A stretch of 64,000 bases of DNA from the IMG/VR virus record IMGVR_UViG_3300025117_000028, positions 62,001-126,000 of that record; one strand, given 5' to 3'. Below the pieces are notes generated by a model that was given only the letters and a program-made list of their open reading frames with translations, was not told the DNA's origin and made no database searches. The translations under genes and the position numbers were made by a program. This document shows, piece by piece, positions 1 to 64,000 of this stretch. Source of the stretch: a virus. How positions within the stretch are numbered: the stretch's first letter is position 1; each line of letters starts with the position of its first letter.

Positions 1-1
1 G

Positions 2-103
2 TTGATAGAATTAGTGGCCGATGATTATATAGAAATTTATGCCGCCGTTAATACTGCTACCGTCTTACTTACTGTTACTAAAATGTCTTTAACGATATAT
101 TGA
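2..103 (+). CDS. C-terminal end of an upstream gene (partial)
   Basis: An open frame enters from the left edge and ends at TGA 101-103, two bases before the next ATG. The 33 visible residues alternate hydrophobic and polar residues, as in beta-structured phage fibre or baseplate proteins. The N-terminus lies outside the window, so no function can be given. Confidence 0.5.
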   Translation: MIELVADDYIEIYAAVNTATVLLTVTKMSLTIY

Positions 104-104
104 T

Positions 105-389
105 ATGACTAAAAAAATCGAAAAAAAACTTCCGTCAGAATTTCAAATTACAAATGAACAATTTCTTTTGTATAAGAATATTATTTTGCAAATTGAGAAT
201 TTGAGGCTTAGATTTAAATTAGATTTGCAAGAATTAGATAATAAATTGTTGATCTTCAAAAGCGGTTTGGCCGATTCCAAGAATATTCCAACTTTAGAAG
301 AATTAAATTGTTATGTTCTAGACGAGAAAAATTTAACCTTTCATTTATCAAAACCTAAAATTGAAGAGTTAATGAATGGGAATCCTTAA
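105..389 (+). CDS. hypothetical protein, 94 aa
   Basis: Lysine- and glutamate-rich, with heptad-like leucines in residues 20-60 that suggest a helical or coiled-coil protein. No family recognised. Its end overlaps the start of the next gene by 14 bases, so it is cotranscribed with the fibre-like genes. It could be a small structural or chaperone protein; that is inference from position only. Confidence 0.6.
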   Translation: MTKKIEKKLPSEFQITNEQFLLYKNIILQIENLRLRFKLDLQELDNKLLIFKSGLADSKNIPTLEELNCYVLDEKNLTFHLSKPKIEELMNGNP

Positions 390-1710
390 TAGTTCATATA
401 CTCCTTACCCTTTTTCTATAAAAAAGGATTTTGTAACTACGGTTATTGCAAAACACATTAACGATCTTCAAGATGCGGTTAATGAGATTGTGCGCTTTTT
501 GCGTCAACCAGGAGCCCTAAGTAATACAGTTTGGGATGTAGTTGTCACTCCTTATTTAAGTTCTCGTAATGTTTCAGTTCAAACAGCAATAGAAGAAATT
601 TGCGGTTGGTTAGATACCTACTATAGCGGTGTTAGTTTCCCGGGAAATGCACTAAAAGTACTTAGAGTAAATGTTACTGAAACAGGATTAGAAGCTGTTG
701 ACGCTGGAGATGCAGTTGCAGATGCCTCTAATACAGTCGGAGATAAAACTACAACTCAAATGGAGTGTTCTAGAATTACTTTTTCCGATGATACGTATAT
801 TGAAACCGCCACCAACAAAATTAAATATGAATTCGAGTTAGACCCAGATGAACAATATATCATAGATTTAGGTGCTGGAAATGAAATAACAGATAACAAA
901 TATTTATTTCAGTTGTTAGAGAAACCAACTACTGTTATCCCAGACGATGTAAACTATGATCTATATGAAGGAACTGCCCAAATCAATTGGAATACAGGAG
1001 ATCTATTAAGTACTGATTGGACAAGAGTAACAGATACTGGTAGTCAAGCAGACGGATATAGTCATCTAGGAAGAACAGTTTTATATCTCGTTACTCCAAG
1101 AGATGGTGCTGGTCTTGCCAATGGAGCACACAAAATAAATTGTGGCCCTCTTGATGCTTCTGATTATTACTTCCGATTAGGGTTAAGAACATCTGGTTTA
1201 GGAGCTTGGCCCGGAGGTGCAGGTTATTCAAATTCATTATGGATTGCTATCTCATGTAGTGCTTTAGCATATATTCATATCCAAATATTTTCTGATGGAA
1301 TTTATTATTTAAATTTAGTGGGCGGAACATTTGTTAAGGCTTGTGATTGGACTGAAGATGTTTACCATGACATTGTTTTTAACTTTGATGGTTCAGTTGC
1401 AGGAGATGGAATCGCAATCAAAAATCTGTGGGTAGATGGGACTCTAGAAGGCTCTAGCTTTTTGAATTCAATGAGAGGGTCTGCTTGTACTCCTCAAATG
1501 GTTACTGTCTACAGTTATTCTACTGTTAATACTGGAGGCAATGAATATATTTATATAGATAAGATGGCTTTAGGGACACGCAACTATACTACTTATGCAG
1601 TTCCGGTTAATCCCGAAGACTATACTTTAGAATTAAGAGATGGACGTTATTTAGAAATAGTAAATAATAGAACTATTACTACAAGTCTTGTTGGAGTTTT
1701 AACAAGATGA
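376..1710 (+). CDS. tail fibre/adhesin-like protein, paralogue 1
   Basis: 444 aa. The N-terminal 45 residues (YPF motif, then HINDLQDAV and an FLR segment) are shared with the next gene, as is a central segment around SNTVGDKTTT and ITFSDDTYIET (residues about 115-140). The C-terminal half is rich in Gly, Asp and aromatic residues, as in a beta-sandwich carbohydrate-binding fold. Tandem paralogues of this type beside a long fibre gene suggest receptor-binding or decoration proteins. No named family was recognised; the fibre role is inferred from composition and position. Confidence 0.6.
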   Translation: MGILNSSYTPYPFSIKKDFVTTVIAKHINDLQDAVNEIVRFLRQPGALSNTVWDVVVTPYLSSRNVSVQTAIEEICGWLDTYYSGVSFPGNALKVLRVNVTETGLEAVDAGDAVADASNTVGDKTTTQMECSRITFSDDTYIETATNKIKYEFELDPDEQYIIDLGAGNEITDNKYLFQLLEKPTTVIPDDVNYDLYEGTAQINWNTGDLLSTDWTRVTDTGSQADGYSHLGRTVLYLVTPRDGAGLANGAHKINCGPLDASDYYFRLGLRTSGLGAWPGGAGYSNSLWIAISCSALAYIHIQIFSDGIYYLNLVGGTFVKACDWTEDVYHDIVFNFDGSVAGDGIAIKNLWVDGTLEGSSFLNSMRGSACTPQMVTVYSYSTVNTGGNEYIYIDKMALGTRNYTTYAVPVNPEDYTLELRDGRYLEIVNNRTITTSLVGVLTR

Positions 1711-3047
1711 GTATATTAGATAGACGTTATTCCTTCTACCCTTTTGGAACAAAGTACGACAAGACCGATATATGTTTTGCCGAACATGTAAATGAACTCC
1801 AAGATTCTATACATGATATTTGCGATTTTTTGCGAGGTACACACCCATATAATCTATGGGATTCAACTGCTGAAAATATAGTCGGGAGTAATAGTAACGT
1901 TATAGATTCCATAGAAAGTTTATGTTCTTATATTACTAGTGAACATAGTTCCATTGTTATATCTAGCCATTTGTTAGAAGGTATAATTGTTAATCTCGCA
2001 GAAACTCATTTAATCCCCGACGATTGGGGAGATATTGTTAGTAGCGCCTCTAATACAGTTGGAGATAAAACTACAACAGAATTAGAATGCGCAAAAATCA
2101 CTTTCTCAGACGATACTTATATTGAAACAACGGGCTTGAGTATCCATGAAATGGTTCTAGCAGTAGACGAACAAGGTCTTATTGATCTAGCGGGATATGA
2201 ACCAAATACCGCTAATCTTCAACATATTCAAATTTTAGAAAAACCAAAAACTGTTGTAAAAGATTCTGTCAATTATCATCTTAAAGAAGATGACGCTTAT
2301 ATAGGATGGGCCGACGGAGAGTTATTAACTACTTATTGGAATATAGTTTTAGGCACTGGAACAGTAGATGACGGGATTAGTGATGCTGGCCGTGACGTTT
2401 TATATCTTTTAAGTAGTCGTTCAGCCGCTGAATATAATGGAGCCTATAAGACTAATTGTGGAAGCCTTAGTGTAGATAATATTGGATTACGTTTCAAATT
2501 AAAAACAAATAATTTCTCTAATGGGGCAGTTGGAGTAGATGAAAATACTACTTTAAAATTGGAATTAGTTCCAACTGATTCCACGCTTATTACTGTTTTT
2601 ATTTATGAAGATAGTATTTACTACCGCCCAAATCTTGGACCATTTATATACATATGTCCTTGGACAGCCGATGTCTATCATGATTTATTTTTTAAATTAG
2701 ATGGAACTGCGGCTGCCGGAGGAATTGGAATTAAAGAAGTGTGGGTAGATAAAGTTTTGCAAGCATCAAATTTAGCAAGTTCCATGAGATCTTCTGTAGG
2801 AACTGGAAACAGTGTCTGGATGCGACTAAGAGGTAAAACCGCTGGTAATCCTGACATGCCAGGATCTGCCCATGCTTATATAGATTCTATAATTCTAGGA
2901 AGCGTAGACAATGATACTTATGCCGTCCCATATATAGGGTCTAGTTTTACAATGGACGCCTTAGATAATAGATATTATTATATTACTAATAACAATTCGA
3001 CCGATAAGAGTATTGCTGTAGTATTTCAAAACGAAGGTAATTTATGA
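1707..3047 (+). CDS. tail fibre/adhesin-like protein, paralogue 2
   Basis: 446 aa, clearly paralogous to the preceding gene: the YPF start, HVNELQDSI, SNTVGDKTTT, the TFSDDTYIET block, a W-TADVYHD block and the YAVP tail all recur. The start overlaps the previous stop (ATGA). The shared ends with divergent middles suggest duplication followed by divergence of binding surfaces. Function is inferred as for paralogue 1. Confidence 0.6.
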   Translation: MSILDRRYSFYPFGTKYDKTDICFAEHVNELQDSIHDICDFLRGTHPYNLWDSTAENIVGSNSNVIDSIESLCSYITSEHSSIVISSHLLEGIIVNLAETHLIPDDWGDIVSSASNTVGDKTTTELECAKITFSDDTYIETTGLSIHEMVLAVDEQGLIDLAGYEPNTANLQHIQILEKPKTVVKDSVNYHLKEDDAYIGWADGELLTTYWNIVLGTGTVDDGISDAGRDVLYLLSSRSAAEYNGAYKTNCGSLSVDNIGLRFKLKTNNFSNGAVGVDENTTLKLELVPTDSTLITVFIYEDSIYYRPNLGPFIYICPWTADVYHDLFFKLDGTAAAGGIGIKEVWVDKVLQASNLASSMRSSVGTGNSVWMRLRGKTAGNPDMPGSAHAYIDSIILGSVDNDTYAVPYIGSSFTMDALDNRYYYITNNNSTDKSIAVVFQNEGNL

Positions 3048-5446
3048 AAAATTATGGGGATTTAAATTTTGTAAATAGTGCTGAGGCACAATTTGGGACA
3101 TATTCTACCGGCGGCTATCCATTAATTATGTATGGAGATACTGCAAGCGATACAATATTCTTGCAAAGGACGATCACTACTCCTTCCGCTTCTACGACCT
3201 TTGAAATTATAGATATAGATACTTTCAACTTTACGTCTTCTGCAGCAGCAGTAACCAATGGTTATGAGATAGAATTTATTTCTCCTGACGCTTCTGCGGC
3301 TGGAGTTGGAGGTAGTTTCAAGTTTACTTTTGGAGATGGATACTTCGGAGATATTGATGGTTCTTTAATACTATCTAACCCATATAGGGTAGATGTAGAT
3401 GAAGCCTTTTTCATTACTCAAGGACAAGGAAGTTTATATACAGGTTCCCTTGGTTTTGTTAATCCAAGTGTAAATAAAAACTCTTCTGTTCCTTGTACTG
3501 GCGTAAAAGCTCTTGCAGTTTTTGGTCATGATGGAACAAATTACATGGAAAGTTCTTTGTTTTCTTTTGATTACTTGGCAAACAAATATCTTTACATTGG
3601 AGGTCCAGGAACCTCTAATAAAATATTATTTGGCCCACAAGTAAATTGGTGGAGTGATAGCTTTACCAGTGGAAAAACTGGAGCAACAACTGCCTTTTTA
3701 GCAAGCAGTACAGTTTATTTTGATGGAGGGACAGGATATTTCCAAGGTATTAGTGGATATAAATCAACCGTACAAACTCAAACAGATTTCATTCTTAAAG
3801 CTGGTGACGCTGTTACTGGAGCAATTGAAGGTGGAAGTCTCTTTTTACAACAAGGGGCGCCGGGTTGGGGGGGTGCGCCTACTCCTGAAAGAGGAGTTAT
3901 TTTAGTTGCTTATAAACCAAATGATGTGACACCATATACAATTGGATTTTTTGGAAAGGATAGTTCAACAACCTGTCCCCAAAGTATTGCTTTTGGACCG
4001 TGTCAGCCTTCGGGGTATACAGCAGCAACACCCAATCTAGGTCGGACAGACAATCGTTGGGGAACTCTTTATTGTAAATATGATTTAGAAGGTAATGAGG
4101 TTGCAATAGACCTTATTGGAAACATTCGTTTTGATAATACTTACTCAGGTACAATTTTTGGAGAAGACAAAGCCTCAGGAACAGGAACTTCTTTAACGAT
4201 ACAAGCGGGTGGTGGTGGGACAGGAGTTGGCGGAATTCTATACCTCAAAGGAGGATCTGGAGCTAGTGCAACCGGTAATGTATGTATACAATCCAACACA
4301 ACAAATTACTTAACTCTAGACGCAGATGAGTTTTATCCTTCCGAAACAAACACTATCTCATTAGGTATTAGTACTTCTAAACGTTGGTCTAATATATATA
4401 CTCATATGTTAGATATAAAAACACAAAATGACACACATGTTCCATTAGCTATTCAGAACGCAAGTGGAATAAGTACTTTTCAAATAGCAGGTTCTGGCAG
4501 TAATTATAATATTACTGCTGCAGCTCAAAGTTTCACTATGAGTACTACTGGCGATTGTACTATTCAACCAGGTGGGTCTATTGGCAACAACATGACTCTT
4601 ATTGCCGGGACTACTAGTAGTGGGGATGGAGGTACTTTATACCTTAAAGGTGGAGTTGGTGTTGCTAATGGCGGAAATATTGTTGTTCAAACTGGAGTAC
4701 AAGGAACAACTACAGTTAGTCTTAAACATTATGTCACTAGCGTCTCTAAGACAGTAACATGGGGAAATAATTGTTTATACCCAGGTAATTCTTCTTATGA
4801 TCTAGGAGCAACAACTAATCCTTGGGGAGACCTCCATCTTGTAGGAGACATTTCCGCTGCTTCTATGACATTAACCGGAGATGCAACACTCAAAGATTTA
4901 TATCTTACTGGTAATTGTTATGTAGATAGCGCTATGGTTATCAGCGGAACTACACAAACTTGGGTTGGCTCTGGCGGTGTTGATACTAATGGAGTAGTTG
5001 ATGGAGCCGGAGGGTTCAAAATAAATGGAGCGAGTACTGTCTCTAATACTAACCAGTTTAATGGAGCCGGGGGTGTCAATACCAGTGCATCAATCACTTC
5101 ATCAGGAACATATATTGCAGGTACAGGATCATGTTATGGTAGTTTTGCTGGTGGTGTCCAATCTGGTGGCACTAGTACTGCTTTTCGAAAGATAAGATGG
5201 GAAACCGTAAGTGGATTATATATAAGTACTTCGGAATTTTCTGTGAATTGGACCCGAGGAAGCAAAGTAATAGTAGGAATCAGTGCTATTTGGTTCGACA
5301 ATGATGCAGCAACTTATTATGTTTTACCGTCACATAGTCATGATACAACTGCTTACTATACTGGAACTGCATTTAAAGCTACAAATACAGCAGATTTCCT
5401 AGCAGCAGATACAGTAACATTTACAGTATATTACTATATACCTTAA
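3044..5446 (+). CDS. long repetitive tail-fibre-like protein, 800 aa
   Basis: 800 aa, rich in Gly, Ser and Thr and poor in charge. Short motifs recur: LG followed by RW or PW (near residues 328, 446 and 582), and YLKGG (near 401 and 545). This is typical of trimeric phage fibre shafts. The last 90 residues are rich in aromatic residues and His and could be the receptor-binding tip. The start overlaps the previous stop. No chaperone or peptidase signature is visible at the C-terminus. Confidence 0.6.
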   Translation: MKNYGDLNFVNSAEAQFGTYSTGGYPLIMYGDTASDTIFLQRTITTPSASTTFEIIDIDTFNFTSSAAAVTNGYEIEFISPDASAAGVGGSFKFTFGDGYFGDIDGSLILSNPYRVDVDEAFFITQGQGSLYTGSLGFVNPSVNKNSSVPCTGVKALAVFGHDGTNYMESSLFSFDYLANKYLYIGGPGTSNKILFGPQVNWWSDSFTSGKTGATTAFLASSTVYFDGGTGYFQGISGYKSTVQTQTDFILKAGDAVTGAIEGGSLFLQQGAPGWGGAPTPERGVILVAYKPNDVTPYTIGFFGKDSSTTCPQSIAFGPCQPSGYTAATPNLGRTDNRWGTLYCKYDLEGNEVAIDLIGNIRFDNTYSGTIFGEDKASGTGTSLTIQAGGGGTGVGGILYLKGGSGASATGNVCIQSNTTNYLTLDADEFYPSETNTISLGISTSKRWSNIYTHMLDIKTQNDTHVPLAIQNASGISTFQIAGSGSNYNITAAAQSFTMSTTGDCTIQPGGSIGNNMTLIAGTTSSGDGGTLYLKGGVGVANGGNIVVQTGVQGTTTVSLKHYVTSVSKTVTWGNNCLYPGNSSYDLGATTNPWGDLHLVGDISAASMTLTGDATLKDLYLTGNCYVDSAMVISGTTQTWVGSGGVDTNGVVDGAGGFKINGASTVSNTNQFNGAGGVNTSASITSSGTYIAGTGSCYGSFAGGVQSGGTSTAFRKIRWETVSGLYISTSEFSVNWTRGSKVIVGISAIWFDNDAATYYVLPSHSHDTTAYYTGTAFKATNTADFLAADTVTFTVYYYIP

Positions 5447-5455
5447 GGAGTATTT

Positions 5456-5998
5456 ATGCTTAAGTTCATTTACTGGTTGTGGATGTTTTCTAGCTGGGTT
5501 ATGAAATTTTGGTATAATATCCGTTATGTTTTTAAAAAAAAGCAAGCACTCAAAGACCTGAAAGCTTGGGAAAAAACTTTTGCCGAGTGTGAATCTCTAG
5601 ATGATATTAGTAAACAGTTAAGTATCGCTCCCTTGCGATGGAAGTCAGATTATTTTGGTGGGACCTTAGATAATATATCTGAACCTTGGGTGACTCTTGC
5701 TGCTAAAGGTGGAGACTGCGATAGTCTTGCAAGACTATGGTCTCATCTCTTAGAATTCTGTCCTATCGTCACTGACGTTTATCAGTTTGCTATGGTTGAA
5801 GGAGTTCGCGGCCATGTTGTTGTCGTATTTAAAATGAGAGACAATCATAGATGGTTTGTAATAAGTAATTTCTTCCTTCTTGGATCTACATATGTTAAAT
5901 TCTCTACGATAGGAGATCGTTTTTATCGTTATTTTAGTCATGGATATCTTTACGACAACAATCTAAAACTAATACAAATAGTAAAACCAGGAGATTAA
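5456..5998 (+). CDS. transglutaminase-like cysteine peptidase fold protein
   Basis: 180 aa. A hydrophobic N-terminus (residues 1-26, rich in Trp, Phe and Tyr) looks like a membrane anchor. GGDCDSLA (Cys88), then His120 in RGHVVVVF, then Asn138 in ISN fit the Cys-His-Asp/Asn order of bacterial transglutaminase-like peptidases. An AGGAG lies 6-10 bases before the ATG. Placed between fibre and lysis-region genes it may cut or crosslink envelope or virion proteins; that role is inferred. Confidence 0.55.
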   Translation: MLKFIYWLWMFSSWVMKFWYNIRYVFKKKQALKDLKAWEKTFAECESLDDISKQLSIAPLRWKSDYFGGTLDNISEPWVTLAAKGGDCDSLARLWSHLLEFCPIVTDVYQFAMVEGVRGHVVVVFKMRDNHRWFVISNFFLLGSTYVKFSTIGDRFYRYFSHGYLYDNNLKLIQIVKPGD

Positions 5999-6412
5999 AT
6001 GTACTTTAGTCCCGAAGAAAGAATTGCTAGAAGAGTAGGAAAGTTCAAACCTAAAACTATGAGTAAAGAATTTCCTATTAATTCTAATCATGTAAAAGAG
6101 ATATCTGTTATTCGGGAAGTTAAAATTGTAGAACAGTTTGACAAGAAAAAGTTAAATGATATTGCGCGCGAATTAGCTAAAGAAATACTAAAAGAAATTT
6201 TAGCCTTAATTCCGCAACAACAATTAAAAGAAATTTCAAATAATATTGATAACTTAAAACCCAAAGGTTTAGATTTACAAATACCTATATTACCTGATAA
6301 AATAAAGGTTGAGAGAGTTGCTCCAGATGGGCTTGATAATGTCAAAGTCCAATCTCAGACAACTAGTTCAGACATAGATAATATCCTTGCAAAATTAGCA
6401 GGAGTTTTATGA
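5999..6412 (+). CDS. hypothetical protein, 137 aa
   Basis: A basic N-terminus is followed by a helical stretch (residues 40-85, many Leu, Ile and Lys) and a Pro-rich linker. No family recognised. It starts at the base after the previous stop, and its end overlaps the actin-like gene (ATGA), so it may be an accessory to that ATPase; this is inference from coupling. Confidence 0.55.
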   Translation: MYFSPEERIARRVGKFKPKTMSKEFPINSNHVKEISVIREVKIVEQFDKKKLNDIARELAKEILKEILALIPQQQLKEISNNIDNLKPKGLDLQIPILPDKIKVERVAPDGLDNVKVQSQTTSSDIDNILAKLAGVL

Positions 6413-7449
6413 GTTTTTTCGGTCTTGATGTTGGTACTTCTAACTTAGTTTCCGCTTATGAATTAGGCGGAAAAATTCTTTATAAGAAAGTTAGAGATGC
6501 CTTTTATGTAATAAATTTAGACAAAGGGATAGGAATAAATCCTTTACAAGCCGCTGGTGTTTCGTATCTAGAACAAGATGGCAAGATTTTTTTGTTAGGT
6601 GACGATGCGGTACGGTTTGCTGCTGGACAAAACCAACAGGCCAGACGCCCCATGAAGAATGGTCTTATATCTGATATAGACCTAGAGGCTGAAGGTATGA
6701 TGATAAAGCTTTTAAGTGCGGTTACTTCTAACATACCAGAAGGAAGTATCGTGAAATTTTCTATCCCTGCCAAACAGTTGGGAGCAGATGATAGTCCATT
6801 GGTTATTCATTCGGAAATTATACAAGACATTTTACAGACATTAGGGTTTAAAGGAAGTCCAATAAATGAGGCTGCTTGTGTAGTTTTATCTGAATTGGCC
6901 GAATTAAAATTTACTGGTTTAGCTATTTCTGCTGGTGGTGGATTAATTAATTCTACGATTTGTAATCTTGGCCAACCCTTATCTGATTTCACTTTCAGTA
7001 TACAGGGCTCTGGAGATAAGATAGATCAGATAGTTGCTAATTCTTTACGAGGGCTTGGAGTCTCAACGACTTCTATTACTTTAGCCAAAGAAAGAATGAG
7101 TAAAGAGAAACGGGGTATTTATAATCCTGCAGGCAGAAATTCCAAAGAGCAAAGAATAGAGAAAGGTATTGCCTCTGCCTATAAGAGTATTATAGATAAT
7201 TTCGTTGACAATTTAGAGATGGTATTTGCAACTTCTCACAATATTCCAAACTTTGAAGATAAACTAGCCTTTGTAGTTGCTGGAGGAACCGCTTTAATGC
7301 CTGGGTTCTGTGATTATTTAAATGAAGCAATGGCGCGCAAAAAATTTCCTATAGAAATAGATCAGGCCCATTTAGCTTCTGAGCCACTAGATTGTGTGGC
7401 AAAAGGTGCTTTAATTGCTGCGAGGTTGACAAATGGCCAATCAATTTAA
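6409..7449 (+). CDS. actin-like (ParM/MreB-fold) ATPase
   Basis: 346 aa. Phosphate-1 motif GLDVGTSN at residues 5-12, a phosphate-2-like motif around residues 170-180 (ISAGGGLINST), and adenosine motif AGGTALMPG near residue 295 occur in the order expected for the actin/Hsp70 superfamily. Length fits ParM, MreB or MamK. Phage actins can form filaments for DNA positioning or segregation. Here the gene sits between structural and lysis genes, so it could also serve virion assembly. The fold call is firm; the cellular role is open. Confidence 0.75.
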   Translation: MSFFGLDVGTSNLVSAYELGGKILYKKVRDAFYVINLDKGIGINPLQAAGVSYLEQDGKIFLLGDDAVRFAAGQNQQARRPMKNGLISDIDLEAEGMMIKLLSAVTSNIPEGSIVKFSIPAKQLGADDSPLVIHSEIIQDILQTLGFKGSPINEAACVVLSELAELKFTGLAISAGGGLINSTICNLGQPLSDFTFSIQGSGDKIDQIVANSLRGLGVSTTSITLAKERMSKEKRGIYNPAGRNSKEQRIEKGIASAYKSIIDNFVDNLEMVFATSHNIPNFEDKLAFVVAGGTALMPGFCDYLNEAMARKKFPIEIDQAHLASEPLDCVAKGALIAARLTNGQSI

Positions 7450-7660
7450 AGGTTTTATAGACAATATTAGTTTAATTGTTCAAATTATTATAGTCATAGG
7501 TGCTCTTTTAGGTTTGACTGGCTGGGCTTTAACAGAAGCTAGAAGTTATACAGATCTTCAAATTGAAGCAGTCGAAAAGTATAATATTACTGTACAAAAT
7601 GACACAATTAAAAGACTAGATAGAATTGAAAATAAACTAGACCGAATGCTAGAAAAATGA
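7433..7660 (+). CDS. small single-pass membrane protein, possible holin or spanin part
   Basis: 75 aa. One hydrophobic segment (about residues 12-34) is followed by a charged helical C-terminus with a KRLDRIENKLDRML heptad pattern. It overlaps the actin-like gene by 17 bases and the next gene by 4. A membrane segment plus coiled coil in this region suggests a lysis accessory, but the family is not recognised. Confidence 0.55.
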   Translation: MANQFKGFIDNISLIVQIIIVIGALLGLTGWALTEARSYTDLQIEAVEKYNITVQNDTIKRLDRIENKLDRMLEK

Positions 7661-7902
7661 AATGGTTAACTGATCCTAAAGATAATACTCCCTCAGTAAG
7701 TTTAACACTCTTATTAGTAGCTTTCATGGCTACACTAGTATGTGTTTTATTTGGAGGTTCCAGCTTTTTACTAGGATCTATGACCATAGTTATTCCTAGC
7801 GCAGACACAACATTTTTAGCCACTATTGCTGGATTATATTTTACTCGACGCAATATTACATTTGGATTTAAAAGTTCTAATATAGAGAGACCAGAAATAT
7901 GA
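7657..7902 (+). CDS. small two-pass membrane protein, holin-like
   Basis: 81 aa with two hydrophobic segments (about residues 13-35 and 40-62) and short polar ends. Size and topology resemble class II holins. The endolysin lies about 5 kb downstream on the same strand. The holin call rests on topology and neighbourhood, not on a recognised family. Confidence 0.5.
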   Translation: MKWLTDPKDNTPSVSLTLLLVAFMATLVCVLFGGSSFLLGSMTIVIPSADTTFLATIAGLYFTRRNITFGFKSSNIERPEI

Positions 7903-8387
7903 GCGAAGTTACAGAGACCATTATAGTCCAACAAGTTGTTTTATCTGTAGCCGGAGCTTCTACAGTCGCATATGACATATTAGTTGATGGTCGTTATTGC
8001 AATTTTAATATCCTAGAAGAAGATGGAACTGATTATTTAAAAGTTAAAGACGATGATGCTAGGATAGGAGATATTGTAGTATGGCGCTCTTCGGATACTA
8101 CTCCTAAGATTAGAATTACTTTCACTTCTGCTTTTGAAGGATTGTTAGTTGTATTGGGTGGAGCAACTGAAACTTATGAAATTCTTGACCGTATAGATGA
8201 TTTAGAAATCGCGGTTAATACTTTGATTAATGCTGCAAATTATAAATTTGCTAAAGTTGTTCCTGTAAGTTCTGCTATTGACATTGTATCCAATCGTTGT
8301 TCTACAGTAGAGACTCGTCTACTTGATATAGAAGAACAACTTACCCGTCTCAATCGTTACTTAAACACTACTACAGTGATTAGTTAA
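7899..8387 (+). CDS. hypothetical structural-type protein, 162 aa
   Basis: The N-terminal half alternates hydrophobic and polar residues (beta-rich); the C-terminal half has a helical pattern (IDDLEIAVNTLI, then VETRLLDIEEQLTRL) that could trimerise. This resembles small virion or fibre-associated proteins. It ends the first plus-strand block, and a gap of about 70 bases follows. Confidence 0.5.
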   Translation: MSEVTETIIVQQVVLSVAGASTVAYDILVDGRYCNFNILEEDGTDYLKVKDDDARIGDIVVWRSSDTTPKIRITFTSAFEGLLVVLGGATETYEILDRIDDLEIAVNTLINAANYKFAKVVPVSSAIDIVSNRCSTVETRLLDIEEQLTRLNRYLNTTTVIS

Positions 8388-8456
8388 CGAAACCCTTCTG
8401 TCTAATTAGTTTCTAAGTTACAATAAATTTTAATATAGTTTTATTTGGAGTATTTC

Positions 8457-9425
8457 ATGGGCGAATTACGTGATATTAATTTATTAGGTCGAATGAACCA
8501 AGCTGTAACCAGCAAAGTGACTTTACCATATCGTTCAGATTGGTTAAGACCCACAGAAGCATCAGTTATAGACATCCATGGTAACGTTCTGGGCCATTGC
8601 GCGCGTTCTATTTACTACCGCATCAAAGGGGAAGGGGTTACCAATCCTATGTCTCTAAAGGCCTTAAAACGCGCTGAATTGGGCAACTATGTAGAAGAGG
8701 CAATTCGGAATAGAATTCGCGACACTGGATTATATGTCGGATCTAATATGAGGTATAGAAACCAAGAATATAATATTTCTGGAGAAATGGATTGCTTAGT
8801 AAAACATGGAACTGATTATATTGCCGTAGAAGTAAAAAGTTTCTGGGGGTATAACGCAGAACGTGAAATTATGGGAGGTTGGAGAGGTAGAGGAAATGGA
8901 CGTTATTTTGAACCTGGTAAACCAAAGGATAATCATCTTTTACAATTATTAGTTTATATTTCTTCTTTTAATGAAACTAGAGCAGAAGAAAATAATGGTT
9001 TCTTTTTAACCGGAGGTAAATTAATTTATTCTTCGCGTGACACACAAGATGACAAAGAATTTGATGTAGAAATTGTAGAAGGAGCCAATGGAGTTCATCA
9101 CGCAAAAGTATCTTGTTTGTGTGAAGACGGAAATTATCATAGAGTCCTAAGAGACGACTTTACTATAGAAGGACTATACGAACGTTATGTTTTTATCCAA
9201 GGCAAAATAAATAGGAACGAAATCCCAAACCGTGAATTTAGGAGATTTCTAACTAACGCTGAAATTACTACTGCTGCAGAAAGTGGAGAAATTTCTAAAA
9301 CTACTTATGCAGAATGGCAACGAAGTCCTAATGAGCTTAATACAGAAAAATGTGGAGGATCATGGCAATGTTGCTACTGCGATTTCAAACAAATTTGTAC
9401 ACCTTGGGCAGCTAGACAAAACTAA
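8457..9425 (+). CDS. Cas4/RecB-like PD-(D/E)XK nuclease
   Basis: 322 aa from the ATG preceded by TTTGGAGT; the frame is open 12 bases further up, but only from a TTG. The nuclease core shows GEMDCLVK (Asp) followed by AVEVKSF (Glu, Lys). An early Cys in the LGHCARS segment and the C-terminal set CGGSWQCCYCDFKQIC suit a Cas4-type Fe-S cluster. Directly upstream of primase-helicase, it probably acts as a recombination or end-processing exonuclease. The gap 8388-8456 in front may hold a promoter; I could not define one. Confidence 0.75.
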   Translation: MGELRDINLLGRMNQAVTSKVTLPYRSDWLRPTEASVIDIHGNVLGHCARSIYYRIKGEGVTNPMSLKALKRAELGNYVEEAIRNRIRDTGLYVGSNMRYRNQEYNISGEMDCLVKHGTDYIAVEVKSFWGYNAEREIMGGWRGRGNGRYFEPGKPKDNHLLQLLVYISSFNETRAEENNGFFLTGGKLIYSSRDTQDDKEFDVEIVEGANGVHHAKVSCLCEDGNYHRVLRDDFTIEGLYERYVFIQGKINRNEIPNREFRRFLTNAEITTAAESGEISKTTYAEWQRSPNELNTEKCGGSWQCCYCDFKQICTPWAARQN

Positions 9426-9451
9426 TCTGGGAGAATTGATTTTAAGGTACT

Positions 9452-12070
9452 ATGCGTATAAATAATTTAGATGAATTAATCCAAAATTTAAAACTGCGTT
9501 TAAAAGAATATTTACAAATGCACGACATAGATACGTCGCGGCATTTTTTTTGTATAAACCCTGAGCATGAAGAAACTGTTCCTTCTTGTAGTATAGTTCC
9601 ATCTAACCCATTGATAGGACATTGCTTTTCCTGTTTAAATAGTTTTGATATATTTCGTGCTGCACATTGGTTAGAAGATTTGCCAGAAGAAGGGGATGAT
9701 TTTGTTAAAATAACTGTCCCTACTTTAGCTGCAAAGTTTGGTTTATCAGTTGAATATACTGAAGCAACCGACGAAGAAAAATATCGGATCAAAACTTATG
9801 CGGCATATAAAGCTGCTGCAGAATATATCGCTTCTAATATTACTCCTTTGGCCATGGCTGAAATTGAACGTAGAGGTTGGCCTTTAGATTTAGTTAAAGA
9901 AGAATATATTGGTTCTGTCCCAGACTATAGAAGTTTTAGACAGCATCTTAAAAGTTTAGATTTTGAGGCGCGCTTTTTAGACGATATAGACTTAGATAGA
10001 CAAGATATCTTCAATGAAAATAATTTACTTTTTACTGTTTCTGACGAGTATGGTAAACCAGTTGGGTTTGCTGCTCGTAATCTTATGTATGAACAAGAAA
10101 GCAAAGACTTTGAAAATAATAGAAGAGGCGAAGCACCTAAAAAATATATTAATTCTAAAACCGGAACTGGTCCTAAGTGCAATATATATCAAAAGTCAAA
10201 ACGACTTTATATGTTACATAGAGCAAAAAAATGGCAACCACCTCTCTATATAGTAGAAGGATATAGTGATGCTATTACTTTAGTTGCTCATGGAATAAAT
10301 AATGTAGCCGCTTGTGGTGGGACTGCTTTTACAGATGACCACATAGATCTACTCAACCAATTAAAGATACGCGAAATTTGTCTTATGCTTGATGGAGATG
10401 AACCTGGACAAAAGCGTATGGAAAAAATCATTCAAGAAAAATTTTCTCAATATAGAAATTTTGAGATTGGAATTATTACAATTCCAGATAAGAAAGATCC
10501 CGATGATTATATCAGAGAATTTGGGCCAGAAGAATTTTTAAAGTTACCAGTATTTACTCCATTTGAATGGAAACTTCGTAGGTATGAAGACCGCGAAGAT
10601 CCTAATAAGATTGTCGTCGAAATGATTCCTTTGATTATTACAGAGTCTTCTCATATTAAAAGAGAAGACATGATACGTGACTTAGCTACTCATACTGGAT
10701 ATTCCCAAGAAGCTATCTTAGCAGAAGTTTCAAGAATGGAAGATAGTAGTGAAGAAGTTAAAATCAATGAATTTAAAAATGTCGGAACTTGGATTTCGTC
10801 AGAAATAAAAAGAAATCCAGGGCAAATTGAACTCATTCTTTCTCAAGGTATAGAACGAGTTGGTAGTTTAACCGAGAATTTTAAAACCACAGATCTTTTT
10901 GACGTGTGTTTAAAGACAGTTCAAGACAATAAACTAGAAGAAGAAGTAAGGCCAGCACAAGTTAAAGCCTTGAATCTTGGTCCTAACTTTACTGAACTAT
11001 CTCGTTGTATAGAAGGAAACTGGTCCGATTCAGTTGCTTTCTTTATTGGAGGCGGAGCTAATGCAGGTAAATCTTTATGGCTTTCTCAGTTAGCTTACAA
11101 TATTGCTAAACACACTGAAGATGTAATTGTATTTGTACAAACACTAGACGACAATAAGTCTCAATGGGAAAGTAAAGTATTAGCTTGTATAGCCCAAAAT
11201 CATATAGATAGAGATACACCCGCATACATTTCTATTAATAAGTTAAGAAATCCTAGTTATTATACGCAACCCGAATTACTAGAGAGAGAAGGAAATGACC
11301 AGCTATTAGCTATCAGAGATAAAGCATACAATGAATATATGGAGTTAATTAGAGGTCGTAAATTACTTGTGGTTGATGCCACCGGAAATGAAGCTGGATT
11401 AGGTAAATGTCCAGATTTTAAAACTGCCATTACTTTCTTAACTATGCTTCGCAAGAAAAATCCTACTAAAAAGATAGTATGGGTGTTAGATAACTTCCAT
11501 GATTTATTAGACGGAGACGCAGAAGATGAACCCGTCCGAGTCAAAAAATTAGCCAAACAATATCGAACTTTAGTCAAACGGCTAAAGCTTATTGCTTTCG
11601 CAAGCGTAGAATATACCAAACTTGATCCTAAAGAAAGACCAAATAATCGTAAGATCGCATGGAGTGTCTCATTGGAATATGCAGCTAGTATGATTATCCA
11701 TATCTATAACAAATTGAATGGATTCATACAATGTGGAGAAGGTGATCTATGTGATGCATACCACGAAGGGAAACCTTGGATGAGATCTCTAATGAACAAT
11801 ATAGAGAAAATGCCTATTGTAGAATTGATTATTGGTAAAAATAAAATTACCAGTGTCAAAAATGAAGTATTCTATATGAAGATGTACCCTGATTTAGGAC
11901 GACTTGAAGGTATTACAAGTGAAGAATATAAACAGATTATTACCGAACATCAAGGTGAGATAGTACAAGACCTTAACGATGATAAGACAATGCAAGCTAA
12001 ATATCTATGGAATACTGAAGGTCTATTAAGTGAACATAAGAAGAAGTGGGCTAAAGAGATTGTTCAATGA
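9452..12070 (+). CDS. primase-helicase (CHC2 zinc finger, TOPRIM, DnaB/gp4-type helicase)
   Basis: 872 aa. The zinc finger has Cys34, His39, Cys58 and Cys61. TOPRIM shows VEGYSDAI near residue 265 and MLDGDEPGQ near 313. The helicase domain has Walker A GGGANAGKS near 533-541 and a Walker-B-like WVLDNFHD near 680. The arrangement matches T7 gp4-like bifunctional replication proteins that prime and unwind DNA at the fork. Its end overlaps the next gene by 4 bases (ATGA). Confidence 0.85.
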   Translation: MRINNLDELIQNLKLRLKEYLQMHDIDTSRHFFCINPEHEETVPSCSIVPSNPLIGHCFSCLNSFDIFRAAHWLEDLPEEGDDFVKITVPTLAAKFGLSVEYTEATDEEKYRIKTYAAYKAAAEYIASNITPLAMAEIERRGWPLDLVKEEYIGSVPDYRSFRQHLKSLDFEARFLDDIDLDRQDIFNENNLLFTVSDEYGKPVGFAARNLMYEQESKDFENNRRGEAPKKYINSKTGTGPKCNIYQKSKRLYMLHRAKKWQPPLYIVEGYSDAITLVAHGINNVAACGGTAFTDDHIDLLNQLKIREICLMLDGDEPGQKRMEKIIQEKFSQYRNFEIGIITIPDKKDPDDYIREFGPEEFLKLPVFTPFEWKLRRYEDREDPNKIVVEMIPLIITESSHIKREDMIRDLATHTGYSQEAILAEVSRMEDSSEEVKINEFKNVGTWISSEIKRNPGQIELILSQGIERVGSLTENFKTTDLFDVCLKTVQDNKLEEEVRPAQVKALNLGPNFTELSRCIEGNWSDSVAFFIGGGANAGKSLWLSQLAYNIAKHTEDVIVFVQTLDDNKSQWESKVLACIAQNHIDRDTPAYISINKLRNPSYYTQPELLEREGNDQLLAIRDKAYNEYMELIRGRKLLVVDATGNEAGLGKCPDFKTAITFLTMLRKKNPTKKIVWVLDNFHDLLDGDAEDEPVRVKKLAKQYRTLVKRLKLIAFASVEYTKLDPKERPNNRKIAWSVSLEYAASMIIHIYNKLNGFIQCGEGDLCDAYHEGKPWMRSLMNNIEKMPIVELIIGKNKITSVKNEVFYMKMYPDLGRLEGITSEEYKQIITEHQGEIVQDLNDDKTMQAKYLWNTEGLLSEHKKKWAKEIVQ

Positions 12071-12735
12071 CCTACGAAGATATTTATAGTTTTTTATATT
12101 GTCCTTATACTTTAAATTTTGGAAAAGTTAAACGTCAAGTAGACGTAACAATTCTAGAAGATATGGCCGTAAGGACTTTTAGACAAGAAAAAGAACAAAA
12201 AACTTGTCTAACTCAAAATGAATTCACAAAATTATTCAATAAATATTTTTGGAGTAACAAGGAATTAAACGAAACGTCAATGACATTATCTAATCAATGG
12301 TATTCTATAGTTTTACAATGGTTTAAATGGTATAAAAATTATGAAGGTGAATTACTTAATATATACGTTCCATTTTTATTAGATACTGTATTAGCTGATT
12401 ATTTTATTGCGCCTTTAGTTTTTTTTGATAAAACATTAATTGTACATACATTTAATCAAAAATTAGATTCATTAGCTTTATTTAACAAAGATTTATATTA
12501 CCGTACTTTAGGGTTAGCAATTTATCAACAATTTAAAGTTTACGCACATATAACAAATTGGTATGTTACTCCAAGAAATATAGTACGTAATTTTACGTTA
12601 GAGACTAACGATGCTTTTTTACATAGAACAGAAGAATTACTAGTTGAAATAATCAATCGTATACGAAATAAAACACGTTACCCGGTATTAGAAAGATGCA
12701 AGGATTGCTTGCACAAAGATATTTGTTTTTTGTGA
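12067..12735 (+). CDS. Cys-cluster protein resembling a reduced Cas4/PD-(D/E)XK protein
   Basis: 222 aa. Cys12 in FLYCPYTL and the C-terminal CKDCLHKDIC set reproduce the one-plus-three cysteine layout of Cas4/AddB Fe-S nucleases. The middle lacks a clear D...EXK core, so it may be structural or inactive. Coupled to the primase-helicase by ATGA. Family assignment is by pattern only. Confidence 0.45.
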   Translation: MTYEDIYSFLYCPYTLNFGKVKRQVDVTILEDMAVRTFRQEKEQKTCLTQNEFTKLFNKYFWSNKELNETSMTLSNQWYSIVLQWFKWYKNYEGELLNIYVPFLLDTVLADYFIAPLVFFDKTLIVHTFNQKLDSLALFNKDLYYRTLGLAIYQQFKVYAHITNWYVTPRNIVRNFTLETNDAFLHRTEELLVEIINRIRNKTRYPVLERCKDCLHKDICFL

Positions 12736-12741
12736 GGAATT

Positions 12742-12933
12742 ATGGATAAAACAATTATTATATATGAAGACAAAGAAATAGGAGAAACTATTAAGGAAGA
12801 AAAGAAAAAGAAGAGCAATAGAGATCCTATTTTTCTTGTTTGTCCCTACTGTGATACCGATATTGAAGTAGGAAACGATCGAGGCAGGATTCTTTGCTCA
12901 TCTTGTGGAGGACTAGCTGGATACGTAAAATGA
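12742..12933 (+). CDS. zinc-ribbon protein, 63 aa
   Basis: CPYC near residue 35 and CSSC near 53 form a classic four-Cys zinc ribbon. The N-terminus is very acidic and basic (EDKEIGETIKEEKKKK). The function may be nucleic-acid or protein binding in the replication block. The end overlaps the next start (ATGA). Confidence 0.6.
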   Translation: MDKTIIIYEDKEIGETIKEEKKKKSNRDPIFLVCPYCDTDIEVGNDRGRILCSSCGGLAGYVK

Positions 12934-13316
12934 GCGTTTTAAATGATCTAGTTGGAAAAGCTATTAAAGAATCTGCTTACTTTAAGTTTCATAAAATTAA
13001 AGCTGAATATCCTTTAAATAGTATTAATCCCGATTGGAAATCTAAGAAAGAAAAAGTTGACTGGGCCATTCTATCTTGGGGAATAGCAATTGAAGTAGAT
13101 GGAGAACATCATTCTAAACCTACAAGATATGGAGGTATATCAGAAGGAGAAGCCGAAGATAAATTTGTTTCTCAAGTACGAAGAGATGACTATAAAAACT
13201 TTTATTGTCATGAAGCAGGTTGGCAACTTATAAGAATAAGTTATTTAGAACGATTAAAAACCGAAGACGAAATTATAGACTTTATCTTAGATGAGGTAGT
13301 AAATGGGGCAGGTTAA
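12930..13316 (+). CDS. VSR/DUF559-like PD-(D/E)XK endonuclease
   Basis: 128 aa from the ATG that overlaps the previous TGA; an upstream ATG at 12894 would put the start inside the zinc-ribbon gene. VDWAIL (Asp), IAIEVDGEHH (Glu plus His) and GWQLIRI follow the very-short-patch-repair fold. It may nick or cut DNA in repair or host-DNA degradation. Substrate unknown. Confidence 0.55.
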   Translation: MSVLNDLVGKAIKESAYFKFHKIKAEYPLNSINPDWKSKKEKVDWAILSWGIAIEVDGEHHSKPTRYGGISEGEAEDKFVSQVRRDDYKNFYCHEAGWQLIRISYLERLKTEDEIIDFILDEVVNGAG

Positions 13317-13905
13317 AACTGATAAATGGATCCTACCCGAAGGAGAGACTTGGCCAAATAAAACAGCCCCAATCAAACACATTGTTTTACATTGTACTGA
13401 TGTACAACCAGGAATCAATCAAAAAGAATGGGATGTTATAGCCAATATAAACAAAAATTACAGACGACCAAATAATCACATAAGTACAAAACCACTACCA
13501 TCAATACCATATCATTACGCAATAGGTGAATCTCAAGTATGGTGGCTCTTGGATGAGAAAAAACTAACATGGCACGCTAAAGGGATTAATATGTCTTCAA
13601 TAGGATTAGCTATGTTATATAGAGCTACAAATAGTAGATATTCGCCTCCTTACACTATGATGCTACGAGTAATAGATTTAATTGCTGAATTATTATTTAA
13701 ATTTAAACTAAACTTAGATAGCACAAAACTTAGTCCAAACACATCGGTTATGGGTCATAGAGAAGTTGGAAAATACTTAGATATGACAACTGAGAAGGGT
13801 CCAACGGTGTTGAAAGAATGTCCAGGAAATCTTATAGACCTGGATTTACTACGGTATGAAGTTATGTTACGATATGAAATTTTATTTGGAGGAAAAAATG
13901 GATAA
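13303..13905 (+). CDS. N-acetylmuramoyl-L-alanine amidase (endolysin)
   Basis: 200 aa. The amidase_2/T7-lysozyme fold is shown by IVLHCTD near residue 27 (first zinc His), IPYHYAIG near 70, TWHAKG and SIGLAM near 90-105, then GHREVG near 151 and ECPG near 173 (zinc ligands). It would cut the bond between MurNAc and the peptide stem at lysis. No signal peptide, so release would depend on a holin. It overlaps the preceding nuclease by 14 bases. Confidence 0.8.
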   Translation: MGQVKTDKWILPEGETWPNKTAPIKHIVLHCTDVQPGINQKEWDVIANINKNYRRPNNHISTKPLPSIPYHYAIGESQVWWLLDEKKLTWHAKGINMSSIGLAMLYRATNSRYSPPYTMMLRVIDLIAELLFKFKLNLDSTKLSPNTSVMGHREVGKYLDMTTEKGPTVLKECPGNLIDLDLLRYEVMLRYEILFGGKNG

Positions 13906-14050
13906 TTTATATATTAGCGAAGACGATCTTAAAAATGCAGTAACTAATTCAAACGCTTCACAGGTTTTCGTGGAAACTCTCTACGACGAAGATGAGGATA
14001 TGTTAGAATATATATTAGAGGCCGATAATTCTATCTTCTTTAATTGCTAA
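13898..14050 (+). CDS. small acidic protein, 50 aa
   Basis: The start is set by a strong GGAGG 7 bases before this ATG; a longer in-frame start at 13856 lies inside the amidase. Very acidic, with many Asp and Glu, it could be a small inhibitor or DNA mimic. That is speculation; no family recognised. Confidence 0.55.
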   Translation: MDNLYISEDDLKNAVTNSNASQVFVETLYDEDEDMLEYILEADNSIFFNC

Positions 14051-14051
14051 A

Positions 14052-14375
14052 ATGCATAGGTCAACTTGGAAAGCAATGGAAAGGAGAATAGCTCGGTTTT
14101 TTGGTGGGGAACGTAATATAGGATCGGGGTCATTGAACAGACCGGATAGATCATCGTCAGATAGCACACATCCTACTCTCTATATAGAGTGTAAGAGTCG
14201 TAAGAGTTTTTCCCTACTTACGCTTTGGCGCGACACACTTATAAAAGCTAATAAAGAAAAGAAAATTCCTTTGGTTGCCATTCACGAGCTTGGCAAACAG
14301 GGCGATTTTTTGCTTCTTAAAAAGGAGGATCTGCAAGCCATAGCAGCTCTTGTTTCGGAAGGTAAATTTGATTAA
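14052..14375 (+). CDS. small PD-(D/E)XK resolvase-like nuclease
   Basis: 107 aa. The core is ERRIARFFGGERN, GSGSLNRPD (Asp), then LYIECKSRK (Glu-x-Lys). Length and motifs resemble small Holliday-junction-resolvase-type nucleases in phages. It could resolve branched replication intermediates before packaging. Confidence 0.6.
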   Translation: MHRSTWKAMERRIARFFGGERNIGSGSLNRPDRSSSDSTHPTLYIECKSRKSFSLLTLWRDTLIKANKEKKIPLVAIHELGKQGDFLLLKKEDLQAIAALVSEGKFD

Positions 14376-14406
14376 CCACTGCCCGTAAATTGAGTAGGAG
14401 AAAAAC

Positions 14407-15708
14407 ATGAATATCTGTATTGTTGACACAAATGTCCTTCTTGCCGATCCTTATATTGTAAATAAATTAGATGATGATCTCATTGTCGTTCCTCTTGCTG
14501 TCATAATGGAAATAGACAAGAAGAAAAAAGAACAATCAGATATTGGAATTTCCGCTCGCGAAACTTCTCGGGTTTTAAATAAATTAATAAGTGCGCCTGA
14601 AGTTCTTAATGCCAAAGGCAAAAAAATCGAATTTAAAGACGCGCAGACTCTTTATCCTTGCGAATTAAATAGCAGACTTAATCCACTTTTTGCCGACGAT
14701 GCCATTGTCATGATTGCAGCAGATTATGCAACGAATAATTTAAAAGACACAGTTGTTGTCTTCTCTGAAGATATTGCAGTAAGACTTAGAGCCAGAGCTT
14801 ATGGAGTTAAGTTTAGAAGTCTAGATAAGTTTTCTATAAAGACTGAAGGTCTATATTCCGGCTGGAGAACTGTAACTGTTAAAACAGAAATCATTGACAG
14901 ACTTTATGATAAAAGGATTGTAAAGGTAAAAGAAAAAGTTTTCTTCCCTAATGAGTGTGTTTTATTAAAATCTGAAGATGATAAAAGTCAAGCCTTAGCT
15001 CGTTTTGTTGAGAGTCGGGGAGGGTTAGTTCCTGTTACGACAAAGAATAAAAAAGCCTATGGTCTTGTATCTAAAAATCTAGAGCAGAGTTTTGCTTTAG
15101 ATCTTTTATTTGACCCAGCAATTAAATTAGTAACTTTAACCGGAGAGAGTGGTACGGGTAAAACAATTCTTGCCTGTGCTGCTGCTCTTCAGCAAACACT
15201 CGAAGATCATGAATATAGAAAGGTTTTAATTAGCCGTCCTATATTCCCATTAGGAAAAGACATCGGTTTCCTCCCTGGTCCGGCTTCTGAAAAATTAGAC
15301 CCTTGGATGCAACCAATTTATGATAATATTGAACTACTTAACTCGTTTAATCAACCAAAGAAAAATCACAAAGGTCAATCTAAAGAGAGAATAGTAGAAG
15401 AGTTAATAGAGGTCGAACCTATTACATATATTAGAGGACGTTCTATTCCACAACAATTTTTTATTATAGATGAAGCACAAAATACAACACGACACGAAAT
15501 AAAAACAATTATCACTCGTGTAGGAGAAGGAACTAAAATAGTCCTCACTGGAGATATTAAACAAATAGATAACCCTCATGTAGATATGTTCTCTAATGGA
15601 CTGTCTTATGTGGCAGAGAAATTTAAGGGATATGCTATTGCTGGTCATCTTGCTTTAACAAAAGGAGAGAGATCAGATTTGGCGACTTTAGCTTCTAAAA
15701 TTTTATGA
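14407..15708 (+). CDS. PIN-PhoH ATPase (PhoH2-like)
   Basis: 433 aa. The N-terminal PIN RNase domain has VDTNVLL with Asp7 and acidic residues near 37 and 98. The C-terminal PhoH ATPase has Walker A GESGTGKT at about 244-251 and IIDEAQN near 355. PIN-PhoH fusions act as sequence-selective RNases/RNA helicases in bacteria, and PhoH is frequent in phages. A GTAGGAG lies upstream of the ATG. A role in mRNA turnover during infection is inferred. Confidence 0.85.
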   Translation: MNICIVDTNVLLADPYIVNKLDDDLIVVPLAVIMEIDKKKKEQSDIGISARETSRVLNKLISAPEVLNAKGKKIEFKDAQTLYPCELNSRLNPLFADDAIVMIAADYATNNLKDTVVVFSEDIAVRLRARAYGVKFRSLDKFSIKTEGLYSGWRTVTVKTEIIDRLYDKRIVKVKEKVFFPNECVLLKSEDDKSQALARFVESRGGLVPVTTKNKKAYGLVSKNLEQSFALDLLFDPAIKLVTLTGESGTGKTILACAAALQQTLEDHEYRKVLISRPIFPLGKDIGFLPGPASEKLDPWMQPIYDNIELLNSFNQPKKNHKGQSKERIVEELIEVEPITYIRGRSIPQQFFIIDEAQNTTRHEIKTIITRVGEGTKIVLTGDIKQIDNPHVDMFSNGLSYVAEKFKGYAIAGHLALTKGERSDLATLASKIL

Positions 15709-15714
15709 GGTATA

Positions 15715-15807
15715 ATGAAAACAGTTACAAAAGAACAGTTTGTACAATTTTTGAATGAACTTTTAGCGCTAGACAAAGAAGCAATACAGAAATTATTTTT
15801 TTTATAG
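15715..15807 (+). CDS. short ORF, 30 aa
   Basis: Opens with ATG seven bases after the phoH stop, with TGAGGTATA upstream, and stops at TAG 15805-15807. Encodes a mostly helical peptide (MKTVTKEQFVQFLNELLAL). Small leader or accessory peptide; existence moderately supported by spacing and Shine-Dalgarno. Confidence 0.35.
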   Translation: MKTVTKEQFVQFLNELLALDKEAIQKLFFL

Positions 15808-15826
15808 GGTACCATGCAATAAATCC

Positions 15827-16051
15827 ATGGCTGGTCATCCAACAGTACAGTGTAGAAAGATGAGCGACGAGACCTATTCAATGGGTCTTCTAGGATTATT
15901 GAATGGATTATTTGATGGTCCTGATGAGCATCCTCATTGGGGAGCTTTTTATAGGAACGTAAATGTGGATGATAATGGTGACGAGATTGAACTTATTAGT
16001 TTTGGCGTTATAACTAATGAACTAATAAAAAGCTGGAAAGAACAAGAATAA
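15827..16051 (+). CDS. hypothetical protein, up to 74 aa
   Basis: Acidic, Gly-rich small protein. The first ATG lacks a Shine-Dalgarno; the second Met (15860) follows GAAAG and may be the real start. No family recognised. Confidence 0.45.
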   Translation: MAGHPTVQCRKMSDETYSMGLLGLLNGLFDGPDEHPHWGAFYRNVNVDDNGDEIELISFGVITNELIKSWKEQE

Positions 16052-16064
16052 ATAAGGAGTTTTT

Positions 16065-16133
16065 TATGGCAGATAAGAAAAAGAAGTGTGGGAAGAAGAA
16101 GAAGGATTGTCAAGATTGCGATTGCGATTCTTG
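16065..16133 (+). CDS. tiny Lys/Cys-rich peptide, 22 aa
   Basis: Strong AAGGAG upstream of the ATG. The peptide is a lysine-rich first half followed by alternating Cys and Asp (DCQDCDCDS). It is the last plus-strand gene, and its end overlaps the convergent minus gene by 24 bases. It could bind metal or nucleic acid; function unknown. Confidence 0.45.
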
Positions 16134-16361
16134 AGGAGTTTCTAGCACTCTAAAAAAATAATATTCTCTCATCTCATTTTTTCTCCATTTAATGCCTGGT
16201 ATGCTATCAAGCATTTTATCTATATCCAAAGAACAAAGACAACATCCAAAATCTGAGATTTTATCATAAGCTTCGTCTTTAATTACTTGACCGCCTAAAT
16301 GTTTGACGATCATTATAAAGTCTTCTACTCTATCTATTTCGAATTTGGCTTTAGAGCACAT
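16110..16361 (-). CDS. hypothetical protein, 83 aa
   Basis: AGAGGA precedes the ATG. Contains a CCLC pair near residue 40 and a basic middle (KWRKNEMRE). First gene met on the minus side of the convergent junction. No family recognised. Confidence 0.5.
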   Translation of the reverse strand: MCSKAKFEIDRVEDFIMIVKHLGGQVIKDEAYDKISDFGCCLCSLDIDKMLDSIPGIKWRKNEMREYYFFRVLETPQESQSQS

Positions 16362-16393
16362 ACGTCCTCTCTATTTGTTTTGTCTTTTTATTA

Positions 16394-16624
16394 TTAAACT
16401 TTTAAATGAAATATTTCTTCTAATAACTCTTTCGTAAGATGGTTGTATGGCTGTATTGATATTGTGTCATGTACCACGTCAAGCCAATACCATATACATG
16501 TCTCTTCTCCTGGGTTTTCCCGTTGTTTCCTCCGTATATCTTCGCCATGAATTTCAAGATAGTTGTTTACTATGTTATCGATTCCCTGGCGTATTGTGTC
16601 CATTACTTCTTTTGTTAATGGCAA
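16394..16624 (-). CDS. hypothetical protein, 69-76 aa
   Basis: The frame opens at a TTG; an ATG at 16603 follows AAAAGAAG and is the likelier start. Charged and helical, with one Trp-rich stretch (CIWYWLD). No family recognised. Bases 16625-16750 beside it show no convincing gene. Confidence 0.45.
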   Translation of the reverse strand: MPLTKEVMDTIRQGIDNIVNNYLEIHGEDIRRKQRENPGEETCIWYWLDVVHDTISIQPYNHLTKELLEEIFHLKV

Positions 16625-16750
16625 TCCTACAAAGCTATTTAGGAAATTTCTAAGAGTGGCAGAGGAGTTAGATACAAGTTTGAGATAGAATTGATTCAGA
16701 GTATTTCATGCTTCTTCATTTTTATCGGTTCTCCTGATTTCGTTTTTACC

Positions 16751-17188
16751 TCACGGTGTTGGTCTTTTAGCGTTGCACCGATAGCATAATGGACGTCTAC
16801 CGTCGTCCTGGTACACGATGTTGCCAATTTCTGGAGCAAACCCACAGACATTACAGCATTCCCTTTCCTCTTCCTCGTCTTCTACTGTAGCCTTCCATTT
16901 CATATCTGCTTCTTGCGACGCCCTAAGAGCACTTTTACAAGCATAAGAGATTGATTCCTGGTTTCGTTTTAACCTGGCAATTTCTATCTCAGCAGTATTT
17001 AAATTTGCCGCAATAATACGTATAGTTGCTTCGAGATAATCAATTAAACTACAAGGATCAGCATCAAGAGACTGAAGTTTTTCGCCCCTAAGTTGGTCTT
17101 GCTTCCCCTCTGTGTCGTAAATAATAGCATAAATGTAAGAATCGTATTCTTGTTCCTCTTCTTTTTCTTCGGTGGTCTCAATAATCAT
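16751..17188 (-). CDS. zinc-finger protein, 145 aa
   Basis: Acidic N-terminus (TEEKEEEQE), a long helical middle, and a C-terminal CNVCGF ... CYRCNAKR pair that makes a four-Cys zinc site. The ATG overlaps the previous stop. Probably nucleic-acid or protein binding; no named family. Confidence 0.5.
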   Translation of the reverse strand: MIIETTEEKEEEQEYDSYIYAIIYDTEGKQDQLRGEKLQSLDADPCSLIDYLEATIRIIAANLNTAEIEIARLKRNQESISYACKSALRASQEADMKWKATVEDEEEERECCNVCGFAPEIGNIVYQDDGRRPLCYRCNAKRPTP

Positions 17189-17409
17189 TCATCACCTGTC
17201 GTTTTGTCTTTAAAAAACTTACATGTCAAATATAAGACTCCTAGAGTGTCTCTTGATACTGCATAGTCATCTAGGTCAACTATTTCCTTACAGTTGTCCC
17301 AAGGACCCTTTGTGCAAAATTGGCAACAATAAAGTATGTGTTCAATATCTGCGAATTTATCTCTCTCTGGTAATCCTTCTGTCCACGCATATCCTGGTTG
17401 GTGACTCAT
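17185..17409 (-). CDS. hypothetical protein, 74 aa
   Basis: Contains CCQFC near residue 29 and two more cysteines, so a possible metal site. Good GGGAGGAAA before the ATG. Overlaps both neighbours by 4 bases. Confidence 0.5.
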   Translation of the reverse strand: MSHQPGYAWTEGLPERDKFADIEHILYCCQFCTKGPWDNCKEIVDLDDYAVSRDTLGVLYLTCKFFKDKTTGDE

Positions 17410-17522
17410 GATTTCCTCCCGTACTTTTCTCGGTCTAACTCATCAACAGCACTCCTTTTCAGATATTCACCCTCAGCAAGGGCAAGCAGTAACTTTTCCC
17501 GAGCGATTTCCTTTTGCTTCAT
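17406..17522 (-). CDS. short ORF, 38 aa
   Basis: Fills the space between two tightly packed genes. It ends in TGA overlapping the next ATG. Highly charged and helical (KQKEIAREKLLLALAEGEY). The Shine-Dalgarno is weak, so the start is uncertain, but the ATGA junction supports translation. Confidence 0.4.
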   Translation of the reverse strand: MKQKEIAREKLLLALAEGEYLKRSAVDELDREKYGRKS

Positions 17523-17579
17523 GTCACTGGCCGCAGACTCCTCGCTGGTAAACGATCTCGTTTCGATCTCGTGTAGAGT

Positions 17580-17882
17580 TCAAGACGAAATTCCTGCCGG
17601 GTGAATGAGTATTTTCCTCCCACACTCACATTGCACTGCAACATCCTGCTGAAAATTCAATTTTTCATTTCTCATCATTGAGAAAAACACTTTGTCCTTC
17701 GTTGCTTCGAATGCTGCTCTCGCACAGCATGGATGCTCCTCTATAAAATATGAGTCGCTGATCGGAGGGAAAACAGCGGTAATCGCCTCAGTTGGTATAT
17801 TCATACCTCCCTCAAATAAAACTTCCGCATTTAGGGTCGAAGTACCTTGGTGCCCTGGTTTAGGAATTGTATTAGTGGCCAT
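17580..17882 (-). CDS. hypothetical protein, 100 aa
   Basis: Contains HPCC in the middle and CECG near the C-terminus, a possible zinc pair. Codons are visibly richer in G and C than in the 19-31 kb genes. No family recognised. ATG overlaps the upstream gene. Confidence 0.45.
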   Translation of the reverse strand: MATNTIPKPGHQGTSTLNAEVLFEGGMNIPTEAITAVFPPISDSYFIEEHPCCARAAFEATKDKVFFSMMRNEKLNFQQDVAVQCECGRKILIHPAGISS

Positions 17883-18177
17883 ACTTTTTAGTTAAAAATG
17901 CTGTGGCTTCTTTTATGCAGTCTTCCCATTGTTGGTCTTTATCTAAGATTGCTTTCCATCCAGTTGAGCCTGTAATATCTCGTAACTTAGACTTTGATAA
18001 AAGAACCTGAATCTGCTTGAAAACAATTCCTTCTGTAGTATTTTCATCCCAATCTTTATTCGCACTTGCTATATGTTTTTGCATAATATCAAGAGAGACT
18101 TTTCTTAATTCTATTTCAAGTAAAGCAATAGCTAAAATATCAATTATTTCTTGTTTGCTGATGTCGTCTGGAAACAT
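17872..18177 (-). CDS. hypothetical protein, 101 aa
   Basis: Helical and charged, with no cysteine. It overlaps the upstream gene by 34 bases, a larger overlap than elsewhere. No family recognised. Confidence 0.45.
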   Translation of the reverse strand: MFPDDISKQEIIDILAIALLEIELRKVSLDIMQKHIASANKDWDENTTEGIVFKQIQVLLSKSKLRDITGSTGWKAILDKDQQWEDCIKEATAFLTKKYGH

Positions 18178-18629
18178 TTTTTTACCTCTTCTGCTTGTCC
18201 TTTACATTCACACCGACCCCAAATAGCACAACTGTTAATGAAGTCTTCAACCTCTTTTGGTAATTTTGGTTTCTCTCGTAGCTGTTTTTCTAATTCTAAA
18301 ACTTTTTGATAATATTCTTTGCTTGATCTCCACGCAATTGCCATCATACTATCCGAATTGTCAAAATGTTTTGTTTTTAAGTTTCCATATTCGAGTTTGA
18401 GTGTTCTTAACTCTTCTCCTTGGAGATAATTGTTTTTCTGGTGTTCTTTTAACTTTTCTCCATAAAACAATGTCTTTTCTACAGCTTCGGCACTTGCTTT
18501 TTCTTTGAATACGTTAAACGATATATCAAGATGCTTGGCGCGATGTTTCCAATAAACTTTGAAAAAGAGTGTTACTCCTAATAAAATTGTTTCAACAATA
18601 ATAATCCCTATTAATATAGAGCTATACAT
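18144..18629 (-). CDS. membrane-anchored coiled-coil protein, 161 aa
   Basis: Residues 3-27 form one hydrophobic segment (LIGIIIVETILLGVTLFF). A long charged helix follows (about 35-130), then a Cys-containing tail (CAIWGRCECKG). AAGGAAG precedes the ATG. Topology suits an inner-membrane protein with a cytoplasmic coiled coil, such as a spanin-like or exclusion protein; function is not established. Confidence 0.5.
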   Translation of the reverse strand: MYSSILIGIIIVETILLGVTLFFKVYWKHRAKHLDISFNVFKEKASAEAVEKTLFYGEKLKEHQKNNYLQGEELRTLKLEYGNLKTKHFDNSDSMMAIAWRSSKEYYQKVLELEKQLREKPKLPKEVEDFINSCAIWGRCECKGQAEEVKKCFQTTSANKK

Positions 18630-18641
18630 AAACTTCCTTGC

Positions 18642-19157
18642 TTAACTCGGAACAACTTCTGGAGTTACAGATATTCTTTGATAATGCTTGTCTATAAGGG
18701 CAATCATCTTTGTGAAGAAATTGAAAGTATCAATTTTTTCTACTTCTAAAGCAAAATTATCTTCGATCCAAAAATCAAATGATTTACCTGGCAGTTGGAA
18801 TGTTATCTGTAAATGTCTATATCCTACGTCGTCACTTAACAACCATGTAACAATATCTAAACCATCTGAAGTGTCATCATTTAATATACAATAACCTTTT
18901 ATTGGTTCTTGATTTGGAACAAGATTTCTAAATGTTTCTTCTAAAGACTTAAATATATCCGATAGTTTAAGTAACATTTTTGTATCGCAATATAAAGATA
19001 TAGTATGCGTTTGATCTGCTAAAATTATTTGAACAGAATCTGAAACCCAAAACTCTGGAAATATTTCAAATTGATATTTAAAGTCAAAATTATTAGTTAC
19101 ATAAAGAAGGTCTCCTTCTTTGTCACCGTCTTTGAGTACTTGTTCAAGTAGTATCAT
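18642..19157 (-). CDS. hypothetical protein, 171 aa
   Basis: TAGGAGAAAT precedes the ATG. Mixed alpha/beta composition with several Trp and Phe; no motif recognised. It lies just downstream of the DUF115-like gene in the same direction. Confidence 0.5.
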   Translation of the reverse strand: MILLEQVLKDGDKEGDLLYVTNNFDFKYQFEIFPEFWVSDSVQIILADQTHTISLYCDTKMLLKLSDIFKSLEETFRNLVPNQEPIKGYCILNDDTSDGLDIVTWLLSDDVGYRHLQITFQLPGKSFDFWIEDNFALEVEKIDTFNFFTKMIALIDKHYQRISVTPEVVPS

Positions 19158-19164
19158 ATTTCTC

Positions 19165-20982
19165 CTATGAAAGTAGATGTGATTTTTTTATTTCATTATC
19201 TATTTCTTTTACCCAATGAATCATTTCTCTAGTCCATGTAGTTAGAATTTTTAATTCTTTCTCTAACTCTTTTGACCTATTTAATGGAAGCGCATAGTAT
19301 TCAATAAATAGTCTTGTATGGAATGGCAATATAACATCCATCAAGACCTTACTAAATAACGGGTAAAATGTTAGTATTTTATCTAAATGTTTTTCATAGT
19401 CTTTAATATTGCTAGAGAACTTTGACTCTAGCTTGACGAGAAATTCAGATAAGTCTGTATGTAAATTAGATAAAAAGTCTTGCGCCTCTTTTAATTTGTT
19501 TTTTATTTCTATTGTTGTTTCGTATATTGAAACCGGTTTGTTTGCCTCTCGTTTTAAAGGACAAATAACTTTTTGCGGAAGTATTCTTAACAGGTCATCA
19601 AAATCTATTCTTTTAGAATCGATTATTTGAATTCCATATTCTTTAGGTATAACATTATAAAAATTAAGTCCAAATTTATTAATCATAAAAGTAGTGGTAT
19701 CTGAGAAGTAAGCCCAAATTTGATTTGTCTTACGAGGTAATTCACAATTACCCATTTTTTCTATGATTTTATCGTCTGTTTTTTCTATCTCTATGTCTGG
19801 ATCGTTGTTAAGTAATACGTTCTCTGTATGACTTTTGCCACTAAACGGATCATAAGCTAAATCATTTCCTAATACGGCAATAGTAGAACATCCCATTCTG
19901 TGTAACATAGCAATAGCTAAGTTTGAAACAGTAGGGCCTATATAGTTAGGTTCGAGTTTTGGGAATAGCCAATTAACAAAATGTAAAATTCCCGAACTAA
20001 ATATTAATGGTCTGTTGCCATAAGTTTTCATGATCTCTGGATGTTGTAACGCCAAACAAAAGAGAGGAAGATCATTGGGTATACTATTCATTTCAAAGAA
20101 TTTTTTAATTTCTTCATGCCTTTCTAAGGTTGCTACAGCATCAAGTTCTAGTTGTGAATCTAACGAAATCTTTAATGAAGAATCGCAGCATATAATAACT
20201 GCGCGGCCATTTAATTCCTTAAGTCTATCTTTATAGAGATCAAGAGAAGGACCAGAACATATAACTATCCCTGGTAATCCTTTGCATATATCTTTATACT
20301 CGACAGATCTATGACTAGCAATAATCGTTTCTATATTTTGTATAATATGTTGCACGCCTAGAAAATAATCTGCACTTGAATTGCCGTAAGTTTTAATAAC
20401 TGTTTTTATGGCTTCCATTGTTACAGCATCATAATCTTTATAGATTTGTAAAAATCTATTAGAAGTTTCTAGCAAAGTAACCCTTCTAATGCATTTCAAA
20501 CTCATCCCCCAAGGGTGCCTACTAAGAATATCTATCAATGTCGTTTTAATACTAATAGGAACCATTCCTATTAAGAAGAATACGTTAGCATGGTTAATCA
20601 GATTAGTTCTATCAACGGCATGTAAAAATGCACGAAATACTTCTATATCGTGTTCAAGAATTATGTGGCCAAAAGTTATTGGATTCTTTTTGGCGAGAAT
20701 TTGATCTATTTGATGTCCTAGACCAAGACCATAATATAGGATAATCCTAGGAGGTGGAACATCTGTTTTCTGATTCTCAAAAGAAATTTTTAGATCTTCT
20801 TCTGCTGCTTTATAGTCACCTATGACTCTGGCTACTCCTTTGTCCTCAAAAGTCAGATATATATTTTTATTAAGTTGTTTCAGTTTATATCGCGGGTCTT
20901 CGGGAGTCTCTTTTAGATGTTTCCAGAGATCTGGATATCTATATTTTAAGGCATATAAGTTTTTTTTATAAAAATCTTTCAT
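19165..20982 (-). CDS. DUF115/MAF-like protein (motility-associated glycosyltransferase family)
   Basis: 605 aa. The central domain (about 230-430) has GIVICSGPSLD, IICCDSSLK and AVLGNDLAYDP, which match the DUF115 family (MptE-like; flagellin Maf proteins). In Campylobacter, Helicobacter and Aeromonas, Maf proteins transfer nonulosonic acids to flagellin. The C-terminal 120 residues are helical. A phage copy might modify virion proteins or a host surface structure. Family call is good; substrate is unknown. Stops at TAG. Confidence 0.65.
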   Translation of the reverse strand: MKDFYKKNLYALKYRYPDLWKHLKETPEDPRYKLKQLNKNIYLTFEDKGVARVIGDYKAAEEDLKISFENQKTDVPPPRIILYYGLGLGHQIDQILAKKNPITFGHIILEHDIEVFRAFLHAVDRTNLINHANVFFLIGMVPISIKTTLIDILSRHPWGMSLKCIRRVTLLETSNRFLQIYKDYDAVTMEAIKTVIKTYGNSSADYFLGVQHIIQNIETIIASHRSVEYKDICKGLPGIVICSGPSLDLYKDRLKELNGRAVIICCDSSLKISLDSQLELDAVATLERHEEIKKFFEMNSIPNDLPLFCLALQHPEIMKTYGNRPLIFSSGILHFVNWLFPKLEPNYIGPTVSNLAIAMLHRMGCSTIAVLGNDLAYDPFSGKSHTENVLLNNDPDIEIEKTDDKIIEKMGNCELPRKTNQIWAYFSDTTTFMINKFGLNFYNVIPKEYGIQIIDSKRIDFDDLLRILPQKVICPLKREANKPVSIYETTIEIKNKLKEAQDFLSNLHTDLSEFLVKLESKFSSNIKDYEKHLDKILTFYPLFSKVLMDVILPFHTRLFIEYYALPLNRSKELEKELKILTTWTREMIHWVKEIDNEIKKSHLLS

Positions 20983-20983
20983 A

Positions 20984-22162
20984 TTAAAAATTTGTTACAT
21001 CATATAAATAAGTTGTTTCTTCTGCCTGTGCAAAGGCTTCATCTCGACTTTGTCCTTCTTGAATAGCTCGAATAGCACGTTTCTGAGACTGGCACTTTTC
21101 TCCAAATTCAATTTTGACTTGGTCAATTTTCTTCATATTTAGTTGAAGATTTTTCAACAGACCCCGTAAACTATCAAGACAATATTCCATTGTTCCAAAA
21201 ATAATAGAACAAGTAATCTTTTCATGAGCCGAGTGAGATATATCTCTATAGTTCCACAAAGGGATAGTACTATAGAGAGAATTACATAGGCTGATGATTA
21301 AATTAGTTAAACCACAGATACGTTCTTCTAAAACCGGATTAACTTTATGAGGCATAGATGATGATCCTCTTTGATGAGGAGACTTATAGGTGATAAGTTC
21401 GTCTACACCTTCTATTTGCATAAGTCTTAGGTCTTGAACAATTTTATGTATAGATCCTGCTAAAATTGCTATATTATTAAAATATGTTTGATATAGATCT
21501 CTGGAAATAATTTGCGTCGAAATATTTTCTTTTTCGAGAGATAAAGAATAAAGTGTTTTTTCTATCATACGTAGGTCTTGTTTTTGGAAGTATTTACTTT
21601 CCCCAACAGACCCATTGAATTTGCCATAATAAATATGGCTTCCTAAATTCAATTGACTAGTTAAAAACATTTCATTCCAATTTTCAAATAGACTAGACAC
21701 AGAAATTTCTTCTGCAAATTTTCCATGAGTTCTGATCAACATTGTTTTTTCAGAATAGTATAGTCCTAAATTTGTCAATTCATGTCTACACAAATTAAGG
21801 CTTTCCCTTATGATATTAATACTGTCTCTCATCATAAGACTATAAGCTGTATCTTTTAAATCACTAGATGTTAACCCTGCATAATATTTACCAATATCTA
21901 AGTCTTGGAAAATGTATTCCATTAATTCTAGAAAAGCATGTATATCATGTTTATAATAATCGTTTAAATGACTCCAGAGCTTGACGTTTTCGTCGGTTAA
22001 TTCCACCAAACTTAGGTCTTCTAATGTGACAGATTGATGCTCATATCGCATTCGATAATAAATAAATGTTCCAAGGACTTTTGCCCAAGTTTCTAACATA
22101 TATTTAAGTGACCAAATTTTTTCACATTGAGGACCTATGTATGGAGAAATTAAATCTAACAT
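20984..22162 (-). CDS. purB: adenylosuccinate lyase
   Basis: 392 aa from the ATG that overlaps the PurA stop; the frame extends 11 codons upstream but only inside purA. The fumarase-superfamily signature SSSMPHKVNP lies near residue 265, as in PurB; an early GLTSSDL segment (near 95) matches the substrate loop. It would split adenylosuccinate to AMP and fumarate. Adjacent PurA and the nearby GMP-reductase-like gene make a GMP-to-AMP route. Confidence 0.85.
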   Translation of the reverse strand: MLDLISPYIGPQCEKIWSLKYMLETWAKVLGTFIYYRMRYEHQSVTLEDLSLVELTDENVKLWSHLNDYYKHDIHAFLELMEYIFQDLDIGKYYAGLTSSDLKDTAYSLMMRDSINIIRESLNLCRHELTNLGLYYSEKTMLIRTHGKFAEEISVSSLFENWNEMFLTSQLNLGSHIYYGKFNGSVGESKYFQKQDLRMIEKTLYSLSLEKENISTQIISRDLYQTYFNNIAILAGSIHKIVQDLRLMQIEGVDELITYKSPHQRGSSSMPHKVNPVLEERICGLTNLIISLCNSLYSTIPLWNYRDISHSAHEKITCSIIFGTMEYCLDSLRGLLKNLQLNMKKIDQVKIEFGEKCQSQKRAIRAIQEGQSRDEAFAQAEETTYLYDVTNF

Positions 22163-23094
22163 GGTAATACCTCTATTTCTGGACCAGGTGACCAACTTAA
22201 ATATTTTACCCTAGGAATTATACGACGAATGGCACCTAAATATTCGCTAATTGTGCAAAAATCGTGGCGCTCATTTTTGTATATAAAAGCTTTCATCGTG
22301 GTATGAACTAAGACATCACATTTAGTAATAGCGATTTCGTCTATAGGAACCGTATTCAATACTGTCTTGATTTCGTCTAGATCTAGTAAATAACATTTAC
22401 GAGGTCTACCTGTAGTAGTACCATATTCATGGCCTATCTCGCGTAGTAAGGGTAGGTCTTCCCTATATGGAGGTCCCTCACCTACTCTTGTTGTATAGGC
22501 CTTCATGACGCCTACAATGCGTTTAATCCCATATCTACAAGATGGGAATATGCTTGATGAAGTAACGAATGGGTAATGACCGCAATCTACATCTAAGAAA
22601 AAGCCTTGGTTTCCCTCGAAGAGATAAGATCCATTATAGAAAATTTTATTTTCATATGACTGAAACGGAGTAATAGAATCTAAATCTCTAATACGGTGAC
22701 CAATCCTCATCGCTTTATCTCGGTAACAAGGGCCATTACCACTTCCAGTTGTCCCTAGTTTATGGTTTGCGTCTTCTTCTTTATGAGAAGATGTAATGAG
22801 ATGTGTATTTTTGTGGATATGTATTAGTTCGGGATCAAACCCGGTTGCTTCTTTTTGAAGTTTTTCTAAGTCTATTACCATTCCTGGTTCTAGATAGCAA
22901 GGAAGTCCTTCTACTATCCCACATGGTAAGTGATGAAGCTTGTAAGTAGTTCCATCTTTTACTACAGTATGACCTGCGTTGCAGCCTCCTGAGTATCTGA
23001 CACATCCTTCAAAAGTTTCATGCGTTACTAGATGGTGAACTACTTTTCCTTTACCTTCATCTCCATACTGCATTCCAAAAACTAATGTATTCAT
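22156..23094 (-). CDS. purA: adenylosuccinate synthetase, short PurA-like form
   Basis: 312 aa against about 430 for bacterial PurA; close to archaeal/phage-size enzymes. GDEGKGK at 11-17 keeps the catalytic Asp (Asp12). GGCNAGHT keeps His42. Also present are TTGSGNGP, EGNQG, TSSS, TTGRPRK and TKCDVL. It would join IMP and Asp using GTP. Phage PurZ enzymes make 2-aminoadenine precursors from dGMP; as I recall they replace this Asp, so PurA activity is favoured, not proven. Confidence 0.8.
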   Translation of the reverse strand: MNTLVFGMQYGDEGKGKVVHHLVTHETFEGCVRYSGGCNAGHTVVKDGTTYKLHHLPCGIVEGLPCYLEPGMVIDLEKLQKEATGFDPELIHIHKNTHLITSSHKEEDANHKLGTTGSGNGPCYRDKAMRIGHRIRDLDSITPFQSYENKIFYNGSYLFEGNQGFFLDVDCGHYPFVTSSSIFPSCRYGIKRIVGVMKAYTTRVGEGPPYREDLPLLREIGHEYGTTTGRPRKCYLLDLDEIKTVLNTVPIDEIAITKCDVLVHTTMKAFIYKNERHDFCTISEYLGAIRRIIPRVKYLSWSPGPEIEVLPC

Positions 23095-23095
23095 A

Positions 23096-23347
23096 TTATT
23101 CTTCTTTTAATATTTCTGTTTTGATAACAAAAGCAACTTCTCTCGTTCCCCAAATATGATCTCCATTTTTTCCTCTCCATGTAGGATTCCATTCTTTTGG
23201 GAAATCAAGGCCTAGACCAATGTAAGAGATATTATATTTGTGATCATTTTCGTCATATATGATAAGCTGACTAGTTGCTGTAGAAACACAATATTGCCAC
23301 TGTTTATTATTAACACATATTTTATGGAAGTTTTTTCTATGTTTCAT
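23096..23347 (-). CDS. hypothetical protein, 83 aa
   Basis: Basic N-terminus, aromatic-rich middle (Trp at 5 places). TAATG overlap with the upstream gene. Not recognised. Its WG and REVAFVIK tail faintly resembles the C-terminal strand of the neighbouring DUF1566-like protein. Confidence 0.45.
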   Translation of the reverse strand: MKHRKNFHKICVNNKQWQYCVSTATSQLIIYDENDHKYNISYIGLGLDFPKEWNPTWRGKNGDHIWGTREVAFVIKTEILKEE

Positions 23348-23736
23348 TACGATTTTAGCATATCAGCAATTTCTGATAATGTTTTAGTTTTAAGCCAGTC
23401 TACACTAACCATTACATCTTTATAGCAAGGGACATCTTTTACAAAAACTACATAGTAAGGTTCTGAGTTTTTAACTAAAAGAGCTGACCCACAATAATAG
23501 ATATAACTTCGAGCGCCTGCTCTTGTGAGGTCATAACACCACAATGGATGATCTTCTATAAATTGAAACTTTATTGAAAGTATTGCTTTGGTCTCTAGAT
23601 CAGTCAAACTTAAAATTTCCCAAAAGTAGGGTAGTCTCCATCCTACAGGAATTTGTATTTCATTTTTTGGCAAAGGACCAAAATGATTTGACCATAGTTT
23701 ATTATTGTATGTCCAGAGTGTTGTATTTTCAGTCAT
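23347..23736 (-). CDS. divergent DUF1566-like protein, 129 aa
   Basis: GWRLPYFWEILSL corresponds to the W-RLPT-EEL core of the DUF1566 family seen repeatedly downstream, and LWCYD and VVFVKD fit later strands. It is the most distant member of the family here and lacks the WSSS hypervariable block. Membership is tentative. Confidence 0.4.
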   Translation of the reverse strand: MTENTTLWTYNNKLWSNHFGPLPKNEIQIPVGWRLPYFWEILSLTDLETKAILSIKFQFIEDHPLWCYDLTRAGARSYIYYCGSALLVKNSEPYYVVFVKDVPCYKDVMVSVDWLKTKTLSEIADMLKS

Positions 23737-23751
23737 AAATGTCCCCGGATT

Positions 23752-24696
23752 TTAATTTTCATCATCTTCATATTCGTCGTCGTCGTTTTTGAATCCGCCC
23801 ATCATCGCCATCATCATCATAGGATTCATGGTTCCTTGGGCTTGGCCGCCCATCATTCCGCTCATTGCCATCATCATCATCATGTTTTTATCTATTTTAC
23901 CTTTATCCCCTTGCATCATGAGCAACATTGGTAACATAGGATTCTGTGTTCCGGTGGACATATCAAACAACTGTTTAACACACATGAAACCCGATTGACC
24001 AAGCATCTGTACTTTTCCAGCTTGCACTATGGTTTTTCTGCTGTCTGGTTTTAAAACCTCAAGTGAACTTTCAAGTTTTTTAATAACCCAACCAAGAGGT
24101 TCTCCATCAGCACCAAGAATAATATCGCCTAAGGAGATGGCAGTAATAGGTTGGCGCATAGCGAATGCAGGTAACGCTACTTCGAACTCAACTAAACAAC
24201 GTTCAGTAACGTATTCTTCTCCTTCCTTGACTAGTAGTGTTACGCCATCCTTTGTAACAATACCAGTTTTGCCGCTCATTACATCCCATACAATTTTATC
24301 TGTTTGGCAAAATAGATGTTTTGCTACATTTCCCATCTTCATAGTAATACTCCTTTTTTTCTTTTCTGTCTTTTTATTTAAAGGTGTTATGTTTTTTTGA
24401 TCTGATTTTCTTTTTTCTTCTTCAAAACAAAAATCTTCTAATTTATCCTTAGTGGTTACCATTATTCCATAAGAGGGATGACGAACAGTACATTTGTCTC
24501 CATCAGTATTTAAAACTGTGACAATATTATTGTTATATGGAAGTGTCTTGAGCCGAGCTATTTTTGTTTCTTTTTCTGGTTCTAGATCAGGTGTCCCATA
24601 AAACTGACATTCTGGATAACATATTGAACTAGCCGTAATAGTTCCACTAGGCATATTCCGTTTTCGTGGAGACCCAATTTCCCAAACTTGTCCCAT
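23752..24696 (-). CDS. Met-rich protein with internal start, 314 aa
   Basis: The C-terminal 70 residues are dominated by Met and Gly (runs such as NMMMMMAMSGMMGG) and end in an acidic tail DDDEYEDDEN. Residues 119 onward begin with Met preceded by a strong AAGGAG, so a 196-aa short form is probably also made. The two halves may be separable domains. No family recognised; low-complexity Met-rich tails occur in some phage structural proteins. Confidence 0.6.
   Translation of the reverse strand: MGQVWEIGSPRKRNMPSGTITASSICYPECQFYGTPDLEPEKETKIARLKTLPYNNNIVTVLNTDGDKCTVRHPSYGIMVTTKDKLEDFCFEEEKRKSDQKNITPLNKKTEKKKRSITMKMGNVAKHLFCQTDKIVWDVMSGKTGIVTKDGVTLLVKEGEEYVTERCLVEFEVALPAFAMRQPITAISLGDIILGADGEPLGWVIKKLESSLEVLKPDSRKTIVQAGKVQMLGQSGFMCVKQLFDMSTGTQNPMLPMLLMMQGDKGKIDKNMMMMMAMSGMMGGQAQGTMNPMMMMAMMGGFKNDDDEYEDDEN
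24340..24355 (-). promoter_or_regulatory. internal ribosome binding site inside the Met-rich gene
   Basis: AAGGAG (24350-24355) lies 7 bases before ATG 24340-24342, in frame with the surrounding gene. It is at least as good as the start sites used elsewhere and predicts an N-terminally truncated isoform. Confidence 0.5.
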
Positions 24697-24697
24697 A

Positions 24698-25078
24698 TTA
24701 CATCATATCTTTAGGATCTTCTTTAGGAAGTTGAGTCAAGCGCTTAACGCACTCAGGCATAATTTGCACCCAAAGTAATTTTGATGGGTCCATTAACTTC
24801 CCATTAACTAATGACATGAATAAAGTTTCATCTAAAGTCTTTTGACACATTGATTCACTTGGAAAAATTGCACTTACTTTATTTTCAGAAGTCTTCCAAA
24901 ATGCAATTTCTGGAAAAAATGGACAACTAATTGCTTGTTCTAAGTCTGCGTGAGGAATGTCTTTGGCAACACATTCGTATTTTTGACTATCAACATTTTG
25001 CTCTATAAAATAAGTAGTAAAATGTCCGGGTTTGGCAAAACATCCTGTAAGTAATAATACTAAAAATAAATATTTCAT
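24698..25078 (-). CDS. predicted lipoprotein, 126 aa
   Basis: A 10-residue hydrophobic signal ends in lipobox LLTGC (Cys13), so the mature protein would be lipid-anchored at the membrane. The mature part has four more cysteines. Phage lipoproteins include superinfection-exclusion proteins and o-spanins; this one is longer than usual o-spanins. Overlaps the GMP-reductase-like gene by 4 bases. Confidence 0.6.
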   Translation of the reverse strand: MKYLFLVLLLTGCFAKPGHFTTYFIEQNVDSQKYECVAKDIPHADLEQAISCPFFPEIAFWKTSENKVSAIFPSESMCQKTLDETLFMSLVNGKLMDPSKLLWVQIMPECVKRLTQLPKEDPKDMM

Positions 25079-26088
25079 ATAGCCCCTTTGCGAATTTGAT
25101 TTTCAATTATAGTGTTACTGGAGACTTCTACCATTGTTAAATTTCTTTTTTCTGCAAACGAATGTATATTCCCGTAAGAAAAACCACTTCGGATTCCACC
25201 GATTAGTTCTGTAATGATATGTTCGGCAGATCCTTTATACTTTACTAATGTACTTTCTCCTTCGGTATGTTTATTGGTATTAGCATAGTATTCTACCTGG
25301 AAATCTCGGCTAGCTTGGCCTCTATACTTTTTATATGCGACGCCGTCTATAATAATCAAATTTCCGGGAGTTTCATCTGTTCCAGAAAGTAAAGATCCTA
25401 TCATGACAGTATCTGCTCCTGCTGCAAAAGCTTTAACCATATCACCGCTATTACGAATCCCTCCGTCAGCAATAATGGGAATATAATTTTCTTCATCTCG
25501 ACCATAATCGCATTGCATAATGGCCGATAGTTGGGGTATCCCAAACCCTGTTACTAACCGGGTTTTACACATTGCACCGCAACCCACCCCTACTTTAATA
25601 GCATCAGCACCCCAATCTGCAAGGCTGATAAAACCTTGTTCAGTGCAAACATTTCCTGCAATTATGTCGATATGATCTCTAACAGCCTTTTTTATTTTTG
25701 TAATTGCTTCCTTCATTAAGATATGGTGACCATGTGCCATATCTATACAAATGATATCTACACCTGCTTCGTCTAGAGCTTGAGCCCTTTCTATAAAGTC
25801 ATCTTTGACTCCAACGGCTGCAGCAACAAGTTCGCAGTTTGTATCAGAAACTTCATTGACTTGTTCTTGGATAGATAAAAAACGGTGGATAATACCTAAG
25901 CCACCTGTTTTTGCCATTAAACAGGCCATTTCGCCTTCGGTAATAGTATCCATATTAGAAGATATAATTGGCTGACTGATACTATATCTTTTGGTTACTT
26001 TTGTAGTTAAATCAATTTGGTTGTTAAACCGGGATAGTATGTCTGAAAATTTTGGCCTTAATAAAACATCATCAAATGTTAGTAGCAT
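25075..26088 (-). CDS. guaC: GMP reductase-like enzyme (IMPDH/GMPR family)
   Basis: 337 aa with no CBS domain, the length of GMP reductase. Catalytic Cys174 sits in [19 protein letters not shown], closer to the GMPR KTGVGYPQLSA loop than to the IMPDH loop. [18 protein letters not shown] and GGIRSG complete the fold. It would reduce GMP to IMP with NADPH, feeding PurA and PurB. IMP dehydrogenase activity remains possible. Its start lies within the end of thyX. Confidence 0.75.
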
Positions 26089-27643
26089 AATTTCCTCCTA
26101 GTTGATTTTCCATCAATCGCATTTGTTCTTGGTAACGACTATAGGGATTATCTAAATCTTTGTCATTAACAAACCCTAAGAACGGAGCAATATATGGTTC
26201 GCGTGAAATTGCTTGCTTGGCAATTTCGACACAGATTGCCCTATAAGTAGGATGTCCATTTACTTGTGTTCTTAACTCACATAAATGTTGAAGTTCGGCA
26301 AGATTCATCCCTATCATCCATCTGACTTTATGACCATATAGGGTGCAGTATTCAGAAGCACCACTTTCTGATGCATCTACTAGGTTAAATAAACCCGTAA
26401 CTCGGTCTACTAGATCATAAGCTTCTTGATCCAAATGAATTTCGTTAAATTCTTTTGGTAATACAAATCCAATATCAACTGTTAATAGTTGTCGTTGTTG
26501 AGTCCCCACCCGATGTCGTTGCAAGTCTCTATATTCAGAGAATGGGCATTCAATTTCGAATGTAAATGGATAGCCTATTTCTAATCCGCGTCCTAATTTA
26601 CTTCTTCTAGAAAGACGAGCTGCTACTAAATTTTCAAGAAATTTAGTGCTATCAGTTTGTAATAACATACCATAATTGTGATTTAAACTATTAAAAGGTA
26701 TATCTAAATAAGGATATAGAATAGATGTCATAAAAACATCACTTGATAATAGTGATGTAGGGATATACGTCACTTTAAATAAACTATTGTCTTTTTGAGG
26801 CAATGGAATACTATTGGTTATCTCTAAAATATCTGAAATATCTATACTGTTAATTGGCCTAGGAGGCTCTTTGTGTATTAGAAAAGTTGGAATTATTTTT
26901 TCTAGTTCTTGTAGTAGTTCAGTCCCTAAGGAATTGTTTTCTAGATCGTCAGAATAAATTAATGAATATACTAGATGTCTGAAAAATCGGGCATTTCCTG
27001 CTATACCAACATTGGTAAGTGTAGAAGCAGGAAGTAGGCAACGTGCGACATCTAAAGCTGCACATTTGATAATGTTTTCATAAGTCTTATTGTACATTTT
27101 CCTAGTCTTAGGAGCGTATAATAGCTTATCTTCTTTAGGAAATTTTGCGCGGAAATATCCAATTAGGTAACTAACTGCCTTGTTGTATAAGACGAAACAT
27201 TCATCCATTACTTTTACATATAAGTCTTGATATTGGCCTATCCCTTCTGGAGCCTGTAAATATTTCCATTGCTCTTGACCCGTTAGTGGGTCAATATACT
27301 TTTGATCATATTGATTATAACGAGATGACTGTTCTATAAAAGAACAACCCACTCTATGATTTTCTATTGCTTTGGCTTGGATTTGGCTAATATTTTCTAT
27401 ACCAACATGAAGATATTCTAATTCAGCAACAGATTCGTCACCAAATTGGTTAACGACTCTATTGATTAAAATAGAACCCGCCTCTACATTAGGTTCTCCG
27501 TCTTTAAAGAATTCTTGAGTCAAAGTTTCTCGAATACTTTTTGTACTACGAGAATACCGTGCCATAGCTGCACTTGTCATTTCAGGAGGTAATCCTTGAA
27601 TAACAAAGATATTAGAATTATCATTAGAAAAATATTTGCTCAT
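26072..27643 (-). CDS. thyX: FAD-dependent thymidylate synthase, double-length ThyX
   Basis: 523 aa from ATG 27643, preceded by GAGGGAT; twice the usual length of about 220-250. Domain 1 carries HRVGCSFIEQSSRY (about 96-109), matching the Ser-x-Arg-Tyr half of the ThyX signature but with Asn for the first Arg. Domain 2 carries RHRVGTQQRQ (near 373) but lacks the Ser part. Two fused, complementary domains are likely. Makes dTMP from dUMP using FAD and methylene-folate. Confidence 0.8.
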   Translation of the reverse strand: MSKYFSNDNSNIFVIQGLPPEMTSAAMARYSRSTKSIRETLTQEFFKDGEPNVEAGSILINRVVNQFGDESVAELEYLHVGIENISQIQAKAIENHRVGCSFIEQSSRYNQYDQKYIDPLTGQEQWKYLQAPEGIGQYQDLYVKVMDECFVLYNKAVSYLIGYFRAKFPKEDKLLYAPKTRKMYNKTYENIIKCAALDVARCLLPASTLTNVGIAGNARFFRHLVYSLIYSDDLENNSLGTELLQELEKIIPTFLIHKEPPRPINSIDISDILEITNSIPLPQKDNSLFKVTYIPTSLLSSDVFMTSILYPYLDIPFNSLNHNYGMLLQTDSTKFLENLVAARLSRRSKLGRGLEIGYPFTFEIECPFSEYRDLQRHRVGTQQRQLLTVDIGFVLPKEFNEIHLDQEAYDLVDRVTGLFNLVDASESGASEYCTLYGHKVRWMIGMNLAELQHLCELRTQVNGHPTYRAICVEIAKQAISREPYIAPFLGFVNDKDLDNPYSRYQEQMRLMENQLGGNYATNI

Positions 27644-27648
27644 ATCCC

Positions 27649-27897
27649 TCACAATTTTTTAAGTTCATTTAATAATTCTTCTGGTGTCATAGAGTCATAT
27701 TCTTTTATCTGCTTTTTCATTTCTTCCAAAGACAAGGGAGGAGGAGGCAAATCTACTACGATTTTCTTTTCGAGTTCCAGAATTGAATCTGTTTTAGAAG
27801 GTTCTTTCTGTCTCCAGAAAAAGAATAAAGTTAAAAGACCCATTCCAAACCCACAAATAATTTGCCAATACTTTTTTATAAATTGCATAAACGCCAT
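27649..27897 (-). CDS. small single-pass membrane protein, 82 aa
   Basis: ATG at 27897 follows CAGGAGAAAAC; the frame extends to a TTG upstream. One hydrophobic segment near residues 8-26 (WQIICGFGMGLLTLFFFW) is followed by a charged C-terminus ending in an amphipathic helix. Function unknown. Confidence 0.5.
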   Translation of the reverse strand: MAFMQFIKKYWQIICGFGMGLLTLFFFWRQKEPSKTDSILELEKKIVVDLPPPPLSLEEMKKQIKEYDSMTPEELLNELKKL

Positions 27898-28073
27898 CTG
27901 TTTTCTCCTGGTTTTAATTGATTCCAATCTTCAAAAAATTTTTTCCATCCTCCAATGGATCTGTAAATTTGGGCCTCTTCTTTATATGTGGTATAATCAA
28001 TCTCGCCATCATATTGATTTATATAGGCTATATACCCTTGTCGTTTGTTATCAAAAACAATAAATTCTTCCAT
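27876..28073 (-). CDS. hypothetical protein, 65 aa
   Basis: Aromatic and acidic; FDNKRQGYIA and IYRSIGGWKKFFEDW are the notable stretches. Overlaps the next gene by 22 bases. No family recognised. Confidence 0.45.
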   Translation of the reverse strand: MEEFIVFDNKRQGYIAYINQYDGEIDYTTYKEEAQIYRSIGGWKKFFEDWNQLKPGENRWRLCNL

Positions 28074-28081
28074 AAACCCTT

Positions 28082-28534
28082 ATGTTTAAAATAAATAAGA
28101 CATTATTAGCTCGTATTGCAGATATATATATACGAAGAGGAGGTCTCATCTCCTCAAAGCGAGATATTATGAAATATCTTAATCAATTTATAGACGATAA
28201 ATTCTTAGATGAGAATAGGATTTTTTTTCAATTAAGAAATAAAAATCTTAATATTATTGCTAAAGTTTTAGCTGATGATTTACATTATCGAATTAATGAT
28301 ATTACTTTCCAAGGTACAAGTATAGGCGAAGTTGAAATCCCTTATTCGGATAACAACCTGCCTAATACTTGTTCTATTCTTAAGGAAGACTACTGCAATT
28401 ATCTTAAAGAAATTGGATTGAGCAAAAGAAATTATACTAGGGTCATTCCTCAGTCTGTTCGGTTTGCTTTTGGAATTCTTGCTTCTTCTCCTCAACGGCT
28501 TGAGAATCTCGATACGCCCGAATTGTCTCTTTGA
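28082..28534 (+). CDS. isolated plus-strand ORF, 150 aa
   Basis: The only sizeable plus-strand ORF in a 48-kb minus-strand block. Composition looks like a real soluble protein (ARIADIYIRRGG, FFQLRNKNLNIIAKVLADD). No Shine-Dalgarno is visible, and its last 92 bases overlap the convergent minus gene. Without it, about 370 bases here would be empty. Real but unexplained, or chance; undecided. Confidence 0.4.
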   Translation: MFKINKTLLARIADIYIRRGGLISSKRDIMKYLNQFIDDKFLDENRIFFQLRNKNLNIIAKVLADDLHYRINDITFQGTSIGEVEIPYSDNNLPNTCSILKEDYCNYLKEIGLSKRNYTRVIPQSVRFAFGILASSPQRLENLDTPELSL

Positions 28535-28787
28535 CTTTTACTTTTAATTCTTCTTCTGAGAAGATTTGTTTGTCTATTAGTAACGATTCGACACTCTGGA
28601 TAATTGTTCCCATCTCCATTGAGAAAGGTTTCAGTTCCATAAGAGAAGCAACAATTTGTGCTAATCGTTTTTCTAGGGTATCTACTCGAACTTTAGTATC
28701 TGCTAAAATAGTCTCTAAAAGCCGAGTAGAAGCTCCTAGATTATCAGTTAATTTTTCCAGTAAGCTTTCTAATTTTTCTTCGTTCAT
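28443..28787 (-). CDS. coiled-coil protein, 114 aa
   Basis: ATG 28787 follows AAAGGATTT. Nearly all helical, with Leu heptads (LESLLEKLTDNL, TRLLETILADTKVRVDTLEKRL) and a Glu/Gln-rich tail. Possibly a small scaffold or accessory; no family recognised. Confidence 0.5.
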   Translation of the reverse strand: MNEEKLESLLEKLTDNLGASTRLLETILADTKVRVDTLEKRLAQIVASLMELKPFSMEMGTIIQSVESLLIDKQIFSEEELKVKVKETIRAYRDSQAVEEKKQEFQKQTEQTEE

Positions 28788-28794
28788 AAATCCT

Positions 28795-29103
28795 TTATTC
28801 AATTTGAATTATTTTTTGAGTTTGTTTGGGTTTTTCTGTTTCTATGATAAGCAAACCATTATCATATTTAGCTATAATTCTTACTGTTGTATCGTCTAAC
28901 ATACAATGATATTCGAAGCCAGGTTTATAATCCTTTTCTTTGTCTCCTTTACCTGTAATGACCAAACAATCATTTTCAATTTTAAGAGTTAAATCTTCTT
29001 TGGCATAACCAGCAACTGGAATTTGCCATTGACCAGTTGACGATATAGGGAACAATTCTGTCAGTAGATAGTCAAACGGATTACGGTAACTGCAATAGGG
29101 CAT
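28795..29103 (-). CDS. small heat shock protein (Hsp20/alpha-crystallin)
   Basis: 102 aa. An alpha-crystallin domain of about 75 residues is shown by VAGYAKEDLTLKIEND, LVITGKGD and YDNGLLIIETEKP; the C-terminal IIQIE resembles the I-x-I anchor. GGAGG precedes the ATG. Hsp20 copies are known in several large phages and probably protect folding of virion or replication proteins. Confidence 0.75.
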   Translation of the reverse strand: MPYCSYRNPFDYLLTELFPISSTGQWQIPVAGYAKEDLTLKIENDCLVITGKGDKEKDYKPGFEYHCMLDDTTVRIIAKYDNGLLIIETEKPKQTQKIIQIE

Positions 29104-29144
29104 ATGATTACCTCCAATGAATTAAACATGTCTAATAATAATTC

Positions 29145-29216
29145 TTACCTGTTTTCTGTCAAGAAATAAGCGTAAATTAAAACTATTACTATTGTCATAA
29201 CAATTAAAAAGCTCAT
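29145..29216 (-). CDS. tiny transmembrane peptide, 23 aa
   Basis: ATG overlaps the TGA of the gene upstream (ATGA). Almost entirely hydrophobic (MSFLIVMTIVIVLIYAYF) with a polar tail. The coupling supports translation; function unknown. Confidence 0.4.
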   Translation of the reverse strand: MSFLIVMTIVIVLIYAYFLTENR

Positions 29217-29470
29217 GTTACTTTCCTAATCTCGATCCATAAGTCTTCTTTGGATTTCATTAGTTTACTGAGATCCAGGTTCATATGTTCAATCTTATAT
29301 TTTTTTTCTCCTGTCTCTTCACATTCTGGGCAATCCATAGACTCTAAGTTTATGTTTGTTGGTTTCTTTTCGAGTCCTTTAGGAGTCCATTCATAATGAG
29401 TGGCACCATAGGTAAACCCACAATGAAGACATTTGAAGCAGAATCCATGATCAAATATTGTTGCTTTCAA
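29213..29470 (-). CDS. zinc-ribbon protein with TTG start, 85 aa
   Basis: CFKCLHCGF near residue 12 and CPECEETG near 48 form a four-Cys zinc site. The only start near the N-terminus is TTG, with AGAGG 5 bases upstream. Both neighbours are tiny membrane peptides overlapping it by a few bases. Confidence 0.55.
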   Translation of the reverse strand: MKATIFDHGFCFKCLHCGFTYGATHYEWTPKGLEKKPTNINLESMDCPECEETGEKKYKIEHMNLDLSKLMKSKEDLWIEIRKVT

Positions 29471-29535
29471 GGAAACCTCTTATGCATTAAATACCAACCA
29501 CCCATTATAATGAGAGAGATCAAGAAAAGATCCAT
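29467..29535 (-). CDS. tiny transmembrane peptide, 22 aa
   Basis: Sits between the phosphoesterase and zinc-ribbon genes; its stop overlaps the next TTG start. Sequence is mostly hydrophobic (MDLFLISLIIMGGWYLM). Its Shine-Dalgarno is not obvious. Confidence 0.35.
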   Translation of the reverse strand: MDLFLISLIIMGGWYLMHKRFP

Positions 29536-29539
29536 GATC

Positions 29540-30601
29540 TTATTTAACCTCTATCATATATTGCCAAGTGGTTTTGTATTTATTAGAAACTCCAAACAAC
29601 CATTGACCTGGGATTGCCGACACTGACATACGTTCAGATAAGTCGTCTCCATTCATCAAAGATGAATTTCTGAAAACGCGTAAATCTTTATTTACATCGA
29701 ACATAGTAAAGTGATGCCAATGGCCATATAACATAATCTGACATTTATGTAGGTTATGCCAACCTTCAAATTTACATTGAGAGGCATATGTTCCTGAATG
29801 TTTAGGAGCAGTATGGCGCGCCTGCATTCTCCAGCCTTTAACATCAAAATTGATAAAGTCTGTTCTGGAATAGCAGACACTTACATTAGTAAGTTCGTGG
29901 CAAGTATTTTTTAGTTCATCTACGAAAAATTCAAGCTGAGTATATAAGGCCAAATCATGATTAGATTCTTCACTATGATCTTTGCCCGCAGAACCATGAT
30001 TACCTTTTACACAATATACTTTTACACTAGTAAATATTTCGCTGACTGTTTTGAGAAGAGCAATCAGTTCATGAAGAACTGCACGCATTTGAAAGGGAGG
30101 AGTATCTTCTATATGATAGGCTTGTGTAGGATATATAGAATCGCCGTCTACTAGATCTCCGGCTAAGACTAAGATTAATTCATCTATAGGAGTGTTATGA
30201 GAAACGCGTTTTATAACCTTTAGACTATTAGATAATATCTTATGTAATCTTTCAGAGGCAATAGCCATATTATAGGTTACTGTTCCATCTTCGTCTCTGA
30301 CTTCTTTACCAAAGTGTAAGTCTGAGAGTAATAAGACAGCTGCTTCTGCTTGGTCGTCTGGTTTCTTTTTGGGCTTTGTCTCTAACTTTGGTGTTTGAAG
30401 CATTTCGCGAAGAGCGTGTACAATAGCAATTTCTTTTTCTGCTAATTCGGTAACTGTTTTTCTTGTAAGAGATTTGTCTTTTTGGTTTCTTATATCTAGA
30501 GCCATTGCTTCTACAAGAAGATCAAAGTCCCAGAATTCTCTATCTTTTTCAGTCATTGTATCGTAATATTTTTTGGCCCTACTAATTAATGTGTCTTCCA
30601 T
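29540..30601 (-). CDS. calcineurin-like metallophosphoesterase, 353 aa
   Basis: The metallophosphoesterase motifs LLSDLHFG (near 91), AGDLVDGD (near 148), VKGNHGS (near 200) and YGHWHH (near 296) are all present, so the two-metal site looks intact. Residues 1-85 are a helical extension. Phage enzymes of this fold can be DNA or nucleotide phosphatases; no SbcC-like partner is visible. AAGGATT precedes the ATG. Confidence 0.75.
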   Translation of the reverse strand: MEDTLISRAKKYYDTMTEKDREFWDFDLLVEAMALDIRNQKDKSLTRKTVTELAEKEIAIVHALREMLQTPKLETKPKKKPDDQAEAAVLLLSDLHFGKEVRDEDGTVTYNMAIASERLHKILSNSLKVIKRVSHNTPIDELILVLAGDLVDGDSIYPTQAYHIEDTPPFQMRAVLHELIALLKTVSEIFTSVKVYCVKGNHGSAGKDHSEESNHDLALYTQLEFFVDELKNTCHELTNVSVCYSRTDFINFDVKGWRMQARHTAPKHSGTYASQCKFEGWHNLHKCQIMLYGHWHHFTMFDVNKDLRVFRNSSLMNGDDLSERMSVSAIPGQWLFGVSNKYKTTWQYMIEVK

Positions 30602-30621
30602 ACAATCCTTAATAAAACTTT

Positions 30622-30942
30622 TTACTGATCTTTGTTTTGATTTTTTTCTTGTTTCTTCTCTTCAAAGTTTATCACATTTCCGGTCATACGTTTATCACGT
30701 AAAACAAATTTATTGTCTTCTACGGAAATCATGTACGCACAAGGATTTTCTCTTTCTCTTTCACAATATGAACATTCACAATTATCGTCATAACCATTTG
30801 TTTTAGCTAACTGTAAAAATAAATTCAAGATAGCGATAGGTGAACACTCTTCGCGAATAGATATCATTCCTTGTTTACCTTCGAGAGGTAATGAATTTAA
30901 AAATTTCAATATATCTTTCGACGAAACAAAAACTTCTTGCAT
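30622..30942 (-). CDS. hypothetical protein with Cys cluster, 106 aa
   Basis: ATG 30942 overlaps the upstream TAA and follows GAGG. CECSYCERERENPC could bind metal. C-terminal tail is Lys/Gln-rich. No family recognised. Confidence 0.5.
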   Translation of the reverse strand: MQEVFVSSKDILKFLNSLPLEGKQGMISIREECSPIAILNLFLQLAKTNGYDDNCECSYCERERENPCAYMISVEDNKFVLRDKRMTGNVINFEEKKQEKNQNKDQ

Positions 30943-31289
30943 TATAGAACCTCTACTTCTATAGGTTTCCACATTATAAAAGGATGGCGGGTATGAGTAC
31001 TGTTAAACGAGCAATAACTGAAAATAATTTGGCTATTAAGAATCCAAGCTGTATGTGTAAAAAATTTATCAGAAGAATCAGATCGATTTTTAACATAAAA
31101 CTCTATACCGACTTCAGTTAAAGGACTATGACGAAGCTCTTCCTCTACTTCTAATAAGTCTTGTATACTAGCAAGAGTAAATCCTTCCTGGGGAGCTGTT
31201 TTTAATTTTACGTCTTGAGGTTCAGTAAACATCCATATCTTCGGGTCACCTTTTTTGGTAATGGTATATATGTCTCCAATTCTCAACAT
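30942..31289 (-). CDS. hypothetical protein, 115 aa
   Basis: N-terminus resembles a small beta barrel (IGDIYTITKKGDPKIWMF), otherwise unrecognised. It begins within the end of dnaE (7-base overlap), so it is cotranscribed with it. Confidence 0.5.
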   Translation of the reverse strand: MLRIGDIYTITKKGDPKIWMFTEPQDVKLKTAPQEGFTLASIQDLLEVEEELRHSPLTEVGIEFYVKNRSDSSDKFFTHTAWILNSQIIFSYCSFNSTHTRHPFIMWKPIEVEVL

Positions 31290-34200
31290 ACTCTTTTTCC
31301 AAATATAGATTTTAATTTATTTAAATTAATTTTCAATTCTTTATTTAACAGGTATTTATATTTATCTATTAAGTAATAAATATTTACTTTGTCCTCTCCG
31401 GTTTCATTTAAGAAATCCAAATCTGACAGAGTTTCTACTTTAAAAGATCCACGACGAATAGGTTTAGTTGGAATTCTCTTTTCTATTTTTCGAGGATAAA
31501 TAGATAGAGTGCGTTCTTCGGCAAATTCTTTAAACCTACATTGACCTTCTATATAGTAGACAGCGCCTGCTTCAATAGTATCTTTTATGCGTGTCCATTT
31601 ATCTGAAAACAAGACTACATCCGCTGTCCCAGTTAAATCTTCTACTGTTAAGATAGCCATTAATTGACCAGCATTTCTGCCGTTTTTAATAGTAATTTCT
31701 TTCACAGCTGTTATAAGAAATAAAAATTCGGAGTTAAAACTCTCTAATCCTTCTTCTAACACTCTTTCAATAGATGAATATCCGGCTTTATCTATCTCTG
31801 AAAATTCATCTAATGGATGACCGCTAAAATAAGTTCCCACTAAACTCTTTTCCAAAGACAATAAATCTAAGTTAGAATATTCGCCAAGTTTAACCCTATA
31901 CCACCAAGGGTTTTCTACATCTCTATTAAAGAGTGCATCATCTATTGCATACTCTATATGCTCTTTTCTAGTGTGAGGAAATTCATTTAATGCTCCTGCT
32001 TGAGCAAGAACATTTAAAGTTCGTGCCGTCAATTCTTTACAGGAATAGAGTCGGCCTGACAACTCATAGATGTCAGTGTATTTTCCTTGTTTTTCTCTTT
32101 CGTTAATAATAGAGTCGCATGCTACTTTAGAAGCTCCTTTAATACAAGATAAACCATAAAATATTTTTTTGTCTTTAATTCTGAAATCCGAATCTGAAAC
32201 ATTGACATTCGGAGCTAAGACATCAATTCCATTTTTTTTACACCAAGTTAAATACTTAGGAATATAAGAACGAGATTTCTCTGAGTTGTCTTTTCCTTTT
32301 ACATAAAATAGAGCGGCCATAAACTCAGCAGGATAATGTGTTTTAAGATAGGCCATTATATAAGTTATTAGAGAGTAACTCATGGCATGTGATTTATTGA
32401 AACCATAGAGGCCAAATTTTTCTATGGCATCAAATATTTCATTTGATGTTTTTTCTGTTATTCTATTTAATTTTGCTTGATCGACAAATTTTTTACGTTC
32501 AAGACGCAACTCGTTGATTTTCTTCTTCCCAACATGCTTTCGAAGGGTGTCCGATTCGGCCATTGTATAACAAGCAACGGCTTTACTAATTTCCATTAAC
32601 TGCTCTTGATAGATAAGTAATCCCTGCGTCTTCTCAAGGATTCTTATCACCTGTTCTTGTACTTGTGGATTTTCTGGGATATGGAATAAGATATTTATGT
32701 CGTTGGTTTCTTTGGCTCTAATGTATTCGTGGTGGAGTCCACTATCAATTGGGCCTGGTCGGACAATACTGACAATTTCTGATATATTTTCAATGCATCT
32801 GGGTTTTGTCCGAGCACAAATTTCTGAAAATAGTTGGGACCCTTCGAGCTGAAATATTCCAAGCATGTCTCCAGTCCCCAAATTATCATAAGTCTCCCCA
32901 TCATTTTCACATATGGATTCAATAATAAAGGTGGAATCATTTTTCTTAATAAACTCCTCTGTCTTCGAAATAACCCGTAAAGAATCTAGTCCTAGAATAT
33001 CAAATTTAACTAAACCTGCGGCTTCTAAGTCTCCCATGTCCCATTGACATGAGGTTACGCGTTTTTCATATTTAATACCTTCTTGATTTTCTAATCCTAC
33101 ATTTAAGGTATATGTAGGAACTATATCTGTAATTGGTATAGGTGAAACAATTATTCCTGAAGGGTGAACACTTAAACTTGTGATGACGCCATCAAATGTT
33201 TTGGCATATTTAAATAAATCTTTATATTTAGAATCATTATAATAAATAAAAATATCGTGATCTTTTGGTAAGAGTTCAAGCCTATCTAAATCAAAATTAA
33301 TCCCACGGTTTGAATCGGGGATTGCCTTAGCAATCATATCTGCTTCATTAAGAGGTATATTTAAAACGCGCGCAACTCCTCTGATTGCTCCTTTTGCCGC
33401 AAAAGGTTTAAAGACATTAATATGTAAAACTTTTTCTGGACTGTGCTTCTTGATACAGTATTCTATAACGCTGTCTCTATCTTCAAAGTCACAGTCTAGG
33501 TCGGGTAAACTTACTCGTGATGGGTTTAAAAAACGCTCAAATATTAAATTATATTTAACTGGATCTACATCAGTAACTCCTAATAGATAAAATATTAAAC
33601 TACCTGCTCCACTTCCACGTCCTGGACCAACTCTTATCTTATTCTTTTTTGCCCATTGTACATAGTCTGAAACAGCCGCGAAATAGGAAGCAAATTCCAT
33701 CTTCTCTATAACGGACATTTCATATTCTAAACGCTTTATGTATATATCTTTTTTATTTTCTGGTACTTGTTCTTCTAAACTTTTTAGCGCTGTTTCTTTT
33801 AGCCATTTAAGTGAATCAATTGAATTGCCATAGCAATCTAAATGTTTAGGAAATAAATAACCTTTATAGTCTAACTTACAGTTACAACGTTCTGCTATTT
33901 TGACAGTATTAGCTACAAATTCTGGATGATCTTTCCACGTTTCTTCTATTTCTTCTGGAGCCTGGAGATGACATTTCTCTGTATCCATATTAAATCTATC
34001 TTCATCAAGTAAGGTAGATTTAGTTTTAAGACACAATAGAATTTCGTGCGCCTTTTTATCTTCTTTATTAAGCCAATGAACATCATTGGTAATAACACAA
34101 GAAAGACCTGTCTCTTGTGCTGCTTGTATTAAATTTCCTGTTAAAAGATCCTGAATCTCCAATCCCAATCTTTGAAGTTCAATGTAGAAATAGTCCTTGC

Positions 34201-34663
34201 CAAACGTGCTCGCAAACCAATCCAATAAAGGTCTATCCACATTGCCATCTCCTGTATGGAGTAGAGTAGCCAGACAACCGCTAAGTATAATAAGTCCATT
34301 TTTGTGTTTCTCCAAAAGTTCTAATGTAATACGAGGCTTTTTATAGAAATATTTTTCACTATATGCAAGACTTGAAAGCTTAACTAAGTTAAGCCACCCC
34401 TGTTGATTTTCACACAGTAAAGTTATATGTGATATATCTTTACTTTCTAGATCTCTAGAGATATAAGCTTCCATCCCTAAGATGGGTTTTACTGTGCTGC
34501 TTTTAAATTCTTGATAAAATTTGTAAGCGGAAAATAAATTTCCATGTTCAGTAATAGCAACGGCGGGAAGCCCTAACTTTTCTGCTTTTTTCTTGAGTCC
34601 TTCGATAGAGACAAGTCCATCTAAGATACTATACTGAGTATGGAGATGAAGGGGCACATACAT
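31283..34663 (-). CDS. dnaE: DNA polymerase III alpha subunit (DnaE-type)
   Basis: 1126 aa, full length for the family. The PHP domain starts at LHLHTQYSILDG (His6, His8) with AITEHGN near 37. The palm has GPGRGSGAGS near 346 and PDLDCDFEDRD near 386 (catalytic acids). FNKSHAMSYS and an OB fold near the C-terminus are also present. It is the replicative polymerase candidate; no family A or B polymerase is seen in the window. TATAAGGATTAT precedes the ATG. Confidence 0.9.
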   Translation of the reverse strand: MYVPLHLHTQYSILDGLVSIEGLKKKAEKLGLPAVAITEHGNLFSAYKFYQEFKSSTVKPILGMEAYISRDLESKDISHITLLCENQQGWLNLVKLSSLAYSEKYFYKKPRITLELLEKHKNGLIILSGCLATLLHTGDGNVDRPLLDWFASTFGKDYFYIELQRLGLEIQDLLTGNLIQAAQETGLSCVITNDVHWLNKEDKKAHEILLCLKTKSTLLDEDRFNMDTEKCHLQAPEEIEETWKDHPEFVANTVKIAERCNCKLDYKGYLFPKHLDCYGNSIDSLKWLKETALKSLEEQVPENKKDIYIKRLEYEMSVIEKMEFASYFAAVSDYVQWAKKNKIRVGPGRGSGAGSLIFYLLGVTDVDPVKYNLIFERFLNPSRVSLPDLDCDFEDRDSVIEYCIKKHSPEKVLHINVFKPFAAKGAIRGVARVLNIPLNEADMIAKAIPDSNRGINFDLDRLELLPKDHDIFIYYNDSKYKDLFKYAKTFDGVITSLSVHPSGIIVSPIPITDIVPTYTLNVGLENQEGIKYEKRVTSCQWDMGDLEAAGLVKFDILGLDSLRVISKTEEFIKKNDSTFIIESICENDGETYDNLGTGDMLGIFQLEGSQLFSEICARTKPRCIENISEIVSIVRPGPIDSGLHHEYIRAKETNDINILFHIPENPQVQEQVIRILEKTQGLLIYQEQLMEISKAVACYTMAESDTLRKHVGKKKINELRLERKKFVDQAKLNRITEKTSNEIFDAIEKFGLYGFNKSHAMSYSLITYIMAYLKTHYPAEFMAALFYVKGKDNSEKSRSYIPKYLTWCKKNGIDVLAPNVNVSDSDFRIKDKKIFYGLSCIKGASKVACDSIINEREKQGKYTDIYELSGRLYSCKELTARTLNVLAQAGALNEFPHTRKEHIEYAIDDALFNRDVENPWWYRVKLGEYSNLDLLSLEKSLVGTYFSGHPLDEFSEIDKAGYSSIERVLEEGLESFNSEFLFLITAVKEITIKNGRNAGQLMAILTVEDLTGTADVVLFSDKWTRIKDTIEAGAVYYIEGQCRFKEFAEERTLSIYPRKIEKRIPTKPIRRGSFKVETLSDLDFLNETGEDKVNIYYLIDKYKYLLNKELKINLNKLKSIFGKRVC

Positions 34664-34670
34664 ATAATCC

Positions 34671-35522
34671 TTATAATGTTTCTGCGTCTGAAACTGCCAT
34701 AATAATGGCTTGTTGCTCTAGCTCATGAGGGGTCCTATAATAACTTTTAATCTTGTTAAATAGCTGAATAGCAATTTCTGGATTTTTGTCTATTAAAAAT
34801 AGTGCAGCAGCAAAAATATAACCATATTCTTGTTGAAGAATTTCTGGATCAACAACGTTTTGCCTTAGTAAATATTTATACTTATCTATTTCAGTTGTTA
34901 TTCGAAAATAATCATAATGTTCTTGTTTGGAAAAATATTCCAACCACTCACCTTGGTATGGCGAATCACGCATTGTCTGAAAGTACTCTTCTCTATAATA
35001 CTTATGATCCAATAAATCAATTTTTGACTCTTTAATAAAAAGAGGAATTGGTCCCATGAGAAGGGTAGAAGAGAAATATGTAATTAGAGGTAAATCTAAT
35101 GACATATTTTTTAATATTCGGTATATTTCATCATGATAAACTAAATCTTGTAATACAGATCCATCTACTCGTGAGAGATACTGATGTTTATTTTCTACGC
35201 TTGAAATAAAGTTTATATAGTCATGGTTTGTTAATATTCGAGAAAGACTGCAAGGTGTAAGTTTGTAGAAGTAACAAGAAACTTGTAGTGGTAATGAAGC
35301 TTGAACAGAAATACGTATATAATACATTTTTGTAAATTTAGACATAGTTTTTATCTCGTCTAAAGTTACAAACTCAAATGGATATTGGAAACCATCATAA
35401 CGCAATGTTTTCTGTTCGAAATCAATAGGAGAATAGAAACGTTCTCTTCGTGTTTTAAAAGCTGGATCATTAATCTTTATTAAAATATATCGGCTATGTC
35501 TCTCTTCATAGAAGTATTGCAT
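34671..35522 (-). CDS. hypothetical protein, 283 aa
   Basis: Rich in Tyr, Phe and Leu, mixed alpha/beta, no membrane segment. Not recognised. Its stop and the following ribosome site lead directly into dnaE, so it may belong to the replication operon. Confidence 0.55.
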   Translation of the reverse strand: MQYFYEERHSRYILIKINDPAFKTRRERFYSPIDFEQKTLRYDGFQYPFEFVTLDEIKTMSKFTKMYYIRISVQASLPLQVSCYFYKLTPCSLSRILTNHDYINFISSVENKHQYLSRVDGSVLQDLVYHDEIYRILKNMSLDLPLITYFSSTLLMGPIPLFIKESKIDLLDHKYYREEYFQTMRDSPYQGEWLEYFSKQEHYDYFRITTEIDKYKYLLRQNVVDPEILQQEYGYIFAAALFLIDKNPEIAIQLFNKIKSYYRTPHELEQQAIIMAVSDAETL

Positions 35523-35886
35523 CTTTCCTCTTAATTAGATTTTTATGTGGTTTGAATTCTATAAAAGTTTGTTCTGTCTCATAGACATCCACAATATTTT
35601 CTTTTTTATGTTTAATATAAGTGTCATGCCCAACTAAAGTTTCTGTTTCTGAAACTAAAACTTCTGAAACAGGAATGACGTTAGTAAAAGCTTCCTTTTT
35701 TGAGGTCGCTTTAAAATTCATATATTTATATTTAATATCTAAAAAATCATCTATTTTAAAAGGCAACTCTAAATTAATTGCTTTCTCAATCTCCTGGAAG
35801 ATAGAAGTAAATATTAATTCAATATCTTCAACTGATATTTTCTGCAACTTCGGGTTCTGGCATATTTCTTTCAAGATATTCGGCAT
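35506..35886 (-). CDS. hypothetical protein, 126 aa
   Basis: N-terminal half helical, resembling a small DNA-binding or HU-like scaffold (VEDIELIFTSIFQEIEKAI, LPFKIDDFLDIKYKYMNFKA). An HU/IHF-like N-terminus is possible but not convincing. Overlaps both neighbours. Confidence 0.45.
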   Translation of the reverse strand: MPNILKEICQNPKLQKISVEDIELIFTSIFQEIEKAINLELPFKIDDFLDIKYKYMNFKATSKKEAFTNVIPVSEVLVSETETLVGHDTYIKHKKENIVDVYETEQTFIEFKPHKNLIKRKDAILL

Positions 35887-36343
35887 CTTCTACCATCTCA
35901 TCAAAGTGTGGTTGTATCTCTTTTACTATATTAATCAATCGCAAAAAAGTTTCCTCAATGACAGCAACGCTGCACAGAGCAGTAACAATTCCAAATCCTA
36001 CCTCCATTTGTAAATTGTAGGCAGGATGATCGTCTTCTACTTTTTCTTCTAACCAAACATTATAAATTTTAGTCCCATTCTCATACATGAAGGGGAGAAG
36101 AGAAGTAATGACAGCAGGTGGGTCATATTTAATTGGAATATTTAATTCGACCGGAATAGAAATATGAACCGTTGATGCATCTTGCCATAGAATACTAAAA
36201 ATTAACGAAATTTGTTCTGAATTAAAAGTAATACTATAGCGTGATCTTTCCATGCAGTCTTCAATTTTGATGTCTAATTCTTGTTCATCTTTTAAAATTT
36301 GTGCAAATTCGAGTATTGATTCTCTTAAAAAGTCATTTATCAT
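35828..36343 (-). CDS. hypothetical protein, 171 aa
   Basis: Acidic, mixed alpha/beta, with no recognisable motif. The end overlaps the next gene by 59 bases, unusually long here. The start overlaps the helicase stop (ATGA). Confidence 0.45.
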   Translation of the reverse strand: MINDFLRESILEFAQILKDEQELDIKIEDCMERSRYSITFNSEQISLIFSILWQDASTVHISIPVELNIPIKYDPPAVITSLLPFMYENGTKIYNVWLEEKVEDDHPAYNLQMEVGFGIVTALCSVAVIEETFLRLINIVKEIQPHFDEMVEDAEYLERNMPEPEVAENIS

Positions 36344-37686
36344 AATTCCTCAATTCGTGTTAAATCTACAGAGTAACCATTTTGTGCATAAGTTCTTGCT
36401 AGTTTTCTAGCATAACCCTTATATATATTATTACTATCTACTAAATAGTAAACGACAGAATCTTTTAGTCTTTCGGTTCTTCCTATACTTTGGAAGGCTG
36501 GTATATATCCAGCAAAGGGAGAGGCTAGAATAAGAGCATTGAGTCCAGGAATATCTAGACCCGTAGACAGAATAGACATTGTTGCAATAATAATAGGTTT
36601 ATCGTATTGCTGTTCTCTATGATCTTTTTTTCTATTGTCTCCTGTTATAACTCCACGATCTTCTATTTTTTCAGCTAAATAATATATTTGCTTCTTGCGA
36701 CAAGAAAGAATTAAAGTTTTTTTTTCTTGTTCTCGTAAGTCGTCAACTAAACTTAAAATTAAGTTATTGCGTCTTTCGTTTTCGCATATGTTGTTCATCA
36801 TTCTCGAATCGTTTAGTTTCGATCCTTGTTTGGTGTATCTGTATTGTTCTTTTATTCTAATAAAAGTTGGGTAAAATATAATTTTTGCTTTTCCTGTTTC
36901 CCTAATAGGCTTAGAATAAATAACTGGACCAATATGTAAATATAGTAAGCGCTGTAAACCATCATCCCTATCAACTGTAGCAGTAAGACCAATCCTACTT
37001 TTAGCAGGAAACAAAGACAAAACTCTTTGTCTTTCTGGCGAGCACATAGTATGTGCTTCATCGTATATACATACGCCGATTTTATTTATTACTTCTTTGG
37101 GAAAATCTAGCTTATATCCAGTTTGAACTAAACAAATGTAGCCCATTCTATCTTCCCATTCTCTTTTTCCTAAACCTATCACACCAATGTCTTCTGTTTT
37201 TAAATTGGTAAATTCTACGATTTTATCAATCCATTGTGTTATTAATGGTTCTACATGAACAAAGATAATAAATTGTCTTTTTAGTGTTGCTAAATATTTA
37301 ATTGCTAAAGCAGTTTTTCCAGCGCCCGTATGTAAATGTAAAATTCCATTACGATTTTTAAGTGCGGCATCATAAGCTTCAATTTGAGTTTGATCGCGCA
37401 ATAAAATATGGTCTATTATATTTATATACCTACCAGTTTCTGTCTCGTCTTGGGTTTCCCACCCTAATTCAGCGCGTCTTTCAGAAGTATTAAGCATACG
37501 AGGGACATATAAGTAATCATCATCTTCATGATATGCATTTATATATTGAGAAATATCTGTGGCATATCCGCTTTTAATTACTTTGTCATAAGCCTTGTTT
37601 TCTACAGTTAAGAATTTTTTTAATTCAGCACAAAGTTCAACTTCTAGTCTAGGAATTTGTATATGATTGTTTATCTTAACTTTCAT
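36340..37686 (-). CDS. SF2 DNA helicase (UvsW/XPB-like)
   Basis: 448 aa from ATG 37686. Walker A HTGAGKTALA (near 119), the DEAH-type motif YDEAHTM (near 209), GLTATVDR (near 233) and an SF2 motif VI FQSIGRTERL (near 404) are in order. Similar phage enzymes (T4 UvsW) unwind R-loops and drive branch migration in recombination-dependent replication. ATGA overlap with the release-factor-like gene. Confidence 0.8.
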   Translation of the reverse strand: MKVKINNHIQIPRLEVELCAELKKFLTVENKAYDKVIKSGYATDISQYINAYHEDDDYLYVPRMLNTSERRAELGWETQDETETGRYINIIDHILLRDQTQIEAYDAALKNRNGILHLHTGAGKTALAIKYLATLKRQFIIFVHVEPLITQWIDKIVEFTNLKTEDIGVIGLGKREWEDRMGYICLVQTGYKLDFPKEVINKIGVCIYDEAHTMCSPERQRVLSLFPAKSRIGLTATVDRDDGLQRLLYLHIGPVIYSKPIRETGKAKIIFYPTFIRIKEQYRYTKQGSKLNDSRMMNNICENERRNNLILSLVDDLREQEKKTLILSCRKKQIYYLAEKIEDRGVITGDNRKKDHREQQYDKPIIIATMSILSTGLDIPGLNALILASPFAGYIPAFQSIGRTERLKDSVVYYLVDSNNIYKGYARKLARTYAQNGYSVDLTRIEEL

Positions 37687-38036
37687 TCTATTTTGACCCA
37701 CTTCCCTTCTTCATCTTTCCCTTCTACTTTTATTTCGCGCTCTATATTTTGTTCTATTTTCTCTTCAATATTTTTCAATGTGCCAGTTATACGAGCAGCC
37801 TCAAATATAAGCCAATCTTGAAATTTTTTACTATTGACCATTCTACGAAACGCTAACTTTTTATTCTGATTTTGAGATCTTTCGTCGGCTGCGTTTCCTA
37901 TCGCTCCTGAAGGTTCATGAGTACATCGAACTGCTGTATCTCTTTTGTTTCTATTCTGGCCTCCATTTCCTGAAGCCCTATAATATTCCCATTTTATATC
38001 TTTGGCTGTAACGCTAAAAAGTTTTTCTTTATCCAT
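37683..38036 (-). CDS. release-factor-like GGQ protein (RF-1 domain only)
   Basis: 117 aa. GNGGQNRNK carries GGQ at 25-27, followed by DERSQNQNK, the hallmark of RF1/RF2/PrfH domain 3. The codon-recognition domains of a full release factor are missing, so it should hydrolyse peptidyl-tRNA without reading a stop codon, as in ribosome rescue. It may free host ribosomes or counter translation-blocking defences; this is inferred. Confidence 0.75.
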   Translation of the reverse strand: MDKEKLFSVTAKDIKWEYYRASGNGGQNRNKRDTAVRCTHEPSGAIGNAADERSQNQNKKLAFRRMVNSKKFQDWLIFEAARITGTLKNIEEKIEQNIEREIKVEGKDEEGKWVKIE

Positions 38037-38304
38037 TCGTCAATACTTTGAATAATTTTTCTTTAGCATTGGGAAATTGTTTTTCGTATTCTGGGTCAAT
38101 TTCTCCTAGAAGATATTCTCTAGATTCACAAATAATGATATTGTCTTCTGGTTTTGCTCCTATAATTTTACTGGTCGTAATTAATTTGCCATCTTCTTTA
38201 TTGGGGTAATTATATATTTCACCTACTAAATGGGAAGAGATTAATTCAGGAGCTTGGTAAGCATTTCCTCGTTGTATGACAAACCAATTTTCAATTCTAA
38301 CCAT
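38029..38304 (-). CDS. hypothetical protein, 91 aa
   Basis: Soluble, mixed composition, no motif recognised (IENWFVIQRGNAYQAPELIS at the start). Overlaps both neighbours by 8 bases. Confidence 0.5.
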   Translation of the reverse strand: MVRIENWFVIQRGNAYQAPELISSHLVGEIYNYPNKEDGKLITTSKIIGAKPEDNIIICESREYLLGEIDPEYEKQFPNAKEKLFKVLTNG

Positions 38305-38650
38305 TTTTTACCTCAACTATGTTATACTCAAAATTTATAATGTAATTTCGATTTAGCAAATATGATTGATTGTAATTCTCTCCATAAACAAATAAATAAT
38401 ATTGTCTTTCACTAAAGAACCATTTTATAAAATTTCTCATTTCATTGTTTTCAGTAGGTTTCTTTGAAGGATCCCAAGGTCGAATATTCCATATAGCAGA
38501 AGATCTTGGCCAACCTTCTTTAAAGTTTATTTTTAAAACTAAATCATAGATTTTGGGTTTGGGGACATCCTCTATTTGATTCTTTTTAGACTTTTCCTCT
38601 GTTGATTCTTTGCATTCACAAGGTTTTTGTTTCTTGAAAAACCATTTCAT
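38297..38650 (-). CDS. hypothetical protein, 117 aa
   Basis: N-terminus has basic residues and CECKE; a WPRSSAIWNIRPWDP stretch is notable. No family recognised. Overlaps the DUF1566-like gene stop (ATGA). Confidence 0.5.
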   Translation of the reverse strand: MKWFFKKQKPCECKESTEEKSKKNQIEDVPKPKIYDLVLKINFKEGWPRSSAIWNIRPWDPSKKPTENNEMRNFIKWFFSERQYYLFVYGENYNQSYLLNRNYIINFEYNIVEVKNG

Positions 38651-39009
38651 AGTATCTCCGTGTTTATATTAAAAAGATTTTTTAATGTTTCGAAATCAAA
38701 AGGTTGTACATACCGTACATAATAGGTGTATATATCTTTAGAATCGCAACCAAGATCTCCACATTCAAGGCTTACAAGTTCAATGTAATCGATATTGTGA
38801 TTGGGATGAGGTGTCGAAGACCAGAACCAACTCTCTGTAAATCCCCAAACTTTATCAAAAAACGCTTGTTGTAGCTCTTCACTTGTTGGAAGTCTCCAGT
38901 TGTCTTTTTCTAAGTCTTTGGCTTGAAACCAAGTCATTGGTTTTTGGGTTGGTCCCCAAATTAATCTTCTTTGGAAGTCAATTGTAAGGCCATTGATTAC
39001 TTTAAACAT
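38647..39009 (-). CDS. DUF1566/Lcl-type hypervariable protein, copy 1
   Basis: 120 aa. N-terminal block MFKVINGLTIDFQRRLIWGP, then DNWRLPTSEELQQAF, WFWSSTPH, a divergent core, and YYVRYVQP. This is the DUF1566 (C-type-lectin-related) pattern. The first 90 residues are close to copies at 43571 and 57287; the core after WSST is unique. Likely a binding or display protein; see findings. Confidence 0.65.
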   Translation of the reverse strand: MFKVINGLTIDFQRRLIWGPTQKPMTWFQAKDLEKDNWRLPTSEELQQAFFDKVWGFTESWFWSSTPHPNHNIDYIELVSLECGDLGCDSKDIYTYYVRYVQPFDFETLKNLFNINTEIL

Positions 39010-39011
39010 AT

Positions 39012-39386
39012 TTATTTGTCCTGATTATGATGTCTTCTTCTCTTATCGATAAGACCTGTCATTTCTTGTAAAATGCCAGAGACGGGGACATATCTTAATC
39101 CACTAATAATTTTTTCTAATTTACTTATATAAGAAGAAGAAGCATTATAATAATATACTTTACCTTTAAACTTTATATCTTTAATAGCTTGTGCAACTTG
39201 TATTAAACCTTTTAGTTTTTCATGTTTTATAAAACTAAGGAATATATATTTATAAGTATCCCCGTTTAGATATATTTCATCTAATATCCCTTCAACGGTT
39301 TTATAAGATTTTATCCAATCAAAAGGTAATACTTTTTTGTAGTTGTTAACCATTTCATCGTTATCATCATAAACTAAAATTTTCAT
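39012..39386 (-). CDS. receiver-like protein, 124 aa
   Basis: Begins MKILVYDDNDEMVNNYKKVL, like the first strand and acidic pair of response-regulator receivers. The phosphorylated Asp position appears replaced (IFLSFIKHE). May be a degenerate receiver fold; tentative. Confidence 0.35.
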   Translation of the reverse strand: MKILVYDDNDEMVNNYKKVLPFDWIKSYKTVEGILDEIYLNGDTYKYIFLSFIKHEKLKGLIQVAQAIKDIKFKGKVYYYNASSSYISKLEKIISGLRYVPVSGILQEMTGLIDKRRRHHNQDK

Positions 39387-39775
39387 AGTTGTTGTCCGTT
39401 AGAGTTTATACCATTTAATAAATAAAGAGTCATCTGCTCTGCAGGGTAGTCTTCTTCCTCTAAAAAAATATCTAATAATGTCATATTTGGAGAAAAATAA
39501 TAAGAATTTTCAAGAATACACATTTCGTCTATCTCTTTTTTTTCAGTATGACCTATTTCGAATGACTCTAGAGTCCCTATATAGTTTTTAGTATTTAATA
39601 TATCTGTAATTTTTATAAAATATTGTTCTACAAACTTTAGGTGTTGTATAAGATAAAGGAGAATCATCCCTTTTTGTGGTTCTAGATTATTAACCATTGG
39701 AAGGTCTGTTATAGATATACAGTCTTTATCTTTTTTCCTTGATATCCTTAATGGATTTCTTTTAAAATAAATCAT
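39383..39775 (-). CDS. tandem paralogue family, member 1
   Basis: 130 aa. MIYFKRNPLRIS, ITDLPMVNNL and a NMTLLDIF core recur in the next gene and more weakly in the third. No known family. The three genes overlap by 4 bases each and must be one transcript. Confidence 0.5.
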   Translation of the reverse strand: MIYFKRNPLRISRKKDKDCISITDLPMVNNLEPQKGMILLYLIQHLKFVEQYFIKITDILNTKNYIGTLESFEIGHTEKKEIDEMCILENSYYFSPNMTLLDIFLEEEDYPAEQMTLYLLNGINSNGQQL

Positions 39776-40149
39776 AATTCTTCCTGTGATTCATTAAGTA
39801 GATAGACATTCACATTTCTTAAACTTGCTATTCCACAAGAAAATATTTCTGTCATTGTCATATTTGAATTATATTGATAAAACATATGGCCAAGACACAT
39901 TTTACTTACATCAGTATGTCTTTCATGTCGTAGACAAGTTTCCCATGTTTCCATTCCACAGGTATATATTGTATGAATTTTAGTGATATATGTTACCCTT
40001 CTTACAGATGGGTCAATATAATCAATTAAAAGCAACATACCTGTCATAAGTTTTAGATTATTAACAACAGGAAGAGTCGTTATAGGTATACAGTCTGCAT
40101 TTATCTTTCTTTTGTATATTCGTAACGGATTTCTTCTGAAATATATCAT
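39772..40149 (-). CDS. tandem paralogue family, member 2
   Basis: 125 aa. Shares MIYFRRNPLRI, ITTLPVVNNL, an NSNMTMTEIF core and a VYLLN tail with member 1. Function unknown. Confidence 0.5.
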   Translation of the reverse strand: MIYFRRNPLRIYKRKINADCIPITTLPVVNNLKLMTGMLLLIDYIDPSVRRVTYITKIHTIYTCGMETWETCLRHERHTDVSKMCLGHMFYQYNSNMTMTEIFSCGIASLRNVNVYLLNESQEEL

Positions 40150-40511
40150 AGCTTTTCTATATTTGATAAAAATGGATATAAATAACAGGAGGAAGAAAAA
40201 AGAAGCCCTAAACTATTTTTAGGATCATAACTACCACAAATATTAACTCCAAATTTTGTGTCTATTATAGACTGGAGAGAAATTTGGTTTCTATTTGTTT
40301 CCAAAAGTTGATACATATACCTTACAGATATATCTGTCGTCTCTATAATTTTTATTAAATAATAAGTACGCTCTGTATTTTTACAGAAAAGAACCATATT
40401 AGCTTGAGGTTTAATATTTGTTATATCTGGTAAAAATCGAAATTCATATAAATCTCCACGATCTGAAGGAAATGTTGTTAAGAGAACTGGATCTTTCTTT
40501 ATATATAACAT
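40146..40511 (-). CDS. tandem paralogue family, member 3
   Basis: 121 aa. More divergent: MLYIKKDPVLL at the start, LPDITNIKPQANMVLF in place of the LPMVNNL block. Begins one base before the ribonucleotide reductase stop ends. Function unknown. Confidence 0.45.
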   Translation of the reverse strand: MLYIKKDPVLLTTFPSDRGDLYEFRFLPDITNIKPQANMVLFCKNTERTYYLIKIIETTDISVRYMYQLLETNRNQISLQSIIDTKFGVNICGSYDPKNSLGLLFSSSCYLYPFLSNIEKL

Positions 40512-42754
40512 TAGTTCCTTTTTAAACTACAGGTGCCTCCCGAGCAAGCTGCTGTGGCTAATTGATCCGTCGAATCTATGACCTCATAGTAAGTTAGTTT
40601 TGAAAAATCTATATTTTTAAGGACTGAAACACGCTTTTCGTATTCCTCTTTACTAATCCTTTCTTTTGGAGCTAAGCGATATATATTGTCGCCATCTTCT
40701 TTAGGAAAGAAAGATAATCCGCCAACTATATCCCAATTTTCATAAACCCAAGCAGCAACCAACAACCATTCACCTTCTCCTACATATATGGTGCAACTTG
40801 GATTATGCTCACAGTAATTAATTTTAACCATCTTCCAATATTCTAATTGCTCAATAGCTGACAAAGTATTAGAAAATACTTCGGCTCCTTCAGGAGCCCT
40901 AACCGGGAATTCTACTGACCATATCGTTTCGTCATATTGATAACATGGAACGTTTTGATCTTTTAATAGTTTGAGCATTGGATCGGTATTAGAAATTTGA
41001 ATTCTATTAATATAGTAAGGTGCATAATGTGTGTGCATCCCTTCGGAAGCACCTACTACTTTAGATAAAGTGCCCGACGGTTTAATGGCTGTAATAGCAG
41101 AAGCAGGATTAATGTTAAATTGTTTCGCGTAGTAAGTATTAACTTCTATAGTTCTGTCGCGCAAAATCCTTAGAACTTCTGGGTTTCTTACCATAGGACA
41201 ATCCCATTGCCCAGTGATAGAAACTCCTAGAAGTCTTTCTTCTTTACAATTTTGTTCCCATTCGGGTGACATATCTGGAAAATAAGTCAATGTAGATTGA
41301 TATGTCCCAATTAAAGTAGCAACATCTATTTTATGCAATAAGTTTTCTAGAGTATCATCAAAACGAACTACAATCTCGCTTAAATTACATAAACTATTAG
41401 ATTGCAATACTATTTCCCCACAAGGGTTTACCCCTAGACTATTAATTCTTTTACCCAATAATTTAATTCTTCTAGGAGGTAAAGTTTTTCTAAAGGAATA
41501 GCGGTTGATAATTCCCCTCTCTCCCGACCCACTTTTAACTAAGTTTAACCATTCTTCCATAAAGACAGCTTCGCTTGGCTTATCAAATACCGGGTAAGCT
41601 ACAGAATTATTTGCCCACATTCTCTGTTTGTTTGTAGACAGCCAATCGCCTGCTTTAGCTAGCCGCATATGTATATCGTCTAGTTCAGAAATGGAAATTA
41701 AAGCACTTCTTCGTGTTGAACCCGCTTCGGTACATTGTCCAATTTTACAGAGAATATCATGTATGTCTATACTCTTTAATCTTGATCCTTGATTGGCCAA
41801 AATTCTATTGCGCGCAAAATTTACTAAGTCTATAAAAGGACGATCTCCAGAAGCACGACCACCCATTGTCTTTAAGGGAGTTCCTACTGGACGAATTTGA
41901 GATGTGTCTAAAACAAAATTTTGTCCATTATATAATAACTCTAATATATAATTAAAACTTTTGACCCAACCTTCTCTTGAATCTTCAACTATAATTACTT
42001 CTGGATCTACTCGCTTTTGATATTTAATTTTTGGAAGATCATGAATAATACTATTCTCAACGGAGAACCCTACTCCTACTCCAAGCATGAGTAAGTTCAT
42101 GGCCTCTCCGAAGCGTTGTAGCTCATTGGGAGTGAGATAGGAACAGTTATATGCACAGATATTAGTTCTATCTATTGGGAGTCCGGCTAGCTGAAAATGC
42201 CTCATAGAGAACATTGCTTTTTGTTCTAGTACTGATTCTCTAATTGTGTTGTAAGTAGGCTCGTCTAAAAGACCTCCTAACTGACGTCTCATATAATTAA
42301 CGCTACGATCTACAGTCTCTTCGTATACTTCTCTTCTATTATGTTGTGGAAGCCAACGAGCATATGTTCTTGCATAAACAAATTCTCGACGTAAGTCGTG
42401 ATCAAAATATTGTTTATTTCGAATTACTAAATCTCTATATTCTTGAGAAGGAGCATACTTTTTATTCTTTTTTCTTTCCTCTCTATAAAGAATAAAGTTC
42501 TTAGCAGTCTTGTGCATTTGTAGAGTTAAGAATACATATTCTACAACATCTTGTAACTCTTCTACATGAGGAATGTATTCTAGGTTTTCACTTAATTTTA
42601 GTTCAAAAAAATGTGAAATTTTATTTAGAACATCGTTATATAATCCTTGTTCTTCAATAGCTAAGGCATTTTTTATTGCTTTTTCTAATTTTTCTTCATC
42701 GAAAGAGACTGTTGTCCCGTTTCTTTTAATGATTTGATTTAAAATTTTATTCAT
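40511..42754 (-). CDS. nrdJ: adenosylcobalamin-dependent ribonucleoside-triphosphate reductase (class II)
   Basis: 747 aa. Residues 1-95 form an ATP cone (IIKRNGTTVSFDEEKLEKAI). The barrel shows NPCGEIVLQSNSLCNLSE and KPSGTLSKVVGASEGMH; the C-terminal CSGGTC would shuttle electrons. Length fits the Lactobacillus-type monomeric NTP reductase. It makes dNTPs without oxygen but needs B12, so a B12-containing host is implied. Confidence 0.85.
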   Translation of the reverse strand: MNKILNQIIKRNGTTVSFDEEKLEKAIKNALAIEEQGLYNDVLNKISHFFELKLSENLEYIPHVEELQDVVEYVFLTLQMHKTAKNFILYREERKKNKKYAPSQEYRDLVIRNKQYFDHDLRREFVYARTYARWLPQHNRREVYEETVDRSVNYMRRQLGGLLDEPTYNTIRESVLEQKAMFSMRHFQLAGLPIDRTNICAYNCSYLTPNELQRFGEAMNLLMLGVGVGFSVENSIIHDLPKIKYQKRVDPEVIIVEDSREGWVKSFNYILELLYNGQNFVLDTSQIRPVGTPLKTMGGRASGDRPFIDLVNFARNRILANQGSRLKSIDIHDILCKIGQCTEAGSTRRSALISISELDDIHMRLAKAGDWLSTNKQRMWANNSVAYPVFDKPSEAVFMEEWLNLVKSGSGERGIINRYSFRKTLPPRRIKLLGKRINSLGVNPCGEIVLQSNSLCNLSEIVVRFDDTLENLLHKIDVATLIGTYQSTLTYFPDMSPEWEQNCKEERLLGVSITGQWDCPMVRNPEVLRILRDRTIEVNTYYAKQFNINPASAITAIKPSGTLSKVVGASEGMHTHYAPYYINRIQISNTDPMLKLLKDQNVPCYQYDETIWSVEFPVRAPEGAEVFSNTLSAIEQLEYWKMVKINYCEHNPSCTIYVGEGEWLLVAAWVYENWDIVGGLSFFPKEDGDNIYRLAPKERISKEEYEKRVSVLKNIDFSKLTYYEVIDSTDQLATAACSGGTCSLKRN

Positions 42755-42762
42755 AATTACTC

Positions 42763-43116
42763 TTATAAAATTTCTATTGTAAAATTTAATTCTTTTAAAA
42801 TCAAAGAATCAAGTGGTTTTACATATCGTACATAGTAGGTAAAACATTCATCCTCGTAGTCGGTATAGCCACTATAGAAAAGTATAACCCGTGAATAACC
42901 AGTATAATTAAAGTAGGGAGATGACGACCAAAAGTAATGTGATATAAATCCAGGAACTTTATCTATACATGCTTGTTTTAATTCATCAATTGTTGGAAGT
43001 CTCCAACTGTCTTTTTCTAAGTCTTTGGCTTTATTCCAGCTTCTTGGTTCTTGGGTTAATCCCCAAACTAATTTATTCTTGAAATCGATTGTAAGACCAT
43101 TGATTACTTTAAACAT
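42763..43116 (-). CDS. DUF1566/Lcl-type hypervariable protein, copy 2
   Basis: 117 aa. MFKVINGLTIDFKNKLVWGL, DSWRLPTIDEL, YFWSSSPY, variable core, YYVRYVKP and a C-terminal DSLILKELNF block. The last 45 bases are nearly identical to copies at 51707 and 52900, while the middle 90 bases differ strongly. The stop is followed at once by the start of nrdJ. Confidence 0.65.
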   Translation of the reverse strand: MFKVINGLTIDFKNKLVWGLTQEPRSWNKAKDLEKDSWRLPTIDELKQACIDKVPGFISHYFWSSSPYFNYTGYSRVILFYSGYTDYEDECFTYYVRYVKPLDSLILKELNFTIEIL

Positions 43117-43118
43117 AT

Positions 43119-43574
43119 TTATTTTCCTGTTGAACCAAACCCACCTTTACGTATTTCTTGTTTAATCTCCAAACCTGTTCTTACGATTGGGATCAAAATA
43201 CCTTGCGCAATACGATCAAATATATTCAAAAAAATTGTTTCTTCTGTTGGGTTATAAACTGGGATTAAGATTTCATCTCTATAATCACTATCTATAACAC
43301 CACTTCCAACAAAGACTAACCCTTGTTTAGCTATTGAACTACGCAAACGAACATCTAAAAACATATTAGATGACATTTTTTTGATAAACAATCCGGTTTG
43401 CAGCATGACTATTTCTTTAGGTTTGATTAACAATTGAGAAAGACATTCTTCCCATTCTATTGGGGCAAGAATAATATCAAAAGCTGCAGAACCTGTTGTC
43501 GCATAATGGGGCATTTTTTCTGTAGGATATAATCTATCTTCTGCTACTTTTAATTCAAATATATATTCTGTCAT
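43119..43574 (-). CDS. dut: dUTP diphosphatase
   Basis: 151 aa from ATG 43574, which overlaps the upstream stop; the longer frame enters the DUF1566 gene. Family motifs: TGSAAFDI, RLRSSIAKQG, GVIDSDYRDE, FDRIAQGIL and GGFGSTG, complete for a trimeric dUTPase. It removes dUTP and supplies dUMP to ThyX. Its partner UDG lies nearby. Confidence 0.88.
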   Translation of the reverse strand: MTEYIFELKVAEDRLYPTEKMPHYATTGSAAFDIILAPIEWEECLSQLLIKPKEIVMLQTGLFIKKMSSNMFLDVRLRSSIAKQGLVFVGSGVIDSDYRDEILIPVYNPTEETIFLNIFDRIAQGILIPIVRTGLEIKQEIRKGGFGSTGK

Positions 43575-43930
43575 AATACCTCTAAGTTTTTTATAACTCC
43601 AAGCACTTCTAAAATTGAGGAGTTTAATGGTTGCACATAACGTGTAAGACAATAGTCATCTTTATAGGTGTAATAAGGTATGCCAAAACCGAAATTTACA
43701 GTCCATACATAGTCAGTGAAATTCTCATAAGGTGTCGAAGACCAGAACCAACTCTTTGTAAATCCAAGAACTTCGTCAATAAATGCTTGTTTTAATTCTT
43801 CACTTGTCGGAAGTCTCCAACCGTCTTTTTCTAAGACCTTGGCTTTATCCCAATTCATTGATCCTTGAACTGGTCCCCAAATTAATCTTCTATTAAAGTC
43901 AATTGTATAACCATTGATTTTTTTAAACAT
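43571..43930 (-). CDS. DUF1566/Lcl-type hypervariable protein, copy 3
   Basis: 119 aa. MFKKINGYTIDFNRRLIWGP, DGWRLPTSEELKQAF, WFWSSTPY, core, TRYVQP. The TGGTCTTCGACACCT stretch in the core entry is identical to copy 1 and then the two diverge. ATGA overlap with dUTPase. Confidence 0.65.
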   Translation of the reverse strand: MFKKINGYTIDFNRRLIWGPVQGSMNWDKAKVLEKDGWRLPTSEELKQAFIDEVLGFTKSWFWSSTPYENFTDYVWTVNFGFGIPYYTYKDDYCLTRYVQPLNSSILEVLGVIKNLEVL

Positions 43931-44804
43931 TTAACAGGTTCCCTATTGTTAAATATATTTTCGAGAGTTCTTCTTTGATAGAAGTTTCCTCTCTCTTTAT
44001 AGATAAATTTCCAAAATACATTTCTAAACATTCTAATAGTAAATCTTTTATTTTAGATTCATTAGGACTATATTGGAGAGTACTTTCTAAGTATATTTTT
44101 TCAAGAGATTTTTCTTTATCTGCGAACCAATTTTCTAGATATTCTAAAGTCCATTCTCCTCTTCGTATAGCCTTAAGTTGTTCTCTATTTCTTTCTAAAT
44201 CTATGTCATGCTCTGATAAAATTTGTTCAACTTCATTTAATAGTCTTACTACATGATAACCAAACTTTATATCCCAACCATATTGACTGATAAGTTCAGC
44301 TCTATTTCCTTCAGGATTTTTTGTTTTGATTTTATGTAGCCGAGAATAGGCATAACCCTTAAAGGTATGCCATGCTTTTTTAGATAAGAATAGTTTTCTA
44401 TTCTCTCGCACTCTTTGTCCTACTGGTGTTATATGAATAATACATCTTTCAGGAACAAATAATGAATCTATCATATTAGGGTTACAATTCATACATAAAT
44501 CAAAATAACGAACGATATTATAGATATCAATATCATACTCCTTATCTTGATCCTTGATATGATGCTGTTGAAAATTTTGAAATCGCAGAGATTGTGTTCC
44601 GAACCCTTGTATTTCTCCAGCTTCATGAGGGAATATCATAGTACGAGAAGGCAGAGCAAAGCCATATATATCAATATCCGAAGTATTGCTGCTTGCTCCA
44701 TATGCAGTTGAGCCCATAATAACTTCATATTGAACAGACTTATCTATACCATATGGGCAATTAATAAGTTGTTTAGATTGTAATTTAGATATTAAACTTC
44801 CCAT
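43923..44804 (-). CDS. predicted nucleotidyltransferase (DNA-polymerase-beta fold)
   Basis: 293 aa. GSTAYGASSNTSDIDIYGF near 32-50 is the pol-beta nucleotidyltransferase motif with two catalytic Asp. DIDIYNIVRYF follows near 94. The architecture resembles the RlaP/COG3541 family found in phages and RNA-repair cassettes. It may add nucleotides to RNA or protein. No ligase partner is visible here. Confidence 0.65.
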   Translation of the reverse strand: MGSLISKLQSKQLINCPYGIDKSVQYEVIMGSTAYGASSNTSDIDIYGFALPSRTMIFPHEAGEIQGFGTQSLRFQNFQQHHIKDQDKEYDIDIYNIVRYFDLCMNCNPNMIDSLFVPERCIIHITPVGQRVRENRKLFLSKKAWHTFKGYAYSRLHKIKTKNPEGNRAELISQYGWDIKFGYHVVRLLNEVEQILSEHDIDLERNREQLKAIRRGEWTLEYLENWFADKEKSLEKIYLESTLQYSPNESKIKDLLLECLEMYFGNLSIKREETSIKEELSKIYLTIGNLLNV

Positions 44805-44923
44805 ATATCCTTTTTTACTTCGAGTTTTTCTTTTTCGCTTAACTCTAATAGTAATTCTTTACTAATTTGATTTACCGGGTATATATATACTGTTCCTGAA
44901 TAACATTCGATGGTTATACACAC
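44792..44923 (-). CDS. short ORF with GTG start, 43 aa
   Basis: Starts directly after the previous stop and overlaps the nucleotidyltransferase by 13 bases. Helical acidic C-terminus (ELLLELSEKEKLEVKKD). Weak start; existence uncertain. Confidence 0.3.
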   Translation of the reverse strand: MCITIECYSGTVYIYPVNQISKELLLELSEKEKLEVKKDIWEV

Positions 44924-45052
44924 TTATTCAGAATCTTTAATCGTTCCGCCTTTATCTATATACATTTGACGCAATGTATCTACAATAAGGTTAGTGAATT
45001 CTTCAAGATTTTCCTTTGATGTAATTTTTCCTTTAAATTTATCGATTTTCAT
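44924..45052 (-). CDS. short ORF, 42 aa
   Basis: ATG 45052 with AAAGGTATT upstream. Charged and helical (MKIDKFKGKITSKENLEEF). Fits the gap between two larger genes; function unknown. Confidence 0.45.
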   Translation of the reverse strand: MKIDKFKGKITSKENLEEFTNLIVDTLRQMYIDKGGTIKDSE

Positions 45053-45067
45053 TTTAATACCTTTTAC

Positions 45068-45691
45068 TTAAAGTAGTACTGCTGCTAACTTTTGGGTTTC
45101 TTTCAGGATTTTCTTTAGTGCGGTTTCTATGGTTTCTTCTTCTTCTCCGTGATACAATGCAAAATATTCCCAGCCGTCGTCTTTCTTAGCCATAGCAGAG
45201 AAGAGTTCAAAACTTAAAGATGCCTGGCACTTGATATAAGCTTTTAGTTCTTCGTACCCAGCTTGCCAATCCGGCTTGACGTCCGCAGGAAGTTTGAGGC
45301 GTTCTGCGTATCTCAGATACACATGAGCCGGTGGAAAGGTTTTTGTAACTAAAGGTTTTTTATGTAGACACTTCAGGGCATTGTCTATATAATAGTCTTT
45401 GCGCCATTTCTTATGGAGCGCCCTTTCGTAGGGTTCAAGGAGATGGTCTGGCTGCTGGTATGAGAAAAAGTCTCTGCGCGCGACTTTCACATGGCGACGC
45501 AGTAATCTTTTAAAGTTACTAAAAGAAATGTCTTGTACGCCTAAATCTCCTTCTGCTTGTACCATTTCTCCTTGATACCAATAATGCACCCCAGAGTTAT
45601 CTAGGTAAAACTCAGACAATAATTCTATGTGATTTTTTGCAACCAAAGGGTACATATTAGCAAAATAGAGTAGTTGGCGTTTTAGACTCAT
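45068..45691 (-). CDS. hypothetical protein of different base composition, 207 aa
   Basis: No motif recognised. Codons are clearly richer in G and C than in both neighbours (for example many GCC, CTG-type and CGC codons), suggesting recent transfer. The protein is helical, rich in Lys, Leu and Tyr. Lone gene between small ORFs and a broken DUF1566 copy. Confidence 0.55.
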   Translation of the reverse strand: MSLKRQLLYFANMYPLVAKNHIELLSEFYLDNSGVHYWYQGEMVQAEGDLGVQDISFSNFKRLLRRHVKVARRDFFSYQQPDHLLEPYERALHKKWRKDYYIDNALKCLHKKPLVTKTFPPAHVYLRYAERLKLPADVKPDWQAGYEELKAYIKCQASLSFELFSAMAKKDDGWEYFALYHGEEEETIETALKKILKETQKLAAVLL

Positions 45692-45709
45692 TTTAATTCC
45701 TTATTTTTA

Positions 45710-46012
45710 TTATGGTCGCACACAACAGATATAACGACTATTATATTTGATGTCACTTCCAATAAAATTGTGCCTTACATAATAATATTGTTTTGACATT
45801 CGACATCTAGAAGATGACCATAAAGATTTATTTTTTATATACTTTTTAATTTCTTCTGGTCCATTCTCAAATAAATCAATAAGTTCTTCTTTAGAAGGGC
45901 ATCTTCCTTTTTGTTCTTCACACTAGATTTGAGTTTTCCTCCATGACATTGACTTTTCAGAGATTGGTCCCCACTTTAATCCGGTCCTAGGATCTTTGAT
46001 CCATTCATTCAT
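45710..46012 (-). pseudogene. DUF1566-like gene with in-frame TAG, copy 4
   Basis: ATG 46010-46012 overlaps the UDG stop (ATGA). The frame gives a DUF1566-like protein (GLKWGPISEKSMSWRK, then LWSSSR, then YICCVRP) interrupted by TAG at 45923-45925, codon 30. Upstream and downstream halves align with the intact family. Either a nonsense-inactivated copy or a read-through gene; TAG acts as a stop elsewhere in the window. Confidence 0.6.
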
Positions 46013-46608
46013 TTTAAATTTTCTGTGTAAAAATTATAAAAAATCTGTGCATGTTCTTTTGCTAAGTCCATCATAGATGGGTTACGTAAAATGTATGCTG
46101 GATGCATTAACGGCATTACCTTATAAGTTTTACCTTCTAATAAATATTTTTTAACCTTACCACAATATTCTTTTACCCAATTTTGGATAACAGTATCAGT
46201 TAATGCTTGATATGTTGGCTTACCAAAAGTAATAATAAAACGCGGTTTTAATAAATTTATCATATTGTTTAAATGTGTTTTACACACATCATATTCTTCT
46301 GGCCGTGGATCTCGATCTTTAAATTGACCATTGACCATTGTTCTATGTAGGACTATATTTGTCCAAAATATATCTTTGTGAGGATCTATCCCAATAGATT
46401 CGAACATTTCATTTGCAAATTGACCACTTGGTCCTACGAATGGCAGACCTTGTTTTTGTTCTTGTTCTCCGGGTCCCATACCTATGACCATAATATCGGC
46501 CAGATAAGATCCCCGATTAACAACTATCTTAGAATTATTAGTATTTAGAGAACAAAGGGTGCAATTTTTTTCTTTAAGTTCTGTGCAATATGTTTCAAGC
46601 TGGTTCAT
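46009..46608 (-). CDS. uracil-DNA glycosylase, family 4 (Fe-S)
   Basis: 199 aa. CTLC near 16-19, GMGPGEQEQKQGLPFVGPSGQ (active-site region, near 43-63), a Cys near 109 and one near 148 suit the four-Cys Fe-S cluster of family-4 UDGs. MHPAYILRNPS matches the leucine loop. It excises uracil from DNA and complements dUTPase. Overlaps recA by 14 bases. Confidence 0.8.
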   Translation of the reverse strand: MNQLETYCTELKEKNCTLCSLNTNNSKIVVNRGSYLADIMVIGMGPGEQEQKQGLPFVGPSGQFANEMFESIGIDPHKDIFWTNIVLHRTMVNGQFKDRDPRPEEYDVCKTHLNNMINLLKPRFIITFGKPTYQALTDTVIQNWVKEYCGKVKKYLLEGKTYKVMPLMHPAYILRNPSMMDLAKEHAQIFYNFYTENLK

Positions 46609-47650
46609 TCTTTGTCTCTATTGTGGTTAACCCATAGGATCTATCTAGCAAAAGTTTTAATTCTTCTGGGGGCATTGTTGCTAAATATTCAGCCATTCCA
46701 TTTCTGCCTTGTGCTACTTTTGTCCCATTAAGATAGTACCAAGCACCAGAATTTTCTAAGATACCTTTAGAACGTAATAAATCTACAGTACCAGCCCAAG
46801 GACTAAATCCTTGTCCAAACAGTAAATCTACTTCTGCTGTTCTAAATGGAGTAAATACCTTATTCTTTGCTGTCTTAATTTTACAAGTAAAACCTATTGG
46901 TGTTTCTTTTGGACCCACCCAATCTCCTTTTCGTAATTCTAATCTAATAGTTGCATAGAATTTTAATGCGTTTCCGCCGGATACCACATCTGGAGAACCA
47001 TAAGAAATTCCAATTTTCTGACGAAATTGGTTTATCCAAATAAAAGTACAATTAGCTTGTTGGGCTAATGGGTTAAGCTTGCGCAAAGCCTTAGACATCA
47101 TACGAGCTTGAAGGCCCATTTGTTGATCTTCCATTGTCCCATCTAATTCAGCTTTAGGAATTAAAGTCGCAACAGAATCTATAATAATTAAGCCATAAGA
47201 ACCAGTTCTACATAAAGTTTCTGCAATATCTAACGCTTGCTCACCGTAATCAGGTTGACTAATTGTAAGCCGATTCAAATCGACTTCTAATTTCTGTGCA
47301 TAATCTAGTTCTAGTGCGTGCTCAGAATCTATATATGCAACTAATAACCCCTGTTTTTGTGCTTGCGCACAAGCATGTAATGCAAGACTACTTTTGCCTG
47401 TTGCTTCCCATCCATATAATTCTATATGCCTTCCTCTTGGTAATCCCCTTCCTTTAGACAAATTATAATCTAAGTTTGGAAGACCCATAGGTATCCAATC
47501 TTTAATAGTGCATATATCTAAATCTTCGTTGGAAGCAATACAAGCTAAGCCTTCTCCAAATTGTTTAGCAATTAACTTAAGAGATAACTCTATTTCTTTT
47601 TGCTTTTCATCGTCTAAATTTTCAACAACTTCTGTATCTTTTTTAACCAT
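46595..47650 (-). CDS. recA: RecA recombinase
   Basis: 351 aa. Walker A in GWEATGKSS near 70, VAYIDSEHALD-type segment near 99, LIIIDSVATLIPK near 148, DQQMGLQARMMSKALRKL near 169, WINQFRQKIG near 198, and GGNALKFYATIRL near 219 cover the RecA core in order. TATAAGGATTAT precedes the ATG. Supports recombination-dependent replication. Confidence 0.9.
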   Translation of the reverse strand: MVKKDTEVVENLDDEKQKEIELSLKLIAKQFGEGLACIASNEDLDICTIKDWIPMGLPNLDYNLSKGRGLPRGRHIELYGWEATGKSSLALHACAQAQKQGLLVAYIDSEHALELDYAQKLEVDLNRLTISQPDYGEQALDIAETLCRTGSYGLIIIDSVATLIPKAELDGTMEDQQMGLQARMMSKALRKLNPLAQQANCTFIWINQFRQKIGISYGSPDVVSGGNALKFYATIRLELRKGDWVGPKETPIGFTCKIKTAKNKVFTPFRTAEVDLLFGQGFSPWAGTVDLLRSKGILENSGAWYYLNGTKVAQGRNGMAEYLATMPPEELKLLLDRSYGLTTIETKNEPA

Positions 47651-47657
47651 ATAATCC

Positions 47658-48029
47658 TTATAATATATCTAAGATTGGAGCTTCTTTAATTAAAAGTATT
47701 CGACCTCCTCCGCTCTTAACACGATATACACGAGGAAGCCATTTGGAAAAGGGTATTTTGTCTCTATCTTGTCCTGGAGTACCTACAGCATAAGGAACAT
47801 CAAGACACCAAAGGTATCTTGTTCCAACATGAAGGAAAGGACAGAATCTAATATAATTATTGTATTCTGCTTCTTGTAATTCAAATATTTCTTTTAAGGT
47901 AGGTAATCTAAAGTCTGAATTAGACGCACAAATTCTATCTTTCCTTTCTTCTCCCCAAAAGGTTTGAATGGGCGGATCCCAAAATTCTGTAGCAATATAT
48001 TTACCTGAGAAAAAGATTAAGTTTTGCAT
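47658..48029 (-). CDS. DUF1566-like protein, subfamily B, member 1
   Basis: 123 aa. DFRLPTLKEIFEL and a RYLWCLD block mark the DUF1566 core, but the N-terminus and the final GGGRILLIKEAP differ from the WSSS subfamily. Its last codons run into the recA ribosome binding site. Confidence 0.5.
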   Translation of the reverse strand: MQNLIFFSGKYIATEFWDPPIQTFWGEERKDRICASNSDFRLPTLKEIFELQEAEYNNYIRFCPFLHVGTRYLWCLDVPYAVGTPGQDRDKIPFSKWLPRVYRVKSGGGRILLIKEAPILDIL

Positions 48030-48038
48030 TTTAAATCC

Positions 48039-48395
48039 TTATAGAATTTCTTTATAAAGATCTCGAACTAATAGAACCCTTCCATCTTTAACAGGGAAAG
48101 AATTACGGGTTGAACCTGAATGAATATGATAAGCAACTTGACCTTGTCCCTCTTGGCACCAAACAAATCTTCCACCAAATTTATAAAAGCGTTTATCAGG
48201 GTATTGGTTTAGACAATCGTTAAGTTCAAATACTTCAGTTAATGTTGGAAGTCGATAATCTGGATGTTGGCTTAATTTACACATTGCTGCATCATGTTCT
48301 ACACAAGCAATTTCTCTGTATTCTATTTTATAATATTTAATAAATACTAACAGTCTATTAAGTATAAATAAATCTTCTCCTATACAGTGATTCAC
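48039..48395 (-). CDS. DUF1566-like protein, subfamily B, member 2
   Basis: 118 aa. DYRLPTLTEVFEL, FVWCQEGQG and DGRVLLVRD parallel the neighbouring member 1 closely, so these two are tandem paralogues. Both lack the hypervariable WSSS core. Confidence 0.5.
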   Translation of the reverse strand: MNHCIGEDLFILNRLLVFIKYYKIEYREIACVEHDAAMCKLSQHPDYRLPTLTEVFELNDCLNQYPDKRFYKFGGRFVWCQEGQGQVAYHIHSGSTRNSFPVKDGRVLLVRDLYKEIL

Positions 48396-48415
48396 TATAA
48401 TCTCCTTGCAAAAGT

Positions 48416-49069
48416 TTATTTTACCTTAATATTTATTTGGATAGGACTATGAATTAATTTATTAGCGTCATCACATAAGGCTGCGTTAATAGAAATTTTA
48501 TTATTTATTGCATGGGTTTCTACCATTCCATAGTTCTCATGAATATGACCAAAAACATGTAATTTAAGAGATATATTTAAAAGTCTATCTTTTAAGTCTT
48601 GGCAACCTATTCTATTTCCCTTAGAGAAGTCTAAGCAATCTCTAGGAGGTGTATGGGTAATGAGAATATCGGTATTATGTGGAATTTTTTCCCAAACTTT
48701 ACGTAAGGGTTCTCCTACTGGTAGATTAAAAGCCCAATTATAAAATACTGGTTGCCAAGGCGAACCATAAATATGTAAACCTTTAAATTGATAACTGTCA
48801 TCTTCTAAATAAATACAATTTTGATGTTTATTAATAGCCAAACTAGCTTTTTCTTTTCTTGATTGAAAAGCTAAATCATGATTTCCGGCTATAACAATTT
48901 TCAAATCATGTGGTTGTATTTTTAACCAATTACCAAATTCTTCAATTTCTTTTAAAGAACCAAATGTGGTTATATCTCCAGCAATAATTAAAAGGTCTCC
49001 ATTCGGAACTTCAAGATCTTTATAATGACCATGAAGATCAGCCATGCAGACAACTTGGATGTCTGACAT
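48416..49069 (-). CDS. metallophosphoesterase, 217 aa
   Basis: Motifs MADLHGHY (near 8), AGDITTFG (near 30), AGNHDLAF (near 61) and FGHIHENYG (near 179) are complete. The spacing suits the single-domain MPPED/239FB-like class. Substrate unknown; a cyclic-nucleotide or nucleotide phosphatase is possible. Confidence 0.75.
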   Translation of the reverse strand: MSDIQVVCMADLHGHYKDLEVPNGDLLIIAGDITTFGSLKEIEEFGNWLKIQPHDLKIVIAGNHDLAFQSRKEKASLAINKHQNCIYLEDDSYQFKGLHIYGSPWQPVFYNWAFNLPVGEPLRKVWEKIPHNTDILITHTPPRDCLDFSKGNRIGCQDLKDRLLNISLKLHVFGHIHENYGMVETHAINNKISINAALCDDANKLIHSPIQINIKVK

Positions 49070-49082
49070 ATGAACTCCTAAT

Positions 49083-49478
49083 TCAACCCCATCTACGAAG
49101 GAGGTTAATAGCTTGTTCGGGATTTTGGTGTATAATCTTTTTGAGTTTTGTTGAATGAATACTTAATAAATCACAGAGTTCAGAATATGTAAGATCAAAT
49201 TTCCCAAAACTGAAACTTCCGTTTTTCATTAAAAAATATTCAGAAACTTGGAAATGATACGAACAGGTTAATAAAGGAATCTTTTGATGTTCAAATTCAA
49301 AGGCCTCTATTTCTCTGTTGTAATTTGTATTAATAATATGATTATTCAATGGGCAAGAAGAGCAATCAGGAGATAACGAACAAACTGTCTCGGGTTCATT
49401 ATGGTAATCTCGTATAAATGAGATTAAGATTTCTATTAAGAGTCTTTGGACTCTCACGCCTTCGATAAATTCGTCCAT
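49083..49478 (-). CDS. hypothetical protein, 131 aa
   Basis: ATG 49478 is the first Met; the frame extends upstream only through a TTG inside the neighbour. It contains CSLSPDCSSC, a possible metal site, and a helix-turn-like LTYSELCDLLSIHSTKLKKII. A small regulatory protein is possible. Confidence 0.45.
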   Translation of the reverse strand: MDEFIEGVRVQRLLIEILISFIRDYHNEPETVCSLSPDCSSCPLNNHIINTNYNREIEAFEFEHQKIPLLTCSYHFQVSEYFLMKNGSFSFGKFDLTYSELCDLLSIHSTKLKKIIHQNPEQAINLLRRWG

Positions 49479-49783
49479 TGTGTATTCAATTGTTTTAAAG
49501 TAAGGCCCAAACCGCAATATTTGCGATGTGTTTTGCTTTTTTTGCAAATAGGGCAGGGAGTAATTGTACTTAATAAATTCATGAGTATTGGAAGCTCAAA
49601 ATTGTTTCCTAATTCTCCCTTAGAAAAAGTACTTGTAATTTGGTCTAAAGTAATAACTTTGTTATTAATTAAATGATCTACTGTTGCCACTGATATATAA
49701 TACGATATTAGATTAGAAACACCAAATGTTTTTTGTATTTTTACTAAAGATGTCTTAAACGCTTCTAGTAATTCATCCTTCAT
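49454..49783 (-). CDS. hypothetical protein, 109 aa
   Basis: Helical N-terminus and a CPICKKSKTHRKYC zinc-like motif near residue 79. Overlaps the next gene by 25 bases. No family recognised. Confidence 0.5.
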   Translation of the reverse strand: MKDELLEAFKTSLVKIQKTFGVSNLISYYISVATVDHLINNKVITLDQITSTFSKGELGNNFELPILMNLLSTITPCPICKKSKTHRKYCGLGLTLKQLNTQWTNLSKA

Positions 49784-50108
49784 AATCTTCTTCTTGGTCA
49801 GCTAAATCTTTATCATGTTCTTCACAAACATGAAGAATTTTGCCATCCGGAAATTCCCATTTTGCAATTGAAGCTGCTCCACATCTTACTTTATGAGTCG
49901 TTTCATTCCAAGGAAGAACAATCTCCACTTCACAACACGGTAAACTGGTCCTGACGGGTTTACAAGCGCAGTCATGTATTAACTCTCCGCATTTAAAACA
50001 AAAGTTTTCGGTATTGGTATAATATTTATCTTCTTTCTGTTTATGAACAATAGTTCCAGGAGCAGTAGGAATACGAGGTTCAGTGATTTTACGGATAGTC
50101 TTTCCCAT
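49773..50108 (-). CDS. Cys-rich zinc-binding protein, 111 aa
   Basis: CFKCGE and CACK near residues 33-52 and further Cys/His pairs (PCCEVE, VCEEHD) suggest two metal sites. No named family. Confidence 0.5.
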   Translation of the reverse strand: MGKTIRKITEPRIPTAPGTIVHKQKEDKYYTNTENFCFKCGELIHDCACKPVRTSLPCCEVEIVLPWNETTHKVRCGAASIAKWEFPDGKILHVCEEHDKDLADQEEDYEG

Positions 50109-50117
50109 TTTTCTCTC

Positions 50118-50681
50118 TCAGTATTGATTTAGTTTACGTTCTGTTCCATTTAAAATCGCGGCAATATTTAATGCTTTTTGCGCATATTCTAATTTTTTAA
50201 GTACATTAGACCAAAATTCATATGCAATTTCTATTGCCATAGTTGTTGTCGTTAAAACTGCCACTTCGCTTTTAGCCAACTTTTCGCAATGCGCTCTATT
50301 AGTTAAAGCTTTACGAGAACCATCTTTTCTTTCTACTTGTCTCATAAAAGTTTTATATAATTGCCCTTGTTGGTTGTTTTCTGTAGAACGATTTGCATAA
50401 AGCATTGCCTGATAGCGACTTTTATAGTTTGAAGCTAATTGATATAGCTTAACTAAAGTAGCTACTGCCGTTCTACATTCAGAAATTGACATGTTTGGAT
50501 CAAAGTGAATAGCAAAATCTTTTTCCCAATCAACTAATGTTTTTCCATCAATAGTAAAACTATTAAGGAAAATGTCAGTAAATTTAGACAACATAAATTT
50601 ACCGATGTTAATTTCTTGGTCTAAATCATTTAATGGTTTTTCCGTATTGATAACTTCTTGTTCAGTGTGTTCTTCTGTCAT
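50118..50681 (-). CDS. hypothetical helical protein, 187 aa
   Basis: Almost all helix, basic C-terminal half (RKALTNRAHCEKLAKSEVAV). Given recA, helicase and primase nearby a recombination mediator of the UvsY type was considered, but sequence support is too weak to claim it. Confidence 0.5.
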   Translation of the reverse strand: MTEEHTEQEVINTEKPLNDLDQEINIGKFMLSKFTDIFLNSFTIDGKTLVDWEKDFAIHFDPNMSISECRTAVATLVKLYQLASNYKSRYQAMLYANRSTENNQQGQLYKTFMRQVERKDGSRKALTNRAHCEKLAKSEVAVLTTTTMAIEIAYEFWSNVLKKLEYAQKALNIAAILNGTERKLNQY

Positions 50682-51217
50682 TTTATTTCTTCTATTATAA
50701 TTTTTCCGCCAAATGTTTTAACCATTTTATATAAAATGTCTAAGTCTTCCATAGTTAATTCATTGCTATACATACCTCTTTTTTTATTGTCTGGATATAC
50801 TGCAATTGTATGCCCAGATTTTAGTGTTGTTGTAAACATTTTATTTGCCGAAGAACCCGTATGAGTTAAATTAATAATATCTTGGGGTTCTAACTCCAAA
50901 TTAGGTTTTTCACACATTAACACTGGTTCAGGTATAGAACATGTTTGTCTCAAAAGATTTTCTAAGTTTTGAGTTGTAACATTTTTAGTCCATATAATAA
51001 TTTCACGGTTCGGAAGAACGGATTTCCAAATTGTAATAGCTCGTTCTCCGTATAATATGCAATTATATGTATTGCTAAAATTTGTTAAAGTTGTTAATAG
51101 ATCTTTAGTTTTAATATTAGTGATACTAACAGTATTATAATTATATTCTAAAGAATCTAATTGAGACTGTAATATCTGTAAATCATCAGCAGTTGAGTAA
51201 AGAATAATAGGAAGCAA
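50678..51217 (-). CDS. hypothetical protein with TTG start, 179 aa
   Basis: AAGGAG sits 6 bases before TTG 51215-51217; no other start occurs before residue 100. Mixed alpha/beta with no recognised motif. Overlaps the upstream gene by 32 bases. Confidence 0.5.
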   Translation of the reverse strand: MLPIILYSTADDLQILQSQLDSLEYNYNTVSITNIKTKDLLTTLTNFSNTYNCILYGERAITIWKSVLPNREIIIWTKNVTTQNLENLLRQTCSIPEPVLMCEKPNLELEPQDIINLTHTGSSANKMFTTTLKSGHTIAVYPDNKKRGMYSNELTMEDLDILYKMVKTFGGKIIIEEIK

Positions 51218-51710
51218 TCAATTCTCCTTTCATTTCGTAATTATTATTATAAATATATACTTTAGGTAAATGAGCTATAATTTTTAGACTCTCGCTTTCG
51301 AAGTCTTTTGTTTTACCCAATAGACAATCATATAAGGTTTCCGACTCGCCTAAAAATATATGTAATACTTTTTTGGCGGCCATTAATTCTCTCATCTCCA
51401 TAAATGGGATAGCTGCTAAAATTGAAGCTAAAGTTCTATCAACAGTCAATAAAGTTTCATCTTCAATTAGTCTAGGAGGATTGGTGTAGATATTATCATT
51501 GATAATGCCTATAATTTTCTTGGGTTTGTTTTCAATAATAGAAGCAGTAGTAATATAAATATCTTCTGAAGGATTAACTTCTTTTACTAAACTTAAACTT
51601 TCTAGTATGTCGTTAAAGTAATATATAGTGTCTACATGAGGATTCCATTGTTTGTCTTTTAAATTTTTTCTCATTGAGAGAACTGTTTTGTATAGTAATT
51701 TTTGATTCAT
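51186..51710 (-). CDS. hypothetical protein, 174 aa
   Basis: No recognised motif. Begins within the last bases of the DUF1566 copy at 51707 (ATGA). Confidence 0.5.
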   Translation of the reverse strand: MNQKLLYKTVLSMRKNLKDKQWNPHVDTIYYFNDILESLSLVKEVNPSEDIYITTASIIENKPKKIIGIINDNIYTNPPRLIEDETLLTVDRTLASILAAIPFMEMRELMAAKKVLHIFLGESETLYDCLLGKTKDFESESLKIIAHLPKVYIYNNNYEMKGELIASYYSLLNC

Positions 51711-52060
51711 AAAATTTCCATTGTAAAATTTAATTCTTTTAAAATCAAAGAATCAAATGGTCGTATATACCGTGCTGCAAGCCTGTAAGTTTTAAGACCT
51801 TCGACAACGTAACCGTTGTCGAAATCCACGTACCATGCGTGGTCGGCGTTGTCGATAAAGGACGATGACGACCAAAACCTATCCTCTGTAAATCCAGGCA
51901 CTTTATCAAAAAACGCTTGTTTTAACTCATCTTTTACCGGAAGTCTCCAACTGTCTTTTTCTAAGTCTTTGGCTTGATTCCAAGTCATTAGTCCTTGGAC
52001 TGGTCCCCAAATTAATTTATTTTTAAAGTCGATTGTAAGGCCATTGATTTCTTTAAACAT
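51707..52060 (-). CDS. DUF1566/Lcl-type hypervariable protein, copy 5
   Basis: 117 aa. MFKEINGLTIDFKNKLIWGP, DSWRLPVKDELKQAF, RFWSSSSF, core, AARYIRP, DSLILKELNF. About half of the core codons end in C (GAC, AAC, TAC, CAC, GCC), unlike the AT-ending codons of the genome. The AWYV strand is shared exactly with copy 6. Confidence 0.65.
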   Translation of the reverse strand: MFKEINGLTIDFKNKLIWGPVQGLMTWNQAKDLEKDSWRLPVKDELKQAFFDKVPGFTEDRFWSSSSFIDNADHAWYVDFDNGYVVEGLKTYRLAARYIRPFDSLILKELNFTMEIL

Positions 52061-52067
52061 ATTTATC

Positions 52068-52385
52068 CTAAGGCATTAGATGTATCTTGTCTTGTAAAAA
52101 CCATAAAGCTAAAGATATAAAAATGCCAATATAAGCAGCGGCAACAACAGCGTGAATGCCTCCACCTAGACTAAAAAAAGTTAATATACTAAAAAGTGCG
52201 TCAGTAATAATATGATGTCTGACCATAAATTTTTGAAGTCTTATTGGAAGTTTATTAAATAAAATTAAGAAAACAAAAAATATTATTCCTCCTAAAATTA
52301 AACCCGTTAAGGCTATTCCGCCAATTATGAATGTCAAAATAAATAAAGTAATCAAACCTACGACAATTAAATTTTTACTTACCAT
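52068..52385 (-). CDS. multi-pass membrane protein, 105 aa
   Basis: Three to four hydrophobic segments (about 5-25, 27-45, 60-80 and 83-100). Basic loop in the middle (RLQKFMVRHH). Could be a holin or ion-flux protein; unrecognised. Confidence 0.5.
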   Translation of the reverse strand: MVSKNLIVVGLITLFILTFIIGGIALTGLILGGIIFFVFLILFNKLPIRLQKFMVRHHIITDALFSILTFFSLGGGIHAVVAAAYIGIFISLALWFLQDKIHLMP

Positions 52386-52891
52386 CCAAGAATCTTAGAA
52401 AGTGCAGTACGAAGCATTATTTGACAAGATAACATTTCTTCAGGCGACATAAAAAATGTTCTAACATTCTCTTCTCCATTTTCTTTATGGCGAAGAGTAA
52501 ATCCAAAAGATGTTCCATTAAAGAAAACACTTAGTTGATTAATAACAGATCCCATTGCTTCTGTTTGTGCATTAGGATCATGGATCAAAGCTATTGATTT
52601 TCCTTTTTCATCATTATCTTGTAAAGCATAAGGCAATGTTTTTTCTAGCCAGTAAAGAATTTTTTCAATATCAATAAATCCTAACTTAAAACGTTGGATT
52701 TGTTCTAGTTGCATTTGATTATTTGCCATTGGGCAAATAGTTAACATTACAGAACCAGCCTGTAATTCTGTACATTTTTGTCCAGCAGAATTTGTCCATT
52801 CAGGTCCTTCTTTCGGTGAATATAACTCTAATTGAAGGCATGAAGTCTTCTTATATTTTTCAAATTTTGCAGGTCGAATAATTTTTTCCAT
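52379..52891 (-). CDS. hypothetical protein, 170 aa
   Basis: TATAAGGATTATT precedes the ATG. Mixed alpha/beta, no motif. Starts just after the DUF1566 copy at 52900. Confidence 0.5.
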   Translation of the reverse strand: MEKIIRPAKFEKYKKTSCLQLELYSPKEGPEWTNSAGQKCTELQAGSVMLTICPMANNQMQLEQIQRFKLGFIDIEKILYWLEKTLPYALQDNDEKGKSIALIHDPNAQTEAMGSVINQLSVFFNGTSFGFTLRHKENGEENVRTFFMSPEEMLSCQIMLRTALSKILGW

Positions 52892-52899
52892 AATAATCC

Positions 52900-53253
52900 T
52901 TATAAAATTTCCATTGTAAAATTTAATTCTTTTAAAATCAAAGAGTCAAGCGGCCGCACACATCTTACATAATAGTCGAGAGCTTTATTATCATAGTCGG
53001 CGAAGCCGTAGCCGAGATGCACGTACCATGCGTAGTTGGTATACTTAATGAGAGACAACGATGACCAGAACCTATCTTTTGCAAATCCAGGAACTTTATC
53101 TATAAATGCTTGTTTTAATTCATCTCTTGTTGGAAGTCTCCAACCGTCTTTTTCTAAGTTCATGGCTCTACTCCAGCTTCTTGGTTCTTGGGTTAATCCC
53201 CAAACTAATTTATTCTTGAAGTCAATTGTAAAGCCATTGATTTCTTTGAACAT
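52900..53253 (-). CDS. DUF1566/Lcl-type hypervariable protein, copy 6
   Basis: 117 aa. Same frame as copy 5: MFKEINGFTIDFKNKLVWGL, DGWRLPTRDELKQAF, RFWSSLSL, core with AWYV and YYVRCVRP, then DSLILKELNF. Bases 52900-52950 match copies 5 and 2 almost exactly, while the core differs at most positions, giving a sharply bounded variable block. Confidence 0.65.
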   Translation of the reverse strand: MFKEINGFTIDFKNKLVWGLTQEPRSWSRAMNLEKDGWRLPTRDELKQAFIDKVPGFAKDRFWSSLSLIKYTNYAWYVHLGYGFADYDNKALDYYVRCVRPLDSLILKELNFTMEIL

Positions 53254-53255
53254 AT

Positions 53256-53507
53256 TTAGTCTGTAGTTTGAAGTTTATCTATGAACTTCATTAAGTCTAA
53301 AGCTTCTACTAACAGTAGAGTAGCTAAGTTAGGATGAGAAAGATGATCGAGCATTAGTTGATCAACTTTATCTCCATATTGGATTGGAGATACTGCGTCT
53401 CCTAAGGCTGCTATGACCTGAGCCAATACTCGTGCTTGATCATTGTCATTTAATGCTGATTGATTAAGAATATTTATTATTTGATTAGCTGTTTCAATTA
53501 TAGTCAT
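53256..53507 (-). CDS. hypothetical protein, 83 aa
   Basis: All helical with Leu/Ala spacing. ATG overlaps the previous gene. No family recognised. Confidence 0.5.
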   Translation of the reverse strand: MTIIETANQIINILNQSALNDNDQARVLAQVIAALGDAVSPIQYGDKVDQLMLDHLSHPNLATLLLVEALDLMKFIDKLQTTD

Positions 53508-53866
53508 AATAACCGTAGTCTAAAATTACATATTTCTTTGCCAAGATCTTCTAAAGAAGTGACAGTATTGAGGATATTAAATAGGTCGGAAAATCCATCG
53601 TCTGTATATAAGGGGGTAACTGTTTTAAGGAAATTAAGGATTTGTAACCTATTCATATGAAATAATCTAAACCAATTTCCTAATTCTAGTAAACTACAAT
53701 CTTGCGAATAGGATATTTCAGAGCGGGGATATTTAGTAGGATCAAGAAAAGCTCTTGTGTCTTCTATAAAGAATCCGCAAAGCTTTCCCTGATCCTCCCA
53801 AATTAGGATAGGCCATAGATTTTTCTCAAATAGATCTTCGACTAATTGAGTAATATCCATGGCCAT
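53504..53866 (-). CDS. hypothetical protein, 120 aa
   Basis: Acidic, Leu- and Phe-rich. The segment VEDLFEKNLWPILIWEDQGKL is near the start. Unrecognised. Confidence 0.5.
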   Translation of the reverse strand: MAMDITQLVEDLFEKNLWPILIWEDQGKLCGFFIEDTRAFLDPTKYPRSEISYSQDCSLLELGNWFRLFHMNRLQILNFLKTVTPLYTDDGFSDLFNILNTVTSLEDLGKEICNFRLRLL

Positions 53867-53869
53867 TTT

Positions 53870-54214
53870 TTACCACCTAGGTTTAGTTGAAGTAGTAGTT
53901 GCAGGAGTAGTATTCTCTTGCTGAGTATTAAACTTAGTTAAAATAAAAGTATTTAATGCCTCGCGTTCTTCTTTACCCTTAGGGAAAGCTCCTTCTTGGG
54001 TGAATTTGCCTGATTTATCCTTCATGATATTCCCTTCCTTGTCCCTTTCAACGGGCCAGGAAACCCAAGTCTTATCATCTTTCTTAAAGATTGCGAATTT
54101 TACTGTGATTAAATCACAGAAAGTAATCATTCCTGCTCCAGCCAACACACCACTATTGATATTCCGTAGTGTAAAGTTTGTAACAGCACTTTCAATCTTT
54201 GTCTTTACGTCCAT
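53870..54214 (-). CDS. SpoVG-like protein, 114 aa
   Basis: ATG 54214 follows TAGGAGAAAG; a GTG frame extends 9 codons up. The segment LRNINSGVLAGAGMITFCDLITVKFAIFK then VSWPVERD resembles the SpoVG fold, small RNA/DNA-binding regulators. A Thr/Pro-rich tail is added. It follows SpoVR directly. Assignment moderate. Confidence 0.45.
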   Translation of the reverse strand: MDVKTKIESAVTNFTLRNINSGVLAGAGMITFCDLITVKFAIFKKDDKTWVSWPVERDKEGNIMKDKSGKFTQEGAFPKGKEEREALNTFILTKFNTQQENTTPATTTSTKPRW

Positions 54215-54224
54215 AATCTTTCTC

Positions 54225-55721
54225 CTAAATAATTTTACCATCTTTACATACTAATACTTTTTTCTCACCATTGATGGTAGAACCTAGTATAACTGATCTT
54301 TTCCAGATTTTTTCCATATATCTCATGACTACTTCACATTCATCAAGTTTTAATTCAAGTCCAAATTCTTGAAAATCTTGATGGTTTTCATGAGCTAAAA
54401 TTAAAGCTCCAGAATCTGCAACTCCTTGTATTGTGATTCTGGGAACACCATAATCGTAGGACATAGCAGATTGTTCAAAGCAGAAATCTTCAATACTCCT
54501 ATTCTTGAGAATAACTTCCCCTGTTTCGTTATCTCTTTGCATTGTACATAAATGTAACTTGTACATAAGTTTGTCAGTTAAGTAAGTTCTATAAAAAGAT
54601 GGATCGTCTTCGAATTTAACTACTTCTAGAACTTTATCCCATCCTTTAATAGTTGCTTTAACAATGTTTCCATCTTCGTCTCGAAACCTTTGGTTGTCAT
54701 CTTGTGGATAAGGATATAATTTCATATCTTTAGGAAGGCCATTGGTATAATAGTCGTCCCATCTTTCCCAGATGTCTCTAAGAATTTTATATCCTATATA
54801 ATATGGGTTATGCCCCATACGTCCAATCATGTGTTCTTCATCCCATCCCGGATTGATGACAGCAGAATTTAATGCGGCAAAATCAACCATATCCATATCG
54901 TTTAAGTACTTTTCCATAATTACGATATGAACAAGACTTGCAAATCCTTCATTAATAGTTTTAGTTAAGAATTGAGGATAGAAATAATAACTTTCTGCTC
55001 TCACTGTTAAGAGTACATCTTTTTGCCATTCTTCTAGATCAGGTGCGTAATGCGCAAGAAACCATAATAAATCAGGTTCTTTTCTTGGAGGAAATGTTTC
55101 GTAATTCCAAGAGACTTTACTTGTTACTTGAGGGCTTTCTTGTGTTAATAAGTCAATGATATCGGGTTCCGTATAACTAATTGTCCTTTCCTTCTTGGGA
55201 TATAGTGGTCTATTCTCGCCTTTTTGGGTATATGTAAACCAATCCAAATGACGCTCAAGAGCAAATGCCATAGTGATAAAGTCTTCTACTTCTTTCTCTC
55301 CATACATTTCTTTATAACGCTCTACGCGCAAACAAGAATCAGCAGCTCTTTGTACCATATCTTTAGGTACTTTAGATAATTGAATATTGTTTTTAAAAAC
55401 ATGTGCATGACCCATGCAATGGGCAATAATTAACTTATTAGTAACTAAATTGTTACTCGCATGCATAAAGGCATAAGTGGGGTTATTATTAATAATGGTT
55501 TCTAACGCTACCATACCATATTCGCTAGCGGCTTTTTGTTGTGTCCATGTAGGAGCATAGGAGAAATGACGCATACGTAGGGGTAGCCCATAGGTTGCGA
55601 TAATCGCCATTAATTTTGGAGGAACTGTTTCCCAAATAATAGGATCCCAAGACAATCCCATTTCGTGTGCTATTTCACTAATGGCTTTTACTTCTTCGTC
55701 GATGTGTCCTTCAACGAGCAT
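54225..55721 (-). CDS. SpoVR family protein (YcgB-like)
   Basis: 498 aa from ATG 55721 with AAGGAGAAA upstream. YGLPLRMRHFSYAP, ASEYGMVALE, AFMHASNNLV and HCMGHAHVFKNN match SpoVR/YcgB, named for a Bacillus spore-cortex phenotype. In bacteria its gene lies with prkA (yeaG) and DUF444 (yeaH), as here. Biochemical role is unsettled. Confidence 0.8.
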   Translation of the reverse strand: MLVEGHIDEEVKAISEIAHEMGLSWDPIIWETVPPKLMAIIATYGLPLRMRHFSYAPTWTQQKAASEYGMVALETIINNNPTYAFMHASNNLVTNKLIIAHCMGHAHVFKNNIQLSKVPKDMVQRAADSCLRVERYKEMYGEKEVEDFITMAFALERHLDWFTYTQKGENRPLYPKKERTISYTEPDIIDLLTQESPQVTSKVSWNYETFPPRKEPDLLWFLAHYAPDLEEWQKDVLLTVRAESYYFYPQFLTKTINEGFASLVHIVIMEKYLNDMDMVDFAALNSAVINPGWDEEHMIGRMGHNPYYIGYKILRDIWERWDDYYTNGLPKDMKLYPYPQDDNQRFRDEDGNIVKATIKGWDKVLEVVKFEDDPSFYRTYLTDKLMYKLHLCTMQRDNETGEVILKNRSIEDFCFEQSAMSYDYGVPRITIQGVADSGALILAHENHQDFQEFGLELKLDECEVVMRYMEKIWKRSVILGSTINGEKKVLVCKDGKII

Positions 55722-55722
55722 C

Positions 55723-56925
55723 TTATTTCTCCTTTTTCGTTGTCCCAAAGAAGAACTGTAAGGTTTTATCTACATCTTCCTTGCCATTAATTAAAATAGC
55801 CTGGAATTTTTCATCAGTAATTTTGTTTCTAAGTAAGGAATATAATTCAGACCCTGAATTTGAGCTTACTTCCCATTGAAGTCCATAATTTCCCCATCCT
55901 AGATGTGGGTTTATCTCTCCATAACCAATCATAGAACATTTAGTTAATAACTTATCCACAAGTTTAACGTATAAGCGGTTATCATCGTCTCCCCAATTTC
56001 CACCGTCAGTTAAATGTACTATATAATTATTACATTTTGAAGGAGGGTGATGTTTGTCTATATGTTCGTCGGCTAATTTCAAAGCACTAGAACAAATAGT
56101 TCCTCCTCCCCAAGATACTTCAAAGAATTTCTTTTCTTCCTCAAACCAAGCTTGAGTATCGTGCGCAATAAAATATATATCTACTTTTTTATAATTATAT
56201 TTGAGGAATTGGACTATCCAGAAAAAGATCATTTTTGCAACGACACGAATTTCTTCAGTCATAGAACCACTGACATCCATTAATAAATAGACAGCTGCAT
56301 GAGTAGTATATTGAGGAATTTCTTCATAAGAAATTTTTACTAAATCTTCTTGTTTAAAATCTCCTACATATGCCTTTCCTGTCTCTGCTGCATTACGAAT
56401 GATATTTCTTAAAATAGTTTCTTCAATATCAGCGTTTGATATTGTATCAGTTGGCCTATAGGTGTTGTACTTTGTTTCAATAGACTCTACTGTCCTTTGC
56501 TCTTTTTCTCGTAAATTAGGAAGCCCTAACTGTCGAATCATTTCTTCGATAATGTCTTGTAAGTCAATCTCTACAGTATAAGTTGGATCTCCATGTTCAT
56601 TGCCTGCTTGTGGACCTTGTCCTTGACTAAAGGGGTCTCCAGGTTTAAGGACATCTCCTTCTTCTCCTAAAGCTTCTCCACTCGTATCAGAATAATCTGG
56701 TTGTGGTGTATCTTTGTTGGTACCCCAAATAAAACGCCTTTGTTTAATAGTCGGGATACGTACTTTAACTTTTTTGCCAGCACTATCAGATGTAATAATA
56801 TCTTCAGAGTTAATAATATCTTTCGCGCCGGATTTAATCGCTTCTTTTACACGTTCGGTATGTTTTCGCTCTTCCATATCAGTCTGGTTATTTAAATCCC
56901 AGATGTCATAGATGCTATCGCTCAT
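55723..56925 (-). CDS. DUF444/YeaH-like vWA protein
   Basis: 400 aa. DVSGSMTEE (near 218) gives the metal-site loop of a von Willebrand A domain; GGGTICSSAL lies near 275. Residues 60-130 are basic, then acidic with Gly-rich linker. DUF444/YeaH proteins always travel with PrkA in stress and stationary-phase operons. Ends two bases before the SpoVR ATG. Confidence 0.8.
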   Translation of the reverse strand: MSDSIYDIWDLNNQTDMEERKHTERVKEAIKSGAKDIINSEDIITSDSAGKKVKVRIPTIKQRRFIWGTNKDTPQPDYSDTSGEALGEEGDVLKPGDPFSQGQGPQAGNEHGDPTYTVEIDLQDIIEEMIRQLGLPNLREKEQRTVESIETKYNTYRPTDTISNADIEETILRNIIRNAAETGKAYVGDFKQEDLVKISYEEIPQYTTHAAVYLLMDVSGSMTEEIRVVAKMIFFWIVQFLKYNYKKVDIYFIAHDTQAWFEEEKKFFEVSWGGGTICSSALKLADEHIDKHHPPSKCNNYIVHLTDGGNWGDDDNRLYVKLVDKLLTKCSMIGYGEINPHLGWGNYGLQWEVSSNSGSELYSLLRNKITDEKFQAILINGKEDVDKTLQFFFGTTKKEK

Positions 56926-57290
56926 AGTTCCTCACGATTAAACCCAAGTTCTAACAGTGTGTAAGAATCGAATGGTCGTATATAACATACAAAAAGAGGT
57001 CTCTCTTTTTCTTCGTTATAAATATTACCGTCAGTTAATCTTATACACCAAGCATAGTCACCAAATTGATTACCTATGCTGTAAGCTGAATTTGTCCAGT
57101 AATAATCTTTGATAAATCCTGGAGCTTCAAGTTCCCATATTCGTTTTAGTTGTTTAGCTGTTGGTAATGTCCATTCATATTGTTCTTGTCTTAAGGCTGT
57201 CCACCAACTCATTTTAATAGACTCTAATTTCCAAATTTGTTTTCTTTCGGTGTCGATTACGAAATTTTCAATTTGTTGGAATATACTCAT
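56922..57290 (-). CDS. DUF1566-like protein, divergent, copy 7
   Basis: 122 aa. IENFVIDTERKQIWKLE, YEWTLPTAKQLKRIW, YYWTNSAYS, DYAWCIRLTDGN and CYIRPFDSYTLLELGF follow the family layout with low identity. Lies between the frameshifted copy and DUF444 (ATGA overlap), so it is part of the PrkA operon. Confidence 0.5.
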   Translation of the reverse strand: MSIFQQIENFVIDTERKQIWKLESIKMSWWTALRQEQYEWTLPTAKQLKRIWELEAPGFIKDYYWTNSAYSIGNQFGDYAWCIRLTDGNIYNEEKERPLFVCYIRPFDSYTLLELGFNREEL

Positions 57291-57642
57291 AACTTTTCCA
57301 TTATAATTCCAAATTCTTTTAAAATCAAAGAGTCAAGTGGTCTCACACGCCGCACGTAGAAGATGGAGGACCTATATCATAATAGGCATCGCCATAGAAG
57401 AGGGACACGCTCCACACATAGCTTTGAAGGTAGTAGGTGTAGAGAGATGAAGACCAGAAGCGAGCACTTTTAAATCCAGGAACTTTATCTATAAATGCTT
57501 GTCTTAACTCATCTTTTGTCGGCAATCTCCAACCGTCTTTTTCTAAGTTCATGGCTTGAAACCAAGTCATTGGTTTTTGGGTTGGTCCCCAAATTAATCT
57601 TCTTTGGAAGTCAATTGTAAGGCCATTGATTACTTTAAACAT
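57287..57642 (-). pseudogene. DUF1566/Lcl-type hypervariable gene, frameshifted, copy 8
   Basis: The open frame from ATG 57642 reads MFKVINGLTIDFQRRLIWGP, DGWRLPTKDEL, RFWSSSLY, then stops at TGA 57343-57345. In the next frame the family tail (YVRRVRPLDSLILKEF) runs to TGA at 57287-57289, overlapping copy 7. A single-base indel inside the variable core near 57358-57372 explains it. Confidence 0.65.
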
Positions 57643-57646
57643 AAAG

Positions 57647-59671
57647 TTATTTTTTAGAGGCGCGGTTCACAAAAATAGTATTAACATATTTAATTAAAGC
57701 TTCTGCGCAAGATTCACAATATCCACGTTCTTGCAATCTTTTCCTGATAGCTTTTAAAACCTTCTCTCCATCTTTACCAGGCTTAGCTTTATCTAAGTGT
57801 TTGTCGAATGGGATACGTAACGTTTGCTTTGCTTTTGAGTATAAATATTTCTCAATTGCTTCACGTAAACGATCATGAGAATTCCACTTGAATTCCCCTC
57901 CTGCTTGTGTTACTTCCCAATGTTTACGAAATATTTCATGACGGAATTCACGTTTAGATGAAGAATTTACACCAATAGCAGATTCAATTGAATTCATCAA
58001 TTCATCATCCAATGGGATTTCATTCCCCATCTCATCTCTGGGTTTTTCTTCGGATAAGAAATTATTAATATTATCAATATAACGAGAGAATAATTCTTGA
58101 GCACGACTATCGATATCGGCAAGTAGTGCTCCTGCAACAGCCTTCTCGGCCATATCGTTATATTCTTCTAGAACAGTTCCAATATGACCTAGCCATTCTT
58201 TACGTGACTCTTCTTTGACTTCAGGATTCTCTTGTAAATACTTCTTAATCTTTGCAAGAATAGTTACTGGGTTAATACATGGGAATTCTGTATTGTCATT
58301 AATTTGATCAGCCATTGCACGATTAATACAATCTACGATCTTTCTGGGTCCTAGTCCCTCGAATCCTTCTCTGGTATGTTCAAGACGTAGAGGGCGCAAA
58401 TCTGATTTGTTTAAGCCGAATACGTCTTCTCCTGCATAGAAACGGATCTTCTGTTTAAGTCCAACAGCAGATCCTTTTGGTGGCTTTAGGCGAGTAAGCA
58501 TTGCGTAAAATGCTGCCACTTCTAAAGTATGTGGAGCAATATGAATTTTATCGCGATTTTGGTTTTGACGAAGAATCTTTTGATAAATCTTTTCTTCGTC
58601 CTTATAGCTTAAACAATAAGGCCAACCAATAGTCCATACGCGATCTTGTGTTGCTTCTTCTGTTAGATCTTCCATGAACTTACGGAATTCCGATTCGTTT
58701 GTATGCGAAATAATGAGTTCGTCTACGTCGATCATGGGGAGATTTTCAATTTTTAACTGTTTCTCTTGAGTTAAACTTAGTAAATCCATTCGCATATCTT
58801 TGGAAATCTTTAAAATTTCCATAAGTTCCATGATCCCACGATTTGCGTAATTAATTTCACCGGAATAATCATAACTAAACGGATCACTTAGACCATGTTG
58901 GCTCAATGTACTAATATTTTTTGTTCCTTTGAGGTCACTAGCTTTTTGAGACTTAGGATCTCCGGGCATAAAGTTACCGATACCTTGACGCTGACTAATA
59001 CTAATCAAAAATCGTTGTGATAAGAATTTCGAAATATCATCATTCAAGAACTTAGTTAGAACCTTTGCGCAATGTGGGCATAAATGGCCTTCGATTTTGA
59101 TACCTGTTGCTGTGAAAAAGTCTTCCCTAAGTTCATCGGGTAAGGCTCGTAATGGGTCTTCATTGATAGGACAATGGTTCTTCACGAGACCATACTTGTG
59201 ACTTTCTTCGTCTGTGAATGGATACTTGATCCGGTAAATAGCACCATCATCAGTATTGCTATATTCAGCTAGATTTCTTTTAATTTTGTCAACAACATCA
59301 CTCTTTCCGCTTCCTACTGGTCCCATGAATAGGAGTAGGCGGCGGCTTGCATCACTTTTATTTGCAGCAGATTTAAGATACTGCATTAGCATGCCAATAT
59401 TATCCTGAATTCCAAAGAATTGTTTTTCAAAGAAGTCATAAATTTCAATTTTCTTTCCCTTTTCCAGGGCATATTGATCTAGTTCGTATCGAATACCATG
59501 TCGATGAATCGAATTATAGACACGCCCAGCAGCATTAGCTGCAATACTAGGCTTATTTTTAACTAATTCGATATATTCAGATAAAGAGATAGTATGTAAT
59601 TCTACCTTGAGTTTGTCGTGCTTGGCCATTAATTGAGCAAGAAGATTCTCTTTGACCTCAGTGGTTGCCAT
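57647..59671 (-). CDS. prkA: PrkA-type serine protein kinase / AAA+ protein
   Basis: 674 aa from ATG 59671, with AGGAGG immediately upstream. Walker A GPVGSGKS at 117-124; a CPHC pair near 202; the C-terminal PrkA domain follows. PrkA/YeaG is a AAA-linked Ser/Thr kinase or ATPase of stationary phase and sporulation. The reverse transcriptase gene overlaps its start by 14 bases, so they are cotranslated. Confidence 0.82.
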   Translation of the reverse strand: MATTEVKENLLAQLMAKHDKLKVELHTISLSEYIELVKNKPSIAANAAGRVYNSIHRHGIRYELDQYALEKGKKIEIYDFFEKQFFGIQDNIGMLMQYLKSAANKSDASRRLLLFMGPVGSGKSDVVDKIKRNLAEYSNTDDGAIYRIKYPFTDEESHKYGLVKNHCPINEDPLRALPDELREDFFTATGIKIEGHLCPHCAKVLTKFLNDDISKFLSQRFLISISQRQGIGNFMPGDPKSQKASDLKGTKNISTLSQHGLSDPFSYDYSGEINYANRGIMELMEILKISKDMRMDLLSLTQEKQLKIENLPMIDVDELIISHTNESEFRKFMEDLTEEATQDRVWTIGWPYCLSYKDEEKIYQKILRQNQNRDKIHIAPHTLEVAAFYAMLTRLKPPKGSAVGLKQKIRFYAGEDVFGLNKSDLRPLRLEHTREGFEGLGPRKIVDCINRAMADQINDNTEFPCINPVTILAKIKKYLQENPEVKEESRKEWLGHIGTVLEEYNDMAEKAVAGALLADIDSRAQELFSRYIDNINNFLSEEKPRDEMGNEIPLDDELMNSIESAIGVNSSSKREFRHEIFRKHWEVTQAGGEFKWNSHDRLREAIEKYLYSKAKQTLRIPFDKHLDKAKPGKDGEKVLKAIRKRLQERGYCESCAEALIKYVNTIFVNRASKK

Positions 59672-60407
59672 TATTCCTCCTGAATTTATTAAGATTATTT
59701 TGGATATGATCAAGGTCTTCTTGATTAATTTGCTGAATATAATTAAGAATGCCTAAGGAATAAGATTCTTGATTAGAATTAACTAGCTTAAGGCTTAATT
59801 TTCTTTTAGTTCTACGAGATAAAGAAATGATATTGTTTTGAACTGTTATGCCTAAGACTCCAAATTTTTCAGTTTTAGGAATAATAGACTTAACTGGGCA
59901 TTTTAAATTGCCAATTGAATAGATATTTTTGAATAAACGAATAACATTTGGAATGTTATCTCTGCGGCATGAAATAATGATGTTGTCTACATAACGAGAC
60001 CATACAAAATCTTGATGAGTTTCGTATAATGATCTTTCTAAATATTGTATAAAACATTCGGCTAAAATTGGACTTGCAGGACTACCTTGCGGTAAGCTGT
60101 TTTGATAAAAACATATATCAAGCTCTTCATTTGTTAATAAATTCGGATATAGCCTAACAAAATTTTCTTTTATAATAGAGGGGAAAAACTTTTTAATATC
60201 TAATTCTATCCAATAATCATATTCAAATGGAAAATGATAATTAATAGTATTAAGAACAGATCTGAAACTAAAAATATTTTCTTTTATAGAAATAGAATTA
60301 TATATTCTTTTATGAATTTTTTTTAATTTCACTTTTGTCTCAGGATCAGGGATATTAATGTCTCTAAATTTATTATTAACTTTTCTAAGTTTTATACTAG
60401 TATACAT
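59658..60407 (-). CDS. reverse transcriptase, short non-DGR type
   Basis: 249 aa from ATG 60407 (the frame also opens at TTG 60443). Palm motifs: WIELDIKKFFPSI (Asp70), LPQGSPASP at 105-113, and YVDN at 139-142 where most enzymes have YADD/YVDD. VLGITVQNN near 184 parallels the retron V-G-V-N strand. The SQ motif of diversity-generating RTs is absent. No extra domain. It lies behind a highly folded intergenic region, as retron RTs do; class is not decided. Confidence 0.8.
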   Translation of the reverse strand: MYTSIKLRKVNNKFRDINIPDPETKVKLKKIHKRIYNSISIKENIFSFRSVLNTINYHFPFEYDYWIELDIKKFFPSIIKENFVRLYPNLLTNEELDICFYQNSLPQGSPASPILAECFIQYLERSLYETHQDFVWSRYVDNIIISCRRDNIPNVIRLFKNIYSIGNLKCPVKSIIPKTEKFGVLGITVQNNIISLSRRTKRKLSLKLVNSNQESYSLGILNYIQQINQEDLDHIQNNLNKFRRNNGNH

Positions 60408-60436
60408 ATTTATTACATTTTTTTTTAGGAAAAGAG

Positions 60437-60735
60437 ACACCAAGACTATAAGTAATCTAAATTGATATAGTTAACAACAATCTTTAATATTGGAATTGGT
60501 CCCTATAAAGGGACTCTCCCATAGCAAAGAGGTTATTAAGTATCGCCTTAGATTACTTATAGCTATCCTTGATTTTCATCTAGATACTTGGTGTATTTCA
60601 CTCGATTCAAATTATTTGAATCGAGAACTGGCCGAGTCCAGCTGCAGTCCAGTTCTAACTAACTTTATTTGAATGTAACCATTCAAATAAATTTAGTTTG
60701 TGAAATACATTTAAGATACTTATTTCTAAGTATCT
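60437..60735 (-). ncRNA. structured RNA locus upstream of the reverse transcriptase (retron-like)
   Basis: About 280 bases without a gene carry nested perfect inverted repeats. ACACCAAG 60437-60444 pairs with 60587-60594. A 15-bp arm 60446-60460 pairs with 60548-60562, with a 6-bp hairpin 60499-60514 inside. TGTATTTCAC 60592-60601 pairs with 60700-60709, enclosing hairpins 60601-60625 (12 bp), 60624-60656 (8 bp) and 60664-60691 (12 bp). The order of a branched part, then one long hairpin, then the RT gene matches a retron msr-msd. Boundaries are inferred. Confidence 0.6.
60714..60735 (-). terminator. hairpin at the end of the ThiF gene
   Basis: AGATACTTA 60714-60722 pairs perfectly with 60727-60735 around a 4-base loop and covers the ThiF stop codon. 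No clear U-run follows on the minus strand, so it may be a processing site or part of the RNA above; the same AGATACTT also occurs at 60582-60590 and could pair alternatively. Confidence 0.35.
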
Positions 60736-61463
60736 AATGTGAAATATGTAAATTGACTATTGCTACTTAAACTAAATGTAATTTGTGTTGTTTTTAACAT
60801 TTTTGTGATAAATATTTCGCTTAATATAGCCAAAGCATGTAAAGCCGTCATCTGATTAATTAACATATTTTGTGGTGGACCATCTGCACATGAACGTTCA
60901 TGTGGTTTAGCATTATTTATTTCAGGATATAATTTCACAACATCATCTAAAATAACTTTTTGCTTATATGTTTCGTTATTAATTGGATTAGTAACAGCCA
61001 TTTGCCCTAAGTTACCTCCTAAGATAACTTGGCCTGTATCTAAATCATTGCCGCAATCCAAATAAAAATATTTGGCTTTCTTATAGCGATTTGCGCACAA
61101 AAGCCGAGCTTCGTCATTATCACAGCAACAAATTATAAGAGGGAGACAATCATAATAGTCATTCTTTATTGGTGTTTCTTTTGTTAAGAATTGAGGTTTA
61201 GCTATGATAGTTACTCCATAAGCGCGTGAGTATCTTTCTGCTAATACCTCAGCTTTATTTTTACCAATATCAGAAGCAATGAAGTTTTGTCTTAGAATAT
61301 TTTTGTCGCTAACAACATCTCCGTCCATAATATGAATATTAACTGGGCAAGATTTAAGAAATTTAATTAACCAAGGAATTAGCCAACTTCCTGTACCTCC
61401 TGCTCCAATAATTTCTATATGTCCAATGAAGTTTTGAGGTATGTTAATTAGTCCTATCTTCAT
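60726..61463 (-). CDS. ThiF/E1-like adenylating protein (PRTRC ThiF-type)
   Basis: 245 aa. The Rossmann nucleotide loop GAGGTGS (20-26), IMDGDVV with Asp47, and Arg58 in RQNF are the ATP-binding features of E1/ThiF/MoeB enzymes. CCCDNDEAR near 112 and LDCGND near 135 follow. There is no C-terminal CXXC zinc knuckle. E1-like proteins adenylate the C-terminus of a ubiquitin-like protein. Overlaps the JAMM gene (ATGA). Confidence 0.75.
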   Translation of the reverse strand: MKIGLINIPQNFIGHIEIIGAGGTGSWLIPWLIKFLKSCPVNIHIMDGDVVSDKNILRQNFIASDIGKNKAEVLAERYSRAYGVTIIAKPQFLTKETPIKNDYYDCLPLIICCCDNDEARLLCANRYKKAKYFYLDCGNDLDTGQVILGGNLGQMAVTNPINNETYKQKVILDDVVKLYPEINNAKPHERSCADGPPQNMLINQMTALHALAILSEIFITKMLKTTQITFSLSSNSQFTYFTLDT

Positions 61464-62494
61464 GGTTTGGTCGTCCTAAAGAAATCTCGACGGGTTTTTT
61501 TAGCACCGGGACAAAAGCGTTCAAAATATTCTTCTTCGTCATCTGTCAAATCTTTGACTGGTGTTGGATGAAGACCTATTGCTCGGGGTTCTATAATGGC
61601 CTTTTCAACCACTTTATAAGGCTTATCCATTGCTATTCTTGATAATGCATCTTCTGGATATGTGATACATGATAAATCATTTTCTTTTAGAATCTCTTTT
61701 AGTGTTAATTGTTCGGTGTCGAATAAGTCTTTTAAGGAAATTTTCCCTTCTTCTTTGCCCATCATACACCATCTACCAGTAAAGGTAGGATCGGTAAAGA
61801 TGTTTCCGATAACACCATAAAATCTAGTTTCTGCATTATCTTTGTCATCTGTCTCACTATGGAAAGCTCCCATAGAATTATGAGAATGAATTTGCATAAC
61901 CTGTAAGTTTTTAGACTCATGAATAGGTGATAAATATGTAATTTTGCTATCTTTCTTCTGATCGTCTTCGTCGAAATCAAAGAATTTAATAGCAGCACCA
62001 CTTATTACTTGAATAGGAATATCAAGGAAATATTTTTTAGCTTCTGTATCCCACAAAATACGTGTCATAACTTCTACATTTTGCTCGGCAATGGCACATA
62101 CGTCAGTCGCTAAGATAAAACTTTGAAGTAATAACTCAATTGGAATTTTAGGAAGTAGGTAAACAAATCCATTCTCTTTAATAGAATTTTCGGTATATAG
62201 TAACGGTTCATCATACCCATGTGCCTTCTTCATAAAGAGAGCAAATTTTTGATATTCAACGCGATAAATACCGTTCTCTTGTATAGAATAAGCCACTGGA
62301 TGTTTAAGCGCAATAAAATCTTGAGCTGATCCTCCTAATACTTTAGGAATATATTTTGCCGCTAATTTATTTGTGGAAATAGTAGCAGGAGAAATAAGCT
62401 TACTTAAACTTTCTCTTTTTTTCTGAATCAAAGATTTAACTTTGTCATTATTTTCGCGTAGTTCATCAGATAAAAAGTAGAATTTCTTATCCAT
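61460..62494 (-). CDS. JAMM/JAB-domain metalloprotease (PRTRC A-like)
   Basis: 344 aa. The JAMM motif HSHNSMGAFHSETD has His203, His205, Ser213 and Asp216 in exact H-x-H-x7-S-x2-D spacing; Glu141 is a candidate catalytic acid. Residues 1-130 form an N-terminal domain of unknown fold. JAMM proteases trim or remove ubiquitin-like proteins. Sits between the E1-like and PRTRC-B-like genes with overlaps of 4 and 1 bases. Confidence 0.75.
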   Translation of the reverse strand: MDKKFYFLSDELRENNDKVKSLIQKKRESLSKLISPATISTNKLAAKYIPKVLGGSAQDFIALKHPVAYSIQENGIYRVEYQKFALFMKKAHGYDEPLLYTENSIKENGFVYLLPKIPIELLLQSFILATDVCAIAEQNVEVMTRILWDTEAKKYFLDIPIQVISGAAIKFFDFDEDDQKKDSKITYLSPIHESKNLQVMQIHSHNSMGAFHSETDDKDNAETRFYGVIGNIFTDPTFTGRWCMMGKEEGKISLKDLFDTEQLTLKEILKENDLSCITYPEDALSRIAMDKPYKVVEKAIIEPRAIGLHPTPVKDLTDDEEEYFERFCPGAKKTRRDFFRTTKP

Positions 62495-63177
62495 TAGATA
62501 ACTCCATCTATGTTATTGTTACGCAACCATACACGAAGATTTCCAATGCTATTTAAAGCATTATTTGGGAAAATTTTTCCACATAATGTTTGAGCTAATT
62601 CTTTTTGACCGTAATTTTGGTATTCGGCTATCACTGGTTTTTGATATAAATCATCATTAAATGTAGAAGATAGAAAATTATTAATAATTCCGATAGCACT
62701 TTCAATTCCATTTAAAACATGCTCAGTTGATCCCCAGCAAATTTTTCCATCATTATATGTATTACCATATGGCCAATGGTAGATTTCGGTACTTTGAGTC
62801 AGGGCATAATGTTTTAAACATATACAATAAGTATATGTGCTTGAACCAGCTTTAACAAATACAAATAAGGTGATAGGGATAGGAACATTATCAATTGCCT
62901 CAACAGCTGCACCTGTTCTTTTGTTATGGTAATTATAAGTTAATAAACTTGCTGGGTATGTAAATAAAAGAATTTCTTTATTGAGATTTCTGGTGTAATA
63001 AGAAATACCAAAACTATGAAAAGGGCCTAATTTAACTTCTTGTTTATCAACGAAGAAATTAGCAATTAAATGATCTGGAATTGTTTTATATATAATTTCA
63101 TTAGAGGCAGAAATAAATTTTGCATTAACTTCGCTTGAATTTTCTTCTAAAGTTAATATTAATTTTGAGTTATTCAT
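62494..63177 (-). CDS. PRTRC protein B-like / prokaryotic E2-like candidate
   Basis: 227 aa. YHWPYGNTYNDGKICWGS at 133-150 resembles the conserved centre of PRTRC system protein B, a family described as prokaryotic E2-like, with Cys147 as a possible thioester residue. AGAGGAAAG precedes the ATG. It overlaps the JAMM gene start by one base. The family match is from memory of the pattern, so moderate. Confidence 0.55.
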   Translation of the reverse strand: MNNSKLILTLEENSSEVNAKFISASNEIIYKTIPDHLIANFFVDKQEVKLGPFHSFGISYYTRNLNKEILLFTYPASLLTYNYHNKRTGAAVEAIDNVPIPITLFVFVKAGSSTYTYCICLKHYALTQSTEIYHWPYGNTYNDGKICWGSTEHVLNGIESAIGIINNFLSSTFNDDLYQKPVIAEYQNYGQKELAQTLCGKIFPNNALNSIGNLRVWLRNNNIDGVI

Positions 63178-63186
63178 TCTTTCCTC

Positions 63187-63966
63187 TTAAAGCCCATAAG
63201 TGATTACGTTGTTAATGTCTGTTACGAGAACGTTTGGAGGGGCAAATAAATTGCCGTCTATATAAAGAACTGAATTTTTATTTATGGCTTCTAATAAAAT
63301 TTTTAGATAAAGCGGTTGAGTTGTATCAATTTTGTTAATGTTATAACAAGTTCTATCAATCTCTAAAATATGAGTTAGTTTATTTGGTTGCCATACGTTA
63401 AACTCATAAACAATATTTTTAAATGTTGCTTTGATCTTTTTTGCTGTACTTCGTTGCAAATTATTACTACAAGATATTAAATAATTAAATACTTGTTCTG
63501 TTACGTCTATAGAAAGAGAATTCAACAATTGATTATTTATAATTTTATAACCTAAAGCTATATTAGGATTTTTTGTTGTTAATTTATTTTTAATATTCAT
63601 CAGAACATTAAAATCTTGTAGTATATTAATATTTTGATTTTCGTTTATTAAACAATAATCATAAATATTAAATAATTGTTCTGTAGTTGCACAATCAAAT
63701 AGGGCATGTGAACTTATCATAAAATTTGTAGACGTTAAATGAATTTGATTAACAGTAGGATTCGTTTTAAGGGCTTCTAAAATAGTTTCAGTCTTTTTAA
63801 GTAAATTGAGAAGTCCTCGTTTATTGCAATTTTCCATTCCTGGAATCGTTATTCGCATTCTTTCAATTCTTTTTTTATCTTCTGGAGTTAATGAAGTTAA
63901 AAATTTAGCAAAATTTTCTAAGATATTGTAAAACCCAATTACATCTTCTATCTCTATGGTATTCAT
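63187..63966 (-). CDS. hypothetical protein of the PRTRC-like cassette, 259 aa
   Basis: Rich in Asn, Ile and Leu, mostly helical, no motif recognised. ATG 63966 overlaps an upstream stop and GGAGAC precedes it. By position it could be the counterpart of another PRTRC component (such as F), but no sequence evidence supports this. Confidence 0.5.
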   Translation of the reverse strand: MNTIEIEDVIGFYNILENFAKFLTSLTPEDKKRIERMRITIPGMENCNKRGLLNLLKKTETILEALKTNPTVNQIHLTSTNFMISSHALFDCATTEQLFNIYDYCLINENQNINILQDFNVLMNIKNKLTTKNPNIALGYKIINNQLLNSLSIDVTEQVFNYLISCSNNLQRSTAKKIKATFKNIVYEFNVWQPNKLTHILEIDRTCYNINKIDTTQPLYLKILLEAINKNSVLYIDGNLFAPPNVLVTDINNVITYGL

Positions 63967-64000
63967 ACGAAGTCTCCATTAGTAGAAACAGAAGAAATTT
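63963..64000 (-). CDS. C-terminal end of an upstream gene (partial)
   Basis: The minus frame entering from the right edge ends ISSVSTNGDFV and TGA at 63963-63965, overlapping the next ATG. If the cassette is a full PRTRC-like system, further components would lie here and beyond. Too short to identify. Confidence 0.35.
   Translation of the reverse strand, partial: ISSVSTNGDFV

Follow-up and report, generated by a model that had tools for sequence, protein, structure and literature searches.

We have analyzed a 64-kb stretch (the window) of the 190-kb record IMGVR_UViG_3300025117_000028, which derives from a large phage found in a metagenome. The genes of interest all lie on the minus strand, in the order E2-like, JAB-like, E1/ThiF, folded gap, reverse transcriptase (RT) and PrkA-type gene; their coordinates and those of the features predicted in the gap are given in Table 1. 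The common orientation of the E2-like, JAB-like, ThiF and RT genes and the overlaps between genes suggest that they are co-transcribed. Among viral contigs, close homologues of the RT or of ThiF were found only in IMGVR_UViG_3300025073_000028, which is 100% identical where compared, and no DNA relatives of the window were found among phage records.

Table 1. Genes and predicted RNA features of the ThiF-RT locus, in window positions.
Feature	Position	Strand	Basis or remark
Next co-directional gene	63187..63966	minus	No family above cut-off
E2-like, PRTRC protein B-like	62494..63177	minus	Pfam Prok-E2_D 34.9 bits (cut-off 25); TIGR03737 22.8 bits (cut-off 131.45)
JAB-like, PRTRC protein A-like	61460..62494	minus	Pfam Prok-JAB 23.3 bits (cut-off 25); TIGR03735 42 bits (cut-off 101.8)
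PRTRC-type ThiF (E1-like adenylyltransferase)	60726..61463	minus	Pfam ThiF 60.6 bits (cut-off 28.1)
Candidate a1 strand	60742..60750	minus	Pairs with 60403-60411 (candidate a2, holds RT ATG)
Predicted ncRNA, msr-msd-like	60411..60737	minus	Dense folding between ThiF stop and RT start
Hairpin 1	60714..60735	minus	9 bp, GAAA loop; overlaps ThiF stop codon (60726-60728)
Branched domain	60592..60709	minus	Closed by 60700-60709/60592-60601 (10 bp)
Three hairpins in branched domain	about 60657-60698, 60624-60656, 60601-60625	minus	
msd-like domain	60437..60594	minus	Closing stem 60587-60594/60437-60444 (8 bp)
15-bp perfect stem of long hairpin	60548-60562/60446-60460	minus	Inside msd-like domain
Retron-type RT	59658..60407	minus	249 aa from ATG; Pfam, NCBIfam, PADLOC, fold, trees
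PrkA-type AAA protein	57647..59671	minus	14-nt overlap with the RT stop at its ATG

The three genes ahead of the gap resemble the PRTRC system (TIGR03735/03736/03737), in which JAB-like, ThiF and E2-like genes also stand in a row. The PRTRC A, B and ThiF models all match, at scores below the curated NCBIfam cut-offs (for ThiF, TIGR03736 gives 114.7 bits against 144.75); the Pfam cut-offs are passed by ThiF and Prok-E2_D but not by Prok-JAB. The likeness rests on these three genes, to which the window adds an RT. When the four proteins upstream of the RT were searched with PADLOC, ThiF alone matched, to E1-E2 models (E 4e-8). The small Ubl candidates of the window and of two other loci, L014 and L177, gave no PRTRC family match; a small Ubl candidate at L213:322-504 (minus) is singled out by its size, position and C-terminal Gly. 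A-like, B-like and ThiF genes accompany short retron-type RTs in L014, L015 and L019 as well as in the window, and A-like and ThiF genes in L177, all below the curated NCBIfam cut-offs. The initial annotation had remarked that no typical retron effector is adjacent, and no known one was found adjoining the RT, whose neighbours are ThiF, JAB-like, E2-like and PrkA.

The RT reading frame spans 59658-60443 if translation begins at the TTG at 60443; by eye, no ribosome binding site is evident before the ATG at 60407. Motif A reads LDIKKFFPS. The initial annotation had described a short RT with LPQGSPASP and YVDN and without the SQ motif of diversity-generating retroelements (DGRs), and both motifs are indeed read in the 249-aa frame, which compares with 289 positions in the St85-like retron model. 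YVDN departs from the YxDD box, having no second catalytic Asp. Its Asn, previously called unusual, is found in the same position in L027, L030 and L067, hence in 4 of the 93 RTs for which the pattern located the box. The signatures of retron RTs, NAxxH (region X) and VTG (region Y), are degenerate: the alignments give NTINYH and VLG (the latter within VLGITV), with the H and the G retained. VLG or ILG also replaces VTG in L013-L016.

Profile searches identify the protein as an RT (Pfam RVT_1, 54.8 bits; cut-off 29.6) and rank retron models highest. NCBIfam gives retron_St85_RT 97.1 bits, TIR retron 53.6, group II 40.7 and Drt3a 32.3, every retron score being below its curated cut-off; PADLOC gives RT_II-A 96.2 and RT_III-A 95.5. 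The best profile match is thus to type II-A/St85-like retrons (NF038233, PADLOC RT_II-A), which share with the window a folded stretch immediately upstream of the RT. The window differs from them in its shorter RT, in YVDN, in VLG for VTG, and in having E1, JAB-like and E2-like genes where a known effector was not found. A search of PDB folds returned retron complex entries as all of the 12 best matches (TM to query 0.57-0.62), with Ec86 first; DRT9 RTs follow at ranks 13 and 16-20 and the first DGR at rank 25. In trees the RT falls in a retron-type clade (SH-aLRT 100 and 99), its exact position being unsure on a long branch (2.18). The first tree was computed with 3 of 98 rows left out (L066, L076 and one group II row), and topologies were tested on a tree of 31 hand-picked rows, both trees being built without Abi/UG sequences. 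Profiles, fold and trees agree in placing the RT among retron RTs and apart from those of DGRs or group II introns. A place inside either of the latter clades had been named beforehand as evidence against a retron-like system, and both groupings are rejected (p-AU 0.0118 for DGR, 0.0121 for group II).

The RT is otherwise an orphan, with its best relative at about 30%. In the phage and plasmid collections the RT matched 3 and 19 records, all distant; a scan with the L014-L016 RTs returned just those three. The scans on which the locus counts rest give the best 80 of 168, 185 and 373 confirmed relatives. L013 is the nearest row in both trees.

A defence-type RT (DRT/UG/Abi-like), using an upstream ncRNA as template by a chemistry other than that of msDNA, would account for the large structured stretch ahead of the gene and for the DRT9 entries among the fold matches. 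We regard this as unlikely: the highest score for a PADLOC name judged to be of non-retron type, among the 25 matches listed, is 53.0 (UG17), and Drt3a scores between 32 and 42 bits, whereas retron models reach 96-97.

The same phage carries 18 Lcl_C matches, whose hypervariable codons show a strong NNY signature of DGR type; at fourfold codons, Y3 stands at 117/127 versus 56/108. With DGRs (BPP-1) the locus has in common that its RT is encoded by a phage, here one with DGR-type variable genes. This enzyme, the only RT in the 190-kb record, could be the mutagenic partner of the Lcl_C genes in a non-canonical DGR. Such an identity, which we have set aside, is very improbable. The RT has QGSPASP rather than the SQ motif and lies outside the DGR clade. 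No template repeat was found in the record with a variable-repeat profile (nhmmer --max), nor any RT of DGR type, the record being linear and perhaps incomplete. Neither the variable repeats nor the rest of the record matched the gap credibly, and among relatives none of the 15 RT-bearing records searched has an Lcl_C match, these records being likewise linear and perhaps incomplete.

The gap between ThiF and the RT is 318 nt long and non-coding; except for the TTG extension of the RT, it contains no minus-strand ORF of more than 24 aa. The minimum free energy obtained is -124.9 kcal/mol (z -11.9), and for 60411-60737 it is -116.5 (z -10.0). Between 60400 and 60750 there are 12 perfect inverted repeats with arms of at least 8, some mutually alternative, whereas 300 dinucleotide shuffles gave 1.5 on average and never more than 8; the longest arm is 15 versus a shuffled maximum of 13. 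The nesting of perfect repeats reported initially is borne out, both closures being exact: one encloses the 15-bp stem, the other three hairpins. These closing stems have 3 nt in common (60592-60594). The 9-bp outer stem of candidate strands a1 and a2 is not above chance, being reached in 208 of 1000 shuffles. No Rfam family matches the window at gathering score, and a search with the gap that allowed E values to 10 gave hits far below gathering scores, the best at E 0.056. A structured RNA, as retrons have, is predicted beside the RT and on its strand. The strand is taken from co-orientation with the RT and not from energy, because the opposite strand folds nearly as well (-106.4, z -10.3).

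Upstream folding was compared at 79 RT loci, the window and 78 others, L060 being left out for having too little upstream DNA. Over 351 nt upstream of the RT, the window has the lowest z of all (-13.3). The second lowest (-11.2) belongs to Ec86-like L022, whose RT is by eye near-identical to that of Ec86; the window resembles this retron in upstream folding but differs in that its branched domain of three hairpins stands apart, its long hairpin is closed on its own and its outer stem is not significant. Within the L022 clade, four other loci range from -4.1 to -5.0 and L041 has +0.9. Near PRTRC-type RTs the values are -9.7 (L014), -7.8 (L016), -3.1 (L019), -1.8 (L015) and -1.3 (L177), L015 and L177 having no gap before the RT. 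L013, with a gap of 180 nt, gives -0.9.

A related clade of phage RTs (L234-L313) has the same arrangement of an E1-like gene, a gap and a retron-type RT on one strand. These RTs differ from that of the window in being mostly about 380 aa long and in forming their own clade; three of their ThiF proteins that were scanned fit ThiS-type ThiF models better than PRTRC_ThiF. Among the best 80 loci listed, near-identical contigs included, 71 have a co-directional ThiF upstream, and 7 of the other 9 have less than 1.2 kb of upstream DNA. An earlier ThiF-profile scan had found 22 of 80, near-identical contigs again included; five of its matches arise by construction, because the profile was made from those five ThiF genes, the window's among them, and two of the five source records recur in the later set of 80 loci. 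In 20 of 20 records chosen for a known ThiF near the RT, that match, within 5 kb and on the same strand, is the sole one of the record, which is all that this count shows. JAB is not established in the clade: of the proteins taken for JAB-like, the one in L245 scored below cut-off with Prok-JAB and those in L234 and L277 gave no match. RNase H was considered as an RT partner and rejected, occurring at just 5 of the 80 loci and nowhere in the window's record.

The gaps of the ThiF clade are mostly far less folded than that of the window (L038 -4.8, L070 -4.5, L069 -1.5, L081 -1.2, L017 -0.7, L175 +0.8), and no sequence similarity to the window gap is detectable among the loci compared. Fifty loci have ThiF-RT gaps of 240-700 nt, 48 of them distinct, and a perfect end-to-end stem of at least 8 bp is found in 24 of these 48, in 22 different sequences. 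At 39 loci the longest stem between a gap's own ends averages 7.56 bp, versus 6.20 between loci, 6.14 after shuffling and 6.26 against mid-gap sequence; stems of at least 8 bp occur in 50% of own pairs and 9.5% of cross pairs, and the own-pair excess was reached in 0 of 5000 permutations. The gap ends co-vary in this clade, and by analogy the paired ends may behave as the a1/a2 stem of a retron would. The initial annotation had asked for covariation in homologues; the one other copy of the window's RNA being 100% identical, that check is answered indirectly, by this related clade with its shared gene order. Between L069 and L081, which are 95% identical over about 4 kb, about 155 nt of the gap are nonetheless unrelated; used as a query for a templated copy elsewhere in five such phage records, the L081 segment found just short stretches besides itself.

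If the hairpins had no relation to the RT and served to terminate or process transcripts where the ThiF operon ends, that role would explain why the first one overlaps the ThiF stop and why a folded gap is lacking at some close relatives of the RT. This is hardly credible for a structure that runs about 300 nt, in which no terminator-like site was found, when other phages share the ThiF-gap-RT order with co-varying ends. A degenerate or catalytically dead retron remnant, its folded stretch kept as a translational leader for RT and PrkA, is improbable but deserves somewhat more weight. It fits YVDN, the degenerate motifs, the long branch, the RT start codon within a predicted stem and the 14-nt overlap with PrkA. 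The RT frame is, however, intact within a compact phage operon and retains LPQGSPASP and the Asp of motif A as well as the first Asp of motif C, and the inverted repeats are still perfect where neutral decay would erode them.

We consider it probable that the phage encodes at this locus a retron-like module of RT and RNA, linked to a PRTRC-like operon for ubiquitin-like conjugation. The retron-like reading of the initial annotation gains from the ThiF-gap-RT order and from the retron-type clade of the RT and loses with the outer stem of the window, which is at chance. Also against such a module are YVDN and the degenerate NAxxH and VTG, the sub-cut-off NCBIfam retron scores and the lack of an evident ribosome binding site. 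The RNA has no homologue beyond the identical contig and no sequence in common with the ThiF-clade gaps, which are mostly less folded; the nearest tree row, L013, is barely folded, and L015 and L177 have no gap. The ThiF cassette, noted initially as a mere neighbour, looks like the partner of the RT.

In the mechanism that we propose, the PRTRC-like operon (E2-like, JAB-like, E1/ThiF), the long folded stretch and the RT would form one module. By comparison with retrons, the RT would bind the folded RNA and use a portion of it as template, most probably the terminal long hairpin, for a small cDNA that remains attached. The recurrent adjacency of the genes suggests that the RT-RNA-cDNA particle could be a sensor or scaffold for the ThiF, E2 and JAB enzymes, instead of for a toxin, perhaps in contests with competing phages or with the defences of the host. 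More tentatively, large phages may possess RT-RNA systems of a class whose retron effector is replaced by a ubiquitin-like E1, joined in PRTRC-type phages by JAB-like and E2-like proteins; RT, cDNA and conjugation enzymes would be one machine, with an RNA core swapped between close relatives.

Retrons have been studied as bacterial anti-phage weapons whose effectors are toxins. We found no account of a ThiF-RT link in the literature searched, most subscription papers lying outside it. A retron-type RT and folded RNA inside a phage conjugation operon suggest that phages pair RT-made DNA with protein tagging, and the ThiF-RT pairing is seen in dozens of large phages. For the PRTRC genes, which are poorly understood, the RT offers a partner that can be tested, and the phage ThiF-RT loci are a fresh source of compact RTs.

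The RT gene of the window (RVT_1 match of 54.8 bits) is separated from the ThiF stop by a gap of 318 nt, and its own stop lies 14 nt within the downstream PrkA-type AAA gene (ATG at 59671). Searches of the gap found no Rfam family, no terminator-like site and no minus-strand ORF longer than 24 aa besides the TTG extension of the RT. Positions 60400-60750 contain 12 inverted repeats that pair perfectly over at least 8 bp, some of them mutually alternative (shuffled control, n = 300: mean 1.5, maximum 8). The fold z is -11.9 for this interval and -10.0 for 60411-60737; the opposite strand folds almost equally strongly. The two nested closures drawn here in the initial annotation proved exact. 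Read along the minus strand, the predicted RNA comprises a 9-bp GAAA hairpin (hairpin 1), next a branched three-hairpin domain, and next a long hairpin domain containing a perfect stem of 15 bp; the RT follows. An outer stem of 9 bp can be drawn (60742-60750 with 60403-60411), but 208 of 1000 shuffles attain at least this length. The arms of hairpin 1 are repeated further downstream at 60537-60544 and 60581-60589; these copies could form alternative pairings, possibly a conformational switch.

Coordinates of the RT gene, its gap and other features (window numbering unless a locus is named)
Feature	Position	Strand	Remarks
RT frame	59658-60443	minus	TTG start; 249 aa from ATG at 60407
Hairpin 1	60714-60736	minus	9 bp, GAAA loop, spans ThiF stop
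Unrelated stretch in ThiF-RT gap	L069 4563-4718; L081 4553-4709		
Lcl_C genes	38647-39009, 42763-43116, 43571-43930, 51707-52060, 52900-53253, 56922-57290, 57343-57642		others on L213/L214, further pieces of the same record

Several comparisons place the RT with those of retrons. Its NCBIfam matches, all below the curated cut-offs, are headed by retron_St85_RT (97.1 bits), followed by TIR-retron (53.6), group II (40.7) and Drt3a (32.3). PADLOC gave RT_II-A (96.2), RT_III-A (95.5) and UG17 (53.0); we take the numbered types to be retron types. A structure was modelled from an alignment of this RT and six viral ones (pLDDT 73, pTM 0.63); the 12 best PDB matches of this predicted model are retron entries, with TM to query of 0.57-0.62, and a DGR structure first appears at rank 25. 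The RT falls within the retron-type clade with SH-aLRT of 100 in a 95-row tree and 99 in a 31-row tree. The initial annotation had proposed phylogeny as a means of separating it from DGR and group II RTs; it groups with neither, and both forced groupings were rejected (p-AU 0.012 each). Its branch is long and lacks a firmly placed sister, and the highest identity in the trees is 28-30%, to the RT of locus L013. No close homologue was found: the single identical locus is the same virus in another assembly, and among the matches listed for the RT and its alignments in viral, phage, plasmid and genome collections, every further RT was a distant one. Motif C reads YVDN, and the RTs of loci L027, L030 and L067 also have N at this place. 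Some active RNA polymerases have GDN in place of GDD, and thus YVDN alone is no proof of inactivity. At L030 (2930-5885) the box reads YADN; this phage RT too has a folded gap (z of roughly -7), and it adjoins a DUF2201 metallopeptidase/VWA gene.

For comparison, 351 nt of upstream sequence from each of 78 further RT loci were folded with identical code (L060 was left out, having too little upstream DNA). The window had the lowest z of all (-13.3), below that of L022 (-11.2), whose RT is by eye near-identical to Ec86, and many of the other loci lie around zero. The window is thus structured at least like a known retron, and upstream structure is no automatic companion of RTs. Within the L022 clade, z ranges from -4.1 to -5.0 in L029, L032, L043 and L046 and is +0.9 in L041. 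Two results count against a retron-like reading: L013, closest to the window RT in both trees, has a z of only -0.9, and the gaps of a ThiF-associated phage clade are mostly weakly folded (from -4.8 in L038 to +0.8 in L175).

Upstream of the window RT lie E1 (ThiF), JAB-like and E2-like genes, whose closest families are PRTRC ThiF, A and B, respectively, all below NCBIfam cut-offs. Short retron-type RTs occur within or beside a PRTRC-like module in four other large-phage records, with matches to A, B and ThiF in L014, L015 and L019 and to A and ThiF in L177; in L014 and L015, more than 4 kb separate the RT from a ThiF on its downstream side. The gap before the RT is strongly folded in L014 and L016 (z -9.7 and -7.8), and no folded gap of that kind precedes the RT in L015 or L177.

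The ThiF-associated phage clade consists of numerous RTs of ~380 aa, which are separate in the 95-row tree. A scan with 12 of them yielded 373 confirmed relatives, and 71 of the best 80 (L234-L313) have a same-strand ThiF upstream of the RT. In seven of the remaining nine, the upstream DNA is shorter than 1.2 kb; L258 and L295 lack ThiF in 4 kb. In 20 of 20 records chosen with a ThiF neighbour already known (15 of this clade, L014, L015, L019, L177 and the window), the sole ThiF match is within 5 kb of a same-strand RT; three of these records have a second RT elsewhere. Gap length in 50 loci is 240-700 nt, and 48 gaps are distinct. In these 48, the 110 nt after ThiF were compared with a 66-nt segment that stops 9 nt short of the RT start. 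Within a locus, the longest stretch of perfect complementarity averaged 7.56 bp; ends taken from different loci gave 6.20, and shuffling of the 3' part gave 6.14. The within-locus value exceeded its own shuffled mean in 36 gaps. In the 39 gaps of at least 300 nt, own ends averaged 7.85 bp versus 6.26 with mid-gap sequence. A stretch of at least 8 bp was present in 50% of the own pairs, against 9.5% of the cross pairs, and none of 5000 partner permutations matched the observed sum. The 24 gaps with such stems hold 22 different stem sequences, and the 3' strand ends 9-35 nt before the ATG, 9 being the minimum permitted by the sampling. Sequence comparison thus indicates that in about half of the ThiF-RT loci the gap ends have the a1/a2 geometry of retrons, preserved by compensatory change. 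L069 and L081 are 95% identical over ~4 kb, yet ~155 nt in mid-gap are unrelated, with sharp borders, as would fit a replaceable msd-like core; no long match to the L081 segment was found elsewhere in five such phage records.

The phage of the window also carries a signature of another retroelement. Its record has 18 Lcl_C matches, 12 above the family cut-off and two with truncated or split frames. Within the final ~45 codons, 366 of the 406 codons at hypervariable columns have C or T as their third base. When fourfold-degenerate codons alone are counted, 117 of 127 do so; upstream columns of equal variability give 56 of 108, and the less variable columns of this region 45 of 151. NNY is a mark of adenine-directed DGR mutagenesis, and the codon pattern indicates that the Lcl_C bias is this mark. 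The 190-kb record holds no RT besides that of the window, which lies outside the DGR clade (p-AU 0.012) and is probably not the mutator. Neither a DGR RT nor a template repeat was found across the record, and a search of IMG/VR for one exact 33-nt pattern of the repeat scaffold matched this virus and L222 alone. The record is linear, so a DGR may be missing from it, host-borne or lost. Metagenome mining misses DGRs acting on remote targets, according to PMC8144416. A decayed intergenic Lcl_C copy lies at window 45714-46020 (minus), with an in-frame stop and a weak variable-repeat match (E 0.45), and on L213 (19247-19687; whole-record G000 145247-145687) an Lcl_C gene is frame-split directly ahead of a fresh-looking variable region. 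Lcl_C genes are also interspersed among the PrkA, DUF444 and SpoVR-family genes grouped in this phage (window 57647-59671, 55723-56925 and 54225-55748), presumably a YeaG/YeaH/YcgB-like trio.

The text of the jumbo phage paper PMC7824862 does not mention ThiF, PRTRC or retron, and replacement of a retron effector by HipA/DUF3037 is described in PMC12548924 (see also PMC8867640). The window module is similar in plan to a retron. However, it is not classed as a canonical one, because its RT departs from YxDD, VTG and NAxxH and its outer stem is unproven. The type of the RT, the fold potential, the gene order, the recurrence of ThiF beside retron-type RTs and, in a related clade, the co-varying gap ends are established here, and we consider the locus to be, with somewhat better than even chances, a retron-like RT-RNA module. 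The conjugation genes, gap and RT would be co-transcribed, the RT would bind the gap RNA and copy the long hairpin, and the E1, JAB and E2 enzymes would be controlled by the RT-RNA module. A stronger claim, which we advance only tentatively, assigns the role of effector of this module to the conjugation genes.
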